Origin: Oscillospiraceae bacterium
Lineage (GTDB): Bacteria; Bacillota; Clostridia; Oscillospirales; Ruminococcaceae
Direction: 5' to 3'
NCBI GenBank assembly: GCA_017436125.1
Contig: JAFSDS010000008.1
Span: forward strand, 1 to 42,404
Length of the DNA stretch: 42,404 nt
Positions 1 to 42,404 of this stretch are shown here, one piece after another. Under the pieces are notes generated by a model. That model ran no database searches. It was given only the letters and a program-made list of their open reading frames with translations, and was not told the DNA's origin. How positions within the stretch are numbered: position 1 is the stretch's first letter; each line of letters begins with the position of its first letter. The position numbers and the translations under genes are program-made.

Positions 1-762
<762 letters not shown>

Positions 763-782
763 TATTGTATATAATAAAAAAT

Positions 783-814
783 CCGCCGCGGTTTTCCGCG
801 GCGGTATTTTTTTT
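783..814 (+). terminator. Intrinsic terminator of atpD (copy 1 of a repeated hairpin)
   Basis: A perfect 9-bp GC stem, CCGCCGCGG (783-791) and CCGCGGCGG (796-804), with a TTTT loop, followed by TA and a run of T. It is preceded by an A-tract, so it may work in both directions and also serve the leftward small gene ending at 814. Nearly the same sequence recurs at 1316 and 1688. Confidence 0.93.
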
Positions 815-1026
815 TATTTGAACAAATCCGGAATGTTTATCTTCTTTGGAAATTTATTTTCGGTATATTCGCGAAGAACGGAAAAAATGAAATTTTCCAT
901 TGGAAGATTGTTTTCTTTGGCAAGAAGCTCAAGGCGGAAATTTACATCCGGGGTAAGAATTATCGTGATTTCGCGGTTTTTAAGCTTTTCTCCGCCGCAA
1001 AAATGAAGATATCCGTCCTCTGCCAT
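814..1026 (-). CDS. Small ribbon-helix-helix-like protein
   Basis: About 70 residues. The centre has a short beta-strand-like segment (REITIILTP) followed by two predicted helices (DVNFRLELLAKENN, then MENFIFSVLREYTE). That is the layout of Arc/MetJ-type ribbon-helix-helix DNA-binding proteins. The ATG at 1026 is chosen because AAAGGAAG lies just upstream; an upstream GTG at 1056 is possible but lacks a site. It is transcribed divergently from the RHH gene at 1122. GATAACA boxes lie between the two genes, which suggests shared or cross regulation. The RHH assignment rests on pattern only and the biological role is unknown. It could be an antitoxin-like or plasmid-type regulator, but no toxin gene lies beside it. 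Confidence 0.6.
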   Translation of the reverse strand: MAEDGYLHFCGGEKLKNREITIILTPDVNFRLELLAKENNLPMENFIFSVLREYTENKFPKKINIPDLFK

Positions 1027-1048
1027 AAAATCACTTCCTTTAATATAT

Positions 1049-1121
1049 GATAACACTTTGTTAGTATAATTTCAATAATTTTTTGGCTATACTGATAACA
1101 TAAAGTATGCGAGGTGTTATC
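1049..1121. promoter_or_regulatory. Divergent intergenic region with three GATAACA boxes
   Basis: GATAACAC occurs at 1049-1056, GATAACA at 1094-1100, and the inverse GTGTTATC at 1114-1121, the last directly before the GTG start at 1122. A TATACT hexamer (1088-1093) is a possible -10 element for the rightward gene. Short inverted and direct boxes between divergent RHH genes fit the way RHH dimers bind repeated operators. The regulatory role is inferred. Confidence 0.45.
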
Positions 1122-1310
1122 GTGGCAACTAATAAAATTCAAACAGGAATACGTTTTGAGCCGGAAGTGCTTTATAAAATCACATACATTGCTAAGCAAA
1201 ACGTAAGGTCGCTTAATGCCCAGCTCGAATATCTTGCCAAAATGTGCATAAAAGAATACGAAGATGCAAACGGTGAGATTGAAATAGACGAAGAAGAAAT
1301 GTATAAATAA
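1122..1310 (+). CDS. Arc-type ribbon-helix-helix protein
   Basis: A 62-residue protein of the Arc/MetJ-like ribbon-helix-helix superfamily: a strand with alternating residues (KIQTGIRFEP), then helix A (EVLYKITYIAKQN), a turn (VRSLN) and helix B (AQLEYLAKMCIKEYEDANG), with an acidic tail. Proteins of this form bind DNA as dimers and are common on clostridial mobile elements. The GTG at 1122 is preferred because GAGGTG (1111-1116) sits 5 nt upstream; an in-frame ATG at 1107 has no such site. It has its own terminator and is divergent from the smaller RHH gene. Family is fairly sure; the regulated target is unknown. Confidence 0.8.
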   Translation: MATNKIQTGIRFEPEVLYKITYIAKQNVRSLNAQLEYLAKMCIKEYEDANGEIEIDEEEMYK

Positions 1311-1315
1311 AAAAT

Positions 1316-1343
1316 CCGCCGCGGTTTTTCCGCGGCATTTTTA
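1316..1343 (+). terminator. Intrinsic terminator after the RHH gene (copy 2 of the repeated hairpin)
   Basis: GCCGCGG (1318-1324) and CCGCGGC (1330-1336) with a T5 loop and an ATTTTTA tail. This copy lacks the outer GG on the right arm but otherwise matches the terminators at 783 and 1688. Confidence 0.85.
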
Positions 1344-1357
1344 CTTTTAAAGATAGG

Positions 1358-1420
1358 TTTAAAAAAGCATTGATTTATTATATAATAGGTCAATTTATCC
1401 CTAATGTCAATAGGTCAATT
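1358..1420 (+). promoter_or_regulatory. Promoter and direct-repeat operator of the XRE gene
   Basis: TATAAT at 1381-1386 with TTTAAA at 1358-1363, 17 bp apart. The 12-bp sequence AATAGGTCAATT occurs twice, at 1384-1395 and 1409-1420. The first copy overlaps the -10 and start region. This is the usual place for autorepressor binding by a small Cro/CI-like protein. Binding is inferred. Confidence 0.5.
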
Positions 1421-1447
1421 CGCCATAATATAACTGAGGTGTTTATT

Positions 1448-1681
1448 ATGAGCAGACTTAAAGATTTGAGAAAAGAACGGGGATATACACAGGTTAAAAT
1501 GCAGATGCTTACCGGAATAGACCAAAGCGATTATTCAAAAATCGAAAGGGGAATCCGGTATTACACATTTGAGCAATGCATAAATATTGCAAAAGCGCTT
1601 GATACAAGCATGGATTATCTTGCAGGGCTTACGGATGAGAAAAAACCTTATCCAAGAAGCAATAATAGTGATAATAAATAA
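1448..1681 (+). CDS. XRE-family (Cro/CI-like) helix-turn-helix protein
   Basis: A 77-residue DNA-binding protein. Residues 3-65 form an HTH_3 domain: LKDLRKERGYTQVKMQMLTG, then IDQSDYSKIERGIRYYTFEQ and CINIAKALDTSMDYLAGL. The tail is short, basic and polar. The ATG at 1448 follows TGAGGT (1435-1440), and no upstream start has a better site. Such single-domain proteins are typical repressors of mobile elements or small operons. Here the gene stands alone between two copies of a terminator, with duplicated AATAGGTCAATT boxes at its promoter. Target genes other than itself are not evident. Confidence 0.85.
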   Translation: MSRLKDLRKERGYTQVKMQMLTGIDQSDYSKIERGIRYYTFEQCINIAKALDTSMDYLAGLTDEKKPYPRSNNSDNK

Positions 1682-1687
1682 AAAAAT

Positions 1688-1720
1688 CCGCCGCGGTTTT
1701 CCGCGGCGGTATTTTTTTAT
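1688..1720. terminator. Bidirectional intrinsic terminator (copy 3 of the repeated hairpin)
   Basis: CCGCCGCGG (1688-1696), TTTT loop, CCGCGGCGG (1701-1709), then TATTTTTTT; preceded by seven A. The core is identical to the atpD terminator at 783. It lies between the converging XRE gene and the ECF S-component gene and can serve both. Confidence 0.92.
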
Positions 1721-1727
1721 GCAGTTT

Positions 1728-2357
1728 TTATTTAAGCTTGGTTCCGCAATACCCGCATTTTTCGTCGTTTTCGGTGATGGGCGCTTTGCAGTATGGGCAG
1801 CGCAGCTCCTTCGGTTCGGAAGATTTTTTTACCTTCGAAGGTTCGGCTACGATTTTACGGATGGGCGGCAAAATATTCGGCAAAATAGCGCCGAATATAA
1901 ATGCTATGATAACACCGGCGATAATTCTCGGAACTATTCCGCCGAAGACATAGGCAAAGGAATAATAACCGTAAATTTTGGAATCGATATACATCGCCGC
2001 AGTGTTGAGCGCCGTTACGATAAGTGCACTCGAAATGGTGATGAACTGGGTCTGCTTAAAGCTCATATCAAATTTGTGGTGTTTTGCATAAAGACCGATG
2101 AGCAGTCCCCGGACACCCGCAGGTATTATCCAGAGCAGGGTCGTTGCGGAAAATCCGTAGGTGAGCATCTGGTTGGTAAAAGAACCCAAAAGTCCGATGA
2201 GCATGCCGTCAACTGGTCCGAAAAGGGCCGCTCCGACAATGATCGGAAGGCTGTCGAGGGTGAATTTCATGTTGCCAAGATTGATGGTGGCAACAAGGCT
2301 GAGCACCACATACATTGCAATGAGCATTGCATTGGTAACAAGGCGTTTCGGTTTCAT
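1728..2357 (-). CDS. ECF-transporter substrate-binding (S) component, folate-type, with C-terminal zinc ribbon
   Basis: A 209-residue integral membrane protein. Residues 1-170 have the six-helix form of energy-coupling-factor S components. The segment NLGNMKFTLDSLPIIVGAAL and the following GPVDGMLIGLLGSF resemble the folate-type (FolT-like) group. Such proteins capture a vitamin and hand it to a shared EcfAA'T module, which is not in this window. After a basic linker the last 25 residues form a zinc ribbon, CPYC-KAPITENDEK-CGYC. This tail is unusual for S components. The gene lies 36 bp after ychF and is probably co-transcribed with it. The exact substrate cannot be fixed from sequence. Confidence 0.8.
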   Translation of the reverse strand: MKPKRLVTNAMLIAMYVVLSLVATINLGNMKFTLDSLPIIVGAALFGPVDGMLIGLLGSFTNQMLTYGFSATTLLWIIPAGVRGLLIGLYAKHHKFDMSFKQTQFITISSALIVTALNTAAMYIDSKIYGYYSFAYVFGGIVPRIIAGVIIAFIFGAILPNILPPIRKIVAEPSKVKKSSEPKELRCPYCKAPITENDEKCGYCGTKLK

Positions 2358-2393
2358 GGTATCTGCGCCTCCTTAAGTTGCAGTATTAAATTT

Positions 2394-3488
2394 TTATACA
2401 TTAAACAGGAATTCGACGACATCGCCGTCCTGCATAACATATTCTTTGCCTTCGCTTTTCATAAGGCCTTTTTCTTTTGCGGCGTTCCAGGAGCCGAGGG
2501 CAATAAGGTCGTCATATTTGACGATCTCCGCACGGATAAAGCCTTTTTCAAAGTCGGAATGGATGGCGCCGGCGGCTTTGGGAGCCTTGGTGCCTTTTTT
2601 GATGGTCCATGCGCGGACCTCTTTTTTGCCCGCGGTAAGATAGCTCATAAGACCGAGAAGGTCATAGCTTGCTTTGATCATTCGGTCAAGGCCGGATTCT
2701 TCAAGGTTGATTTCCGCAAGGAACTCTTTTTTCTCATCGGGATCCATATCGGAAATTTCTTCCTCGAATTTTGCGCAAACGGGCATGACGGCGGAGTTTT
2801 CGGATTTTGCGATTTCTTCGACGAATTTATAGTTTTCGTTGGATTCAACGCCGTTTATAAAATCGTCCTCGCTCATGTTTGCGGCATAGATGATGGGTTT
2901 GTTGGAAAGAAGGGGAATGGCGGAGATGATTTCTTTCTCCTCATCATCACAGTCGAATGCGCGGGCGGATTTACCCTCTTCAAGGTGCTCTTTAAGGCGT
3001 TTGAGAAGTGCAAGCTCATCCGCAAGGCTGCGGTCGCCCTTCATATCTTTTTCAACTTTTGCAATGCGGCGGTCAAGGATCTCGATATCGGAGAAGATAA
3101 GTTCAAGGTTGATAACTTCGATATCGCGGCCGGCGTTTACGCTTCCGTCAACGTGGATTACGTTATCATCGCTGAAGCAGCGGACAACATGGATAAGAGC
3201 GTCAACTTCGCGGATATTTGCAAGGAATTTGTTGCCAAGTCCTTCACCTTTTGCTGCGCCTTTAACAAGACCGGCGATGTCAACAAATTCAACGGTTGCG
3301 GGGGTATATTTTTCCGGTTCATAAATTTCCGCAAGTTTATCAAGGCGGGGTTCCGGAACGGCAACAATACCTACGTTGGGTTCAATGGTGCAAAAGGGAT
3401 AGTTTGCTGCCTGGGCGCCTGCGTTGGTGATTGCATTAAAAAGGGTGGACTTACCTACGTTCGGAAGTCCGATCATTCCGAGTTTCAT
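2394..3488 (-). CDS. ychF: Redox-regulated ATPase YchF (Obg-family P-loop NTPase)
   Basis: A 364-residue conserved P-loop protein that binds ribosomes and prefers ATP over GTP. It shows G1 GLPNVGKST (residues 7-15), G3 DIAGLVKG (70-77), and the altered G4 motif NMSED, which replaces NKxD and underlies the ATP preference of this family. A coiled-coil insertion occupies the middle, and the C-terminal TGS domain ends DGDVVEFLFNV. Length and motifs match the family with no damage. The ATG at 3488 follows AAAGGACG. It heads a leftward pair with the ECF S-component gene and is divergent from the two-component system. Confidence 0.97.
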   Translation of the reverse strand: MKLGMIGLPNVGKSTLFNAITNAGAQAANYPFCTIEPNVGIVAVPEPRLDKLAEIYEPEKYTPATVEFVDIAGLVKGAAKGEGLGNKFLANIREVDALIHVVRCFSDDNVIHVDGSVNAGRDIEVINLELIFSDIEILDRRIAKVEKDMKGDRSLADELALLKRLKEHLEEGKSARAFDCDDEEKEIISAIPLLSNKPIIYAANMSEDDFINGVESNENYKFVEEIAKSENSAVMPVCAKFEEEISDMDPDEKKEFLAEINLEESGLDRMIKASYDLLGLMSYLTAGKKEVRAWTIKKGTKAPKAAGAIHSDFEKGFIRAEIVKYDDLIALGSWNAAKEKGLMKSEGKEYVMQDGDVVEFLFNV

Positions 3489-3648
3489 AACTTAAAACGT
3501 CCTTTTCTTTTATTATTTTCAATATCAAAAGCAAGTTTCGATAATATAACATCATAATTATACAGCAAATCGGGGAATTAACAAGAGAAATTCTGAAAAA
3601 ATCCAAAAAATGTTCAAATAGTGTTAACTATTCTGCCAAAAAATGCGC

Positions 3649-3654
3649 TATAAT
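3649..3654 (+). promoter_or_regulatory. Probable -10 element of the two-component operon
   Basis: A perfect TATAAT about 98 bp upstream of the response regulator start. No good -35 is seen, so the promoter may depend on an activator. The rest of the 3489-3751 gap holds AT-rich sequence and the Shine-Dalgarno AGAGGAGG before 3752. Confidence 0.4.
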
Positions 3655-3751
3655 ATATATTAAATAATGATATTCTCATATATACCGCCCTTTTTCGAGC
3701 GGCACCATAAAACATAAAATTTTTTCCATCACACAGAGGAGGACGACATAA

Positions 3752-4447
3752 ATGGCAAATGCAAAAATTCTTGTTGCAGACGACGACAGAAATATCTGTG
3801 AGCTTTTAAGGATCTATCTTGAAAAAGAGGGATATTCCGTTGTTCTTGCGGGCAACGGCGAAGAAGCTCTTGAAAAATTTGATGCGGAAAACCCGGATAT
3901 CATTCTTCTTGATGTTATGATGCCGAAGCTTGACGGCTGGCAGGTATGCCGCGAACTTCGCAAAAAATCCGAATGCCCCATTATCATGATCACCGCAAAA
4001 GGCGAAACTTTTGATAAGGTTCTCGGTCTTGAACTGGGAGCGGACGACTATGTTGTAAAACCCTTTGAACCTAAAGAGATCGTTGCAAGGGTAAAGGCCG
4101 TTCTTCGCCGCACCGGTAAAGCAAACGCGGAAAACGATAAAAAGGAAGTTAATTTTGATAAGCTCACCGTAAATATGACAAAATATGAGCTTAAAGTTGA
4201 CGGAAAAGTTGTTGATACCCCGCCAAAAGAGCTTGAACTTCTTTTCCACCTTGCATCCAACCCCAACAGAGTTTATACCCGCGACCAGCTTCTTGATGAA
4301 GTTTGGGGCTTTGAATATTACGGAGATTCCAGAACCGTTGACGTTCATATAAAGCGCCTTCGCGAAAAACTCGAGGGTGTTTCCGAAAAATGGAGCCTTA
4401 AAACCGTTTGGGGCGTCGGATATAAATTTGAAACGAAAGATGACTGA
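3752..4447 (+). CDS. OmpR/PhoB-family response regulator
   Basis: A 231-residue cytoplasmic transcription factor. The receiver domain (1-118) has the acidic pocket D10-D11-D12, phospho-acceptor D54 in LLDVMMP, T81 and K103 (VVKPF). The C-terminal winged-helix domain (about 135-228) carries PPKELELLFHLASNPNRVYTR and the recognition-helix region SRTVDVHIKRLREKL. It is directly followed, after 2 nt, by the histidine kinase that should phosphorylate it. The htrA-type gene just downstream makes an envelope-stress role plausible, as in CssRS or CiaRH systems, but this is inferred from order only. Confidence 0.95.
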   Translation: MANAKILVADDDRNICELLRIYLEKEGYSVVLAGNGEEALEKFDAENPDIILLDVMMPKLDGWQVCRELRKKSECPIIMITAKGETFDKVLGLELGADDYVVKPFEPKEIVARVKAVLRRTGKANAENDKKEVNFDKLTVNMTKYELKVDGKVVDTPPKELELLFHLASNPNRVYTRDQLLDEVWGFEYYGDSRTVDVHIKRLREKLEGVSEKWSLKTVWGVGYKFETKDD

Positions 4448-4449
4448 AT

Positions 4450-5937
4450 ATGTCAAAATTAAAGCAAAGTTTAAAAAAATCGCTGTTTAACCGGTATTTT
4501 GCCATTTGTTCTGCGGTAACTCTTGCAACTCTTACCCTTATGGGCGGACTTGTTATCGGTTTTTCTGCAACATACTTTAGCGAAACGAGCCAGGACAGCC
4601 TTAGAAAAAACGCCGAACAGGCCGCAGCCATAACTCTTACAGGCATGGCGGAATATGATTATCAGAGAGTTCCGGTCTCAACGGTGCGCAACGGCTACAG
4701 AATAATTTCATCAACGACGGAATCGGATATTTTTCTTGTTAACCTTGACGGAAAGACCCTTATCTGTTCCGAAGGGGAAAACTGTAACCACAGGACCTTT
4801 GTTATTCCGGAGGATATAATGGAGGAGGCTGTTTCCGGCGAATATGACGGAAGCGGAACCCTCGGCGGTATCTATGAGGCCTCTCACTATATCGTAGGTA
4901 TTCCGATAAAGCATCACGATATTCCGATAGCGGTTCTTTTTGCGGCAACGGAAGCAACAGATGTGTGGTTCTTCATAATGGACCTTATAGACGTTATTTT
5001 CTTCTGTGCGCTTATTGCAACGGCGGTTTCTTCCATAGCGATTTATTTTGTCACCAACAAGATGACAAAACCTCTTCGCGAAATGGCCGCGGCAGCAAAA
5101 AGCTTTTCCACCGGAGATTTTACCGTCCGCGTTCCTGCAGAAGGAGAGGACGAAATTGCCCAGCTGGCCCGCTCCTTCAACCATATGGCGGATTCCATGG
5201 CGGACCTTGAATCCGTAAGGAGAAGCTTTATCGCAAATGTTTCCCATGAACTTAAAACACCGATGATGACCATAGGCGGGTTTATCGACGGAATTCTTGA
5301 CGGAACCGTTCCTCCTGAAAAACATAAACAGTATCTGGGAATCGTTTCAGAAGAAGTAAAGCGGCTCTCAAGAATGGTAAAATCCATGCTCAGCATCGCA
5401 AGGATCGAAGCAGGGGATATGAAACTTAATCCCTCGAATTTTGATATAAACGAGCTTGTATGCAGAACGGTTTTTGCCTTTGAACAGAAGATAGAAGAAA
5501 AACAGCTTGAGATAATGGGTCTTGAATCCGACGAAGTTTTTGTAAATGCAGACAGTGACCTTATTCATCAGGTAATATATAACCTTATTGATAATGCGGT
5601 AAAATTTGTTAACGAAGGCGGATGCATTTCTTTCTCCTATGCGGTAAAAGACGGAAGTGTTTTTGTTTCCGTAAAAAATACCGGAGCGGGCATTGCCCAG
5701 CAGGAACTTCCGAGGCTTTTCGACAGATTCTATAAAACCGATAAATCAAGAAGCCTTGATAAAACCGGTGTTGGACTTGGACTTTATATCGTCCAGACCA
5801 TTGTTAACCAGCATAAAGGTGACCTTCTTGTAAAAAGCGTTGAGGGTGAATATACAGAATTTACTTTCTCGGTTCCGGCGGCGGATTCAAAAGCGCTTAA
5901 AGAAAAGAATAAACGCAAATCACTTGATGAAACCTGA
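4450..5937 (+). CDS. Membrane sensor histidine kinase
   Basis: A 495-residue kinase. The first membrane helix is at about 16-40. An extracytoplasmic sensor of about 125 residues follows, containing two cysteines (LICSEGENCNH), then a second helix (about 172-200), a HAMP linker (TKPLREMAAAAKSFSTGDF) and a HisKA domain with phospho-acceptor H266 in VSHELKTP. The HATPase_c domain has the N box NLIDNAVKF, the G1 box GAGIAQ, the F box LFDRFYK and the G2 box GVGLGLYI. All catalytic boxes are intact. Its start is 2 nt from the regulator stop, so the pair is translationally coupled. The sensed signal is unknown. Confidence 0.95.
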   Translation: MSKLKQSLKKSLFNRYFAICSAVTLATLTLMGGLVIGFSATYFSETSQDSLRKNAEQAAAITLTGMAEYDYQRVPVSTVRNGYRIISSTTESDIFLVNLDGKTLICSEGENCNHRTFVIPEDIMEEAVSGEYDGSGTLGGIYEASHYIVGIPIKHHDIPIAVLFAATEATDVWFFIMDLIDVIFFCALIATAVSSIAIYFVTNKMTKPLREMAAAAKSFSTGDFTVRVPAEGEDEIAQLARSFNHMADSMADLESVRRSFIANVSHELKTPMMTIGGFIDGILDGTVPPEKHKQYLGIVSEEVKRLSRMVKSMLSIARIEAGDMKLNPSNFDINELVCRTVFAFEQKIEEKQLEIMGLESDEVFVNADSDLIHQVIYNLIDNAVKFVNEGGCISFSYAVKDGSVFVSVKNTGAGIAQQELPRLFDRFYKTDKSRSLDKTGVGLGLYIVQTIVNQHKGDLLVKSVEGEYTEFTFSVPAADSKALKEKNKRKSLDET

Positions 5938-6052
5938 AAAAATGATATTTTTCAGCAAAAAATTTAAAAATTCAATGGTTGTTTAATATTATTTAACAAT
6001 TTAGGGTTAAAATAAACAGCATAAGATATTTCCCCCGAAAGAGGTAGCTCAC

Positions 6053-7570
6053 ATGGATGAACTTGAAAGAAACGAAATAAACGAAAATCCCGCAGAGGAA
6101 GTTAAGGAAGAGGCGCAGGCTCCGGAAAGAAATACCAACGCTCCCTCCGGCTGGACCTATTCCGCAAACACCAACCAGTATGTTTCCTGGGACGGAAACG
6201 GCGACCCCAACAGCGCCCAATGGAATCCCGGCCAGCAGCAGAGAGCGGAACAGCAGCCTCCCCGCCAGGAATACGGAACCCGCTATGGATATTACGGCGG
6301 TCCCCAGCAGACGAATTATTACAGCAATAACGGCGGAAATTACCAGTGGGATTTCAATAAATACGAAAGTGTTGAACAAAACGCTGCCCAAAAGAAAAAA
6401 TCTTCCGGAAAAGGCTTTAGGGTTTTTCTTGCAATAATCGGAATTTTGCTTGCAATATGCCTTGTATCCCTTTCTTCCGTTGGTATTTACCGCTTTATAA
6501 CCGAAGAAAGCGGCTTTGTTCCGAAAGAGCCTGAAGGCAGTATAGGATTTATCGGCGGAGAAGAAAACGAGGATTTTGTTGCGCCGGATATCAGTCTTCA
6601 CGATATCCCGAAGGAAGAAACTGTTTCCACCGACGGAAAACTTTCCGCAACCGAAGTTTATAAAATGGCAAGCCCCTCCGTTGTCGGTGTTGTTCAGTAT
6701 CAGTACAGCTATTCCTTTGAAGCAACCGGTTCCGGTTCCGGAATCGTCCTCAGCGACGACGGATACATCGTTACCAATGCCCACGTTATTGAAGGCGCGG
6801 AAATGGTAAAAGTTGTTCTTTATAATGAAGAAGAATATGAAGCAACAATAATCGGCGCCGATAACCAAACCGATATTGCTGTCCTTAAAATCGAAGCGGA
6901 AAATCTTGTTGAAGCAGAATTTGGCGATTCCGCACAGGTTGAGATAGGCGAAGTTGTTTATGCCCTTGGAAACCCGGGCGGACTTAGCCTTCAGTCCAGC
7001 TTTACCGACGGTATCGTCAGCGGCCTTAACCGCGTTATTACAACCGATGACAGCATTTATTCCATGACCGTTCTCCAGACCAGCGCGGCAATCAACCCGG
7101 GCAACTCCGGAGGCGCGCTTATCAATGAATACGGCCAGGTCATCGGCATCACAAGTTCCAAGATCATTTCCACCGACTATGAAGGCATCGGTTTTGCTAT
7201 TCCCACCGAACTTGCAAAACCCATTATTGAAGAGATTATCACCAACGGCTATGTTTCCGGAAGAGCAAGACTCGGTATCACCGGAACGACCATAGATTCC
7301 GTAACCGCAAGATATTATGATGTTCCCGAAGGTGTACAGATAATCACCATCGAAGAGGATGGCTGTCTTTACGGAACGGACGCAAAAGTCGGCGATATTA
7401 TCATCGGATACAATGATGAAGAGGTAACAAGCATGGAGGACCTTCAGGGATACCTTTCCGAAAGCTCCCCCGGAGATGAAGTTGAACTTACCATCTACCG
7501 CTATTCCGCAACAAGAATGAATGACCTTACTTTTACGGTTACCGTTACCCTTGCTGAAAATAAAGGCTGA
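6053..7570 (+). CDS. htrA: HtrA/DegP-type membrane-anchored serine protease with PDZ domain
   Basis: A 505-residue S1C protease for quality control of exported proteins. Residues 1-120 are a cytoplasmic, disordered, Q/N/Y/P-rich region with aromatic motifs (GWTYSANTNQYVSWDG). A membrane helix at about 123-147 anchors the enzyme. The trypsin-like domain follows, with the triad H244 (TNAHVIE), D274 (NQTDIAV) and S352 (NPGNSGGAL). A single PDZ domain (about 400-500) includes VGDIIIGYNDEEV. It has a good site, GAGGTAG, upstream of 6053. It sits right after a two-component system and before two foldase genes, forming an envelope-folding neighbourhood. Confidence 0.95.
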   Translation: MDELERNEINENPAEEVKEEAQAPERNTNAPSGWTYSANTNQYVSWDGNGDPNSAQWNPGQQQRAEQQPPRQEYGTRYGYYGGPQQTNYYSNNGGNYQWDFNKYESVEQNAAQKKKSSGKGFRVFLAIIGILLAICLVSLSSVGIYRFITEESGFVPKEPEGSIGFIGGEENEDFVAPDISLHDIPKEETVSTDGKLSATEVYKMASPSVVGVVQYQYSYSFEATGSGSGIVLSDDGYIVTNAHVIEGAEMVKVVLYNEEEYEATIIGADNQTDIAVLKIEAENLVEAEFGDSAQVEIGEVVYALGNPGGLSLQSSFTDGIVSGLNRVITTDDSIYSMTVLQTSAAINPGNSGGALINEYGQVIGITSSKIISTDYEGIGFAIPTELAKPIIEEIITNGYVSGRARLGITGTTIDSVTARYYDVPEGVQIITIEEDGCLYGTDAKVGDIIIGYNDEEVTSMEDLQGYLSESSPGDEVELTIYRYSATRMNDLTFTVTVTLAENKG

Positions 7571-7600
7571 TAACTATTTTCTTCCTTAATAAAGTAAAAA

Positions 7601-7632
7601 AGCCCTTTGCCTTGAAGCAAAGGGCTTTTTTC
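7601..7632 (+). terminator. Intrinsic terminator after the HtrA gene
   Basis: A 10-bp stem, AGCCCTTTGC (7601-7610) and GCAAAGGGCT (7617-7626), followed by a T-run and preceded by an A-tract. Confidence 0.93.
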
Positions 7633-7676
7633 GTGCAATAAGGGATGAAATTAACAATTTGTTTTATAATAAACTC

Positions 7677-7705
7677 TTGAAAAGTTCTGTGTTACACTAT
7701 ATAAT
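7677..7705 (+). promoter_or_regulatory. Sigma-A-type promoter of the first foldase gene
   Basis: TTGAAA (7677-7682) and TATAAT (7700-7705) separated by 17 bp. Transcription should start near 7712, giving a leader of about 65 nt with a strong hairpin. Confidence 0.8.
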
Positions 7706-7718
7706 ATATATTTGTCAT

Positions 7719-7749
7719 ACTGTGGTCCAAAAGGATTTTGGACCGCGGT
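7719..7749 (+). promoter_or_regulatory. 14-bp hairpin in the 5' leader of the foldase gene
   Basis: Bases 7719-7732 pair with 7736-7749 without a mismatch (three are G-U pairs) around a GGA loop; the core is GGTCCAAAA/TTTTGGACC. No T-run follows, so it is not a terminator. It starts within about 10 nt of the predicted transcript end. It may stabilise the mRNA or be a protein-binding site. The function is inferred. Confidence 0.65.
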
Positions 7750-7777
7750 TCAATTAAAAAAACAAGGATGGTTCATT

Positions 7778-9208
7778 ATGAGCGAAAAAGAAAATCTCGG
7801 CATGACTGAGCAGGTCAGCGAAACCAAAGAACTCAGCCCCGCCGAAAAAGCAAAAAAGAAAAAAAGAAACTATGCTATCGCAAAAGTAGTTGTTGCAATT
7901 TGCGTTGTTCTCTGCATCGTTCTCACTGTTTTTGAAATGGGCTTTACCTACCGTACCCTTAAAGCAGTTGATGTTGACGGAACCGAATATTCCGTAGCAG
8001 AATACAACTGGCTCTATACCAACAGCCTTTACGAAGTATATAATAACCTTTATCAGACCTACGGCGAACTTGCCGCATACTTCCTTAATCCCCAGACTCC
8101 TCTTGATGAGCAGGATTATACCGATGAACAGACCTGGGCAGATTACATTGAGGAATATACTCAGAATTCCGTAATTGAGCTTACCGCACTTTACAACGCG
8201 GGTAAAGAAGCAGGCTTTGAACTTGAGCAGGAAGTTATTGACGGAATTGATGCTGAATGGGAAGATATGAAAGCTATCGCAGCAGGCAGCGGTTACAGCG
8301 CAAACGACTATGCCGAACTTAACTACGGCCGCGGCGTAAACGAAAAAGTTTTCAAAGATATGTACACCCGTTATCTCTATGCAATGTCCTATGCAGAATA
8401 TGTTGTTGAAAACGAAGAAGTTTCTTCCGATGATATCGAAACATACTATGCAGAACATGCAGATGATTTTGACAGCATCAGCTACAAATCCTACTTCGTA
8501 AGCGGCACCGCTGAGGAAGGCGAAGATGCAGATGCAGCTATGGAAGCAGCAAAAGCAGAAGCAGAGGAAGTTAAAGAAGGCAGCAAAGAAGTTACCTTCA
8601 CCGAATCCAACTATGTTGCAAAATCCAGAGTTCCCGAAACCTATTCCGAATGGCTCCTTGATGAAGCAAGAACCGCCGGCGATATCGAAGTTTTTGAATC
8701 CGAAACCGGTTATTATGTTATCGAATTTGTTGAAGAAAACGATATCCATTACAACACCGTTGATGTAAGACATATTCTTGTAACCCCCACCGATGAAACC
8801 GAGGACGCAAAAGCGGCAGCTCTTGTTGCAGCAGAAACCTATATGCAGGAATGGAAAGATCTTGGCGGCACCGAAGAAGCTTTCGGCGAAGTTGCTAAAG
8901 AACATTCCAACGACGGTTCCGCATCCGTTGGCGGCCTTTACGAAAACGTTTATAAAGGCCAGATGGTAGCAGAGTTCGAAGACTGGTGCTTCGATTCCGA
9001 AAGAAAAACCGGCGACTGCGAAATCATCGAAACCACCTACGGCTATCATGTAATGTACTTTGTTGGCGAAGCAGAAGAATACTATGATTATGCAGTAGAT
9101 AACGTTATCAGAAACGTAAGATACAACGACTTTATGGATTCCATCGTTGAAGGTCTTGAACCTGCAGAACTTATGGGATACAGATTTATCGCAAAACATC
9201 TTAACTGA
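7778..9208 (+). CDS. Membrane-anchored parvulin-type peptidyl-prolyl isomerase
   Basis: A 476-residue foldase acting outside the membrane. A short charged cytoplasmic segment precedes a single helix (about 30-52, AIAKVVVAICVVLCIVLTVF). A SurA/PrsA-like helical chaperone region follows, then a complete PpiC/parvulin domain beginning VDVRHILV (about 329) and ending TTYGYHVMYFVGE. Before it lies a degenerate half-copy (SEWLLDEARTAGDIEVFESE...YYVIEFVEEN), so the molecule has an SurA-like repeat. ATG 7778 is chosen because AAGGATGG precedes it; an earlier in-frame ATG at 7712 lies at the predicted transcript start. It is paralogous to the next gene. Confidence 0.88.
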   Translation: MSEKENLGMTEQVSETKELSPAEKAKKKKRNYAIAKVVVAICVVLCIVLTVFEMGFTYRTLKAVDVDGTEYSVAEYNWLYTNSLYEVYNNLYQTYGELAAYFLNPQTPLDEQDYTDEQTWADYIEEYTQNSVIELTALYNAGKEAGFELEQEVIDGIDAEWEDMKAIAAGSGYSANDYAELNYGRGVNEKVFKDMYTRYLYAMSYAEYVVENEEVSSDDIETYYAEHADDFDSISYKSYFVSGTAEEGEDADAAMEAAKAEAEEVKEGSKEVTFTESNYVAKSRVPETYSEWLLDEARTAGDIEVFESETGYYVIEFVEENDIHYNTVDVRHILVTPTDETEDAKAAALVAAETYMQEWKDLGGTEEAFGEVAKEHSNDGSASVGGLYENVYKGQMVAEFEDWCFDSERKTGDCEIIETTYGYHVMYFVGEAEEYYDYAVDNVIRNVRYNDFMDSIVEGLEPAELMGYRFIAKHLN

Positions 9209-9228
9209 TAAGATTCCGAAATAAAGTT

Positions 9229-9257
9229 GGGACGGCTTTAAAAAGCCGTCCCATTTT
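9229..9257 (+). terminator. Hairpin between the two foldase genes (weak terminator or attenuator)
   Basis: An 11-bp stem, GGGACGGCTTT (9229-9239) and AAAGCCGTCCC (9242-9252), followed only by ATTTTAAA. The weak T-tract suggests partial read-through, so the second foldase could be expressed at a lower level from the same transcript. No clear promoter is visible between the genes. Confidence 0.6.
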
Positions 9258-9280
9258 AAAAGAAGGAAAGGAAAATTAAA

Positions 9281-10819
9281 ATGAAAAAACTTCTTGCGGT
9301 GCTCATCGCGGCAATGCTCGTGCTCACTGCTTTTGCAGGATGCTCCGACGAAAATAGCGAGGTCGAAATCGAAGAAAATATTGCCGTTAAAATCGGAAAT
9401 ACCGAATTCACCCTCAATGATATCAACTATATGTATATCAGCTTTTTCAATAATTTGTATAACAACCTTTACCAGCTTTACGGCGAAAACGTCGGTGCTA
9501 TTGTTGATCTTTATTCTCCTCTTGAGGATCAGATGTTTGATGATACCCTCAGCTGGCATGAATACATTATGGAAGGTACCATTGAAGGTCTTGCAAACCT
9601 TACCGCGCTTTATGAAGCTGCTCTTGCGGAAAACTTTGTTCTTCCGGAAGAATATCAGTCCTCCCTCGATACCATGAGAGAGGATGTTGAGGCTGTTGCT
9701 GCAGACGGCGATATGACCATTGACGAATATATCACCCTTATGTACGGCGAGGCAATGGATTTTGATTCCCTTTATAAAATGACAGAATTCCAGTATATCG
9801 CTGCAGCCTATGCAAACGAATATAAAGAAAGCATTGTTATTTCCGAAGAGGATATAGAAGCTTACTATGCTGAAAACAAAAGCTCCATCGATTCCGTAAA
9901 CTTCCGCTTCTATTCTTCCCAGTATTCCGAAGCAGAAGGCTCTCTTACTGCGGAAGAAGCAAAAGCTCAGGCAGAAGCCCTTGCGGCTGTTCATACCATT
10001 GATGAATTCAATGCTCTTGCATATGAATATGCTCCGGAAAATATGAAAGACTATTTTGAGGGCGGCGACGGAACCCTTTTCCCCAGCGGTACTCCCGAGA
10101 CCATCGGTATTGAAGAATTGAGCAACTGGCTTTTTGAAGAGGGCAGACAGCTTGGCGAAACCATGGTATATCATGACGAAACCTACAGCAGCTATATCAC
10201 CGTAATGTTCGAGGAAATTGTTTCCGCTGATTATAATTTCGTTGATGTTCGCCATATTCTTATCATGCCCGAAGAGGACGAGGAAGGCAATTCCACCGAA
10301 GAGGACTGGGCAGAAGCAGAGAAAAAGGCAAAAGAGATCTATGCAGAATATCTTGCTGGCGACAAAACCGAACAGAGCTTTAAAATCCTTGCGGCTGAAA
10401 ATTCCCAGGACGGAAATGCTTCCGTAGGCGGCATCTATGAAGACGTTTATAAAGGCCAGATGGTAGCTCCTTTTGAAAACTGGTGCTTTGATGAAGCAAG
10501 ACAGCCCGGCGATACCGATATCGTTGAAACCAGCTTTGGCTATCATATCATGTATTTTGTCGGCCAGGGAGAAAATAACCTTGTAAGCCTTGTTGAACCC
10601 GTTCTTGCGGAAGAGGCATTCAACAACTGGATAATTTCCATCAGCGAAAATATCGAAGTTGAACGCCTTGATCTTCTCGAAAATGCCGGCGGCATGATCG
10701 ATGACATCATCAACGCCGCAAAAGCCCTTGCAGAGGAACAGGCAGCGGAATCCCAGGAAGAAACCGGCAACGTTACCAATGAAGAGGTAGTTTCCGGTGA
10801 TGAATCCGCGGAAGGCTGA
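9281..10819 (+). CDS. PrsA-like lipoprotein foldase (parvulin domain)
   Basis: A 512-residue extracytoplasmic foldase. The N-terminus is a lipoprotein signal peptide with lipobox LTAFAGC, giving C20 as the lipidated residue. The helical chaperone region, a degenerate first PPIase-like half (LSNWLFEEGRQLGETMVYHD...) and an intact parvulin domain (VDVRHILIMP to SFGYHIMYFVG) follow the same plan as the gene upstream. The parvulin stretches of the two match closely (YKGQMVAPFENWCFDEARQP here, YKGQMVAEFEDWCFDSERKT there). The acidic tail is low complexity. ATG 9281 has AGAAGGAAAGG upstream. Tandem duplication with different membrane anchoring is likely. Confidence 0.9.
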   Translation: MKKLLAVLIAAMLVLTAFAGCSDENSEVEIEENIAVKIGNTEFTLNDINYMYISFFNNLYNNLYQLYGENVGAIVDLYSPLEDQMFDDTLSWHEYIMEGTIEGLANLTALYEAALAENFVLPEEYQSSLDTMREDVEAVAADGDMTIDEYITLMYGEAMDFDSLYKMTEFQYIAAAYANEYKESIVISEEDIEAYYAENKSSIDSVNFRFYSSQYSEAEGSLTAEEAKAQAEALAAVHTIDEFNALAYEYAPENMKDYFEGGDGTLFPSGTPETIGIEELSNWLFEEGRQLGETMVYHDETYSSYITVMFEEIVSADYNFVDVRHILIMPEEDEEGNSTEEDWAEAEKKAKEIYAEYLAGDKTEQSFKILAAENSQDGNASVGGIYEDVYKGQMVAPFENWCFDEARQPGDTDIVETSFGYHIMYFVGQGENNLVSLVEPVLAEEAFNNWIISISENIEVERLDLLENAGGMIDDIINAAKALAEEQAAESQEETGNVTNEEVVSGDESAEG

Positions 10820-10831
10820 TAAATAAAAAGT

Positions 10832-10869
10832 AAAAAGGCATCCGCTTTTAAAAACGGATGCCTTTTTTG
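10832..10869 (+). terminator. Intrinsic terminator after the second foldase gene
   Basis: Stem GGCATCCG (10837-10844) and CGGATGCC (10855-10862), flanked by an A5 tract and T6 tract that extend the pairing. Confidence 0.93.
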
Positions 10870-10898
10870 TTGCAAAATTTTTCCGGATGGTGTATGAT
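10870..10898 (+). promoter_or_regulatory. Possible promoter of the permease operon
   Basis: TTGCAA (10870-10875) and TATGAT (10893-10898) with a 17-bp spacer, directly after the terminator and 36 bp before the permease start. Confidence 0.5.
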
Positions 10899-10933
10899 TG
10901 CAGACGGTATTTTTGTTTTTACGGAGGACTTTT

Positions 10934-12040
10934 ATGAAGGTCGTTAATTTTATAAAAAGAAACACCGTCTTTTGCGTTGCGGCGCTGGCGGCGTTTATAA
11001 CCTGCTTTTTTATTCCGCCGGATGCGGGATATCTTGAATATTTTGACTGGCGGACTCTTGCCTGTCTTTTCATAACCCTTGCGGTGGTCTGCGCCCTCGG
11101 AAACGTAAAATTCTTTACCATCCTTGCGCGAAAACTGGTAATGGTTTCCGGCAATCTTCGGGGACTTTTTCTGATGCTTGTTGTAATAACTTTCATCGGT
11201 TCCATGATAATCGCAAACGATATGGCACTTATAACCTTTTTGCCCCTTGGATATTTTGCCCTTTCCGTCGGCAAAAAGGAAAAATATATGGCGTATCTTT
11301 TCATTCTGCAGAACATTTCCGCAAACCTCGGCGGAATGCTGACCCCTTTCGGAAATCCGCAGAACCTTTATCTCTATTCGTTTTTCGAGATCCCGACCAT
11401 GGAATTCATGTCCATAATGTTCCCGCCTTTTTTGCTTGCAATAGCTATGCTTGCGGGAGCATGTTTTCTTGTAAAACCGGAAAAACTTGTCATAGACGAA
11501 GAATTTCCGGAAAAATTCCATGTTAAAAAGACTTTGCTCTATATGGCGCTTTTTGCATTTTCCATACTCATCGTATTCCGCGCTGTGCCCTTCTGGATGG
11601 GGCTTTTACTTATCCCGGCGGTACTTTTCTTTGTTGATAAAGATGCGCTTTTGGAGGTCGATTACAGCCTTTTGGGAACGTTCTTTTTCTTCTTCATCTT
11701 TTCCGGAAATCTTGCAAGAATAGAAGCGGTAAATGAATTTTTCTCCATGCTTCTGCAAAAAGACGCTCTTATCGTATCCGTTTTTTCCTGTCAGTTTATA
11801 AGCAACGTGCCCTCGGCGATCTTGCTTTCCCAGTTTACAAATGACTATCATTCTCTGCTTTTGGGCGTAAACATCGGCGGAACGGGAACGCTTATCGCAT
11901 CCCTTGCAAGCCTTATAACATTCAGCGAATTCCGCATACTTTATCCGGACCAGGGCAAAAAATATTTTGTGATGTTCACTGTGATAAACCTCATTTTCCT
12001 TGTTGTTATGACGGCGGCGGCAAAACTTTTCTTTATATGA
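10934..12040 (+). CDS. SLC13/ArsB-NhaD superfamily permease
   Basis: A 368-residue membrane protein with about ten hydrophobic segments. It resembles the citrate/arsenite/Na-H (ion transporter) superfamily. Two motifs resemble re-entrant loops: NISANLGGMLTPFGNPQNLY in the first half and SNVPSAILLS...NIGGTGTLIASLASLI in the second. The GNPQN and GGTGT loops recall substrate and sodium binding loops of SLC13/ArsB members. The ATG at 10934 follows GGAGGA. The transported ion is unknown: di/tricarboxylate is the common default, but arsenite-type or others cannot be excluded. The flavodoxin gene follows after 13 nt. Confidence 0.75.
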   Translation: MKVVNFIKRNTVFCVAALAAFITCFFIPPDAGYLEYFDWRTLACLFITLAVVCALGNVKFFTILARKLVMVSGNLRGLFLMLVVITFIGSMIIANDMALITFLPLGYFALSVGKKEKYMAYLFILQNISANLGGMLTPFGNPQNLYLYSFFEIPTMEFMSIMFPPFLLAIAMLAGACFLVKPEKLVIDEEFPEKFHVKKTLLYMALFAFSILIVFRAVPFWMGLLLIPAVLFFVDKDALLEVDYSLLGTFFFFFIFSGNLARIEAVNEFFSMLLQKDALIVSVFSCQFISNVPSAILLSQFTNDYHSLLLGVNIGGTGTLIASLASLITFSEFRILYPDQGKKYFVMFTVINLIFLVVMTAAAKLFFI

Positions 12041-12053
12041 TAAAGGGGCTTTT

Positions 12054-12551
12054 ATGAAACCGAAAGCAATAGTTTATTCTTCAAACACCGGATTTACCGA
12101 AAGATACGCAAAAATGTTCGGCGAAGAAACCGGTATGCCTGTTTTTTCCCTTAACGAAGCGGCAGAAAAACTTAAAAAAGGGGAAGAGGCAATATATTTC
12201 GGATGGCTTATGGCCGGAACCGTTGCAGATTATAAAAAAGCCGCAAAGCTTTTTGATATAAAAGCCGTATGCGGCGTTTGCCTTGGAACAACCGGTTCAC
12301 AAATTGAATCGGTGCGAAAAAGCTGCGGACTTTCTTACGATTTTCCAATTTTTACTGTTCAGGGCGGAATGGACCACGCAAAGCTTAATGGCGGATACGG
12401 TTTTGGAATAAAAATGCTTACAAAATTTATGTCCAAAAAGAAAAACCGCACCCCGGATGAGGATGCGATGCTGGAACTGCTTATAAAAGGCGGGGACTAT
12501 GTTTCAAAAGATAATCTTAAAAAGGTTTTTGAGTGGTATGAAAAAGTCTGA
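12054..12551 (+). CDS. Flavodoxin-like protein
   Basis: A 165-residue protein with the N-terminal FMN-phosphate loop of flavodoxins (YSSNTGFTERYAKMF, residues 8-22) and later strands YFGWLMAG and CGVCLGTTG. The family includes electron carriers and HemG/protoporphyrinogen-oxidase-like flavodoxins. No iron-sulfur motif is present. The gene lies between a permease and an MBL hydrolase and overlaps the latter by 14 nt, so all three are probably translated from one mRNA. The redox partner is not evident. The link to the MBL fold recalls two-part flavodiiron proteins, but the two halves here are separate genes and no diiron protein has been shown. Confidence 0.75.
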   Translation: MKPKAIVYSSNTGFTERYAKMFGEETGMPVFSLNEAAEKLKKGEEAIYFGWLMAGTVADYKKAAKLFDIKAVCGVCLGTTGSQIESVRKSCGLSYDFPIFTVQGGMDHAKLNGGYGFGIKMLTKFMSKKKNRTPDEDAMLELLIKGGDYVSKDNLKKVFEWYEKV

Positions 12552-13311
12552 TTCAAGCTGGTTTACTGTTGACAAAATTGATGAATGTACTTTCGTTATA
12601 AGTGAATACAGCCATTGGGAAGAAACCCATTGCTATTTGCTGATTGGAAAAGAAAAAGCTCTTCTCATCGATACGGGCCTTGGAGTATGTGATATTTCAA
12701 AAGAGGTCAGCAAGTTAACTTCAAAACATATTTGTGCCGTTGCTACCCATATACATTGGGATCATATCGGCGGACACAAATATTATCCGGATTTTTTCGC
12801 TCACCGGGCGGAACTTGATTGGCTTTCGGGAAAATTCCCTCTTCCTGTTGAAACGGTAAAACAGCTTATTTCAAAGGATTGCATTTTGCCTCAGGAATTT
12901 GATATAGGTTCTTATGATATATTTCAGGGTAAACCTTCTTCTTTGATTTGTGACGGAGACACCATTGACCTTGGAAACAGAAAAATAATTGCTTTACATA
13001 CTCCGGGACATTCTCCCGGACATCTTTGTTTTTTTGAGGAAGAAAGCGGATATTTTTTCAGCGGGGATTTGATTTATAAAGGTATGCTTTTTGCAAATTA
13101 TCCTTCAACAGATCCAAAAGCTTATCTTGAATCATTGGAAAAAGTTTCATCTCTTCCTATAAAGAGGATTTTTCCCGGACATCATTCGCTTGATTTGAAA
13201 AATGAAATAATTAAAGAAATGCTCCATGAATTCAGAAATCTGGACAGAAACGGAAATCTTCATCACGGTGCCGGAACATTTGATTTTGGCGAATGGAGCA
13301 TAAAACTGTAA
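12538..13311 (+). CDS. Metallo-beta-lactamase-fold hydrolase
   Basis: A 257-residue MBL-fold enzyme. The metal motif THIHWDH gives H71, H73, D75 and H76. It is followed by GHSPGHL (third metal histidine region), SGDLIYKG (bridging aspartate) and FPGHHS near the C-terminus, so both metal sites are complete. The substrate is unknown; glyoxalase-II-like thioesters or lactones are usual for the fold. The start at 12538 lies inside the end of the flavodoxin-like gene (14-nt overlap). An earlier in-frame ATG at 12499 is less likely because the first residues from there do not fit the fold. Confidence 0.85.
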   Translation: MKKSDSSWFTVDKIDECTFVISEYSHWEETHCYLLIGKEKALLIDTGLGVCDISKEVSKLTSKHICAVATHIHWDHIGGHKYYPDFFAHRAELDWLSGKFPLPVETVKQLISKDCILPQEFDIGSYDIFQGKPSSLICDGDTIDLGNRKIIALHTPGHSPGHLCFFEEESGYFFSGDLIYKGMLFANYPSTDPKAYLESLEKVSSLPIKRIFPGHHSLDLKNEIIKEMLHEFRNLDRNGNLHHGAGTFDFGEWSIKL

Positions 13312-13314
13312 AAA

Positions 13315-13352
13315 TAAAAAAGGCCGCTTCCAAAAGGAAGCGGCTTTTTTAA
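13315..13352. terminator. Bidirectional terminator between converging genes
   Basis: Stem GCCGCTTCC (13323-13331) and GGAAGCGGC (13336-13344) with a T6 tail on the plus strand and an A-tract on the left. It separates the MBL gene from the convergent GNAT gene. Confidence 0.92.
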
Positions 13353-13360
13353 TATGTCCA

Positions 13361-13846
13361 TTAAAGGTTTTTCATAAGAAGCCATTCGCCGATGCCTTTT
13401 TTAAGAAGGTCGGGAACAAGAAGAAGGGGCTTAAAGCCTTTTTTCTGATAAAGGGCTTTTGCTCTCGGGTTAAAGTCGGAAACAGCGATGAATGCTTTAT
13501 CAAAGCCCATCTGTTTGCAAACTCCGAGATAGATGTCGATAAGCTGGTCGCCGATGCCTTTGCCGCGGTAACCGTCTTTTACGCCAAGAAGAGCAAGATA
13601 GGGAAGTTCGCCGTACATACCCATCATGTCATATACCATAAGGCCGACGGGTTCGCCTTTTTCGGTTTCGGCGATAATTACGTTTCCGTTTTCAAGGGGA
13701 CCGTAAACCCATTCGCGAAGAGTTTCGGTTCCTTTAAAATAATGCTCATAAAGGGGGCTGTTATCAAAAATCTTGACATATTCATCCCATTTATCGGTAG
13801 TGCCTTTAACAAAATTTACTCTGTATTTATAATCCATCTGAGACAT
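13361..13846 (-). CDS. GNAT-family N-acetyltransferase
   Basis: A 161-residue acyl-CoA-dependent acetyltransferase. The conserved core includes LPYLALLGVKDGYRGKGIGD, containing the acetyl-CoA pyrophosphate-binding signature (R/Q)xxGxG/A as YRGKGIG, followed by a helix and the beta-bulge segment KAFIAVSDFNPRAKALYQKKGF. The start ATG at 13846 has GGAGGGAAAACAA in front; an upstream TTG at 13861 is ignored. The promoter is visible upstream. The acceptor substrate cannot be predicted. It is monocistronic, ending at the shared terminator. Confidence 0.88.
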   Translation of the reverse strand: MSQMDYKYRVNFVKGTTDKWDEYVKIFDNSPLYEHYFKGTETLREWVYGPLENGNVIIAETEKGEPVGLMVYDMMGMYGELPYLALLGVKDGYRGKGIGDQLIDIYLGVCKQMGFDKAFIAVSDFNPRAKALYQKKGFKPLLLVPDLLKKGIGEWLLMKNL

Positions 13847-13882
13847 TTGTTTTCCCTCCAATGGTCAAATTTTTACAAGTAG

Positions 13883-13911
13883 ATTATATTCCTTAAAGGG
13901 AAAAAAGTCAA
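13883..13911 (-). promoter_or_regulatory. Promoter of the GNAT gene
   Basis: On the minus strand, TTGACT (13911-13906) and TATAAT (13888-13883) with a 17-bp spacer, about 35 bp from the start codon. Confidence 0.75.
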
Positions 13912-13932
13912 TGGAGCAGGGACAAAATCCGG

Positions 13933-14697
13933 TCATCTTTTTTTATAAATAACAAGTTCCGGGTTTTCGCCCTTTTCGTCATAGGTGCATACAAGAAGAA
14001 AATCCATGTTTGCCGCAAGGCCGAAGCAGCGGGTTTTATCAAATTCGCTTTCAAGCTGTGTTCCAAGATAGGTTGCTCTGTCATCAAGAAATTTAACTAT
14101 ATTTCCGTTTGGGAGGCGATATTCGAGATTTATAAAATTACCCACCAAGGCATTTATGCTTTTTACCTTTGGCATTCCGTCGATATGAAGTTCGTTAAAC
14201 TCGCGGATGATCTGATTTTTAAATTCATCAAACTTTTCTTTTCCGCCCAAATTCATATATTTTTTCCAGTAATTCAGGCTGGGAAGCATATTTTTCATAT
14301 ATTCCTTAACCTGCTCCGAAGAAAAATGTTCGTTTGCCATGCTTTTTGCGCAAACTTCGATAAGTTCGTCCATATCGTGATACATATATTCTCCGTCCGC
14401 ATAGCACCATTTGCAGTATTCCTCGTTAAAATCACCGTCGGTTTCTCTGCTGATGATGCTGTCCTCCAGCGGCATTCCGCAGCATTGGCAGATAAGCTTT
14501 TGAGGAGAGCCGAGAAGGGTGTTTATGGAAACATCGAACAGCTTTGAAAGCAGCTTCAATGTTTCGGTATTCGGGGTGGTTTCGCCGTTTTCCCAGCGGG
14601 AAACTGCCTGGCGCGTAACAAAAACTTTTTCCGCAAGTTCATCCTGTGAAAGTCCCGCTTTTGTTCTTAAAGATAAAATAACATCCTTTGTTTCCAT
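13933..14697 (-). CDS. XRE-family regulator with putative zinc-ribbon effector domain
   Basis: A 254-residue protein. Residues 6-62 are a Cro/CI HTH (LRTKAGLSQDELAEKVFVTR, QAVSRWENGETTP). Next comes a cysteine-rich zinc ribbon of the Zn_ribbon_2 type: C70, C72/C73 (CQCCGMPL) and C95, C98 (YCKWCYADG). A helical segment and a C-terminal alpha/beta domain follow. The zinc part may sense metal or redox state, but no ligand is known. The ATG at 14697 follows CGAGGTGAT. A palindrome overlapping its -35 suggests autoregulation. Confidence 0.85.
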   Translation of the reverse strand: METKDVILSLRTKAGLSQDELAEKVFVTRQAVSRWENGETTPNTETLKLLSKLFDVSINTLLGSPQKLICQCCGMPLEDSIISRETDGDFNEEYCKWCYADGEYMYHDMDELIEVCAKSMANEHFSSEQVKEYMKNMLPSLNYWKKYMNLGGKEKFDEFKNQIIREFNELHIDGMPKVKSINALVGNFINLEYRLPNGNIVKFLDDRATYLGTQLESEFDKTRCFGLAANMDFLLVCTYDEKGENPELVIYKKR

Positions 14698-14717
14698 ATA
14701 AATATCACCTCGAGTAC

Positions 14718-14763
14718 ATTATACGCGGATATTCCATGATGCACAAGCAACTTGCTGTTGCTT
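14718..14763 (-). promoter_or_regulatory. Promoter and palindromic operator of the XRE/zinc-ribbon gene
   Basis: On the minus strand, TTGTGC (14746-14741) and TATAAT (14723-14718) are 17 bp apart. The perfect palindrome AAGCAAC-N5-GTTGCTT (14745-14763) touches the -35 from upstream. This placement fits operator control by the HTH protein itself; binding is inferred. Confidence 0.6.
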
Positions 14764-14788
14764 ATTATAAAGCTATGAATAATTTAAC

Positions 14789-14817
14789 TTGACAATAAAA
14801 TAAGCGGGTGTTATAAT
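14789..14817 (+). promoter_or_regulatory. Consensus promoter of the valS T-box transcript
   Basis: A perfect TTGACA (14789-14794) and perfect TATAAT (14812-14817) with the ideal 17-bp spacer. Transcription should begin near 14824. Confidence 0.92.
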
Positions 14818-14823
14818 CCTTAT

Positions 14824-15115
14824 GTTATCTAAAAGGCTATGATGAAGAGTGCGCTTTGTTTTGCTGTTTTAAGAGAGTCGGCGGTGGGTGTAAGCCGATA
14901 ACAAAAACGCTGCGCTGTAGCTTCGGAGCCGAAGGGAAGAAAACGCTTTTGCGTGATTAGAACCCTTCCGTATCGGCAGCGTTAATTGCCATGGGGCGTA
15001 TCCGAAGCCCCAAAGAGCGGTATTTGCCGTAAAGGCAGATGCAATTTGAGTGGTACCGCGGGTCTGTGATATTACAGCTCGTCTCAAAGAAATTTTCTTT
15101 GGGACGAGTTTTTTA
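14824..15115 (+). ncRNA. T-box riboswitch (valine, specifier GUA) with terminator
   Basis: A tRNA-sensing leader upstream of valS. The T-box core TGGTACCGCGGG (15051-15062) pairs with uncharged tRNA acceptor ends. Stem I can be drawn: GGCT/AGCC (14835-14838 with 14927-14930), GAAG/CTTC (14844-14847 with 14921-14924) and GCGC/GCGC (14851-14854 with 14912-14915). The 5' internal-loop strand is AGT and the 3' strand TGTAG contains the valine codon GTA (14917-14919). The GTCGGCGGTGGGTG distal motif follows the AGAG element. The terminator CTCGTCTCAAAG/CTTTGGGACGAG (15078-15108) is followed by six T. Low charged tRNA-Val should favour read-through. The specifier position is inferred from pairing. 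Confidence 0.92.
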
Positions 15116-15164
15116 TTTTCCCAAAAGAGAAACGGAAATACTAAAAGAAAGAGGAAAAATCAAA

Positions 15165-17783
15165 ATGCGCAAAGAACTTGACAAAACCTATGATCCTGCG
15201 CAGGTGGAAAAACGCATCTACCAGTTCTGGCTTGACGGCGGCTATTTCCACGCTGAAGTAAATCCCGAAAAGAAACCTTTTACCATTGTTATTCCCCCGC
15301 CAAACATCACCGGTAAGCTCCATATGGGCCATGCACTCGATAACACCATTCAGGATATTCTTATCCGTATGAAAAGAATGCAGGGCTATGAAGCTCTCTG
15401 GATGCCCGGCACCGACCATGCTTCCATCGCAACCGAAGTTAAAATCGTTGAGAATATGAGAGCCGAAGGCCTTTCAAAAGACGATGTCGGCCGCGACGGT
15501 TTCCTTGAAAGAGCATGGGACTGGAAGAAAAACTATGGCGGAACCATTGTAAAACAGCTTAAAACTCTCGGCTGCTCCTGCGACTGGGAAAGAGAGCGCT
15601 TTACCCTTGACGAAGGCTGCTCCAAAGCTGTCCGCAAGGTTTTTGCAGAACTTTATAACAAAGGTCTTATCTACCGCGGCGAGCGTATTATCAACTGGTG
15701 CCCCAAATGCGGAACCTCCATCTCCGATGCAGAGGTTGAATATGAGGACCAGGCAGGCCATTTCTGGCATCTTCGCTACCCCCTTACCGACGGCAGCGGC
15801 TGGCTTGAACTTGCAACCACCCGTCCGGAAACCCTCCTCGGCGATACTGCGGTTGCAGTAAACCCCAAAGATGAAAGATATACCCAGTATATCGGCAAAA
15901 CCGTAACTCTTCCCCTTGTTGGAAGAGAAATTCCGGTTGTTGCGGATGAATATGTTGACATGGAATTCGGTACCGGTGTTGTAAAAATCACTCCGGCACA
16001 TGACCCCAACGACTTTGAAGTCGGTCTTCGCCATAACCTTCCCGTTATCAACGTTATGACCGATGACGCAAAAATCACCGAAGATTATCCCAAATATGCA
16101 GGCATGGACCGCTATGACGCAAGAAAAGCTATCGTTGCAGACCTTGAAGAAGGCGGATTCCTTGTTCGTGTTGAGGATCACGAACACAACGTAGGTACCT
16201 GCTATCGCTGCCACACCACCGTTGAACCGAGAGTTTCTCTCCAGTGGTTCGTTGCGATGAAAGAACTTGCAAAACCCGCAATCGAAGCTGTTAAAAACGG
16301 CGACGTTCGCTTTGTTCCGGAAAGATTTGATAAGAACTATTTCCATTGGATGGAAAACATCCGCGACTGGTGCATCAGCCGTCAGCTCTGGTGGGGACAC
16401 AGAATCCCCGTATGGTACTGTGATGACTGCGGCAAGGCAACTCTTTGTGTGGACGGTGAACCTACCTGCTGCGAACATTGCCACGGCGAGCACATCCACC
16501 AGGATCCGGATACCCTCGATACCTGGTTCAGCTCCGCACTCTGGCCTTTCAGCACCATGGGCTGGCCGGAAGAAACCCCGGAATACAACTATTTCTATCC
16601 TACCAACGTTCTTGTTACCGGATATGATATCATCACCTTCTGGGTTTCCAGAATGATTTTCTCCGCTCTTGCATATACCGGCAAAAAACCTTTCAGCGAC
16701 GTTGTTATCCACGGTCTTGTTCGTGACGCACTTGGCAGAAAAATGTCCAAGTCCCTCGGAAACGGCATTGACCCTCTCGAAATTATCGATACCTTTGGCG
16801 CAGATGCACTTCGCCTTGCTCTTGTAACCGGTATTTCCGCAGGTAACGATACCCGTTTCACTGATGAAAAAGTAACTTCCTGCCGCAACTTTGCAAACAA
16901 GCTTTGGAACGCAGCAAGATTTGTTCTTATGAACCTTCCGGAAGATTTTAATGAAACCGAACTTCCCGAAGAACTTGCCCTTGAAGATAAATGGCTTCTT
17001 TCCCAGTATAACGACCTTGTTAAAGCAGCAACCGAAAATATCGAAAATTATGATATCGGCGTTGCGGAACAGAAGATCGTTGACTTCATCTGGGATACTT
17101 ACTGCAGCTGGTACATCGAGCTTGCAAAAGCAAGACTTCAGGGCGAATCCGCAGATTCCGCAAGAAGAGTTCTTGTTTATGTTCTCACCGGTGTTCTTAA
17201 ACTTCTCCATCCCTTCATGCCTTTCATCACTGAAGAGATCTGGCAGGCACTTCCCCACGAGGGCGATTCCATTATGGTAGCCCCCTGGCCGGAATATACC
17301 GAAGAGCATAACTTTGAAAAAGAGGCAGAGGACTTTACCAAAGTTATGGACGCCATCAAAGCTATCCGTAACCGCAGAGCAGAGATGAATGTTCCTCCCT
17401 CCAAAAAGGCAAAACTCTTTATCGAAACCGATTCTGCAGAAGTTTTTGAACAGGGAGCACCCTTCCTTGTAAAACTTGCTTCCGCATCCGAAGTTGATAT
17501 CAACGCTGAATTCGATAAAGCAGGTGCTGTTCAGGTAATCACCGACGCAGCAAAGATCTATATCCCCATGGCAGAACTTATCGACATGGAAAAAGAGATC
17601 CAGCGCCTTAACAAAGAAAAAGAACAGTGCGAAAAACAGGCAGCAGGTCTTGAAGCAAGACTCAATAACCCCGGCTTTGTAAACAAAGCTCCGGAAAATG
17701 TTGTTGCAGCAGAACGCGACCGCCTTGCAAAACTCAAGGAAAAACTTGCAAAACTCGAAGAATCCATTGCAGCAATGAAATAA
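15165..17783 (+). CDS. valS: Valyl-tRNA synthetase
   Basis: An 872-residue class I synthetase that charges tRNA-Val. It shows the HIGH motif as HMGH (53-56) in [13 protein letters not shown], the KMSKS motif (526-530), a CP1 editing domain ([17 protein letters not shown]), and zinc-ligand cysteine clusters ([11 protein letters not shown] and the WYCDDCG...CCEHCHGEH region). The anticodon-binding domain and the C-terminal valine-specific coiled coil ([18 protein letters not shown] onward) are complete. Full length and undamaged. ATG 15165 follows AGAGGA. Expression is governed by the T-box leader just upstream. It ends with a GC-rich terminator before folC. Confidence 0.98.
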
Positions 17784-17789
17784 ACAAAA

Positions 17790-17822
17790 CGGGCCGCCTT
17801 CCGGCGGCCCGAACACTTTTTT
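17790..17822 (+). terminator. Terminator after valS
   Basis: Stem CGGGCCGCC (17790-17798) and GGCGGCCCG (17803-17811) with loop TTCC. The T-run starts five bases after the stem, so termination may be incomplete and folC may also be read from valS. Confidence 0.75.
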
Positions 17823-17838
17823 AAAGGAGGGAAAACCG

Positions 17839-19131
17839 TTGGAATACGAAGAAAGTCTTGAATATATTGCGAATTTTCCGCGGTTCAAAAAGGAACCCTC
17901 TCTTGAGGAAATGAAAATGCTCCTTGCGGAGATAGGAAATCCTCAGGAAAAATTAAAAAGCATAAACGTCGCCGGAACAAACGGAAAAGGTTCCACCGTT
18001 GCGATGCTTTCATCCGTTCTTTCTGCCGCAGGCTATAAAACCGGGCGTTATATCTCTCCGTATGTGCTCGAATTTCGCGAGCGCATGATGATAAACGGAA
18101 AGATGATCGGAAAAAAGCGCCTTGCAAAAATTGTTGAAACGGTAAAAGAAAAAGCTGATGAGCTTTTGAAAAAAGGAATCATGCTCAACGCTTTCGAAAT
18201 CACAACCGCCTGCGCAATGCTTTGGTTTGCGGAAGAAAACTGCGATTTTGTGGTGCTTGAAGCGGGTCTTGGCGGAAGATTTGACGCAACAAATACCGTT
18301 CCGGAACCGGTTTTGCAGATAATAACATCCATTGGTTTCGACCATATGGAGCAGCTTGGGGATACCATTGCTAAAATAACTGCGGAAAAATGCGGAATCC
18401 TCCGCCCGGGATGCACTCTTCTTACCTCTCCGGGCCAGGAGCAGGAAGCACTTACCGTAATGCTCAACAAATGCAACGAACTTGATGCAACTTTTGTTAC
18501 CGGCGCCGCAGGAAGAGCAAAAGTCGTTTTTTGCGATGTTTCCGGAATGGATATTCTTGTTGGAAAAACGGAGCTTGCCCTTTCGCTTGGCGGAAGACAT
18601 CAAATAAATAATCTTCTTACGGTTTATTCCGCGGTAAGTATCCTTCGGGAAAAACATTTTGTCATAAAAGATGAGCACCTTGTTGAAGGAATAGCTGCAA
18701 CAAGATTTCCCGCAAGGTTTGAATTGTGCTCAAAAAAACCGATAGTAATACTTGACGGTGCTCATAACCAGCCGGCGGCAAAAGTCCTTGCCGCAAATGT
18801 GGAAGAGTTTTTGCCCAAGAAGCGCATTCTTCTCTGCGGAATGATGGCGGATAAAGGATGCGAAGCGTTTATGGAAGAACTTGCTCCTTTCTTTGAGCAC
18901 GTGATAACCGTTCCTGTTGATAACCCAAGAGCAATTTCTCCGAAGGAACTTGCAAAAATTGCCGAAAAATATTGCAAAAATGTTGAAGCAAAGGAAAATG
19001 CAAAAGAAGCTCTTGCTTTTGTGCTCGAAAATCTTAATGATGACGAGGCACTTGTTGTAGCCGGTTCTCTTTACCTTGCTTCGGAAGTTCGCCCTATGCT
19101 CATGCGTTATAAGGGTAATCCAAAGGACTGA
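17839..19131 (+). CDS. folC: Folylpolyglutamate synthase / dihydrofolate synthase
   Basis: A 430-residue Mur-ligase-type enzyme that adds glutamate to folates in the cytoplasm. The P-loop NVAGTNGKGSTVAML is at about 43-57. The folate loop region GYKTGRYISPYVLEFRERM, the central segment VLEAGLGGRFDATN and ITSIGFDHMEQLG follow. The Mur-type C-terminal domain has ILDGAHNQPA. All FolC motifs are present. The start is TTG at 17839, fixed by AAAGGAGG (17823-17830) at an 8-nt distance. The MBL gene follows after 11 nt. FolC fits the folate-type ECF component elsewhere in this window, but they are not linked in an operon. Confidence 0.95.
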   Translation: MEYEESLEYIANFPRFKKEPSLEEMKMLLAEIGNPQEKLKSINVAGTNGKGSTVAMLSSVLSAAGYKTGRYISPYVLEFRERMMINGKMIGKKRLAKIVETVKEKADELLKKGIMLNAFEITTACAMLWFAEENCDFVVLEAGLGGRFDATNTVPEPVLQIITSIGFDHMEQLGDTIAKITAEKCGILRPGCTLLTSPGQEQEALTVMLNKCNELDATFVTGAAGRAKVVFCDVSGMDILVGKTELALSLGGRHQINNLLTVYSAVSILREKHFVIKDEHLVEGIAATRFPARFELCSKKPIVILDGAHNQPAAKVLAANVEEFLPKKRILLCGMMADKGCEAFMEELAPFFEHVITVPVDNPRAISPKELAKIAEKYCKNVEAKENAKEALAFVLENLNDDEALVVAGSLYLASEVRPMLMRYKGNPKD

Positions 19132-19142
19132 GGAACTGACTC

Positions 19143-19751
19143 ATGATGGAGATTGTTAAGATAAACGATAGGATATCCTATATCAAAGCAACCGAAAAAC
19201 CTCTTTCTGCGGATGTTGGAATAGTTTGCGGAGATGAATTCGTCTGGATCTTTGATGTTGGCGCAGATGAGTTGGTTCCAATGGAGTTAAAACGCATTGA
19301 GAAACCGAAAAATGCGGTGATATCGCATTTTCATCCGGACCATACGGCAAACCTTGATAAAATGGATTTCAGCGAAATCTTTCTTGGGGCAAACACTTTT
19401 AAGTATGCAAAAAAGGGAAAGACAGTTGAAAAAGATATTTTTATCGATGACGGAATAAAAATACATATTTTTTTGCTTCCGTCAAGTCATGCAAAAGGTT
19501 CAATTGGTCTTGAAGCGGGGGAATATGCCTTTCTCGGTGATGCTGCGTACGCAACAATGAAGCAGGGAAAAGTTTGTTATAACGCTTCCGTGCTCAAAGA
19601 AGAGATAACGGTGCTCAAAAGCCTTTCGGCAAAATATTTTCTTTTAAGCCACGATGAAAAATTCATTTATCCGAAAGACGAAGTTATCAAAAACCTCGAG
19701 GAGATATATTCAAAGCGCGATCCGAAAGAAAGCTATATATTTATTGGATGA
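19143..19751 (+). CDS. MBL-fold metallohydrolase
   Basis: A 202-residue protein with the MBL signature SHFHPDH (H62, H64, D66, H67), a later histidine in SSHAKGSIGL and an aspartate in FLGDAAY. The order of elements fits the fold, though the third-histidine motif is divergent (HAKGS instead of HTPGH). The two adjacent ATG codons at 19143 and 19146 both follow the TGAGGA that overlaps the folC stop region. It is the last gene of the folC unit and ends at a strong terminator. The substrate is unknown. Confidence 0.8.
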   Translation: MMEIVKINDRISYIKATEKPLSADVGIVCGDEFVWIFDVGADELVPMELKRIEKPKNAVISHFHPDHTANLDKMDFSEIFLGANTFKYAKKGKTVEKDIFIDDGIKIHIFLLPSSHAKGSIGLEAGEYAFLGDAAYATMKQGKVCYNASVLKEEITVLKSLSAKYFLLSHDEKFIYPKDEVIKNLEEIYSKRDPKESYIFIG

Positions 19752-19759
19752 AAAAGAAA

Positions 19760-19797
19760 AAGGCTCTGCCGCTTTTGCGGCAGAGCCTTTTTTGTTT
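19760..19797. terminator. Bidirectional terminator between MBL gene and histidine kinase gene
   Basis: A 13-bp stem, AAGGCTCTGCCGC (19761-19773) and GCGGCAGAGCCTT (19778-19790), with a T-run after it and an A-tract before it. It sits between converging genes. Confidence 0.93.
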
Positions 19798-19806
19798 TAT
19801 TGTCCG

Positions 19807-21252
19807 TTATTCTTCACAAAGGGGAAATTCGATCCAGAATTCGCTTCCTTCACCGATTTTGCTTTTTACTCCATAGGTTCCGCCGCACATTTTAACGGCG
19901 GTACTTACTATTGCAAGGCCAAGTCCGGCTCCGCCGCCCATGCCCTTTTGATAGCGTTCCCAGATATCGTCAAGCTGATCATCCGGGATGCCGCGGCCGT
20001 TATCGGTAACAGTTATGCGAACGCGCCCGTTTGATATTTTTTGAGAAACGGAAACGATTGAATCTTCGCCGCTATGGGTAACAGCGTTGTTTACAAGGTT
20101 ATAAATAGCTTCGGAAACAAGAACTTCATCCGCATTTATATATGCATCGCAGGAACTTTCAAAACTTATGCGGCTTTTGCCGGCAGAAAGTTTTTCAAAC
20201 TGGGTGACTATATCGGAGGCTTCGTCTGTGATGCAGAAAATAATAGGATGGAAGTTGAATGTTCCGCTCTGGAGTTTTGAAAGATCCAGTGCGTCGTTAA
20301 CAAGCTTTGTAAGGCGTTTTGTTTCGTCGATTATTATCTGGATGTTTTCGGCGTTGTTTTCTCCGGGGATATCGCGCATCATTTCGCCGTAGCCGCCGAT
20401 CATGGTAAGAGGGGTTCGAAGGTCGTGGCTTACGTTTGCTAAAAGTTCTTTGCGAAGTTTATCCGTCTTGCGAAGTTTTTGGGTGGTGTTATTAAGTGTT
20501 TCGCTCAGCTGGGTTATTTCCCGACAGCCGCCGCCTTCAAAAACCGCTCCGTAATCCCCGGTGGCAAGCTGTATTGCGGAATCCGAAAGATTGCTTATGG
20601 GTTTTGTAACGCTCTTTGACGCAATAAAGGCGATTACAACGCCGGTAAAAAGAGCAAAGATGCTTGCTACGGTAAGAATTATCCTAAGAACTTCGCCCAT
20701 GGATGAAATGGGTTCCATTCTTGAAAGCATCATAAGAAGAGATCTTTCGCCAGACTCGGAAACAATTTCTGTTGCAACGATAAGACTGTGATAGGAATTT
20801 TTTTCAGGAACTTTTCCGACAAAGTGGCTGGGGTCATATTCGAGAAAAACGCCGCTGTCGGTAAAAACACCGGTGGCTTCGACCTCGGTCATATAGGTTC
20901 CGCCGTTTTGCGCCGCAAGGTCCCAGTATTCATAAATTTCCGGGGAAGCCTTATCTATTCGCACGCTGGTGGAACGTTCCATTGCGCTTTTTAAAATTCC
21001 GTCTTCGCTGAGAAGATAGATAGAGATCTCGTTTTCCTGGCTTATGGAAATAAGAAGGCTGTTAAGTTCCGGATTGTTTATGTTTTCGGCAATGGTTTTT
21101 GAATGACCCTCCATAGTGTTTTTTGTATAGAGAGCATAGATACTGTCGAGAAGGACCGTTTGCAGCAGCCAGAGAACAAGCAGCAGCAGAACGGAAAATA
21201 TTATGAAATAGGAACAAAGCTTCCAGCGGATGGATATTTTATCACTCGTCAA
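19807..21252 (-). CDS. Membrane sensor histidine kinase
   Basis: About 481 residues. The first helix (FIIFSVLLLLVLWLL) is near the N-terminus. An extracytoplasmic sensor of about 140 residues follows, then a second helix (ILTVASIFALFTGVVIAFIA), HAMP (KPISNLSDSAIQLATGDYGA) and HisKA with VSHDLRTPLTM (H about 276). The HATPase domain shows NLVNNAVTH, DNGRGIPDDQ, ERYQKG and GGAGLGLAI. The start is uncertain: TTG at 21252 has GAGAGGAG 12 nt upstream, whereas the in-frame TTG at 21264 abuts that site directly. Either way it overlaps the end of the regulator gene, so the two are coupled. The signal is unknown. Confidence 0.93.
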   Translation of the reverse strand: MTSDKISIRWKLCSYFIIFSVLLLLVLWLLQTVLLDSIYALYTKNTMEGHSKTIAENINNPELNSLLISISQENEISIYLLSEDGILKSAMERSTSVRIDKASPEIYEYWDLAAQNGGTYMTEVEATGVFTDSGVFLEYDPSHFVGKVPEKNSYHSLIVATEIVSESGERSLLMMLSRMEPISSMGEVLRIILTVASIFALFTGVVIAFIASKSVTKPISNLSDSAIQLATGDYGAVFEGGGCREITQLSETLNNTTQKLRKTDKLRKELLANVSHDLRTPLTMIGGYGEMMRDIPGENNAENIQIIIDETKRLTKLVNDALDLSKLQSGTFNFHPIIFCITDEASDIVTQFEKLSAGKSRISFESSCDAYINADEVLVSEAIYNLVNNAVTHSGEDSIVSVSQKISNGRVRITVTDNGRGIPDDQLDDIWERYQKGMGGGAGLGLAIVSTAVKMCGGTYGVKSKIGEGSEFWIEFPLCEE

Positions 21253-21913
21253 AGCGATATCCAACTCCTCTCAACGTGGAGATACAGCGGCTGTATGGGC
21301 CGAGAATCTTGCGAAGCTGTTTGATATGGGTATCGATGGTTCTGTCATCGCCGAGGAAGTCGTATCCCCAAACTTCGTTGATAAGTTTTTCGCGGGAAAG
21401 GGCGATTCCGCGGTTTTTAACAAGGAAGAAGAAAAGATCGTATTCACGGGGGGACATGTCAACATGTTTTCCGTCAACGATAACAAGGCGGCCGGTAAAA
21501 TCGACCGTAAGGCCTTCGTGCTGATAAACTTCTTTAACTTCCGGAAGGGAAAGACCGCCGCGTTTAAGGATTGCGCCTATGCGCATCATAAGTTCCTTTG
21601 GAGAAAAGGGTTTTACAACATAGTCATCAACGCCGGATTCAAACCCATGAACTCTGTCATATTCCTCGCCCCTTGCGGAAAGCATGATTATCGGAATATT
21701 TGAAAATTTTCTTATTTCGCGGCAGGCGGAAAAACCGTCAAGCTCCGGCATCATAACGTCCATTATGACGATGTCGAAATCGTGGTTTTTACAAAGCTCG
21801 ATGGCCTGAAGACCGTTGGATGCTTCGCCTACTTCATAACCTTCGAATTTTGCATATTTTTTGATAAGGTCGCGAACGCGAAGTTCATCGTCAACAATAA
21901 GGATCTTACTCAT
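21242..21913 (-). CDS. OmpR/PhoB-family response regulator
   Basis: A 223-residue transcription factor. The receiver has D8-D9, phospho-acceptor D52 (IMDVMMP) and the lysine of VVKPFSPKE. The DNA-binding domain carries MSPREYDLFFFLVKNRGIALSR and the recognition segment DRTIDTHIKQLRKIL, ending with a typical GVGYRFDE. ATG 21913 follows GAAAGGAAG. It is the first gene of a leftward pair with its kinase. Repeated ATCACA boxes lie upstream and may be its own binding sites. Confidence 0.95.
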   Translation of the reverse strand: MSKILIVDDELRVRDLIKKYAKFEGYEVGEASNGLQAIELCKNHDFDIVIMDVMMPELDGFSACREIRKFSNIPIIMLSARGEEYDRVHGFESGVDDYVVKPFSPKELMMRIGAILKRGGLSLPEVKEVYQHEGLTVDFTGRLVIVDGKHVDMSPREYDLFFFLVKNRGIALSREKLINEVWGYDFLGDDRTIDTHIKQLRKILGPYSRCISTLRGVGYRFDE

Positions 21914-21956
21914 TTTTAAACAGGCTTCCTTTCATGAGTTGCTGACAGAATTTTAG

Positions 21957-22010
21957 CATCACATAGTGTTTGCTTTGTGATGGAAAAAATTAAAGTTGTA
22001 AATTTGTGAT
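21957..22010 (-). promoter_or_regulatory. Repeated TGTGAT boxes upstream of the response regulator
   Basis: CATCACA (21957-21963) is inverted against TGTGATG (21976-21982), and TGTGAT recurs at 22005-22010. On the minus strand this gives two direct ATCACAAA copies 29 bp apart plus one inverted copy, within 100 bp of the regulator start. Autoregulation is inferred. Confidence 0.4.
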
Positions 22011-22027
22011 AAAAAAGTCAAAAAAGC

Positions 22028-22246
22028 TTATTTTTCAACAAGATTATCAAGCAAAGAAGCTATGGCTTTGCGGCGCTTTTCACTTTCGATTTGGCAAAGA
22101 AAGAACGAACCTTTTTCAAAAGTAAAACAATCACCGCTTTTTGCGTCTTTTGGAAAACGCGCTGCGCTTACATAAAGCATTACGCCATCCGGATTTTCAA
22201 CAGCGGCGATGCCCTCTTCAATGCGGTCGAGCTTATATATATCCAT
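22028..22246 (-). CDS. DUF3006 family small protein
   Basis: A 72-residue protein beginning MDIYKLDRIEEGIAAVEN, with the RIEEGIAAVE / VSAARFPKDAKSGDCF pattern of DUF3006 proteins: short beta-rich proteins often encoded next to ComEC-like MBL hydrolases. That association is seen here, since the gene starts 10 nt after the MBL gene stop with GAGATG as its site. The function is unknown. The small beta barrel could regulate or scaffold the hydrolase. Confidence 0.7.
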   Translation of the reverse strand: MDIYKLDRIEEGIAAVENPDGVMLYVSAARFPKDAKSGDCFTFEKGSFFLCQIESEKRRKAIASLLDNLVEK

Positions 22247-22255
22247 TTATACATC

Positions 22256-23182
22256 TCATTTCAGATTTGATTTTTGGGCAGAAACGGTTTTTCCGTCGGT
22301 GGAAAATATTATTGTTCCGTCATAGTCCGTCCGGTAAAATTTTATATCCCTTTTGCGAAAGGCAAAAACAACCTCATCGTGGGGATGACCGTAGTCATTA
22401 TTGTATCCGCAGGATATGGCCGCAAATTTCGGAGCAGCGGCGGAAAGAAAAACTTCGGTATTGGAAGTAGAGCTTCCGTGATGGGCGGCGTTATAAACAG
22501 TGCAGGAAATATCCGCACCGGAAGAGAGGATCAGGTTTTCCGCCTTTGCTTCGATATCGCCTGTAAAAAGAAAACTTGTTTCGCCATAGGTGAATTTTGA
22601 AACAACGGAATAGTTGTTAAGGTTTTCTCCCATATTGCCCAAAGGAGAGATTATCTCAAGTTTTCCTTCGCCGAGTTCTATGACAGTTCCGGCTTTTGCA
22701 TAGGAAACGGGACATTTCTTTCTTGACAGGGTTTTAAGAAAATCTTCAAAAAGCGAAGTTGTGGGAAGATATTCCGCCGGGATTTCCGGCATTATCACTT
22801 CACCGACAGGAAATTTTGAAAGCACTTTTGAGGCGGAGCCTATATGGTCCGAGTGGGGATGGGTTGCGATAAAATAATCGATTTTAAAAATTCCGTTTGT
22901 ACGAAGATAGTTTTCTATTCTTTTTTCACAGCCTACGTCGCCCGCATCGATAAGAACCGTTTTGTCAGGAGTCTTTATAAGAATGCATTCTGCCTGACCG
23001 ACGTCGATAAAATGGACGGAATAATCCGAAGTTTCGGTTATTTCTCCGTTTACGGCGGAAATAAGTTTAAGATATGTTTCGTCGGTTATAATGCCGCTTT
23101 CATATAAAACCGCGCTTATAAAGATAACGATAAGCGCAAGAAGAGCGGCAAAAAGTCCGCCGGGATTGCTATATGCTTTCAT
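22256..23182 (-). CDS. ComEC/Rec2-like MBL-fold hydrolase, membrane-anchored
   Basis: A 308-residue protein. An N-terminal helix (about 9-28) acts as anchor or signal. The rest matches the soluble MBL domain of ComEC: VHFIDVGQAECILIK, IDAGD, ATHPHSDHIGS (H108, H110, D112, H113), FLFTGDIEAKAE and VYNAAHHGSSTSN. The ComEC membrane channel is absent, so this is a stand-alone 'late competence-like' hydrolase facing outward, with a likely nuclease or phosphodiesterase activity. It overlaps the upstream gene by 14 nt and is followed by DUF3006. A role in DNA uptake is not shown. Confidence 0.88.
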   Translation of the reverse strand: MKAYSNPGGLFAALLALIVIFISAVLYESGIITDETYLKLISAVNGEITETSDYSVHFIDVGQAECILIKTPDKTVLIDAGDVGCEKRIENYLRTNGIFKIDYFIATHPHSDHIGSASKVLSKFPVGEVIMPEIPAEYLPTTSLFEDFLKTLSRKKCPVSYAKAGTVIELGEGKLEIISPLGNMGENLNNYSVVSKFTYGETSFLFTGDIEAKAENLILSSGADISCTVYNAAHHGSSTSNTEVFLSAAAPKFAAISCGYNNDYGHPHDEVVFAFRKRDIKFYRTDYDGTIIFSTDGKTVSAQKSNLK

Positions 23183-23672
23183 AAAGGTTCACCATTTCAA
23201 GGCCGCTTTCAAGTGCACAGTTCCAGCAATGGGCGGTGCCTTTTGAAAGACCGTTATAGTATCCGATAATTCTTGAGGAATTATCCACCATATATTTGTT
23301 GCGCATAAGTTCGCATCCGGGAATATGGTTTTCCATAAGGCTTATGACCATATCCGCGTTATCAAGGACCCTTTTCATTCTTGCTGCGATGTATGCGGAA
23401 TGGCGCTTTGGCGCTCCGGAATAGGGAAGGACCGCAACAAGAGCGATGCCTTCATAATCCTTTTTCATTTCAAGAACGGTTTCTGCCGCAAAAAGATCAA
23501 ATCCGTCGGCCATGCCGCTCATAAAAAAGCGAAAACCCTCGTAATATGCGTCAAAAATTGCCGTGCGGATATCGCTTTTAAGAGTCATTATCTCCGGAGA
23601 GGATTCATCGCCGAGTGAGGGAAGCCTTTGCGGCCTTGGGCCGGTAAAACAGCAGGTGGTTTCTCTGTTCAT
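23169..23672 (-). CDS. SLOG-superfamily protein (DUF1273/YpsA-like)
   Basis: A 167-residue cytoplasmic protein with a Rossmann-like fold of the SLOG group. It starts CCFTGPRPQRLP, then FFMSGMADGFDLFAAE and LVAVLPYSG, with the C-terminal GTAHCWNCALESG. GxxGxR-like and (M/G)AxGxDxxA motifs are hallmarks of DUF1273/YpsA proteins, which are thought to bind nucleotide-like ligands. It overlaps both neighbours (4 nt with DUF1624 gene, 14 nt with the MBL gene), so it is in a tight leftward operon. The role is unknown; no partner effector domain is fused. Confidence 0.85.
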   Translation of the reverse strand: MNRETTCCFTGPRPQRLPSLGDESSPEIMTLKSDIRTAIFDAYYEGFRFFMSGMADGFDLFAAETVLEMKKDYEGIALVAVLPYSGAPKRHSAYIAARMKRVLDNADMVISLMENHIPGCELMRNKYMVDNSSRIIGYYNGLSKGTAHCWNCALESGLEMVNLYESI

Positions 23673-24424
23673 ACGGCGCTTCCTTTCTCTATCACCCAGA
23701 AAAACGCATAGAGAAGGCCATAAATAACCGGCTGGTGGATGATATAAATAGCAAGGGTGTTGGAACCGATTTTACATAGAAAATCACTGTGTTTATTCAT
23801 CATAAAACCGGGTATTTTACGTTCTTTAAAGTATTTTCCGATAAAGCATCCGGAAAGAAAAAGAAAGAACCAGGGAAGAAGCGGAAAATAATCCGCGGAG
23901 CGGAACCCCGGCCCCGGAAGACCGATAACCGCAAGATACTTGCTGAAATAAAGGCCGGAGGGAACGTCAACATTTCCGAAGAGGATGGTTCCGGAATGGA
24001 TACCGTAAAGACAGAAAAAAACCGTAAGGGAAACAATCGCACCGAGAAGAGCGGGGGCCTTTTTTACGGATTTTCTGAATATATGATAGATTATCATGGA
24101 TGCGCCAAGAAAATGAAGAACGCCGAACCAGATTACCTGTGATGGCATAAAGAAATAGGTGCCGAGAGTCATAAGCATTCCGCAGCCGAAAACAACAAGG
24201 CCATGTTTAAGTGCGTTTTTGGTAAGTCTTGAAGATATGCCCGCAATAGCGATAAAAGTGCAGCATACGGCCAGCTGGAGGGTATCCCAGCCGGGAGAAT
24301 AAAAATCAAAATCAAGACCGAAGATGGCATATAAATCATAAGCGGCGTGATAGATTATCATGCCGATAAGCGCCAGTGCGCGCATTTCATCAAGGAAAAA
24401 TATCCTTCCGCCTTTTCCTGCCAA
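23669..24424 (-). CDS. DUF1624 / heparan-alpha-glucosaminide N-acetyltransferase-like membrane protein
   Basis: A 251-residue integral membrane protein with about seven or eight hydrophobic segments. It begins RIFFLDEMRALALIGMIIYHAAYDL, characteristic of the DUF1624/HGSNAT group of membrane acyltransferases, with the conserved R-A-L and YH residues. FPLLPWFFLFLSGCFIG and TLAIYIIHQPVIYGLLY also fit. TTG 24424 is chosen as start because AAAGGGGGTG lies upstream and the promoter at 24449-24477 would exclude the ATG at 24529. It is the first gene of the operon. The acceptor is unknown. Confidence 0.85.
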   Translation of the reverse strand: MAGKGGRIFFLDEMRALALIGMIIYHAAYDLYAIFGLDFDFYSPGWDTLQLAVCCTFIAIAGISSRLTKNALKHGLVVFGCGMLMTLGTYFFMPSQVIWFGVLHFLGASMIIYHIFRKSVKKAPALLGAIVSLTVFFCLYGIHSGTILFGNVDVPSGLYFSKYLAVIGLPGPGFRSADYFPLLPWFFLFLSGCFIGKYFKERKIPGFMMNKHSDFLCKIGSNTLAIYIIHQPVIYGLLYAFFWVIEKGSAV

Positions 24425-24448
24425 AAAAGCACCCCCTTTTATGATATC

Positions 24449-24477
24449 ATTATATAACAACTTTATGTGATGTGCAA
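24449..24477 (-). promoter_or_regulatory. Promoter of the DUF1624-SLOG-MBL-DUF3006 operon
   Basis: On the minus strand, TTGCAC (24477-24472) and TATAAT (24454-24449) are separated by 17 bp. The transcript should begin near 24442, leaving a very short leader to the TTG start at 24424. Confidence 0.8.
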
Positions 24478-24541
24478 TAAAAAGACGGGACACAAAAAGG
24501 ACAAAAGCCTTTAAATATTTTGTAAACATTTATTTATGCAC

Positions 24542-24570
24542 TTGTATCAAAGCGCGTTTTTTGGTATTAT
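24542..24570 (+). promoter_or_regulatory. Promoter of the acidic membrane protein gene
   Basis: TTGTAT (24542-24547) and TATTAT (24565-24570), 17 bp apart, about 70 bp before the start codon. Confidence 0.6.
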
Positions 24571-24639
24571 TAATGTGTATAAATATGAAAAACAGGCAAA
24601 AAGCGAATAAAAACCGCCTTATATATGAAAGGAAACACT

Positions 24640-25968
24640 ATGTCTGATAAAAATAACGGCTGGCAGCAGCCGGAAATAAAGATACCCGAAACCGAGCTTG
24701 AAGACAGCTTTGCAGGATTTTTCAGCGAGGAAGAGGAGATTAATTATTCCCAAAAAGGAAAAAAACGCCGCAAAAGCAAAAGCGGCCCGGATATCCTTGC
24801 TGTTTCTGAAGAGGCAGACCCCGGTTTTGTTATAACCGAGGTTGTTGCACTTGATACCGGAAGCGAGGTTGTTCAGATAAAGGAAGAACCCGCAGAGGAA
24901 GAAAAAACCAAGGAACCGACTGAAGAAGCTGTTCTTGAGCACGAGGAAGAACCAAAAGAAAAACCTGAAGAGGAAAACACTGAAAAAGCTGATGCTCAAG
25001 CGGAAAATTCAGAGCCGGAAGAAGCAAAAGAATCCGATGAGGAAGAGGTCATCGTTGACCTTTCCAAAGCGGAAGAGCCGGAAGAACCCAAGGAAAAAAA
25101 GAAAGTTCTTTTTGAAAACGCAAAAAAACACATCAACAAAAGAAGAAAGCATAAATATGTTGCAACCGTAGGCATGGTGCTCATAGCCCTTGCTGTTATC
25201 GGAAGCATCGCCCTTTGCTCCGTGCTCATTACTCTTGGGGCAAGGCTTCTTGATAACACCAATCAGAAGGAAGCCTTTGAATGGAAGGTTTATCCTCTTC
25301 TTATGTTTGACCCGGCGACTTTTGAGGATCCAAAACAGCTTGATGAAGAGCTTTTGCTTAAATCCGCTCTTTGGGCAACGCTTTTTGAAAACAGAACGAA
25401 ATATGCCTATGATAATTTCGGCTATCTTCTTGTTCCGGCTTCAGACCTTGACGTTGCCGCAAAAAGCCTTTACGGAAACAACATAACCCTTGAGCATAAA
25501 ACTTTTGCAGAGGGCTATGACTATACCTATACCTACTATGAGGAAACCAACACCTATACTGTTCCGGTAATGGGCCAGACGGCATCCTATACTCCGAAAG
25601 TTGTTGACATAAAGAAAAACGGCGATATATATACTCTTATAGTAGGCTATGTTTCTCCGACGACACTTTGGAGCGTAAGCGAGGAAGGTTCCTCCGAGGG
25701 TGTTCCGGATAAATATCTCTATTATGATCTTGAAAAGATCGACAGAGGTTCTTTTATAATAAAATCCGTAAGGACCATTCCGGAGGACGAACTTCCGGAA
25801 GACCTTGAAGTTTCCGATATGCAGTTTATGAACCAGACCCAGTATATCGACTATGACGCCGCTATGCAGGAACAGATGGCTGAACAGTTAGAAGAAAACG
25901 AAGCTGCCGAAGACGAAACAAAGGAAGATTCTTCCACTGAAGAAGGGGATACTTCCGAAGGCGAATAA
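24640..25968 (+). CDS. Acidic single-pass membrane protein of unknown function
   Basis: A 442-residue protein not recognised as any family. Residues 1-170 are cytoplasmic, highly acidic and low complexity (Glu/Lys/Pro repeats) with a basic patch KGKKRRKSKSG near residue 45. A basic stretch (KHINKRRKHKY) precedes one membrane helix (about 179-206). The remaining 230 residues face outward, containing an aromatic region (YDYTYTYYEETNTYTVPVMG) and an acidic tail. No lipobox or sorting motif is visible. It is monocistronic with its own promoter and terminator. The arrangement suggests an envelope scaffold or anchor, but that is speculation. Confidence 0.75.
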   Translation: MSDKNNGWQQPEIKIPETELEDSFAGFFSEEEEINYSQKGKKRRKSKSGPDILAVSEEADPGFVITEVVALDTGSEVVQIKEEPAEEEKTKEPTEEAVLEHEEEPKEKPEEENTEKADAQAENSEPEEAKESDEEEVIVDLSKAEEPEEPKEKKKVLFENAKKHINKRRKHKYVATVGMVLIALAVIGSIALCSVLITLGARLLDNTNQKEAFEWKVYPLLMFDPATFEDPKQLDEELLLKSALWATLFENRTKYAYDNFGYLLVPASDLDVAAKSLYGNNITLEHKTFAEGYDYTYTYYEETNTYTVPVMGQTASYTPKVVDIKKNGDIYTLIVGYVSPTTLWSVSEEGSSEGVPDKYLYYDLEKIDRGSFIIKSVRTIPEDELPEDLEVSDMQFMNQTQYIDYDAAMQEQMAEQLEENEAAEDETKEDSSTEEGDTSEGE

Positions 25969-25982
25969 TTTTTATAAAAAAA

Positions 25983-26014
25983 CAGATCCCGCAGGAAACT
26001 GCGGGATTTTTTAT
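25983..26014 (+). terminator. Terminator after the acidic membrane protein gene
   Basis: Stem ATCCCGCAG (25986-25994) and CTGCGGGAT (25999-26007) followed by a T-run. Confidence 0.92.
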
Positions 26015-26058
26015 ATTCCGGAAAGGTTTTGCATAAAGTAGGATTTTGTAATTTTTCA

Positions 26059-26087
26059 TTGAAAAAGAAAGGGCATAGTGTTATAAT
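26059..26087 (+). promoter_or_regulatory. Promoter of the recJ-rel cluster
   Basis: TTGAAA (26059-26064) and TATAAT (26082-26087) with a 17-bp spacer; the transcript would start about 45 nt before recJ. Confidence 0.8.
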
Positions 26088-26138
26088 TATATAAATATTT
26101 TATAATGGATGAGTGTTTTTGACTGCGGAGGTTATGGG

Positions 26139-28190
26139 ATGAAAAAATGGAAACTGATGCCGGGCAATCCCGGAAAAGCAAAACATATTGAAGATGAGCT
26201 TGGAGTTCCCGCTCTTGTAAGCGAGGTTCTTGTTGCAAGAGGAATAGATACCCCCGCAAAGGCAAAGGATTTTATTGCAAGGGAGATACCTTTCAGCGAT
26301 CCTATGTCTTATCGTGATATGGATAAGGCAGTTCAGCGTATTAATGAGGCCCTTGATGAGGGCGAGCGCATCTGTGTTTACGGCGACTATGACTGTGACG
26401 GAATGACTGCAACGGTTCTTCTTTATGACTATCTTGCTTCCATCGGATGCGATGTATGGTATTATATTCCGGACCGCGAGACCGAAGGTTACGGTCTTAA
26501 TAAAGGTGCCATCGACTATATCGCATCAAAAGAAACAGACCTTATCGTAACCGTTGATAACGGTGTTTCTGCAATAAACGAAATAGATTATGCTTCCTTC
26601 CTCGGAATAGACGTTGTTGTTACCGACCACCATAAACCGAGAGAGGTTCTCCCGGATGCCGTTGCGGTTGTTGATCCGCACAGAGAGGATGAAACCGGAG
26701 AGGAACTTTATAAAGAACTTGCCGGCGTCGGCGTTGCATTTAAGCTTGTATGCGCCCTTGAAAATGATAACGGCTGGGGAATCATCGAACAGTACGCAGA
26801 TCTTATCTGCATCGGTACGGTTGCGGATATTGTTCCCCTTACCGGTGAAAACAGGATACTTGTTCGCCAGGGACTTTCCGTTATGAGCGAAACCGCAAAC
26901 ATGGGATTAAGGGCCCTTCTTGAAGAAACCGGTCTTGCGGAAAAACAGCTTTCCGCAGATATGATAGCCTTTGGCCTTGCGCCAAAACTCAACTCCGCCG
27001 CAAGACTCGGTTCCGCATATCAGGTAACGGAACTTCTTACCACGGAGGACGAAGAACTTGCCCATCAGCTTGCATCGGATCTTTGTGAACAAAACCGACA
27101 GCGCCAGCAGCTTGAACAGGAGATTGCAAAGGATATCGACGCTCTGTTCATTGAAAAAGCGGACATCCTCAATGACAGAGTTGTTGTTCTTGACGGAGAA
27201 GGCTGGCACCACGGCGTTATCGGTATCGTATGTTCAAAGGTTGTTGAACGCACCGGAAAACCCTGTGTTCTTATTTCACGCGACGGAGAAGAGGCAAGGG
27301 GTTCCGCAAGAAGCGTTGAGGGCTTCTCCATGATAGATGCGGTAAGCTATGCTTCGGAATATCTTACCCGCTACGGCGGTCATCCTTTTGCCGCAGGTAT
27401 GAGCCTTGATTCAGATAAAATTACAGATTTCCGCAGAGCGGTGAATGAATTTGCGGCGAAAAACTTCCTCCAGATGCCGGTATATACCCAAAAGATTGAT
27501 AAGGTTATGGATCCTGCGGAGCTTACCGTAAACAATATTTCCTCCCTTCGCCTTTTGGAACCTTTCGGTGCTTCCAACGAAGTCCCGGTCTTTGCGTTCC
27601 GCAAAGTTCTTGTTGACGGAATTTATCCCATAGGAAACGGAAAACACCTTCGCCTTCGCTTTAAAAAGGCCGGTATGGTTTTCTATGCGGTATATTTCGG
27701 AATGACCGCGGAGGAATTCCCCTATGTTCAGGGTGAGATAGTAGATATTGCCGCAACCTGTGAAGTTACCGAATACGGCGGCGAAGAAAGAGTTTCCGTA
27801 AAAATCAGGGACGTAAGACCTTCTTCTCTCAGCCAGGAAAAACTTTTCAGCGGAAACCTTATTTATGACGGATACAAACGCGGCGAACCGGTTCCGGAAG
27901 AGGATATTCCGGAAAGAAACGATTTTGCCGTTGTTTACAGATTTATCAGAAACAACGCGAATTTTAAAGGCGAGCTTGACGTTCTTTTTGGCCGTATCAC
28001 CGGCCAGAACAAGGAATATCCCATGGATTCCTGCAAAATGCGTCTTTGCCTTGATATTATGGAGGAAATGGGGCTTATCACCAGAAAATTTGACGGAAAA
28101 TCCGAGGAGATAACCCTTAACCCCCAGTCCCAGAAGGTAAATATGGAAGATTCAAAGCTTCTTGAAAAAATAAAAAGAGGAAATATCTGA
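26139..28190 (+). CDS. recJ: Single-stranded-DNA-specific exonuclease RecJ
   Basis: A 683-residue DHH-family 5'-3' exonuclease for recombination and repair. Motif I is YGDYDCDG (81-88), motif II VTVDNG, and the DHH triad is at 163-165 (VTDHHKPRE), followed by VVDPHRED. The DHHA1 domain has WHHGVIGIVCSK and GGHPFAAG (about 413-420). An OB-like domain and a further C-terminal extension of about 130 residues follow, as in other Gram-positive RecJ proteins. ATG 26139 is preferred because GCGGAGG lies 7-8 nt upstream; the ATG at 26109 has none. All metal ligands are present. Confidence 0.95.
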   Translation: MKKWKLMPGNPGKAKHIEDELGVPALVSEVLVARGIDTPAKAKDFIAREIPFSDPMSYRDMDKAVQRINEALDEGERICVYGDYDCDGMTATVLLYDYLASIGCDVWYYIPDRETEGYGLNKGAIDYIASKETDLIVTVDNGVSAINEIDYASFLGIDVVVTDHHKPREVLPDAVAVVDPHREDETGEELYKELAGVGVAFKLVCALENDNGWGIIEQYADLICIGTVADIVPLTGENRILVRQGLSVMSETANMGLRALLEETGLAEKQLSADMIAFGLAPKLNSAARLGSAYQVTELLTTEDEELAHQLASDLCEQNRQRQQLEQEIAKDIDALFIEKADILNDRVVVLDGEGWHHGVIGIVCSKVVERTGKPCVLISRDGEEARGSARSVEGFSMIDAVSYASEYLTRYGGHPFAAGMSLDSDKITDFRRAVNEFAAKNFLQMPVYTQKIDKVMDPAELTVNNISSLRLLEPFGASNEVPVFAFRKVLVDGIYPIGNGKHLRLRFKKAGMVFYAVYFGMTAEEFPYVQGEIVDIAATCEVTEYGGEERVSVKIRDVRPSSLSQEKLFSGNLIYDGYKRGEPVPEEDIPERNDFAVVYRFIRNNANFKGELDVLFGRITGQNKEYPMDSCKMRLCLDIMEEMGLITRKFDGKSEEITLNPQSQKVNMEDSKLLEKIKRGNI

Positions 28191-28223
28191 TAAAAAACAC
28201 ATCAGATGAAAGGCGGTGAAAAT

Positions 28224-30386
28224 ATGCCCGAATATTTTGCGGAATTAAGACAGGCCATTGATACTAATAAAGGTTATGACGTTGAAAAAATAGAGCGGGC
28301 CTATGCCCTTGCCAGAAGCGCTCATGCGGACCAGAAAAGAGCCACCGGTGAACCTTATATCATCCATCCGGTTGCCGCCGCGCTGACTGTTGTTCAGCTC
28401 GGTATGGATACTGATACAGTATGTGCTGCGCTTCTTCACGATGTGGTAGAGGATACTTCCGTTACGCTCGAAGAAGTAAAAAAAGAATTCGGCGAGGACG
28501 TTGCGGCAATGGTTGACGGCGTTACAAAGCTGAGCAAGATCAAGTTTGTATCCAAAGAGGAAGCCCAGGCGGAAAACGTTCGTAAAATGATGATAGCCAT
28601 GGCAAAGGACGTTCGCGTTATAATTGTTAAACTTGCGGACAGACTCCATAACATGCGTACCATCGACGCAAAACCCCCGGAAAAACAGCGCAAAACAGCT
28701 CATGAAACCATGGAGATATATGCCCCGCTTGCACACAGACTCGGTATCCGCCCCATTATGGAGGAACTTGAGGATAGATGCATCCGTATTCTTGACCCGG
28801 TAGGCTATAAAGCTATCGAAGAGAGAATGGAACTTGAAAAAGCGGAACAGCAGGAGTTCCTTGATCACCTTCAGGAGAAAATAAACGAGCGTCTTGCCGG
28901 TCAGGATTTTAAAGCAACTCTTACCGGAAGAATAAAAAGCGTTTACGGAATTTATCGCAAAATATATACCCTTGGAAAATCTTTTGAGGAAATTTATGAT
29001 ATTTATGCGGTACGCGTTATTGTTGACACGGTTTATAACTGCTATTACGTTCTCGGTCTTATGCATGACCTTTTCAGACCGATTCCGGACCGCTTCAAGG
29101 ATTATATTTCCACCCCGAAACAGAACATGTATCAGTCCCTTCACACAACCTGTATTGATGAAAAGGGAATACCTTTCGAAATCCAGATCAGAACATGGGA
29201 TATGCACCATACCGCGGAATACGGTATCGCTGCCCATTGGAAATATAAAGCGGGAATTCAGGGAAAATATAAACTTGAAGAACGTCTTGCTTGGGTTCGC
29301 CAGATGCTTGAACAGCAGCAGGAACTTGATGACGTCGAGGATATCGTAAGCTCCATCAAAACCGATATCGCCATGGATGAGGTTTTTGTTTTTACCCCCA
29401 AAGGCGACGTTATCAACCTTCCGGTGGGTTCGACCATTGTTGACTTTGCATACGCTATTCATACCGCGGTCGGCAACAGAATGACCGGCGCAAAGATAAA
29501 CGGAAGAATCGTTCCGCTTGATACGGAAGTTAAAACCGGCATGATCGTCGAAATAATGACAACAAATGCCGCCGGACACGGCCCGAGCCGCGACTGGGTA
29601 AATATTGCAAAGACCAGCGGCGCAAGAGCAAAGATAAGAAGCTGGTTCAAAAAAGAACGCCGCGATGAAAACATTGCGGAAGGCAGAATCATTCTTGAAA
29701 AAGAATTCCGCCGCAACGCGATCATCCTTAATGAACGCGACCACACGGAATTTCTTGAGGAAATTGCAAGGCGCCAGCATTGCAACAGTATTGAGGACCT
29801 TTATGCCGCAATCGGATACGGCGGTATAAGCATGTCGAAGATCCTTCCGTGGGTAAAAGAAGAATACAGCAAAAAATATAGATCTCCGGAAGAAATTGTT
29901 CCGGAAGTTGTTAAGCCAAAGCGCAAACCCAAGGCCAGCAGCGGCGTTATTGTTGAAGGACTTGAGGGATGCCTTGTTAAGTTCGGCCACTGCTGCAATC
30001 CTCTTCCCGGTGATGAGATAATAGGCTATATCACCCGAGGTTCCGGAGTTACCATCCACACCTGCAACTGCAAAACCGCCGTAAACGGCATTATCGATAA
30101 GGAGCAGGAGGGAAGATGGGTAACCGCAAGCTGGAGCGACAACATCAAAGATACTTATAAAACCAACGTTCTTGTTCACGGTATGGACAGAAGCGGATTT
30201 GTTGCGGATGTTTCCGTAACGGTTGCGAACCTTCATGTTCCGATGCACACCCTTCTTGCAAGAGAGCTTCCGGACCATCAGGCGGAAGTTCGTCTTACCA
30301 TTGAAACACAGGGCGTTGAACAGCTGCGCGGAACCATCGAAGCGCTCAAGCGCATCCGCGGCGTTGACAGCGTTGTCCGTATGTAA
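28224..30386 (+). CDS. relA: Bifunctional (p)ppGpp synthetase/hydrolase (Rel/SpoT family)
   Basis: A 720-residue stringent-response enzyme. The N-terminal HD hydrolase domain has HADQKRATGEPYIIHP and the HDVVEDT motif, both intact, so it should degrade (p)ppGpp. The synthetase domain (about 235-345) includes VYGIYRKIYTLGKSFEEIYD, YAVRVIVDT and DYISTPKQNMYQSLHT. A TGS domain (DEVFVFTPKGDVINLPVGST), a zinc-finger-like segment (FGHCCNPLPGDEI, HTCNCK) and a C-terminal ACT domain complete the long form. ATG 28224 has AAAGGCGGTG upstream. It lies directly after recJ without the apt gene that often separates them, and before dtd. Confidence 0.97.
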   Translation: MPEYFAELRQAIDTNKGYDVEKIERAYALARSAHADQKRATGEPYIIHPVAAALTVVQLGMDTDTVCAALLHDVVEDTSVTLEEVKKEFGEDVAAMVDGVTKLSKIKFVSKEEAQAENVRKMMIAMAKDVRVIIVKLADRLHNMRTIDAKPPEKQRKTAHETMEIYAPLAHRLGIRPIMEELEDRCIRILDPVGYKAIEERMELEKAEQQEFLDHLQEKINERLAGQDFKATLTGRIKSVYGIYRKIYTLGKSFEEIYDIYAVRVIVDTVYNCYYVLGLMHDLFRPIPDRFKDYISTPKQNMYQSLHTTCIDEKGIPFEIQIRTWDMHHTAEYGIAAHWKYKAGIQGKYKLEERLAWVRQMLEQQQELDDVEDIVSSIKTDIAMDEVFVFTPKGDVINLPVGSTIVDFAYAIHTAVGNRMTGAKINGRIVPLDTEVKTGMIVEIMTTNAAGHGPSRDWVNIAKTSGARAKIRSWFKKERRDENIAEGRIILEKEFRRNAIILNERDHTEFLEEIARRQHCNSIEDLYAAIGYGGISMSKILPWVKEEYSKKYRSPEEIVPEVVKPKRKPKASSGVIVEGLEGCLVKFGHCCNPLPGDEIIGYITRGSGVTIHTCNCKTAVNGIIDKEQEGRWVTASWSDNIKDTYKTNVLVHGMDRSGFVADVSVTVANLHVPMHTLLARELPDHQAEVRLTIETQGVEQLRGTIEALKRIRGVDSVVRM

Positions 30387-30407
30387 TCTGAAAGGAAATG
30401 CAAAAAT

Positions 30408-30860
30408 ATGAAAGCTGTTTTGCAAAGAGTGCTTTCCGCTTCGGTGGAATGTGAGGGAAAAACCGTTTCGGAAATCGGAAAAGGTTTTATGGTCCTTCTT
30501 GGGGTAACAAAAGAAGATACTCCGGAGGAGGCTGATACCCTTGCGGCAAAAATCGCCGGCCTTCGAATCTTTGAAGACGAAAACGGAAAAATGAACCTTT
30601 CTCTTGAAGATGTGGGCGGCGAAGTTATCGTTGTTTCAAACTTCACTCTCTGTGCGGACTGCAAGCACGGAAGAAGACCTTCGTTCATCAACGCTCAAAG
30701 GCCCATCCAGGCCAACGAGCTTTATGAATATTTTATCAAAAAACTCAAATTCAACGGTGTTCCAAAGGTCGGAACAGGCGTTTTCGGCGGCGATATGCAG
30801 GTGCATATCCAGAACGACGGCCCTGTTACCCTTATCCTTGATACCGACGAATGGAAATAA
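30408..30860 (+). CDS. dtd: D-aminoacyl-tRNA deacylase
   Basis: A 150-residue proofreading enzyme that hydrolyses D-aminoacyl-tRNA. It shows the two family signatures: the SQxxL-type motif as SNFTLCADCKHGRRPSF (about 78-94) and the GPVT-type motif NDGPVTLILD near the end. It begins MKAVLQRVLSASV as usual. Here the first signature is SN rather than SQ at the Q position, a modest variation. It follows rel by 21 nt in the conserved rel-dtd-MBL order and is undamaged. Confidence 0.95.
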   Translation: MKAVLQRVLSASVECEGKTVSEIGKGFMVLLGVTKEDTPEEADTLAAKIAGLRIFEDENGKMNLSLEDVGGEVIVVSNFTLCADCKHGRRPSFINAQRPIQANELYEYFIKKLKFNGVPKVGTGVFGGDMQVHIQNDGPVTLILDTDEWK

Positions 30861-30879
30861 TTTTTTGGGAGGAAATACA

Positions 30880-31506
30880 ATGGAAATTCATGAACTTGTA
30901 GTTGGACCCCTTAAAACAAACTGCTATATCGTAACATCCGATATGAACCATGCGGTCATTATCGATCCGGGCTTTGATGCGGAAAAAATTGCCGCAAAGA
31001 TCCGTGAACTTGGCGCAAAACCGAAGTTTATTCTTCTTACTCACGGACATTTTGACCATATCGGCGCAGTTAACGCACTTAAAAAGACCTTCCCGGAGAT
31101 GAAATCTGTCATCCTTGCGGAGGATGAGGACATCTGCCTCGATCCGAGCCTTATCAGCAAGGAAATAGGTGTTGTTACAAAGCCGGATATGCTTTTTGCA
31201 GACGGCGATATCGTAAAGCTTGATGACCTTGATTTTAAATTTATCGCAACTCCCGGCCATACCAAGGGCTGTGCCTGCATTATGGTTGAAAGAAAACTCT
31301 TTACCGGAGATACACTTTTTGCCCGCGGCTACGGAAGAACCGACCTTTACGGCGGTTCCACAAGGGATATGAAAAACTCTCTTAAAAAACTCGGCGCACT
31401 TGAGGGCGATTATGAGATCTTCCCGGCGCACGGTCCGGGCAGCACGCTTGACCTTGAACGCTATGCAAACCCCTATCTCAGAAAAGCAATGGGTCTTGGA
31501 ATCTGA
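30880..31506 (+). CDS. MBL-fold hydrolase, glyoxalase II-like
   Basis: A 208-residue enzyme of the hydroxyacylglutathione-hydrolase-like group. The metal motif is THGHFDH (H55, H57, D59, H60). The third histidine is in ATPGHTKGC, the bridging aspartate in LFTGDTLFARGYGRTDL, and the last histidine in FPAHGPGS. ATG 30880 has GGGAGGAAA upstream. Its stop shares one base with the hemZ start, so they are translationally coupled. This MBL gene is a standard partner of rel, dtd and hemZ in clostridia. The physiological thioester is unknown, since glutathione is unlikely in such organisms. Confidence 0.92.
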   Translation: MEIHELVVGPLKTNCYIVTSDMNHAVIIDPGFDAEKIAAKIRELGAKPKFILLTHGHFDHIGAVNALKKTFPEMKSVILAEDEDICLDPSLISKEIGVVTKPDMLFADGDIVKLDDLDFKFIATPGHTKGCACIMVERKLFTGDTLFARGYGRTDLYGGSTRDMKNSLKKLGALEGDYEIFPAHGPGSTLDLERYANPYLRKAMGLGI

Positions 31507-32942
31507 TGGTACTTATAATTGATTCCCACCCCTACCGTTATGAAGCAGAAGCTCTCTGCCGCATGTTTTTGCGCGGCAGGGAGCTTAAAATATTTGAAGG
31601 AGCGGATATTCCGGAGGATGATTTCATTTATACCTTCGTTTCCGACAGTGATATTTCCGTAAGAGTTAAAATCGACGGAAAAGACCTTTCTGCAAAAGCG
31701 GAAAAAACCGAAAATCCGGCCCAAAAGCTGGAATATCTTCTTTATGAACTGCTTTCGCAAATAACAGGAATAACCCCGAAATGGGGTACCCTTACGGGCA
31801 TACGCCCGGTAAAACTTGCCCTTTCCATGATGGATAAGGGCCTTTCTGCAGAAGAAGTGCGCGAAAAATTTAAAAAAGAGCGCCTTGTTTCCGATGAAAA
31901 GCTGGATCTTCTTTTGAGCACAGCCGAGCACGAAAGAGCAATAAGGGCTTTTTCAAAACCGGAATCCGTGAGCATGTATATTTCGATCCCGTTCTGTCCG
32001 AGCAGATGTTCCTACTGTTCCTTCACTTCCCACGCCATTGAAAAGGCCGCAAAGCTTATTCCACAGTATGTTGACCTTCTCTGTGAGGAACTTAGGGATA
32101 CGGCAAAGCTTATGGATGAGCTTGGGCTTCATCTTGAAACGGTTTATATGGGCGGCGGAACGCCAACGGTGCTCACACCGGAACAGATGGACTGGGTTTT
32201 GAGCACGGCAAGGAGCTCCTTTGACTTTGGTTCTGTGAGGGAACTTACCGTTGAGGCGGGAAGACCGGACACCATAACCCCTGAAAAGCTTGAAGTCATG
32301 AAGAGAAACGGCGTCGGACGCATAAGCATAAATCCCCAGACCATGGATGACGGTGTTCTTGAACGCATAGGAAGAAAACATACCGCAAAAGACGTTGTGG
32401 ATGCGTTTTATATGGCAAGAAGCTTTGGTTTTGATAACATAAATATGGACCTTATCTCCGGACTTCCCGGCGATGATTTTGATAAATTCAGAAAGACCAT
32501 AGATTCGGTGCTCGAACTTGACCCGGAAAACATAACTTTGCATACTCTTACGGTAAAACGCAGTGCGGATCTTGTAAACGATGCTCAAAATATGCTCAGC
32601 AGAACAGTTGACGAGATGAATGAGCACGCATTCCGCTGCTTTGATGAAGCAGGATATTATCCGTACTATCTTTACCGCCAGAAAGGCACTGTTGAGGCCC
32701 TTGAAAACACCGGATTTTGCAAACCCGGAAAAGAGGGCATCTATAATGTTTTCATTATGGATGAAACTCATACCATTCTTGCAACAGGCGCCGGAGGCGT
32801 TACAAAGATGAAAGACCCGCACGGGCCCAAAATTGAACGCATATTTAACTTTAAATTTCCGTATGAATACATTGACAGATTTGACCTTATGAACGAAAGA
32901 AAAGAACAGGTGAGAGATTTTTATGAACGCTATCCTCTCTGA
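31506..32942 (+). CDS. hemZ: Radical SAM protein HemZ (coproporphyrinogen dehydrogenase-like)
   Basis: A 478-residue HemN/HemZ-family radical SAM protein. After an N-terminal domain of about 155 residues comes SIPFCPSRCSYCSF, with cluster ligands C164, C168 and C171. The SAM-binding segment VYMGGGTPTVL, ELTVEAGRPDTIT, INPQTM and MDLISGLPGD follow. The C-terminus, with YYLYRQKGTVEALENTGF, is typical of HemZ. Whether it makes protoporphyrin is doubtful because no other haem genes are here; many anaerobes keep hemZ homologues. It overlaps the next gene by 20 nt. Confidence 0.93.
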   Translation: MVLIIDSHPYRYEAEALCRMFLRGRELKIFEGADIPEDDFIYTFVSDSDISVRVKIDGKDLSAKAEKTENPAQKLEYLLYELLSQITGITPKWGTLTGIRPVKLALSMMDKGLSAEEVREKFKKERLVSDEKLDLLLSTAEHERAIRAFSKPESVSMYISIPFCPSRCSYCSFTSHAIEKAAKLIPQYVDLLCEELRDTAKLMDELGLHLETVYMGGGTPTVLTPEQMDWVLSTARSSFDFGSVRELTVEAGRPDTITPEKLEVMKRNGVGRISINPQTMDDGVLERIGRKHTAKDVVDAFYMARSFGFDNINMDLISGLPGDDFDKFRKTIDSVLELDPENITLHTLTVKRSADLVNDAQNMLSRTVDEMNEHAFRCFDEAGYYPYYLYRQKGTVEALENTGFCKPGKEGIYNVFIMDETHTILATGAGGVTKMKDPHGPKIERIFNFKFPYEYIDRFDLMNERKEQVRDFYERYPL

Positions 32943-33852
32943 TGCGGTTTTTGATATTGCGAAAATAAACGCCGAAATTGCACTTGATGAAAAGAAAGCG
33001 CTTTTTGATGCGGAAAAAACCGTTGACGAAGAAGTTGAAAAAACCGCACAAGCTGTTTTTGAAAGCGGGGCAAAGGTTGTTTTGGTTTCCGGACGCTCTG
33101 CCTCAGGAAAAACGACTTTTACCCGCAAGGTCTGTGAAAAGCTTTTGGAAATGGGAAGAGAAGCAAGGCATATTTCCCTCGATGATTTTCTCCTTGGAAT
33201 GGGATATATGCCCATAAACGAGGACGGAACTTTTGATATGGAAAGTATCCTTGGCCTTGATACCGCACTTGCCAATAAGAATATCAGACTTTTGATTGAG
33301 GAAGGAAAAGCGGATTTTCCCACCTTTGATTTTACAAAGCAGAGCAGGGGAGAAAAATGGAACAGGGTAGAACTTGGAAAAAACGGCCTTGTTATGATAG
33401 AGGGCATCCATGCCCTCAACCCTCTTCTTACGGAAAATATTCCGCAGGACGCAATACTGCGTATTTTTATCGAGCCGAAAAAGGAATATGTTCTTAACGG
33501 AAAAACCGTTTTTGATAAAAGGGATATCCGTCTGATAAGAAGAATGACCAGGGACGAACTTTTCCGCGCATGGGAAACGGAAAAAACTCTTATCCAATGG
33601 AAAAGCGTTCTTGAGGGAGAAAAACTTTATATAGAGCCGTATATTGAACTTGCGGATATAAAGGTAAACAGTTCCGTTGAAACGGAAATGGCGGTTTTTG
33701 CGGATGTTCTTCCGAAGATGCTTTCAAAAATCCAAAAAGATTCGCCCTATTTTAAAGCAGCGGAAGATTTTTGCGCAAAGCTTTTGCTTTTTAGCAAGGC
33801 TGAAAAAGAAAAATTGCCGAAAGATTCGCTTATAAGGGAGTTTGTTGGTTGA
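32923..33852 (+). CDS. Uridine kinase/phosphoribulokinase-like P-loop kinase
   Basis: A 309-residue kinase-like protein. An N-terminal helical extension of about 50 residues precedes the Walker A loop GRSASGKTT (57-65). HISLDDFLLG, in the place of the DDFY motif of uridine kinases, and VMIEGIHALNPLL (Walker B-like) follow. RRMTRDELFRAWETEKT is the basic segment usual in this family. The C-terminus is helical. The group is found next to hemZ in some clostridia. The natural substrate is probably a nucleoside or sugar but is not known. Its start lies within the hemZ end (20-nt overlap). Confidence 0.8.
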   Translation: MNAILSDAVFDIAKINAEIALDEKKALFDAEKTVDEEVEKTAQAVFESGAKVVLVSGRSASGKTTFTRKVCEKLLEMGREARHISLDDFLLGMGYMPINEDGTFDMESILGLDTALANKNIRLLIEEGKADFPTFDFTKQSRGEKWNRVELGKNGLVMIEGIHALNPLLTENIPQDAILRIFIEPKKEYVLNGKTVFDKRDIRLIRRMTRDELFRAWETEKTLIQWKSVLEGEKLYIEPYIELADIKVNSSVETEMAVFADVLPKMLSKIQKDSPYFKAAEDFCAKLLLFSKAEKEKLPKDSLIREFVG

Positions 33853-33914
33853 TTTTTACATATTAGAGGTATATAATTAAAAAGGAATATTTTGCGGAAA
33901 AGGAGAAATTAATC

Positions 33915-34385
33915 ATGTCTGAATTTGACGATTTTATCAGAGGCATTGGCTCTGACATAAAAAATGCAGCCGAACAGGTTGGCAAAAAAGCAGAAGAAAC
34001 TTTTGAGATTTCCAAACGCCGTGCGGAAAAAATGAAAATAAAGGGACATATCCAGTCTCTTTATCAGCGCCTTGGCGAACTTACTTACGGCGGAATGAAA
34101 AACGGCGAAGATGTTTCTGAAGAAACCGCAGAGATCATCGAAAAACTCGATGCTGCTTTTGCACGTGTTGAGGAACTTTTTGATGAGATCAACGCTATCA
34201 AAAACGGCACCTATGTTCCCGAAGAAGAGGAAATCGACTGGGACGAAGAATATGCCGAAGGTTATGACGAAGAAATGACCGAAGAAATTGTTGCCGAAGA
34301 ACCTGCAGCAGAAGAGGTTGTTGAAGAAGCAACCGAAGAACCCGCTCCCGCAAAGGAAGCGGAATTTGATATCAACGTTGACTGA
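33915..34385 (+). CDS. Small coiled-coil protein with acidic tail, unknown function
   Basis: A 156-residue protein with no recognised domain. Residues 1-45 are amphipathic and charged (IKNAAEQVGKKAEETFEISKR), then a helix with KGHIQSLYQRLGELTYGG, followed by another helix (EIIEKLDAAFARVEELFDEINAIKNG) suited to coiled-coil formation. From residue 110 it is almost all Glu, Ala and Val, ending in a short tail. There is no signal peptide or membrane helix. AAAGGAGAAA precedes ATG 33915. It is placed between a kinase gene and the purine-salvage pair. Role unknown. Confidence 0.75.
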   Translation: MSEFDDFIRGIGSDIKNAAEQVGKKAEETFEISKRRAEKMKIKGHIQSLYQRLGELTYGGMKNGEDVSEETAEIIEKLDAAFARVEELFDEINAIKNGTYVPEEEEIDWDEEYAEGYDEEMTEEIVAEEPAAEEVVEEATEEPAPAKEAEFDINVD

Positions 34386-34409
34386 AGTTAAAAAACGGAG
34401 GCAGTAAAA

Positions 34410-35243
34410 ATGACCTATAATCAGATCAAAGGCTCGGCAGAATATATCCTTGCACAGACAAGGATCCGCCCGAAAATTGCCGTTATCCTCGGCAGCGGCC
34501 TCAATCCGATTTCTTCCGAAATCGAAAACGCAACAAGGATTCCTTATAAAAACATCCCGAGGTGGAACTCCACTACAAATCCGGATCATGAGGGCGTTCT
34601 TGTTATCGGAACTCTTGATAAAACTCCCATTGCTGTTATGAGCGGAAGACTTCATCAGTATGAGGGCAATTCCATGAAGGAATGTGCCTATCCTGTTGCG
34701 GTTTTCAAAGCCATGGGCATTGAAAAGATCATCATCACCAATGCCGCCGGAGGAATCAACACCAACTACAGAAACGGCGATTTTGTTCTTCTTACCGACC
34801 ATATCAAGTTCTTTAACGAAGGTCCGCTTACCGGTGAGGACGCATCCATCCTTGGCGGAAACAGATTCTTTGATATGAGCGATACTTACTGCGAATATCT
34901 CCGCAACCGTGTTGCAGGCGCTTTTGAAGCAGAAAACGGAAGAAAGCTTCATCAGGGCGTTTACGCATATATGCCCGGTCCCCAGTTTGAAACTCCGGCA
35001 GAGATAAGAATGCTCCGTACCCTCGGCGCGGATGTTGTCGGAATGAGCACCGTTCCGGAAGCAATCATGGCCGCGGCATGCAACATAAAAGTTCTCGGAA
35101 TTTCCGTTGTATCCAACATGGCGGCGGGAGTTGAAAACAAAAAACTCTCCGGCGAGGACGTTAACGAAACCTGCGCTTCTATCAAGGAAGATTTTAAAGC
35201 CCTCATCCACACCGCTGTAAGAATTCTTGAGGAGGAAAAATAA
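34410..35243 (+). CDS. punA: Purine-nucleoside phosphorylase
   Basis: A 277-residue enzyme of the trimeric (class I, inosine/guanosine-type) PNP family, which splits purine nucleosides with phosphate. The phosphate loop is VILGSGLNP, followed by GRLHQYEG. The base pocket and conserved Asn are in ITNAAGGIN, the tyrosine/phenylalanine-rich motif is YMPGPQFETPAEI, the nucleoside-binding region is VVGMSTVPEAI, and VVSNMAAG follows. The full family length is present. ATG 34410 follows CGGAGG. The deaminase gene starts 1 nt after its stop, so the two probably form a salvage pair. Confidence 0.94.
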   Translation: MTYNQIKGSAEYILAQTRIRPKIAVILGSGLNPISSEIENATRIPYKNIPRWNSTTNPDHEGVLVIGTLDKTPIAVMSGRLHQYEGNSMKECAYPVAVFKAMGIEKIIITNAAGGINTNYRNGDFVLLTDHIKFFNEGPLTGEDASILGGNRFFDMSDTYCEYLRNRVAGAFEAENGRKLHQGVYAYMPGPQFETPAEIRMLRTLGADVVGMSTVPEAIMAAACNIKVLGISVVSNMAAGVENKKLSGEDVNETCASIKEDFKALIHTAVRILEEEK

Positions 35244-35244
35244 A

Positions 35245-36531
35245 ATGCTCTTTAAAGACATAACCTATATCGACGAAAACTTTAATGCCGTTGAACACGC
35301 ATATATCGGAACCAAAAACGGCGTTATCGATTATATCTCCACCGAAAAACCGGATTGGGGCTATGGCGAAGTTTATGACGGCCAGGGAAAAGTTCTTATC
35401 CCCGGTTTTGTAAACAACCATTGCCACGCCGCGATGGGCCTTATGCGCGGTTATGGCGAGGGACTTCCGCTTCACAGATGGCTTGAAGAAAAAATCTTTC
35501 CTTTTGAATCAAAATGGGATGAAAACAGCATCTATTGGGCAGGTCTTCTCGGCATGGCAGAAATGATTGCCTGCGGAACAACCTCTTTCAGCGATATGTA
35601 TTTCTATGATGCGGTTGCAGAAAAAGTTGTTCGCGAATCCGGTATCAAATGTAATTTTGATAACCCGCCCATCTGCTTTGACGGAACCCCTCTTAAAAAA
35701 CAGAAATATTTCCCGCCGGTGGACGAAATGGTTAAAAAATTCGGCCGCAGCAAGGGACGCTTTGTTGAAGAATTCGGCCTTCATGCAGAATATACTTCCA
35801 CCGAGCCTCTTGTAAAAGAAGTTGCGGCTTATGCAAAAGAAAACGGCGTTCGCCTTCATATCCACATGGATGAAACCAAGGTCGAGCACGAAAACTGCAA
35901 AAAGAACCGCGGAATGACAACCGCACAGTATTTTGAATCCTGCGGAATTTTTGAAAACAACGTAAACCTTGCTCATTGCGTATGGGTAGAGGATGAGGAT
36001 ATCGAGCTCCTTGCAAAATATCCCAATGTTTCCGTAACCCACTGCCCTTCCAGCAATATGAAGCTTGCAAGCGGATTTGCCCCCATCAGAAAGATGCTTG
36101 ATGCGGGAATCAACGTATGCCTCGGTACCGACGGTGCTTCCAGCAACAACAACCTCAACATCATGGAAGAGATGCATCTTGCAGCAATGATCTGCCGCGG
36201 AAATACCGGCGACGCAGACAATGTTTCCGCAAAAGAACTCTTCAAGATGGCAACCGTAAACGGCGCAAGATCCCAGGGAAGACTTGATACCGGCGTTATC
36301 AAAAAGGGCAACAAAGCAGACCTTGTTGTTCTTGATTTCAATAAACCCCATCTTGTTCCCTGCTATGATGTTCTTACCAATATCGTTTTTGCTGCACAGT
36401 CTTCCGACGTTGTGCTCACCATGGTTGAGGGCGACGTTCTTTACCGCGACGGAAAATATAAGACCATCGACATCAATAAAGTTTTCGACAAAATCAGCTA
36501 TTATCTCCCCAAAATCCTTGAACAGCTTTGA
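35245..36531 (+). CDS. mtaD: Amidohydrolase, 5-methylthioadenosine/S-adenosylhomocysteine deaminase-like
   Basis: A 428-residue metal-dependent deaminase. It shows the first metal motif NNHCHAAM (H59, H61) followed by GLMRGYGEGLPLHRWLEE, typical of the MtaD/TrzA group. HIHMDE gives a further histidine, HCVWVEDEDIELL the next, and LGTDGASSNNNLNIMEEM the catalytic aspartate. The protein is complete. It likely converts MTA, SAH or adenosine to inosine-type products, which the neighbouring PNP could then cleave. ATG 35245 has GAGGAGGAAAA upstream. It is the last gene before a terminator. Confidence 0.9.
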   Translation: MLFKDITYIDENFNAVEHAYIGTKNGVIDYISTEKPDWGYGEVYDGQGKVLIPGFVNNHCHAAMGLMRGYGEGLPLHRWLEEKIFPFESKWDENSIYWAGLLGMAEMIACGTTSFSDMYFYDAVAEKVVRESGIKCNFDNPPICFDGTPLKKQKYFPPVDEMVKKFGRSKGRFVEEFGLHAEYTSTEPLVKEVAAYAKENGVRLHIHMDETKVEHENCKKNRGMTTAQYFESCGIFENNVNLAHCVWVEDEDIELLAKYPNVSVTHCPSSNMKLASGFAPIRKMLDAGINVCLGTDGASSNNNLNIMEEMHLAAMICRGNTGDADNVSAKELFKMATVNGARSQGRLDTGVIKKGNKADLVVLDFNKPHLVPCYDVLTNIVFAAQSSDVVLTMVEGDVLYRDGKYKTIDINKVFDKISYYLPKILEQL

Positions 36532-36558
36532 TTTTTTCAGAATATCCGACAAATTTTA

Positions 36559-36596
36559 CTGTGACCGGAAAGAAATCTTTCCGGTCACAGTTTTGA
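36559..36596 (+). terminator. Terminator of the recJ-mtaD cluster
   Basis: CTGTGACCGGAAAG (from 36559) pairs with CTTTCCGGTCACAG (to 36590), followed by TTTTGAAATTTT. Confidence 0.88.
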
Positions 36597-36621
36597 AATT
36601 TTATTGAAAGGGGGACGGCTT

Positions 36622-38373
36622 TTGAGTTCCAAAAAACAGAATTTTCTTCAGGGCGCGCTGATACTCAGCGTTGCGGCAATAATCGTAAAGCTGATAGGCG
36701 CTGTTTATAAAATTCCGCTGATGAACATCATCGGCGGCGAGGGATTCGGCTATTACAACACAGCTTATACTATTTTTACCCCCCTCTATACCATTGCCAC
36801 CGCAGGAATCCCCGTTGCGGTTGCAAGAATGGTTTCAGAATGCATGACCCTCGGAAGATACAGGGATGTTCGCCGTATCTTCCAGATATCCATGACCTGT
36901 TTTCTTGTAACGGGTACCGTTGGAAGCCTTATTATGCTTTTTGGAAGCAGATTCCTTGCGGGAACAGTCTGTGGAAACCCCGGGGCTTTTCTTGCGGTTA
37001 TCGTACTTTCTCCCGCGGTTTTCTTTCTTTGCATGACGAGTGCGTACCGCGGATATTACCAGGGTCTTAGAAATATGTATCCCACCGCCACATCACAGGT
37101 TATTGAGGCAGTGATAAAAGTCGTTGTGGGCCTTGCGCTTACGGTTCTTGTTACGAGCCTTGGTATTTCCGAATATGCGGAAACGGGAAAATTTCTTGGT
37201 ATCGACCTTGGACTTCCGTCCGAAGGACTTTCCGAAGCATCAGCTATCGCACCTATTGCCGCCGCGGCAGCTATTGCCGGTGTTATGATCTCCACCATGG
37301 CCGGAATGCTTTATATGATGATACATTATCATATAAAAGGCGACGGCATAACCCAGCCGGAACTTTATGATGCGCCGGAGGCAACTTCAAAGAAAAAACT
37401 TCTTAAAACCCTTGTTACTATTGCGGTGCCGGTATGTCTTGCGACCCTTTCAACCAACATCACGAACCTTATTGACCTTGTTTCGCTGATGAACCGCATG
37501 GAATACGCCATCCGCCTTGACCATATCACCATTCTTGAGATGTATGAGGGCCTTTTCCCGGAGGGACTTGAGCTTGACGGAATTCCAAACTATCTTTACG
37601 GCGTTTATTCCGGTATGCCGGTAACGCTTTTTAACCTTGTTCCGGCTATCGCCATGACTTTTGGAACAGCGGCACTGCCGAATGTTGCGGCGGCATGGAC
37701 TTCTCATAACCGCCACCGCATCAAAAACTCCATCGATACCGTTCTTCGTCTTACTACCCTTATTGCTATTCCGGCGGGCATCGGTCTTTCCGTAATGTCC
37801 AAAGAGGTACTTTCTCTTCTCTATCCCCTCCGCATGAACGAGGTTGAGATTGCGGCGCCTCTTCTTCAGGTAATGGGCATAACGGTAATATTCGTCTGCA
37901 CCTGCGCTTCCTGCCACAGCATCCTTCAGGGTATCGGTAAGGAACGTCTTCCGCTGATATTCATGCTCATAGGTGCGGCGGTAAAACTTGCATTCAACTA
38001 TATTTTTGTTGCCGTTCCAAGCTTTAACATCCAGGCTGCCCCTTATGGTTCTTTGCTTTGTTATGTATTAATAATGTTAATAGATATAATAGCAATAAAC
38101 CGCCATGCGCAGATAAGGATAAATCTTTATTCAACCTTTATCCTTCCGCTTGGATGCGGAATCCTTTGCGGAATCGGCGCAAAACTTTCCTATTATCTTT
38201 TCGATATTCTTCTTTCGGAAAGACTTTCTACTGTATGCGCCATCGGCGTTGCGGTAATAATTTATGGTGTAACGATACTTTTGACCAAAGGAATCACAAA
38301 AAAAGATTTTTTAATGGTTCCAAAGGGCGAAAAAATCGCGAAAGTACTTGAAAAAATCCATCTGTTGAGATAA
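36622..38373 (+). CDS. MATE/MOP-type flippase (SpoVB/YabM/MurJ-like)
   Basis: A 583-residue membrane protein with about 14 hydrophobic segments. It begins KKQNFLQGALILSVAAIIVK, then GEGFGYYNTAYTIFTPLYTIATAGIPVAVARMVSE, a pattern of the polysaccharide/lipid II flippase group (SpoVB, YabM, MurJ-like). It sits before mazG, as yabM precedes yabN in Bacillus. TTG 36622 is chosen because AAAGGGGG (36607-36614) lies 7 nt upstream; an earlier in-frame TTG at 36604 precedes that site. The substrate is probably an undecaprenyl-linked cell-wall precursor, inferred from family. Confidence 0.9.
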   Translation: MSSKKQNFLQGALILSVAAIIVKLIGAVYKIPLMNIIGGEGFGYYNTAYTIFTPLYTIATAGIPVAVARMVSECMTLGRYRDVRRIFQISMTCFLVTGTVGSLIMLFGSRFLAGTVCGNPGAFLAVIVLSPAVFFLCMTSAYRGYYQGLRNMYPTATSQVIEAVIKVVVGLALTVLVTSLGISEYAETGKFLGIDLGLPSEGLSEASAIAPIAAAAAIAGVMISTMAGMLYMMIHYHIKGDGITQPELYDAPEATSKKKLLKTLVTIAVPVCLATLSTNITNLIDLVSLMNRMEYAIRLDHITILEMYEGLFPEGLELDGIPNYLYGVYSGMPVTLFNLVPAIAMTFGTAALPNVAAAWTSHNRHRIKNSIDTVLRLTTLIAIPAGIGLSVMSKEVLSLLYPLRMNEVEIAAPLLQVMGITVIFVCTCASCHSILQGIGKERLPLIFMLIGAAVKLAFNYIFVAVPSFNIQAAPYGSLLCYVLIMLIDIIAINRHAQIRINLYSTFILPLGCGILCGIGAKLSYYLFDILLSERLSTVCAIGVAVIIYGVTILLTKGITKKDFLMVPKGEKIAKVLEKIHLLR

Positions 38374-38392
38374 AATAGTGGGAGGCCGCGCT

Positions 38393-39208
38393 ATGAGGAA
38401 TGATTTTGTAAAAAAGGAGAAGTATTCCACAGAGGATCTTCTTGAGATAATGTCACTTCTTCGAAGCGAAAACGGCTGCCCTTGGGATAGGGAACAGACC
38501 CATGAATCCATCCGCAAAAATTTCATAGAAGAAACCTATGAAGCGGTGGAGGCCATCGACCTTAAAGACCCGGCTATGCTTAGGGAGGAACTGGGCGATG
38601 TTCTTTTACAGGTGGTGTTCCATGCCCAGATGGAAAAAGAAAAGGGCAATTTTGATTTTGGCGACGTTTGCGACGATATCTGCAAAAAGCTTATAATCCG
38701 CCATCCCCATATTTTCGGGAATGAGGATATTGCTTCCGCAGATAAGGTTGCAGACAGATGGGACGAAATCAAAAAAGAGACCAAAGGACAGAAAACAGGA
38801 ACCGAAACTCTTCGCGCTGTTCCGAAACAGCTTCCGGCGCTTATGCGCTGCGCAAAGCTTCAGCAGCGTGCGGAAAAATCCGGGGGATACCATTTTGATA
38901 TCGCCTGGTCGCTTAGAAAGCTTGATGAAGAGGTTTCTGAATTGCGTGAGGCAATTGTTTCAAACAGCACTCTTCGCTGCGGCGAAGAGATCGGCGATTT
39001 GCTTTTCTCTGCGGTTTATGCCGCAAGAACTTTGGATCTTGAGCCGGAGGAATGCCTTACCGCATCTTCCGAGAAATTTATAAGGCGCTATGACGCCGCG
39101 GAAAAAATCGCGGAGGAAGAGGGAAAATCCCTTTCGGACTTCCGCGGAGAGGAACTTTCCGCTCTTTGGAATAAAGCCAAAGAAAGAACAAATCAAAAAC
39201 GCGGATAA
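38393..39208 (+). CDS. mazG: Nucleoside triphosphate pyrophosphohydrolase MazG
   Basis: A 271-residue all-alpha NTP pyrophosphohydrolase. The first MazG domain has [28 protein letters not shown], with the metal-binding pattern EExxE (EETYEA) and [11 protein letters not shown] second half shows [14 protein letters not shown] and [14 protein letters not shown]. The tandem MazG domains match the long form of the family. ATG 38393 has GGGAGG upstream; the GTG at 38378 is the start of that site and is rejected. It lies between the flippase gene and HU. Confidence 0.95.
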
Positions 39209-39242
39209 TCCGCAGACAGTTAAAAAACGGAGGTATATTAAA

Positions 39243-39515
39243 ATGACTAAATCTGATCTTATCGCAGCAGTTGCAACCAAAATCGGTTCTTCCAAAAAAG
39301 ACAGTGAAAAAGCTGTTGCAGCAGTTCTTGAATCCATCACCGAAGCTCTTGCAAACGGCGAAGCTGTTCAGCTTGTTGGTTTTGGCACTTTTGAAGTAAA
39401 AGAGCGCGCAGCAAGAAAAGGTATCAACCCCAGAACCAAAGAAACCATCGACATCGACGCTTCCAAACTTCCTTCCTTCAAAGCAGGCAAAGCTCTTAAA
39501 GAAGCAGTTAAATAA
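39243..39515 (+). CDS. hup: HU-type nucleoid protein
   Basis: A 90-residue histone-like protein that bends DNA as a dimer. It starts [15 protein letters not shown] and contains the conserved core [20 protein letters not shown] and the C-terminal [12 protein letters not shown]. The basic arm GINPRTKE and the length are standard. ATG 39243 follows CGGAGG. It is the last gene of the flippase-mazG unit before a terminator, and probably has high expression. Confidence 0.97.
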
Positions 39516-39537
39516 TTTAACAAGTTGCTGATAAGTT

Positions 39538-39563
39538 CCCCTGCCGCAAGGCAGGGGATTTTT
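39538..39563 (+). terminator. Terminator after HU
   Basis: Stem CCCCTGCC (39538-39545) and GGCAGGGG (39550-39557) followed by ATTTTT. Confidence 0.92.
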
Positions 39564-39573
39564 GATAATAAAA

Positions 39574-39680
39574 ACGCCCCTTGCTAAAGGGGAGAGGGCA
39601 GTAAAGCGGCTAAAGGGATTTAATAAAAATGAATCCCTCCACCGCCTTCGGCGGTCCCCCTCCCTTTGACAAGGGAGGCT
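39574..39680. repeat. Palindromic repeat element A (gene-less)
   Basis: Two facing arms with no gene between. The left arm begins with hairpin CCCCTT/AAGGGG (39577-39582, 39587-39592) and ends AGCGGCTAAAGGGATT. The right arm is its diverged reverse complement: AATCCCTCC, hairpin ACCGCC/GGCGGT (39641-39646, 39650-39655) and hairpin CCTCCCTT/AAGGGAGG (39659-39666, 39671-39678). Edges are ATAAAAACGCC on the left and GGCTTATAAA on the right, like element B. This is a MITE- or REP-like unit between HU and rqcP. Confidence 0.75.
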
Positions 39681-39703
39681 TATAAATAGAAGAGGTTATT
39701 CTT

Positions 39704-39946
39704 ATGCGTTTGGATAAATATTTAAAGGTAACAAGACTTATAAAGCGCCGCACCATCGCAAACGAAGCCTGTGACGCAGGAAGAGTTCTTGTTAACGGAA
39801 AAGTTGCAAGGGCATCCTATGAGGTCAAGGAGGACGATATAATTGAGATCCAGCTTGGCCAAAGGCCCCTTAAAGTCCAGGTTGTTTCCATTGTTGAATC
39901 CACCAGAAAAGAGGACGCCGCCCAGAACTACAGGGTAGTGGAATAA
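39704..39946 (+). CDS. rqcP: S4-domain RNA-binding protein RqcP (YabO)
   Basis: An 80-residue protein made almost wholly of an S4 domain: MRLDKYLKVTRLIKRRTIAN, then ACDAGRVLVNGKVARASYEVK and DIIEIQLGQRPLKVQVV. It matches RqcP/YabO, which works with RqcH on stalled 50S subunits to add alanine tails in ribosome quality control. The gene position after a flippase, mazG and HU supports this over the HslR-type heat-shock homologue. ATG 39704 has AAGAGG upstream. Repeat elements lie on both sides. Genes yabP, yabQ and divIC, which often follow, are not found. Confidence 0.92.
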   Translation: MRLDKYLKVTRLIKRRTIANEACDAGRVLVNGKVARASYEVKEDDIIEIQLGQRPLKVQVVSIVESTRKEDAAQNYRVVE

Positions 39947-39950
39947 AAAA

Positions 39951-40426
39951 CGCCTTCCCCTTTGGGGGAAGGGGGACCGCGAAGCGGTGGATGAGGGAAT
40001 ATGAAATATCTTGAGACTAATAAAAATCTTAATGAATCCGCAAGGATTCTTCGTAAAAATATGACACCGGAAGAAAAGCATCTTTGGTATGATTTTTTGA
40101 AAAGTTATCCCGTTCAGTTCAACAGACAGAAAGTTATAGGCAATTATATCGTTGATTTTTATTGCAAAACTGCAAAGGTTGTTATAGAAATCGATGGCTC
40201 GCAGCATTTTGAAAAAGAAACTGTGGAATATGATGGAAAAAGAACGGAATATTTGAACGGTCAGGGAATCGAAGTTGTCAGGTTTCTAAATAAGGATATA
40301 AGAAACAATTTCGAAAATACGTGCGCTTATATAAATACTATTATTGAAAAGCGGATGGGATAAGCCCTCATCCGTCTTTTTGTCTGCAAAACGCAGACAA
40401 AAATCCACCTTCCCCCAAGGGAAGGC
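39951..40426. mobile_element. Element B: DUF559 gene enclosed by inverted palindromic arms
   Basis: The left arm (39951-39998) and right arm (40365-40426) are inverted relative to each other. The left has hairpin CCTTCCCC/GGGGAAGG (39953-39960, 39965-39972), hairpin ACCGC/GCGGT (39976-39980, 39984-39988) and GGATGAGGG. The right reads CCCTCATCC, then an 11-bp palindrome TTTTTGTCTGC/GCAGACAAAAA (40377-40403), and hairpin CCTTCCC/GGGAAGG (40408-40425). Edges ATAAAAAACGCC and GGCTATAAA match element A. A nuclease-like gene fills the centre. Mobility is inferred from structure; no transposase is seen. Confidence 0.6.
40001..40363 (+). CDS. DUF559 endonuclease-like protein (Vsr-related fold)
   Basis: A 120-residue DUF559 protein, a group related to very-short-patch-repair and restriction endonucleases. 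The helical start (NESARILRKNMTPEEKHLWYD) leads to the nuclease core: RQKVIGNYIVDFYC then VVIEIDGSQHF. D52, E63 and D65 fit a PD-(D/E)xK-like active site. No fused domain is present. The site GATGAGGG that lies 3 nt before ATG 40001 belongs to the repeat arm itself, and the stop is directly followed by the opposite arm. Gene and arms therefore look like one unit. The substrate and purpose are unknown. Confidence 0.85.
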   Translation: MKYLETNKNLNESARILRKNMTPEEKHLWYDFLKSYPVQFNRQKVIGNYIVDFYCKTAKVVIEIDGSQHFEKETVEYDGKRTEYLNGQGIEVVRFLNKDIRNNFENTCAYINTIIEKRMG

Positions 40427-40450
40427 TATAAAAATATTCCAATTACGGCT

Positions 40451-40580
40451 AAAAGTTACAAAAATGTAACTTTTGTAATCATTTTTCAATATTTTTGTAA
40501 AAAAGATGTTGACATTTGGTTTTTGGTATGTTATATTATGGACGTGATAAATGTTACAAATTGGTTAAAAAGTTTGTAAC
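40451..40580 (+). promoter_or_regulatory. GTTACA box array around the surface-protein promoter
   Basis: AAAAGTTAC-N6-GTAACTTTT (40451-40474) is a perfect palindrome upstream of the -35. GTTACAAA (40553-40560) and TTTGTAAC (40573-40580) form a second one downstream of the start point. The shared GTTACA/TGTAAC half-site on both sides of the promoter suggests a DNA-binding regulator, possibly acting by looping. The second palindrome can also be an RNA hairpin. Confidence 0.5.
40509..40537 (+). promoter_or_regulatory. Strong promoter of the NPNTG surface protein gene
   Basis: Consensus TTGACA (40509-40514) and TATATT (40532-40537) with a 17-bp spacer. Transcription should begin near 40544, giving a 5' leader of about 165 nt. 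Confidence 0.88.
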
Positions 40581-40708
40581 CGAAATAAAAACTCTCCAAA
40601 AGAGTTGCAAACCGGGCATTTATCACCGTATACGTTTAGAATAGTTCGATTTGGAGAGACGGACTTTTCTGATAATTGCTCAAAAAATATTTTAGGAGGA
40701 AAACTAAC
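40544..40708 (+). promoter_or_regulatory. Structured 5' leader with alternative pairings
   Basis: GTGATAAATG (40544-40553), at the predicted RNA 5' end, pairs with CATTTATCAC (40617-40626). Inside lie hairpins GTTACAAA/TTTGTAAC (40553-40580; base 40553 is claimed by both stems) and AACTCT/AGAGTT (40590-40606). The sequence CTCTCCAAA (40592-40600) is also perfectly complementary to TTTGGAGAG (40650-40658), which would break the second hairpin. It ends with the site TTAGGAGGAAAA. No known riboswitch class was recognised. Confidence 0.6.
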
Positions 40709-42010
40709 ATGAAAAAAGCTCTTGCTCTTGTTCTTGCTCTTGTTCTTGCACTCAGCATGGCTGTTTCTGCATTCGCTGCAGAACTCGTAGTTCTCAAACC
40801 TGCTGACAAAGATGCTGACGACAAACTCGTTATCGATGTTGTTGACGGCAAAGACGAAACCGTTCTCTACACCCTCGGCGAAAAAGCAACCTACTACATC
40901 GCTCTTGCTAACGAAGAGTACAAAGATGTTGCTGTTTCCACCAACGGCGTTGTTTCTGCTGAACTCGTTAAATACGATCCTGAAAAAATGGTCGTTAACG
41001 GCATGGATATCTTCTATGATGTAACCGAAAAAGGTGTTGCAGTTAAAGAAGATCTTACCTATGAAGCTGCTAAAGCTGAAGCAGAAAAACTCAACAACGA
41101 CGGCAAAGTAACCTACTATGGCTACAAACTTGCAACCAACGTTAACATCATCAAAATCACCGTTGCTGACAACTATTCTGCAGCATACAAAGAGGGCACT
41201 CTCAAAATCACTGCAACCCTCAAAAAAGAACCCGTTTCCGCAACTCTCACCGTTATCAACGATGTAACCATTTTCGAATATGAAAACGTTAAATGGGCTG
41301 CTGAAAACTACAAAGCAGACGGCACCGGCGCAAAACTTTACTGCGGTGAACTCGGTTATTCCGACTATGCAACTGCAGAAAACGGCTACGGCAAAGATTA
41401 CATCCCTGGCGATCTCCGTACCGCTGATGATGCAGCAGTAGTATCCACCACTGCTTTCCGTGCAATCGCTGGCAAAAACCTCACTGTTGACTGCGAAAAA
41501 GGTCTCGAAGTAACCCTTAAAGAGATCAAAGCTGGCCAGAAAGGTGTTAACTTCAAACATTCTGACGTTGCTGCATACGACAAAAAAGGCAAAGCTGTAG
41601 AAATCGGTTCTGGTGATGCTGAATACATCGCATTCGGCTTCAAAGGCGATCAGGTTGTTCTCGGCGATTACACCATCACTGCTGACCTCGGCTGCACTTG
41701 GTACACCCTCCGTGAAACCTTCGGCTACAAAGTAGAAGAAGACGATATCGTTTCCTACTATGTTCTCAAAAACGGCAAAGTAGTTTCCGAAATCAAAGTT
41801 GACTACATGACTGCTGACATCGACGAAGAAGTTGTTCTTACCCTCAACGGTTCCAACTCCACCCTCGGCGAATACAAAGTAGTTATGGAAGTTCCTGCTG
41901 TTGAAGGCGAAACCAACCCCAACACCGGTGCTGAATCCGTTGTAGGCGTTGTTGCTGCTCTCGCAGTAGTTTCCGTTGCAACCGCTGCTGCTGTTTCCCT
42001 TAAAAAATAA
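40709..42010 (+). CDS. Secreted surface protein with NPNTG-type sorting signal
   Basis: A 433-residue exported protein. The signal peptide MKKALALVLALVLALSMAVS ends before the AFA-AE cleavage site. The mature part is beta-rich, with many Lys/Asp/Glu and few cysteines, and no known domain was recognised. The C-terminus has NPNTG (about 403-407), a hydrophobic stretch (VVGVVAALAVVSVATAAAV) and final KK: a sortase-like sorting signal of the N-P-x-T-G type. Codons are strongly biased to C-ending forms (AAC, TAC, GAC, ATC) plus AAA and GAA, suggesting very high expression. AGGAGGAAAA precedes ATG 40709. It is likely an abundant wall-linked or S-layer-like protein; no sortase lies nearby. Confidence 0.82.
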   Translation: MKKALALVLALVLALSMAVSAFAAELVVLKPADKDADDKLVIDVVDGKDETVLYTLGEKATYYIALANEEYKDVAVSTNGVVSAELVKYDPEKMVVNGMDIFYDVTEKGVAVKEDLTYEAAKAEAEKLNNDGKVTYYGYKLATNVNIIKITVADNYSAAYKEGTLKITATLKKEPVSATLTVINDVTIFEYENVKWAAENYKADGTGAKLYCGELGYSDYATAENGYGKDYIPGDLRTADDAAVVSTTAFRAIAGKNLTVDCEKGLEVTLKEIKAGQKGVNFKHSDVAAYDKKGKAVEIGSGDAEYIAFGFKGDQVVLGDYTITADLGCTWYTLRETFGYKVEEDDIVSYYVLKNGKVVSEIKVDYMTADIDEEVVLTLNGSNSTLGEYKVVMEVPAVEGETNPNTGAESVVGVVAALAVVSVATAAAVSLKK

Positions 42011-42049
42011 TTTAAGCTTAACAGACGCTTAGTAACTGAAATTTAACGA

Positions 42050-42082
42050 ATCCCCCGGACCTCTCCATCCGGGGGATTTTTC
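42050..42082 (+). terminator. Terminator after the surface protein gene
   Basis: Stem ATCCCCCGGA (42050-42059) and TCCGGGGGAT (42068-42077) followed by TTTTTC. Confidence 0.93.
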
Positions 42083-42101
42083 TATATGGTATTAAAAAAG
42101 C

Positions 42102-42125
42102 CCGCAGGATCTGCGGTTTTTTTTG
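42102..42125. terminator. Second terminator-like hairpin
   Basis: CCGCAG (42102-42107), GAT loop, CTGCGG (42111-42116), then eight T; preceded by an A-run, so it could also stop leftward transcription. It backs up the terminator at 42050. Confidence 0.75.
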
Positions 42126-42129
42126 TTTG

Positions 42130-42404
42130 AGCGTTACGAAAAAGATACCCGGAGGACAAGAAAACGGGTGATCGCCTTGTATTAATTTGATAGCAAGGAT
42201 AAAGCTTGCTCTGACCTGAAAATGCCGGAGGGCAAGAAAGCTGATGGCAGGAAGAACAGAGAAAGCAGAACGGATTTCTTTGTATATTTATATTTGTTTA
42301 TATTATATACATATATAAATAATAGTATATATAGAGAACTTCTTTATACTATTATTATATATAGAAAAGAAAAAATTGGAATCGTTTCCAAAAGTGAAAA
42401 ATAA
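42130..42404 (+). other. Non-coding stretch with paired GGAGG-loop hairpins and AT-rich end
   Basis: No convincing gene. CCGGAGGACAAGAAA (from 42149) and CCGGAGGGCAAGAAA (from 42225) are near-copies, each between pairing arms: ACCCG/CGGGT (42147-42151, 42165-42169) and TGCC/GGCA (42223-42226, 42246-42249). Between them AGCAAG pairs with CTTGCT (42192-42197, 42205-42210). From 42275 on the sequence is extremely AT-rich (TATA repeats). It could be a structured RNA or a leader of a gene beyond the window. Not recognised. Confidence 0.4.

Follow-up and report, generated by a model that had tools for sequence, protein, structure and literature searches.

Vsr genes serve DNA repair and EDxHD enzymes are found within introns or inteins, and we know of no gene of either kind between inverted arms of the type described here. 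To the same nuclease superfamily, PD-(D/E)XK, belongs the DUF559 protein YcjD, for which Vsr was reported as HMM neighbour (PMC1189080). The SOS response of Caulobacter cells devoid of the cytosine methylase ScmA was reported to depend on VsrA, also a DUF559 protein, which was proposed as a mismatch-repair nuclease with E73, D102, D115, H119 and D124 as its active site (PMC12907096). Nuclease genes flanked by inverted palindromes are represented by the RAYTs, for which PMC2817692 describes flanking inverted REPs, coevolution and a correlation with REP abundance. The BoxC/PIT/TM_ECO 'intrastrand triplex' repeats, each consisting of a pyrimidine (Y) strand, a purine (R) strand and a third purine strand in mirror order, number 23 BoxC copies in E. 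coli K-12 MG1655, and the E. coli motif was published as forming a stable triplex; according to the same paper, a mobility gene was not found close to any of these repeats in E. coli (PMC4666352).

Here, we analyzed a 42,404-nt stretch of DNA from an Oscillospiraceae bacterium (contig JAFSDS010000008.1; hereafter, the window), in which an earlier note had placed a DUF559 gene between two inverted arms. The whole unit spans 39952..40426 on the forward strand, with an outermost G-C pair at 39952/40426. Its gene (YcjD family, Vsr-like PD-(D/E)xK; 40001..40363, forward strand) encodes 120 amino acids and matched PF04480 at E 9.8e-32. The left arm (39952..40000, forward strand) comprises hairpin 1 (39953-39972), hairpin 2 (39976-39988) and a foot, GGATGAGGG (39989-39997), while the inverted right arm (40364..40427, reverse strand) comprises a foot (40364-40373), hairpin 2 (40377-40403) and hairpin 1 (40407-40426). 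The two arms are inverted copies of each other, with 89% complementarity over 18 nt and 86% over a further 14 nt. In line with the proposed arrangement, the left/right inverted-repeat (IR) score was 34, compared to a maximum of 26 and a 99th percentile of 23 in 940 mononucleotide shuffles of comparable flanks. Two hairpins per arm were obtained when the arms were folded as single-stranded DNA (z -4.24 left, -7.01 right), in agreement with the short hairpins claimed for each. The left arm had also been credited with the Shine-Dalgarno sequence, and GATGAGGG is indeed present at 39990-39997, 3 nt upstream of the ATG at 40001, as a weak Shine-Dalgarno overlapped by the foot. The right arm, said to begin a few bases after the stop, begins directly past it, at 40364.

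A covariance model of the arms (R1), built from 24 arms that all come from the window clade and include one with a wrong unpaired first base, matched 39952-39997 on the forward strand and 40365-40429 on the reverse strand (E 2e-9 and 2.1e-8), both window arms being among the 24 sequences. Rfam returned nothing at gathering score for the window. A gene-less arm pair of the same general design (39574..39682, no strand assigned) lies approximately 300 bp from the unit, in the gap between HU and rqcP, where the model matched 39574-39620 on the forward strand (weak, E 0.016) and 39632-39679 on the reverse strand (E 1.4e-7).

With regard to the enzyme, the window protein was recognized as DUF559 by Pfam and by the NCBIfam DUF559 model, with a sub-cut-off Pfam match to REase_MTES_1575. 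Residues E25, D52, E63, D65, H69, D78, R81 and R94 were invariant in 48 DUF559 sequences, 47 of which had been gathered with a pattern including E-x-D-G-x-[QI]-H, so that the invariance of E63, D65 and H69 was selected for. A profile that included the window protein (A1) retrieved 3hrl (E 2e-41) and 3r3p, a 'Mobile intron protein' (E 2e-4), from the PDB. We take 3r3p to be the EDxHD homing enzyme I-Bth0305I. The earlier note had proposed a PD-(D/E)xK-like core of D52, E63 and D65; its superfamily assignment stands, while the predicted catalytic set, judged by spacing to VsrA, is likelier the Vsr-like E25, D52, D65, H69 and D78, which parallels the VsrA residues (PMC1189080 and PMC12907096).

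Arms also surround other DUF559 genes, a check that the earlier note had suggested. In the genome of the window, all three DUF559 matches (3/3) lie between such arms, and this genome is also rich in arms without a DUF559 gene; the query of an own-genome search for the CCTTCCCC palindrome was too narrow. Among relatives, 69 DUF559 loci were collected, fragments and most weak matches being excluded, and in 65 of them each flank was 150 nt or longer. Inverted arms were detected at IR ≥30 in 57 and at IR ≥26 in 58 of these 65 loci, which are not independent because orthologous insertions in sister species are included. At L053 (genome G041), the DUF559 gene had longer, different arms with a CCCTCTTTAAAAAAGAGGG core and a foot that breaks the mirror rule described below. 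Low-scoring DUF559 matches from a 299-genome sample of the phylum (26 loci, L066-L091, nine of them in long frames and excluded) showed IR ≥26 in none of the 17 tested, and the arm link therefore belongs to the compact YcjD-like subfamily.

A cross-phylum set, drawn from a broad alignment, consisted of the best 80 of at least 552 confirmed DUF559 loci among at least 588 pattern matches. The record titles of these 80 carried, by our count, ten phylum-level labels: Omnitrophota, Pseudomonadota groups, Chlamydiae, Chloroflexi, Desulfobacterota groups, Portnoy- and Moranbacteria, Ignavibacteriae, FCPU426, Melainabacteria/Gastranaerophilales and Stahlbacteria. Within these best 80 of at least 552 loci, IR ≥40 was reached at 56 loci versus 0 of 437 control positions, which had the same geometry and were taken from the same loci with a shift of 1.1-1.9 kb (55/79 once L152, whose score was due to Ns, was dropped), and IR ≥30 at 64 loci versus eight controls. 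Seven of the ten labels reached an IR of 40 in this best-80 set, Chlamydiae attaining 38, Ignavibacteriae 34 and Stahlbacteria 30. In Legionella anisa (L162), the DUF559 gene lies in a long inverted repeat with a score of 252 and without the hairpin/foot motif. Of 15 loci from the plasmid/phage collection, eight scored above their own shuffle level, L133 equalled it and six (from Azospirillum, E. coli, Neisseria, Photobacterium, one Sinorhizobium and Methylobacterium) had no inverted pair above it, several of these six keeping single repeats of this kind in their flanks. Two phage-labelled faecal scaffolds, with unverified records, contain DUF559.

These arms are more than palindromes: after a pyrimidine strand and the purine strand that pairs with it comes a gene-proximal purine segment, the foot, which tends to repeat the purine strand in mirror order, a trait shared with BoxC/PIT repeats. 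In the window, the left-arm foot agreed with the purine strand at 7/8 positions in mirror order and 6/8 in direct order, and the right-arm foot at 6/7 and 5/7, T being allowed for A. When the best direct match of the same purine strand was used as the control, again with T allowed for A in both, mirror order prevailed over direct order by 82 to 8 with 36 ties in 126 non-symmetric arms of the relatives, and by 70 to 9 with 38 ties in 117 non-symmetric arms of other phyla (best 80 of at least 552 loci). This is a property of the set and not significant arm by arm: on average, 23% of the shuffled stretches taken downstream in relatives, and 16% in other phyla, scored as high as the foot observed or higher. 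The full Y-R-mirror motif (stem of 8-9; foot with zero or one mismatch, within 36 nt) was present at most 250 nt from the gene at 61/65 loci of the relatives versus 4/108 control windows, and at 72/77 loci of other phyla (best 80 of at least 552) versus 5/575. Its foot lay gene-ward on 96 sides and away on 23 in the relatives, and on 113 and 55 sides, respectively, in the other phyla (best 80 of at least 552).

Hairpin 2 is conserved in structure more than in sequence: at two of its pairs, all four standard types of pair occur among 24 hand-picked arms, and both partners of the pair have changed in 13 and 15 sequences, respectively. It also marks a difference from BoxC/PIT repeats, since in arms of the window clade this extra hairpin lies in the loop that precedes the third strand, and the spacing from hairpin 1 to the foot is 16 and 34 nt in the window arms, whereas the published search for triplexes used loops of 1-6 nt (PMC4666352). 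Among the other-phylum arms listed, hairpin-to-foot loops of 2-4 nt were the commonest.

Arm number followed the presence of the enzyme. At least ten R1 arms were detected in 21/24 genomes with a DUF559 match versus 3/37 without (Fisher 2.7e-10) and, counted by genus, in 8/11 versus 3/36 (7e-5); high counts are minima because approximately 96 candidates were scored per genome. All 21 genomes had more than two arms per DUF559 match, with up to 12 matches per genome, and the only same-genus genome without DUF559 (G011) had zero arms. The DUF559 genomes with fewer than ten arms were G020 (four), G037 (zero, with a weak partial match) and G045 (zero, with another arm sequence). Three genomes (G036, G038 and G051) contained 25-32 arms and no detected DUF559 match, for which orphan arms, a lost enzyme or another enzyme are alternatives. 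Protein identity and arm-stem similarity were correlated in the relatives (Mantel rho 0.29; p 0.002, the lowest value attainable with 499 permutations; 53/66 loci with both arms parsed, orthologous-site pairs dropped) and in same-genome pairs (rho 0.53, n 74), and weakly so in other phyla (rho 0.12, p 0.01; 55/79 loci, from the best 80 of at least 552). Left and right stems had a similarity of 0.88 within one unit and 0.66 between units. This covariation, weaker across phyla, runs against the unrelated phylogenies of arms and gene that the earlier note had named as a refutation.

The note had further suggested that gene and arms move together and that sister species should be searched for empty sites. 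In G014, two copies of the unit (L278 and L279) align over 469 columns with 96.2% identity; past the arm ends AAGCC...GGCTT, their flanks have nothing in common except a few AT-rich bases at the left edge. At the L278 site, G003 has a 31-nt gap instead of 485 nt, with flanks 97% identical, and G001 has a 32-nt gap. Six gaps were compared across 15 genomes of the genus, each being scored where both flanks aligned, with states assigned by eye and with DUF559 fragments and broken frames included in the counts (e.g., G014 at HU-rqcP and rpoD-dnaG, G005 at the L278 gap and G006 at the L287 gap). The gap between rqcP and an S-layer-like gene (11 scored) held DUF559 in three genomes, a RAYT-type gene in four, arms only in three and a short gap in one. 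The HU-rqcP gap (11 scored), site of the gene-less pair of the window, held DUF559 in one (the broken-frame unit of G014), a RAYT-type gene in one (G004), arms only in two, a single hairpin in two and no element in five. At cysE-cysS (13 scored), there were four DUF559, three RAYT-type, three arms-only and three empty (38 nt) states; at rpoD-dnaG (12 scored), five DUF559, two arms-only and five short gaps of 58-98 nt, two of which keep a hairpin like hairpin 1. The L278 gap (12 scored) showed three DUF559, two arms-only and seven short gaps of 14-54 nt, and the L287 gap (13 scored) five DUF559, four RAYT-type, one arms-only, one partial-unit and two short states. Mobility of the DUF559-arm unit is thus well supported by sequence comparison: copies end at the arm ends, gene-bearing and gene-less states alternate among sister species, and empty sites exist.

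Decay products were also observed. Five codons resembling the start of DUF559 remain between arms at L095 (G004), and a DUF559 3' fragment remains at L317 (G008); both are internal-deletion derivatives. In the HU-rqcP gap, L098 and L101 show a single outer hairpin like hairpin 1 where G014 has a DUF559 unit, possibly as a scar of excision or deletion. The coexistence of a full unit and short internal-deletion derivatives recalls MITE/IS pairs, from which the DUF559 unit differs in having neither a DDE-type transposase nor a visible target-site duplication. No such duplication, the classical trait of insertion sequences, was visible by eye in the filled/empty pairs, in which approximately 4-13 nt of the target differed.

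Genome comparison accordingly bears out the association of gene and arms, its specificity, unit copies at unrelated sites, empty sites, decay products and covariation. The probable explanation, in our judgement, is a small mobile element consisting of a Vsr-like DUF559 gene and BoxC/PIT-type inverted arms on which the enzyme acts; its role on the arms, its chemistry, the nick position and a triplex in the cell we infer. DUF559 would recognize the folded arm, likeliest when single-stranded at replication or extruded from supercoiled DNA, and would nick near the outer foot of the arm. The released or copied unit, or a gene-less arm pair, would then be joined into short intergenic spacers, and internal deletions together with recombination between hairpins could yield arm pairs, single arms and single-hairpin scars.

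The main rival is a homing variant, in which a Vsr/EDxHD-type DUF559 cuts the empty target or a resident arm and break repair copies the unit in, the arms serving as target or recombination substrate. It would fit the best PDB match outside DUF559 (3r3p), the lack of a visible target-site duplication and the finding that different arm types occupy the same gap in different sister species. However, the two G014 copies share no flanking homology beyond the few AT-rich bases, and at cysE-cysS and the L278 locus an arm is missing from the shortest gaps, so that homology-driven homing would need another step; we consider this variant unlikely.

The analogy to RAYT and REP drawn in the earlier note proved apt, since RAYT-type genes fill the same gap as DUF559 units in sister species at 4/6 gaps: rqcP-S-layer (L096, L100, L101, L102), HU-rqcP (L095), cysE-cysS (L240, L241, L248) and the L287 gap (L315, L316, L319, L320). 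The NCBIfam model REP_Tyr_transpos matched L096, L095, L240, L241 and L315 at E 9e-11 to 6e-22, under its curated cut-off of 80 bits, and Pfam Y1_Tnp was above cut-off in two of L096, L100 and L240, with no match in L096; L101, L102, L248, L316, L319 and L320 were named RAYT-type by resemblance of their translations. As in RAYT/REPIN systems, the DUF559 unit has an intergenic nuclease gene between two inverted palindromic repeats and many gene-less copies, the presence of the enzyme tracks repeat number, and enzyme and repeat covary (PMC2817692 and PMC3116915). It differs in that DUF559 is Vsr-like whereas RAYT is a Y1 HUH tyrosine transposase, and in that the window arms carry a mirror-order purine foot and no GTAG, which was absent from both strands of 39952-40000 and 40364-40427. 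By analogy, the DUF559 unit would work like a RAYT unit without being one.

Another enzyme, such as the RAYT-type transposases of the same 4/6 gaps, could also be taken to mobilize the arms, with DUF559 as cargo or accessory. GTAG-tagged arms belonging to the RAYT-type gene itself were present at all five such loci checked in the two rqcP gaps, which speaks against such a role, whereas none of the seven checked at cysE-cysS and the L287 gap has GTAG-tagged arms (7/7 without a GTAGGGAACGG arm). Remnants of DUF559-type arms adjoin some RAYT-type genes at these latter two gaps, and at L240 (G002) a RAYT-type gene replaces most of a DUF559 unit, the right end of which remains; RAYTs might, therefore, act on these arms, and an interplay of the two systems is possible. 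However, genomes with DUF559 are those with many arms, DUF559 and arms covary in sequence and the pairing recurs in many phyla; we consider DUF559 as a mere passenger improbable. The best reading is a RAYT/REPIN-like class of element built on an unrelated Vsr-type nuclease, which follows the logic of RAYT/REPIN with another enzyme superfamily and another end structure. No paper tying DUF559 to repeats appeared among the open-access papers listed.

Very improbable is a domesticated Vsr-like mismatch nuclease with the arms as mere regulatory or terminator surroundings. The SOS requirement for Caulobacter VsrA, which contains DUF559, in the absence of ScmA methylase (PMC12907096) would agree with such a repair gene, but patchy presence, empty sites, genomes with as many as 12 matches, the placement of arms on either side of the gene and the many gene-less arms would not, nor would the lack of promoter or terminator activity of PIT elements that PMC4666352 relates from earlier work. 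That the arms are ordinary terminator-like hairpins with a gene between them by chance, as GC-rich hairpins in short intergenic gaps might suggest, is hardly credible, chance and terminator-only readings being ruled out by the enrichment over controls, by feet lying gene-ward (96 versus 23 and 113 versus 55) and by unit copies that stop at the arm ends.

Returning to the small mobile element with an arm-acting DUF559, a link to the E. coli repeats can be drawn. We take envM to be fabI, and H. influenzae, which was among the genomes of the earlier PIT study, presumably has DUF559 genes. The 1992 envM sequence is one of the two references cited by PMC4666352 for the first description of BoxC, and BoxC copy 9 of Table 1 in that paper was found letter for letter at L217, between ycjD, a DUF559 gene, and fabI. 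In another ycjD allele (L123), the last codons and the stop fall inside a BoxC-like repeat. Around E. coli ycjD, such repeats are confined to the 3' side and no inverted pair exceeds the shuffle level, so that this gene may represent a decayed unit. The sapF-fabI gap of E. coli (L217, L218 and L219) is occupied either by ycjD with BoxC or by efflux genes, and PMC12817139 gives eefRABCD and ycjD as alternatives. At least 80% of the ycjD version of this gap is held by 3364/5426 genomes, and many E. coli strains lack ycjD. No clean empty site was found for E. coli ycjD, the two ycjD-free strains inspected holding efflux genes there.

A strict BoxC-like pattern was present in 26 of 40 DUF559-bearing genomes (from the best 80 of at least 552 loci), versus 0/40 for the same pattern backwards, with up to 102 matches per genome, on both strands and some of them overlapping. 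In G371 (the genome of L151, Chloroflexi isolate CFX11), matches on both strands overlap around one hairpin, which would therefore have a third strand on both sides. Window-type arms and BoxC/PIT repeats both have a pyrimidine-purine hairpin and a third purine strand in mirror order (set-wise, not singly significant), and both are multicopy, intergenic and widespread, with inverted pairs in five E. coli cases; they differ in that the published repeats were described without an associated gene (PMC4666352). DUF559 units are a likely source of BoxC repeats.

We favour, with some reserve, the view that stand-alone YcjD-type DUF559 proteins are the dedicated mobility enzymes of BoxC/PIT repeats, forming minimal mobile DNA with a Vsr-fold nuclease and a triplex-capable end, which would parallel RAYT/REPIN without being related to it and from which a repeat family already known in the 1990s would originate. 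This provides a candidate enzyme for a class of repeats that is very widespread and of open origin. If true, this would represent a new mobile-element chemistry, the Vsr-like nicking of a folded end, and would assign a role to the large DUF559 family, and the question of mobility becomes testable in E. coli K-12.
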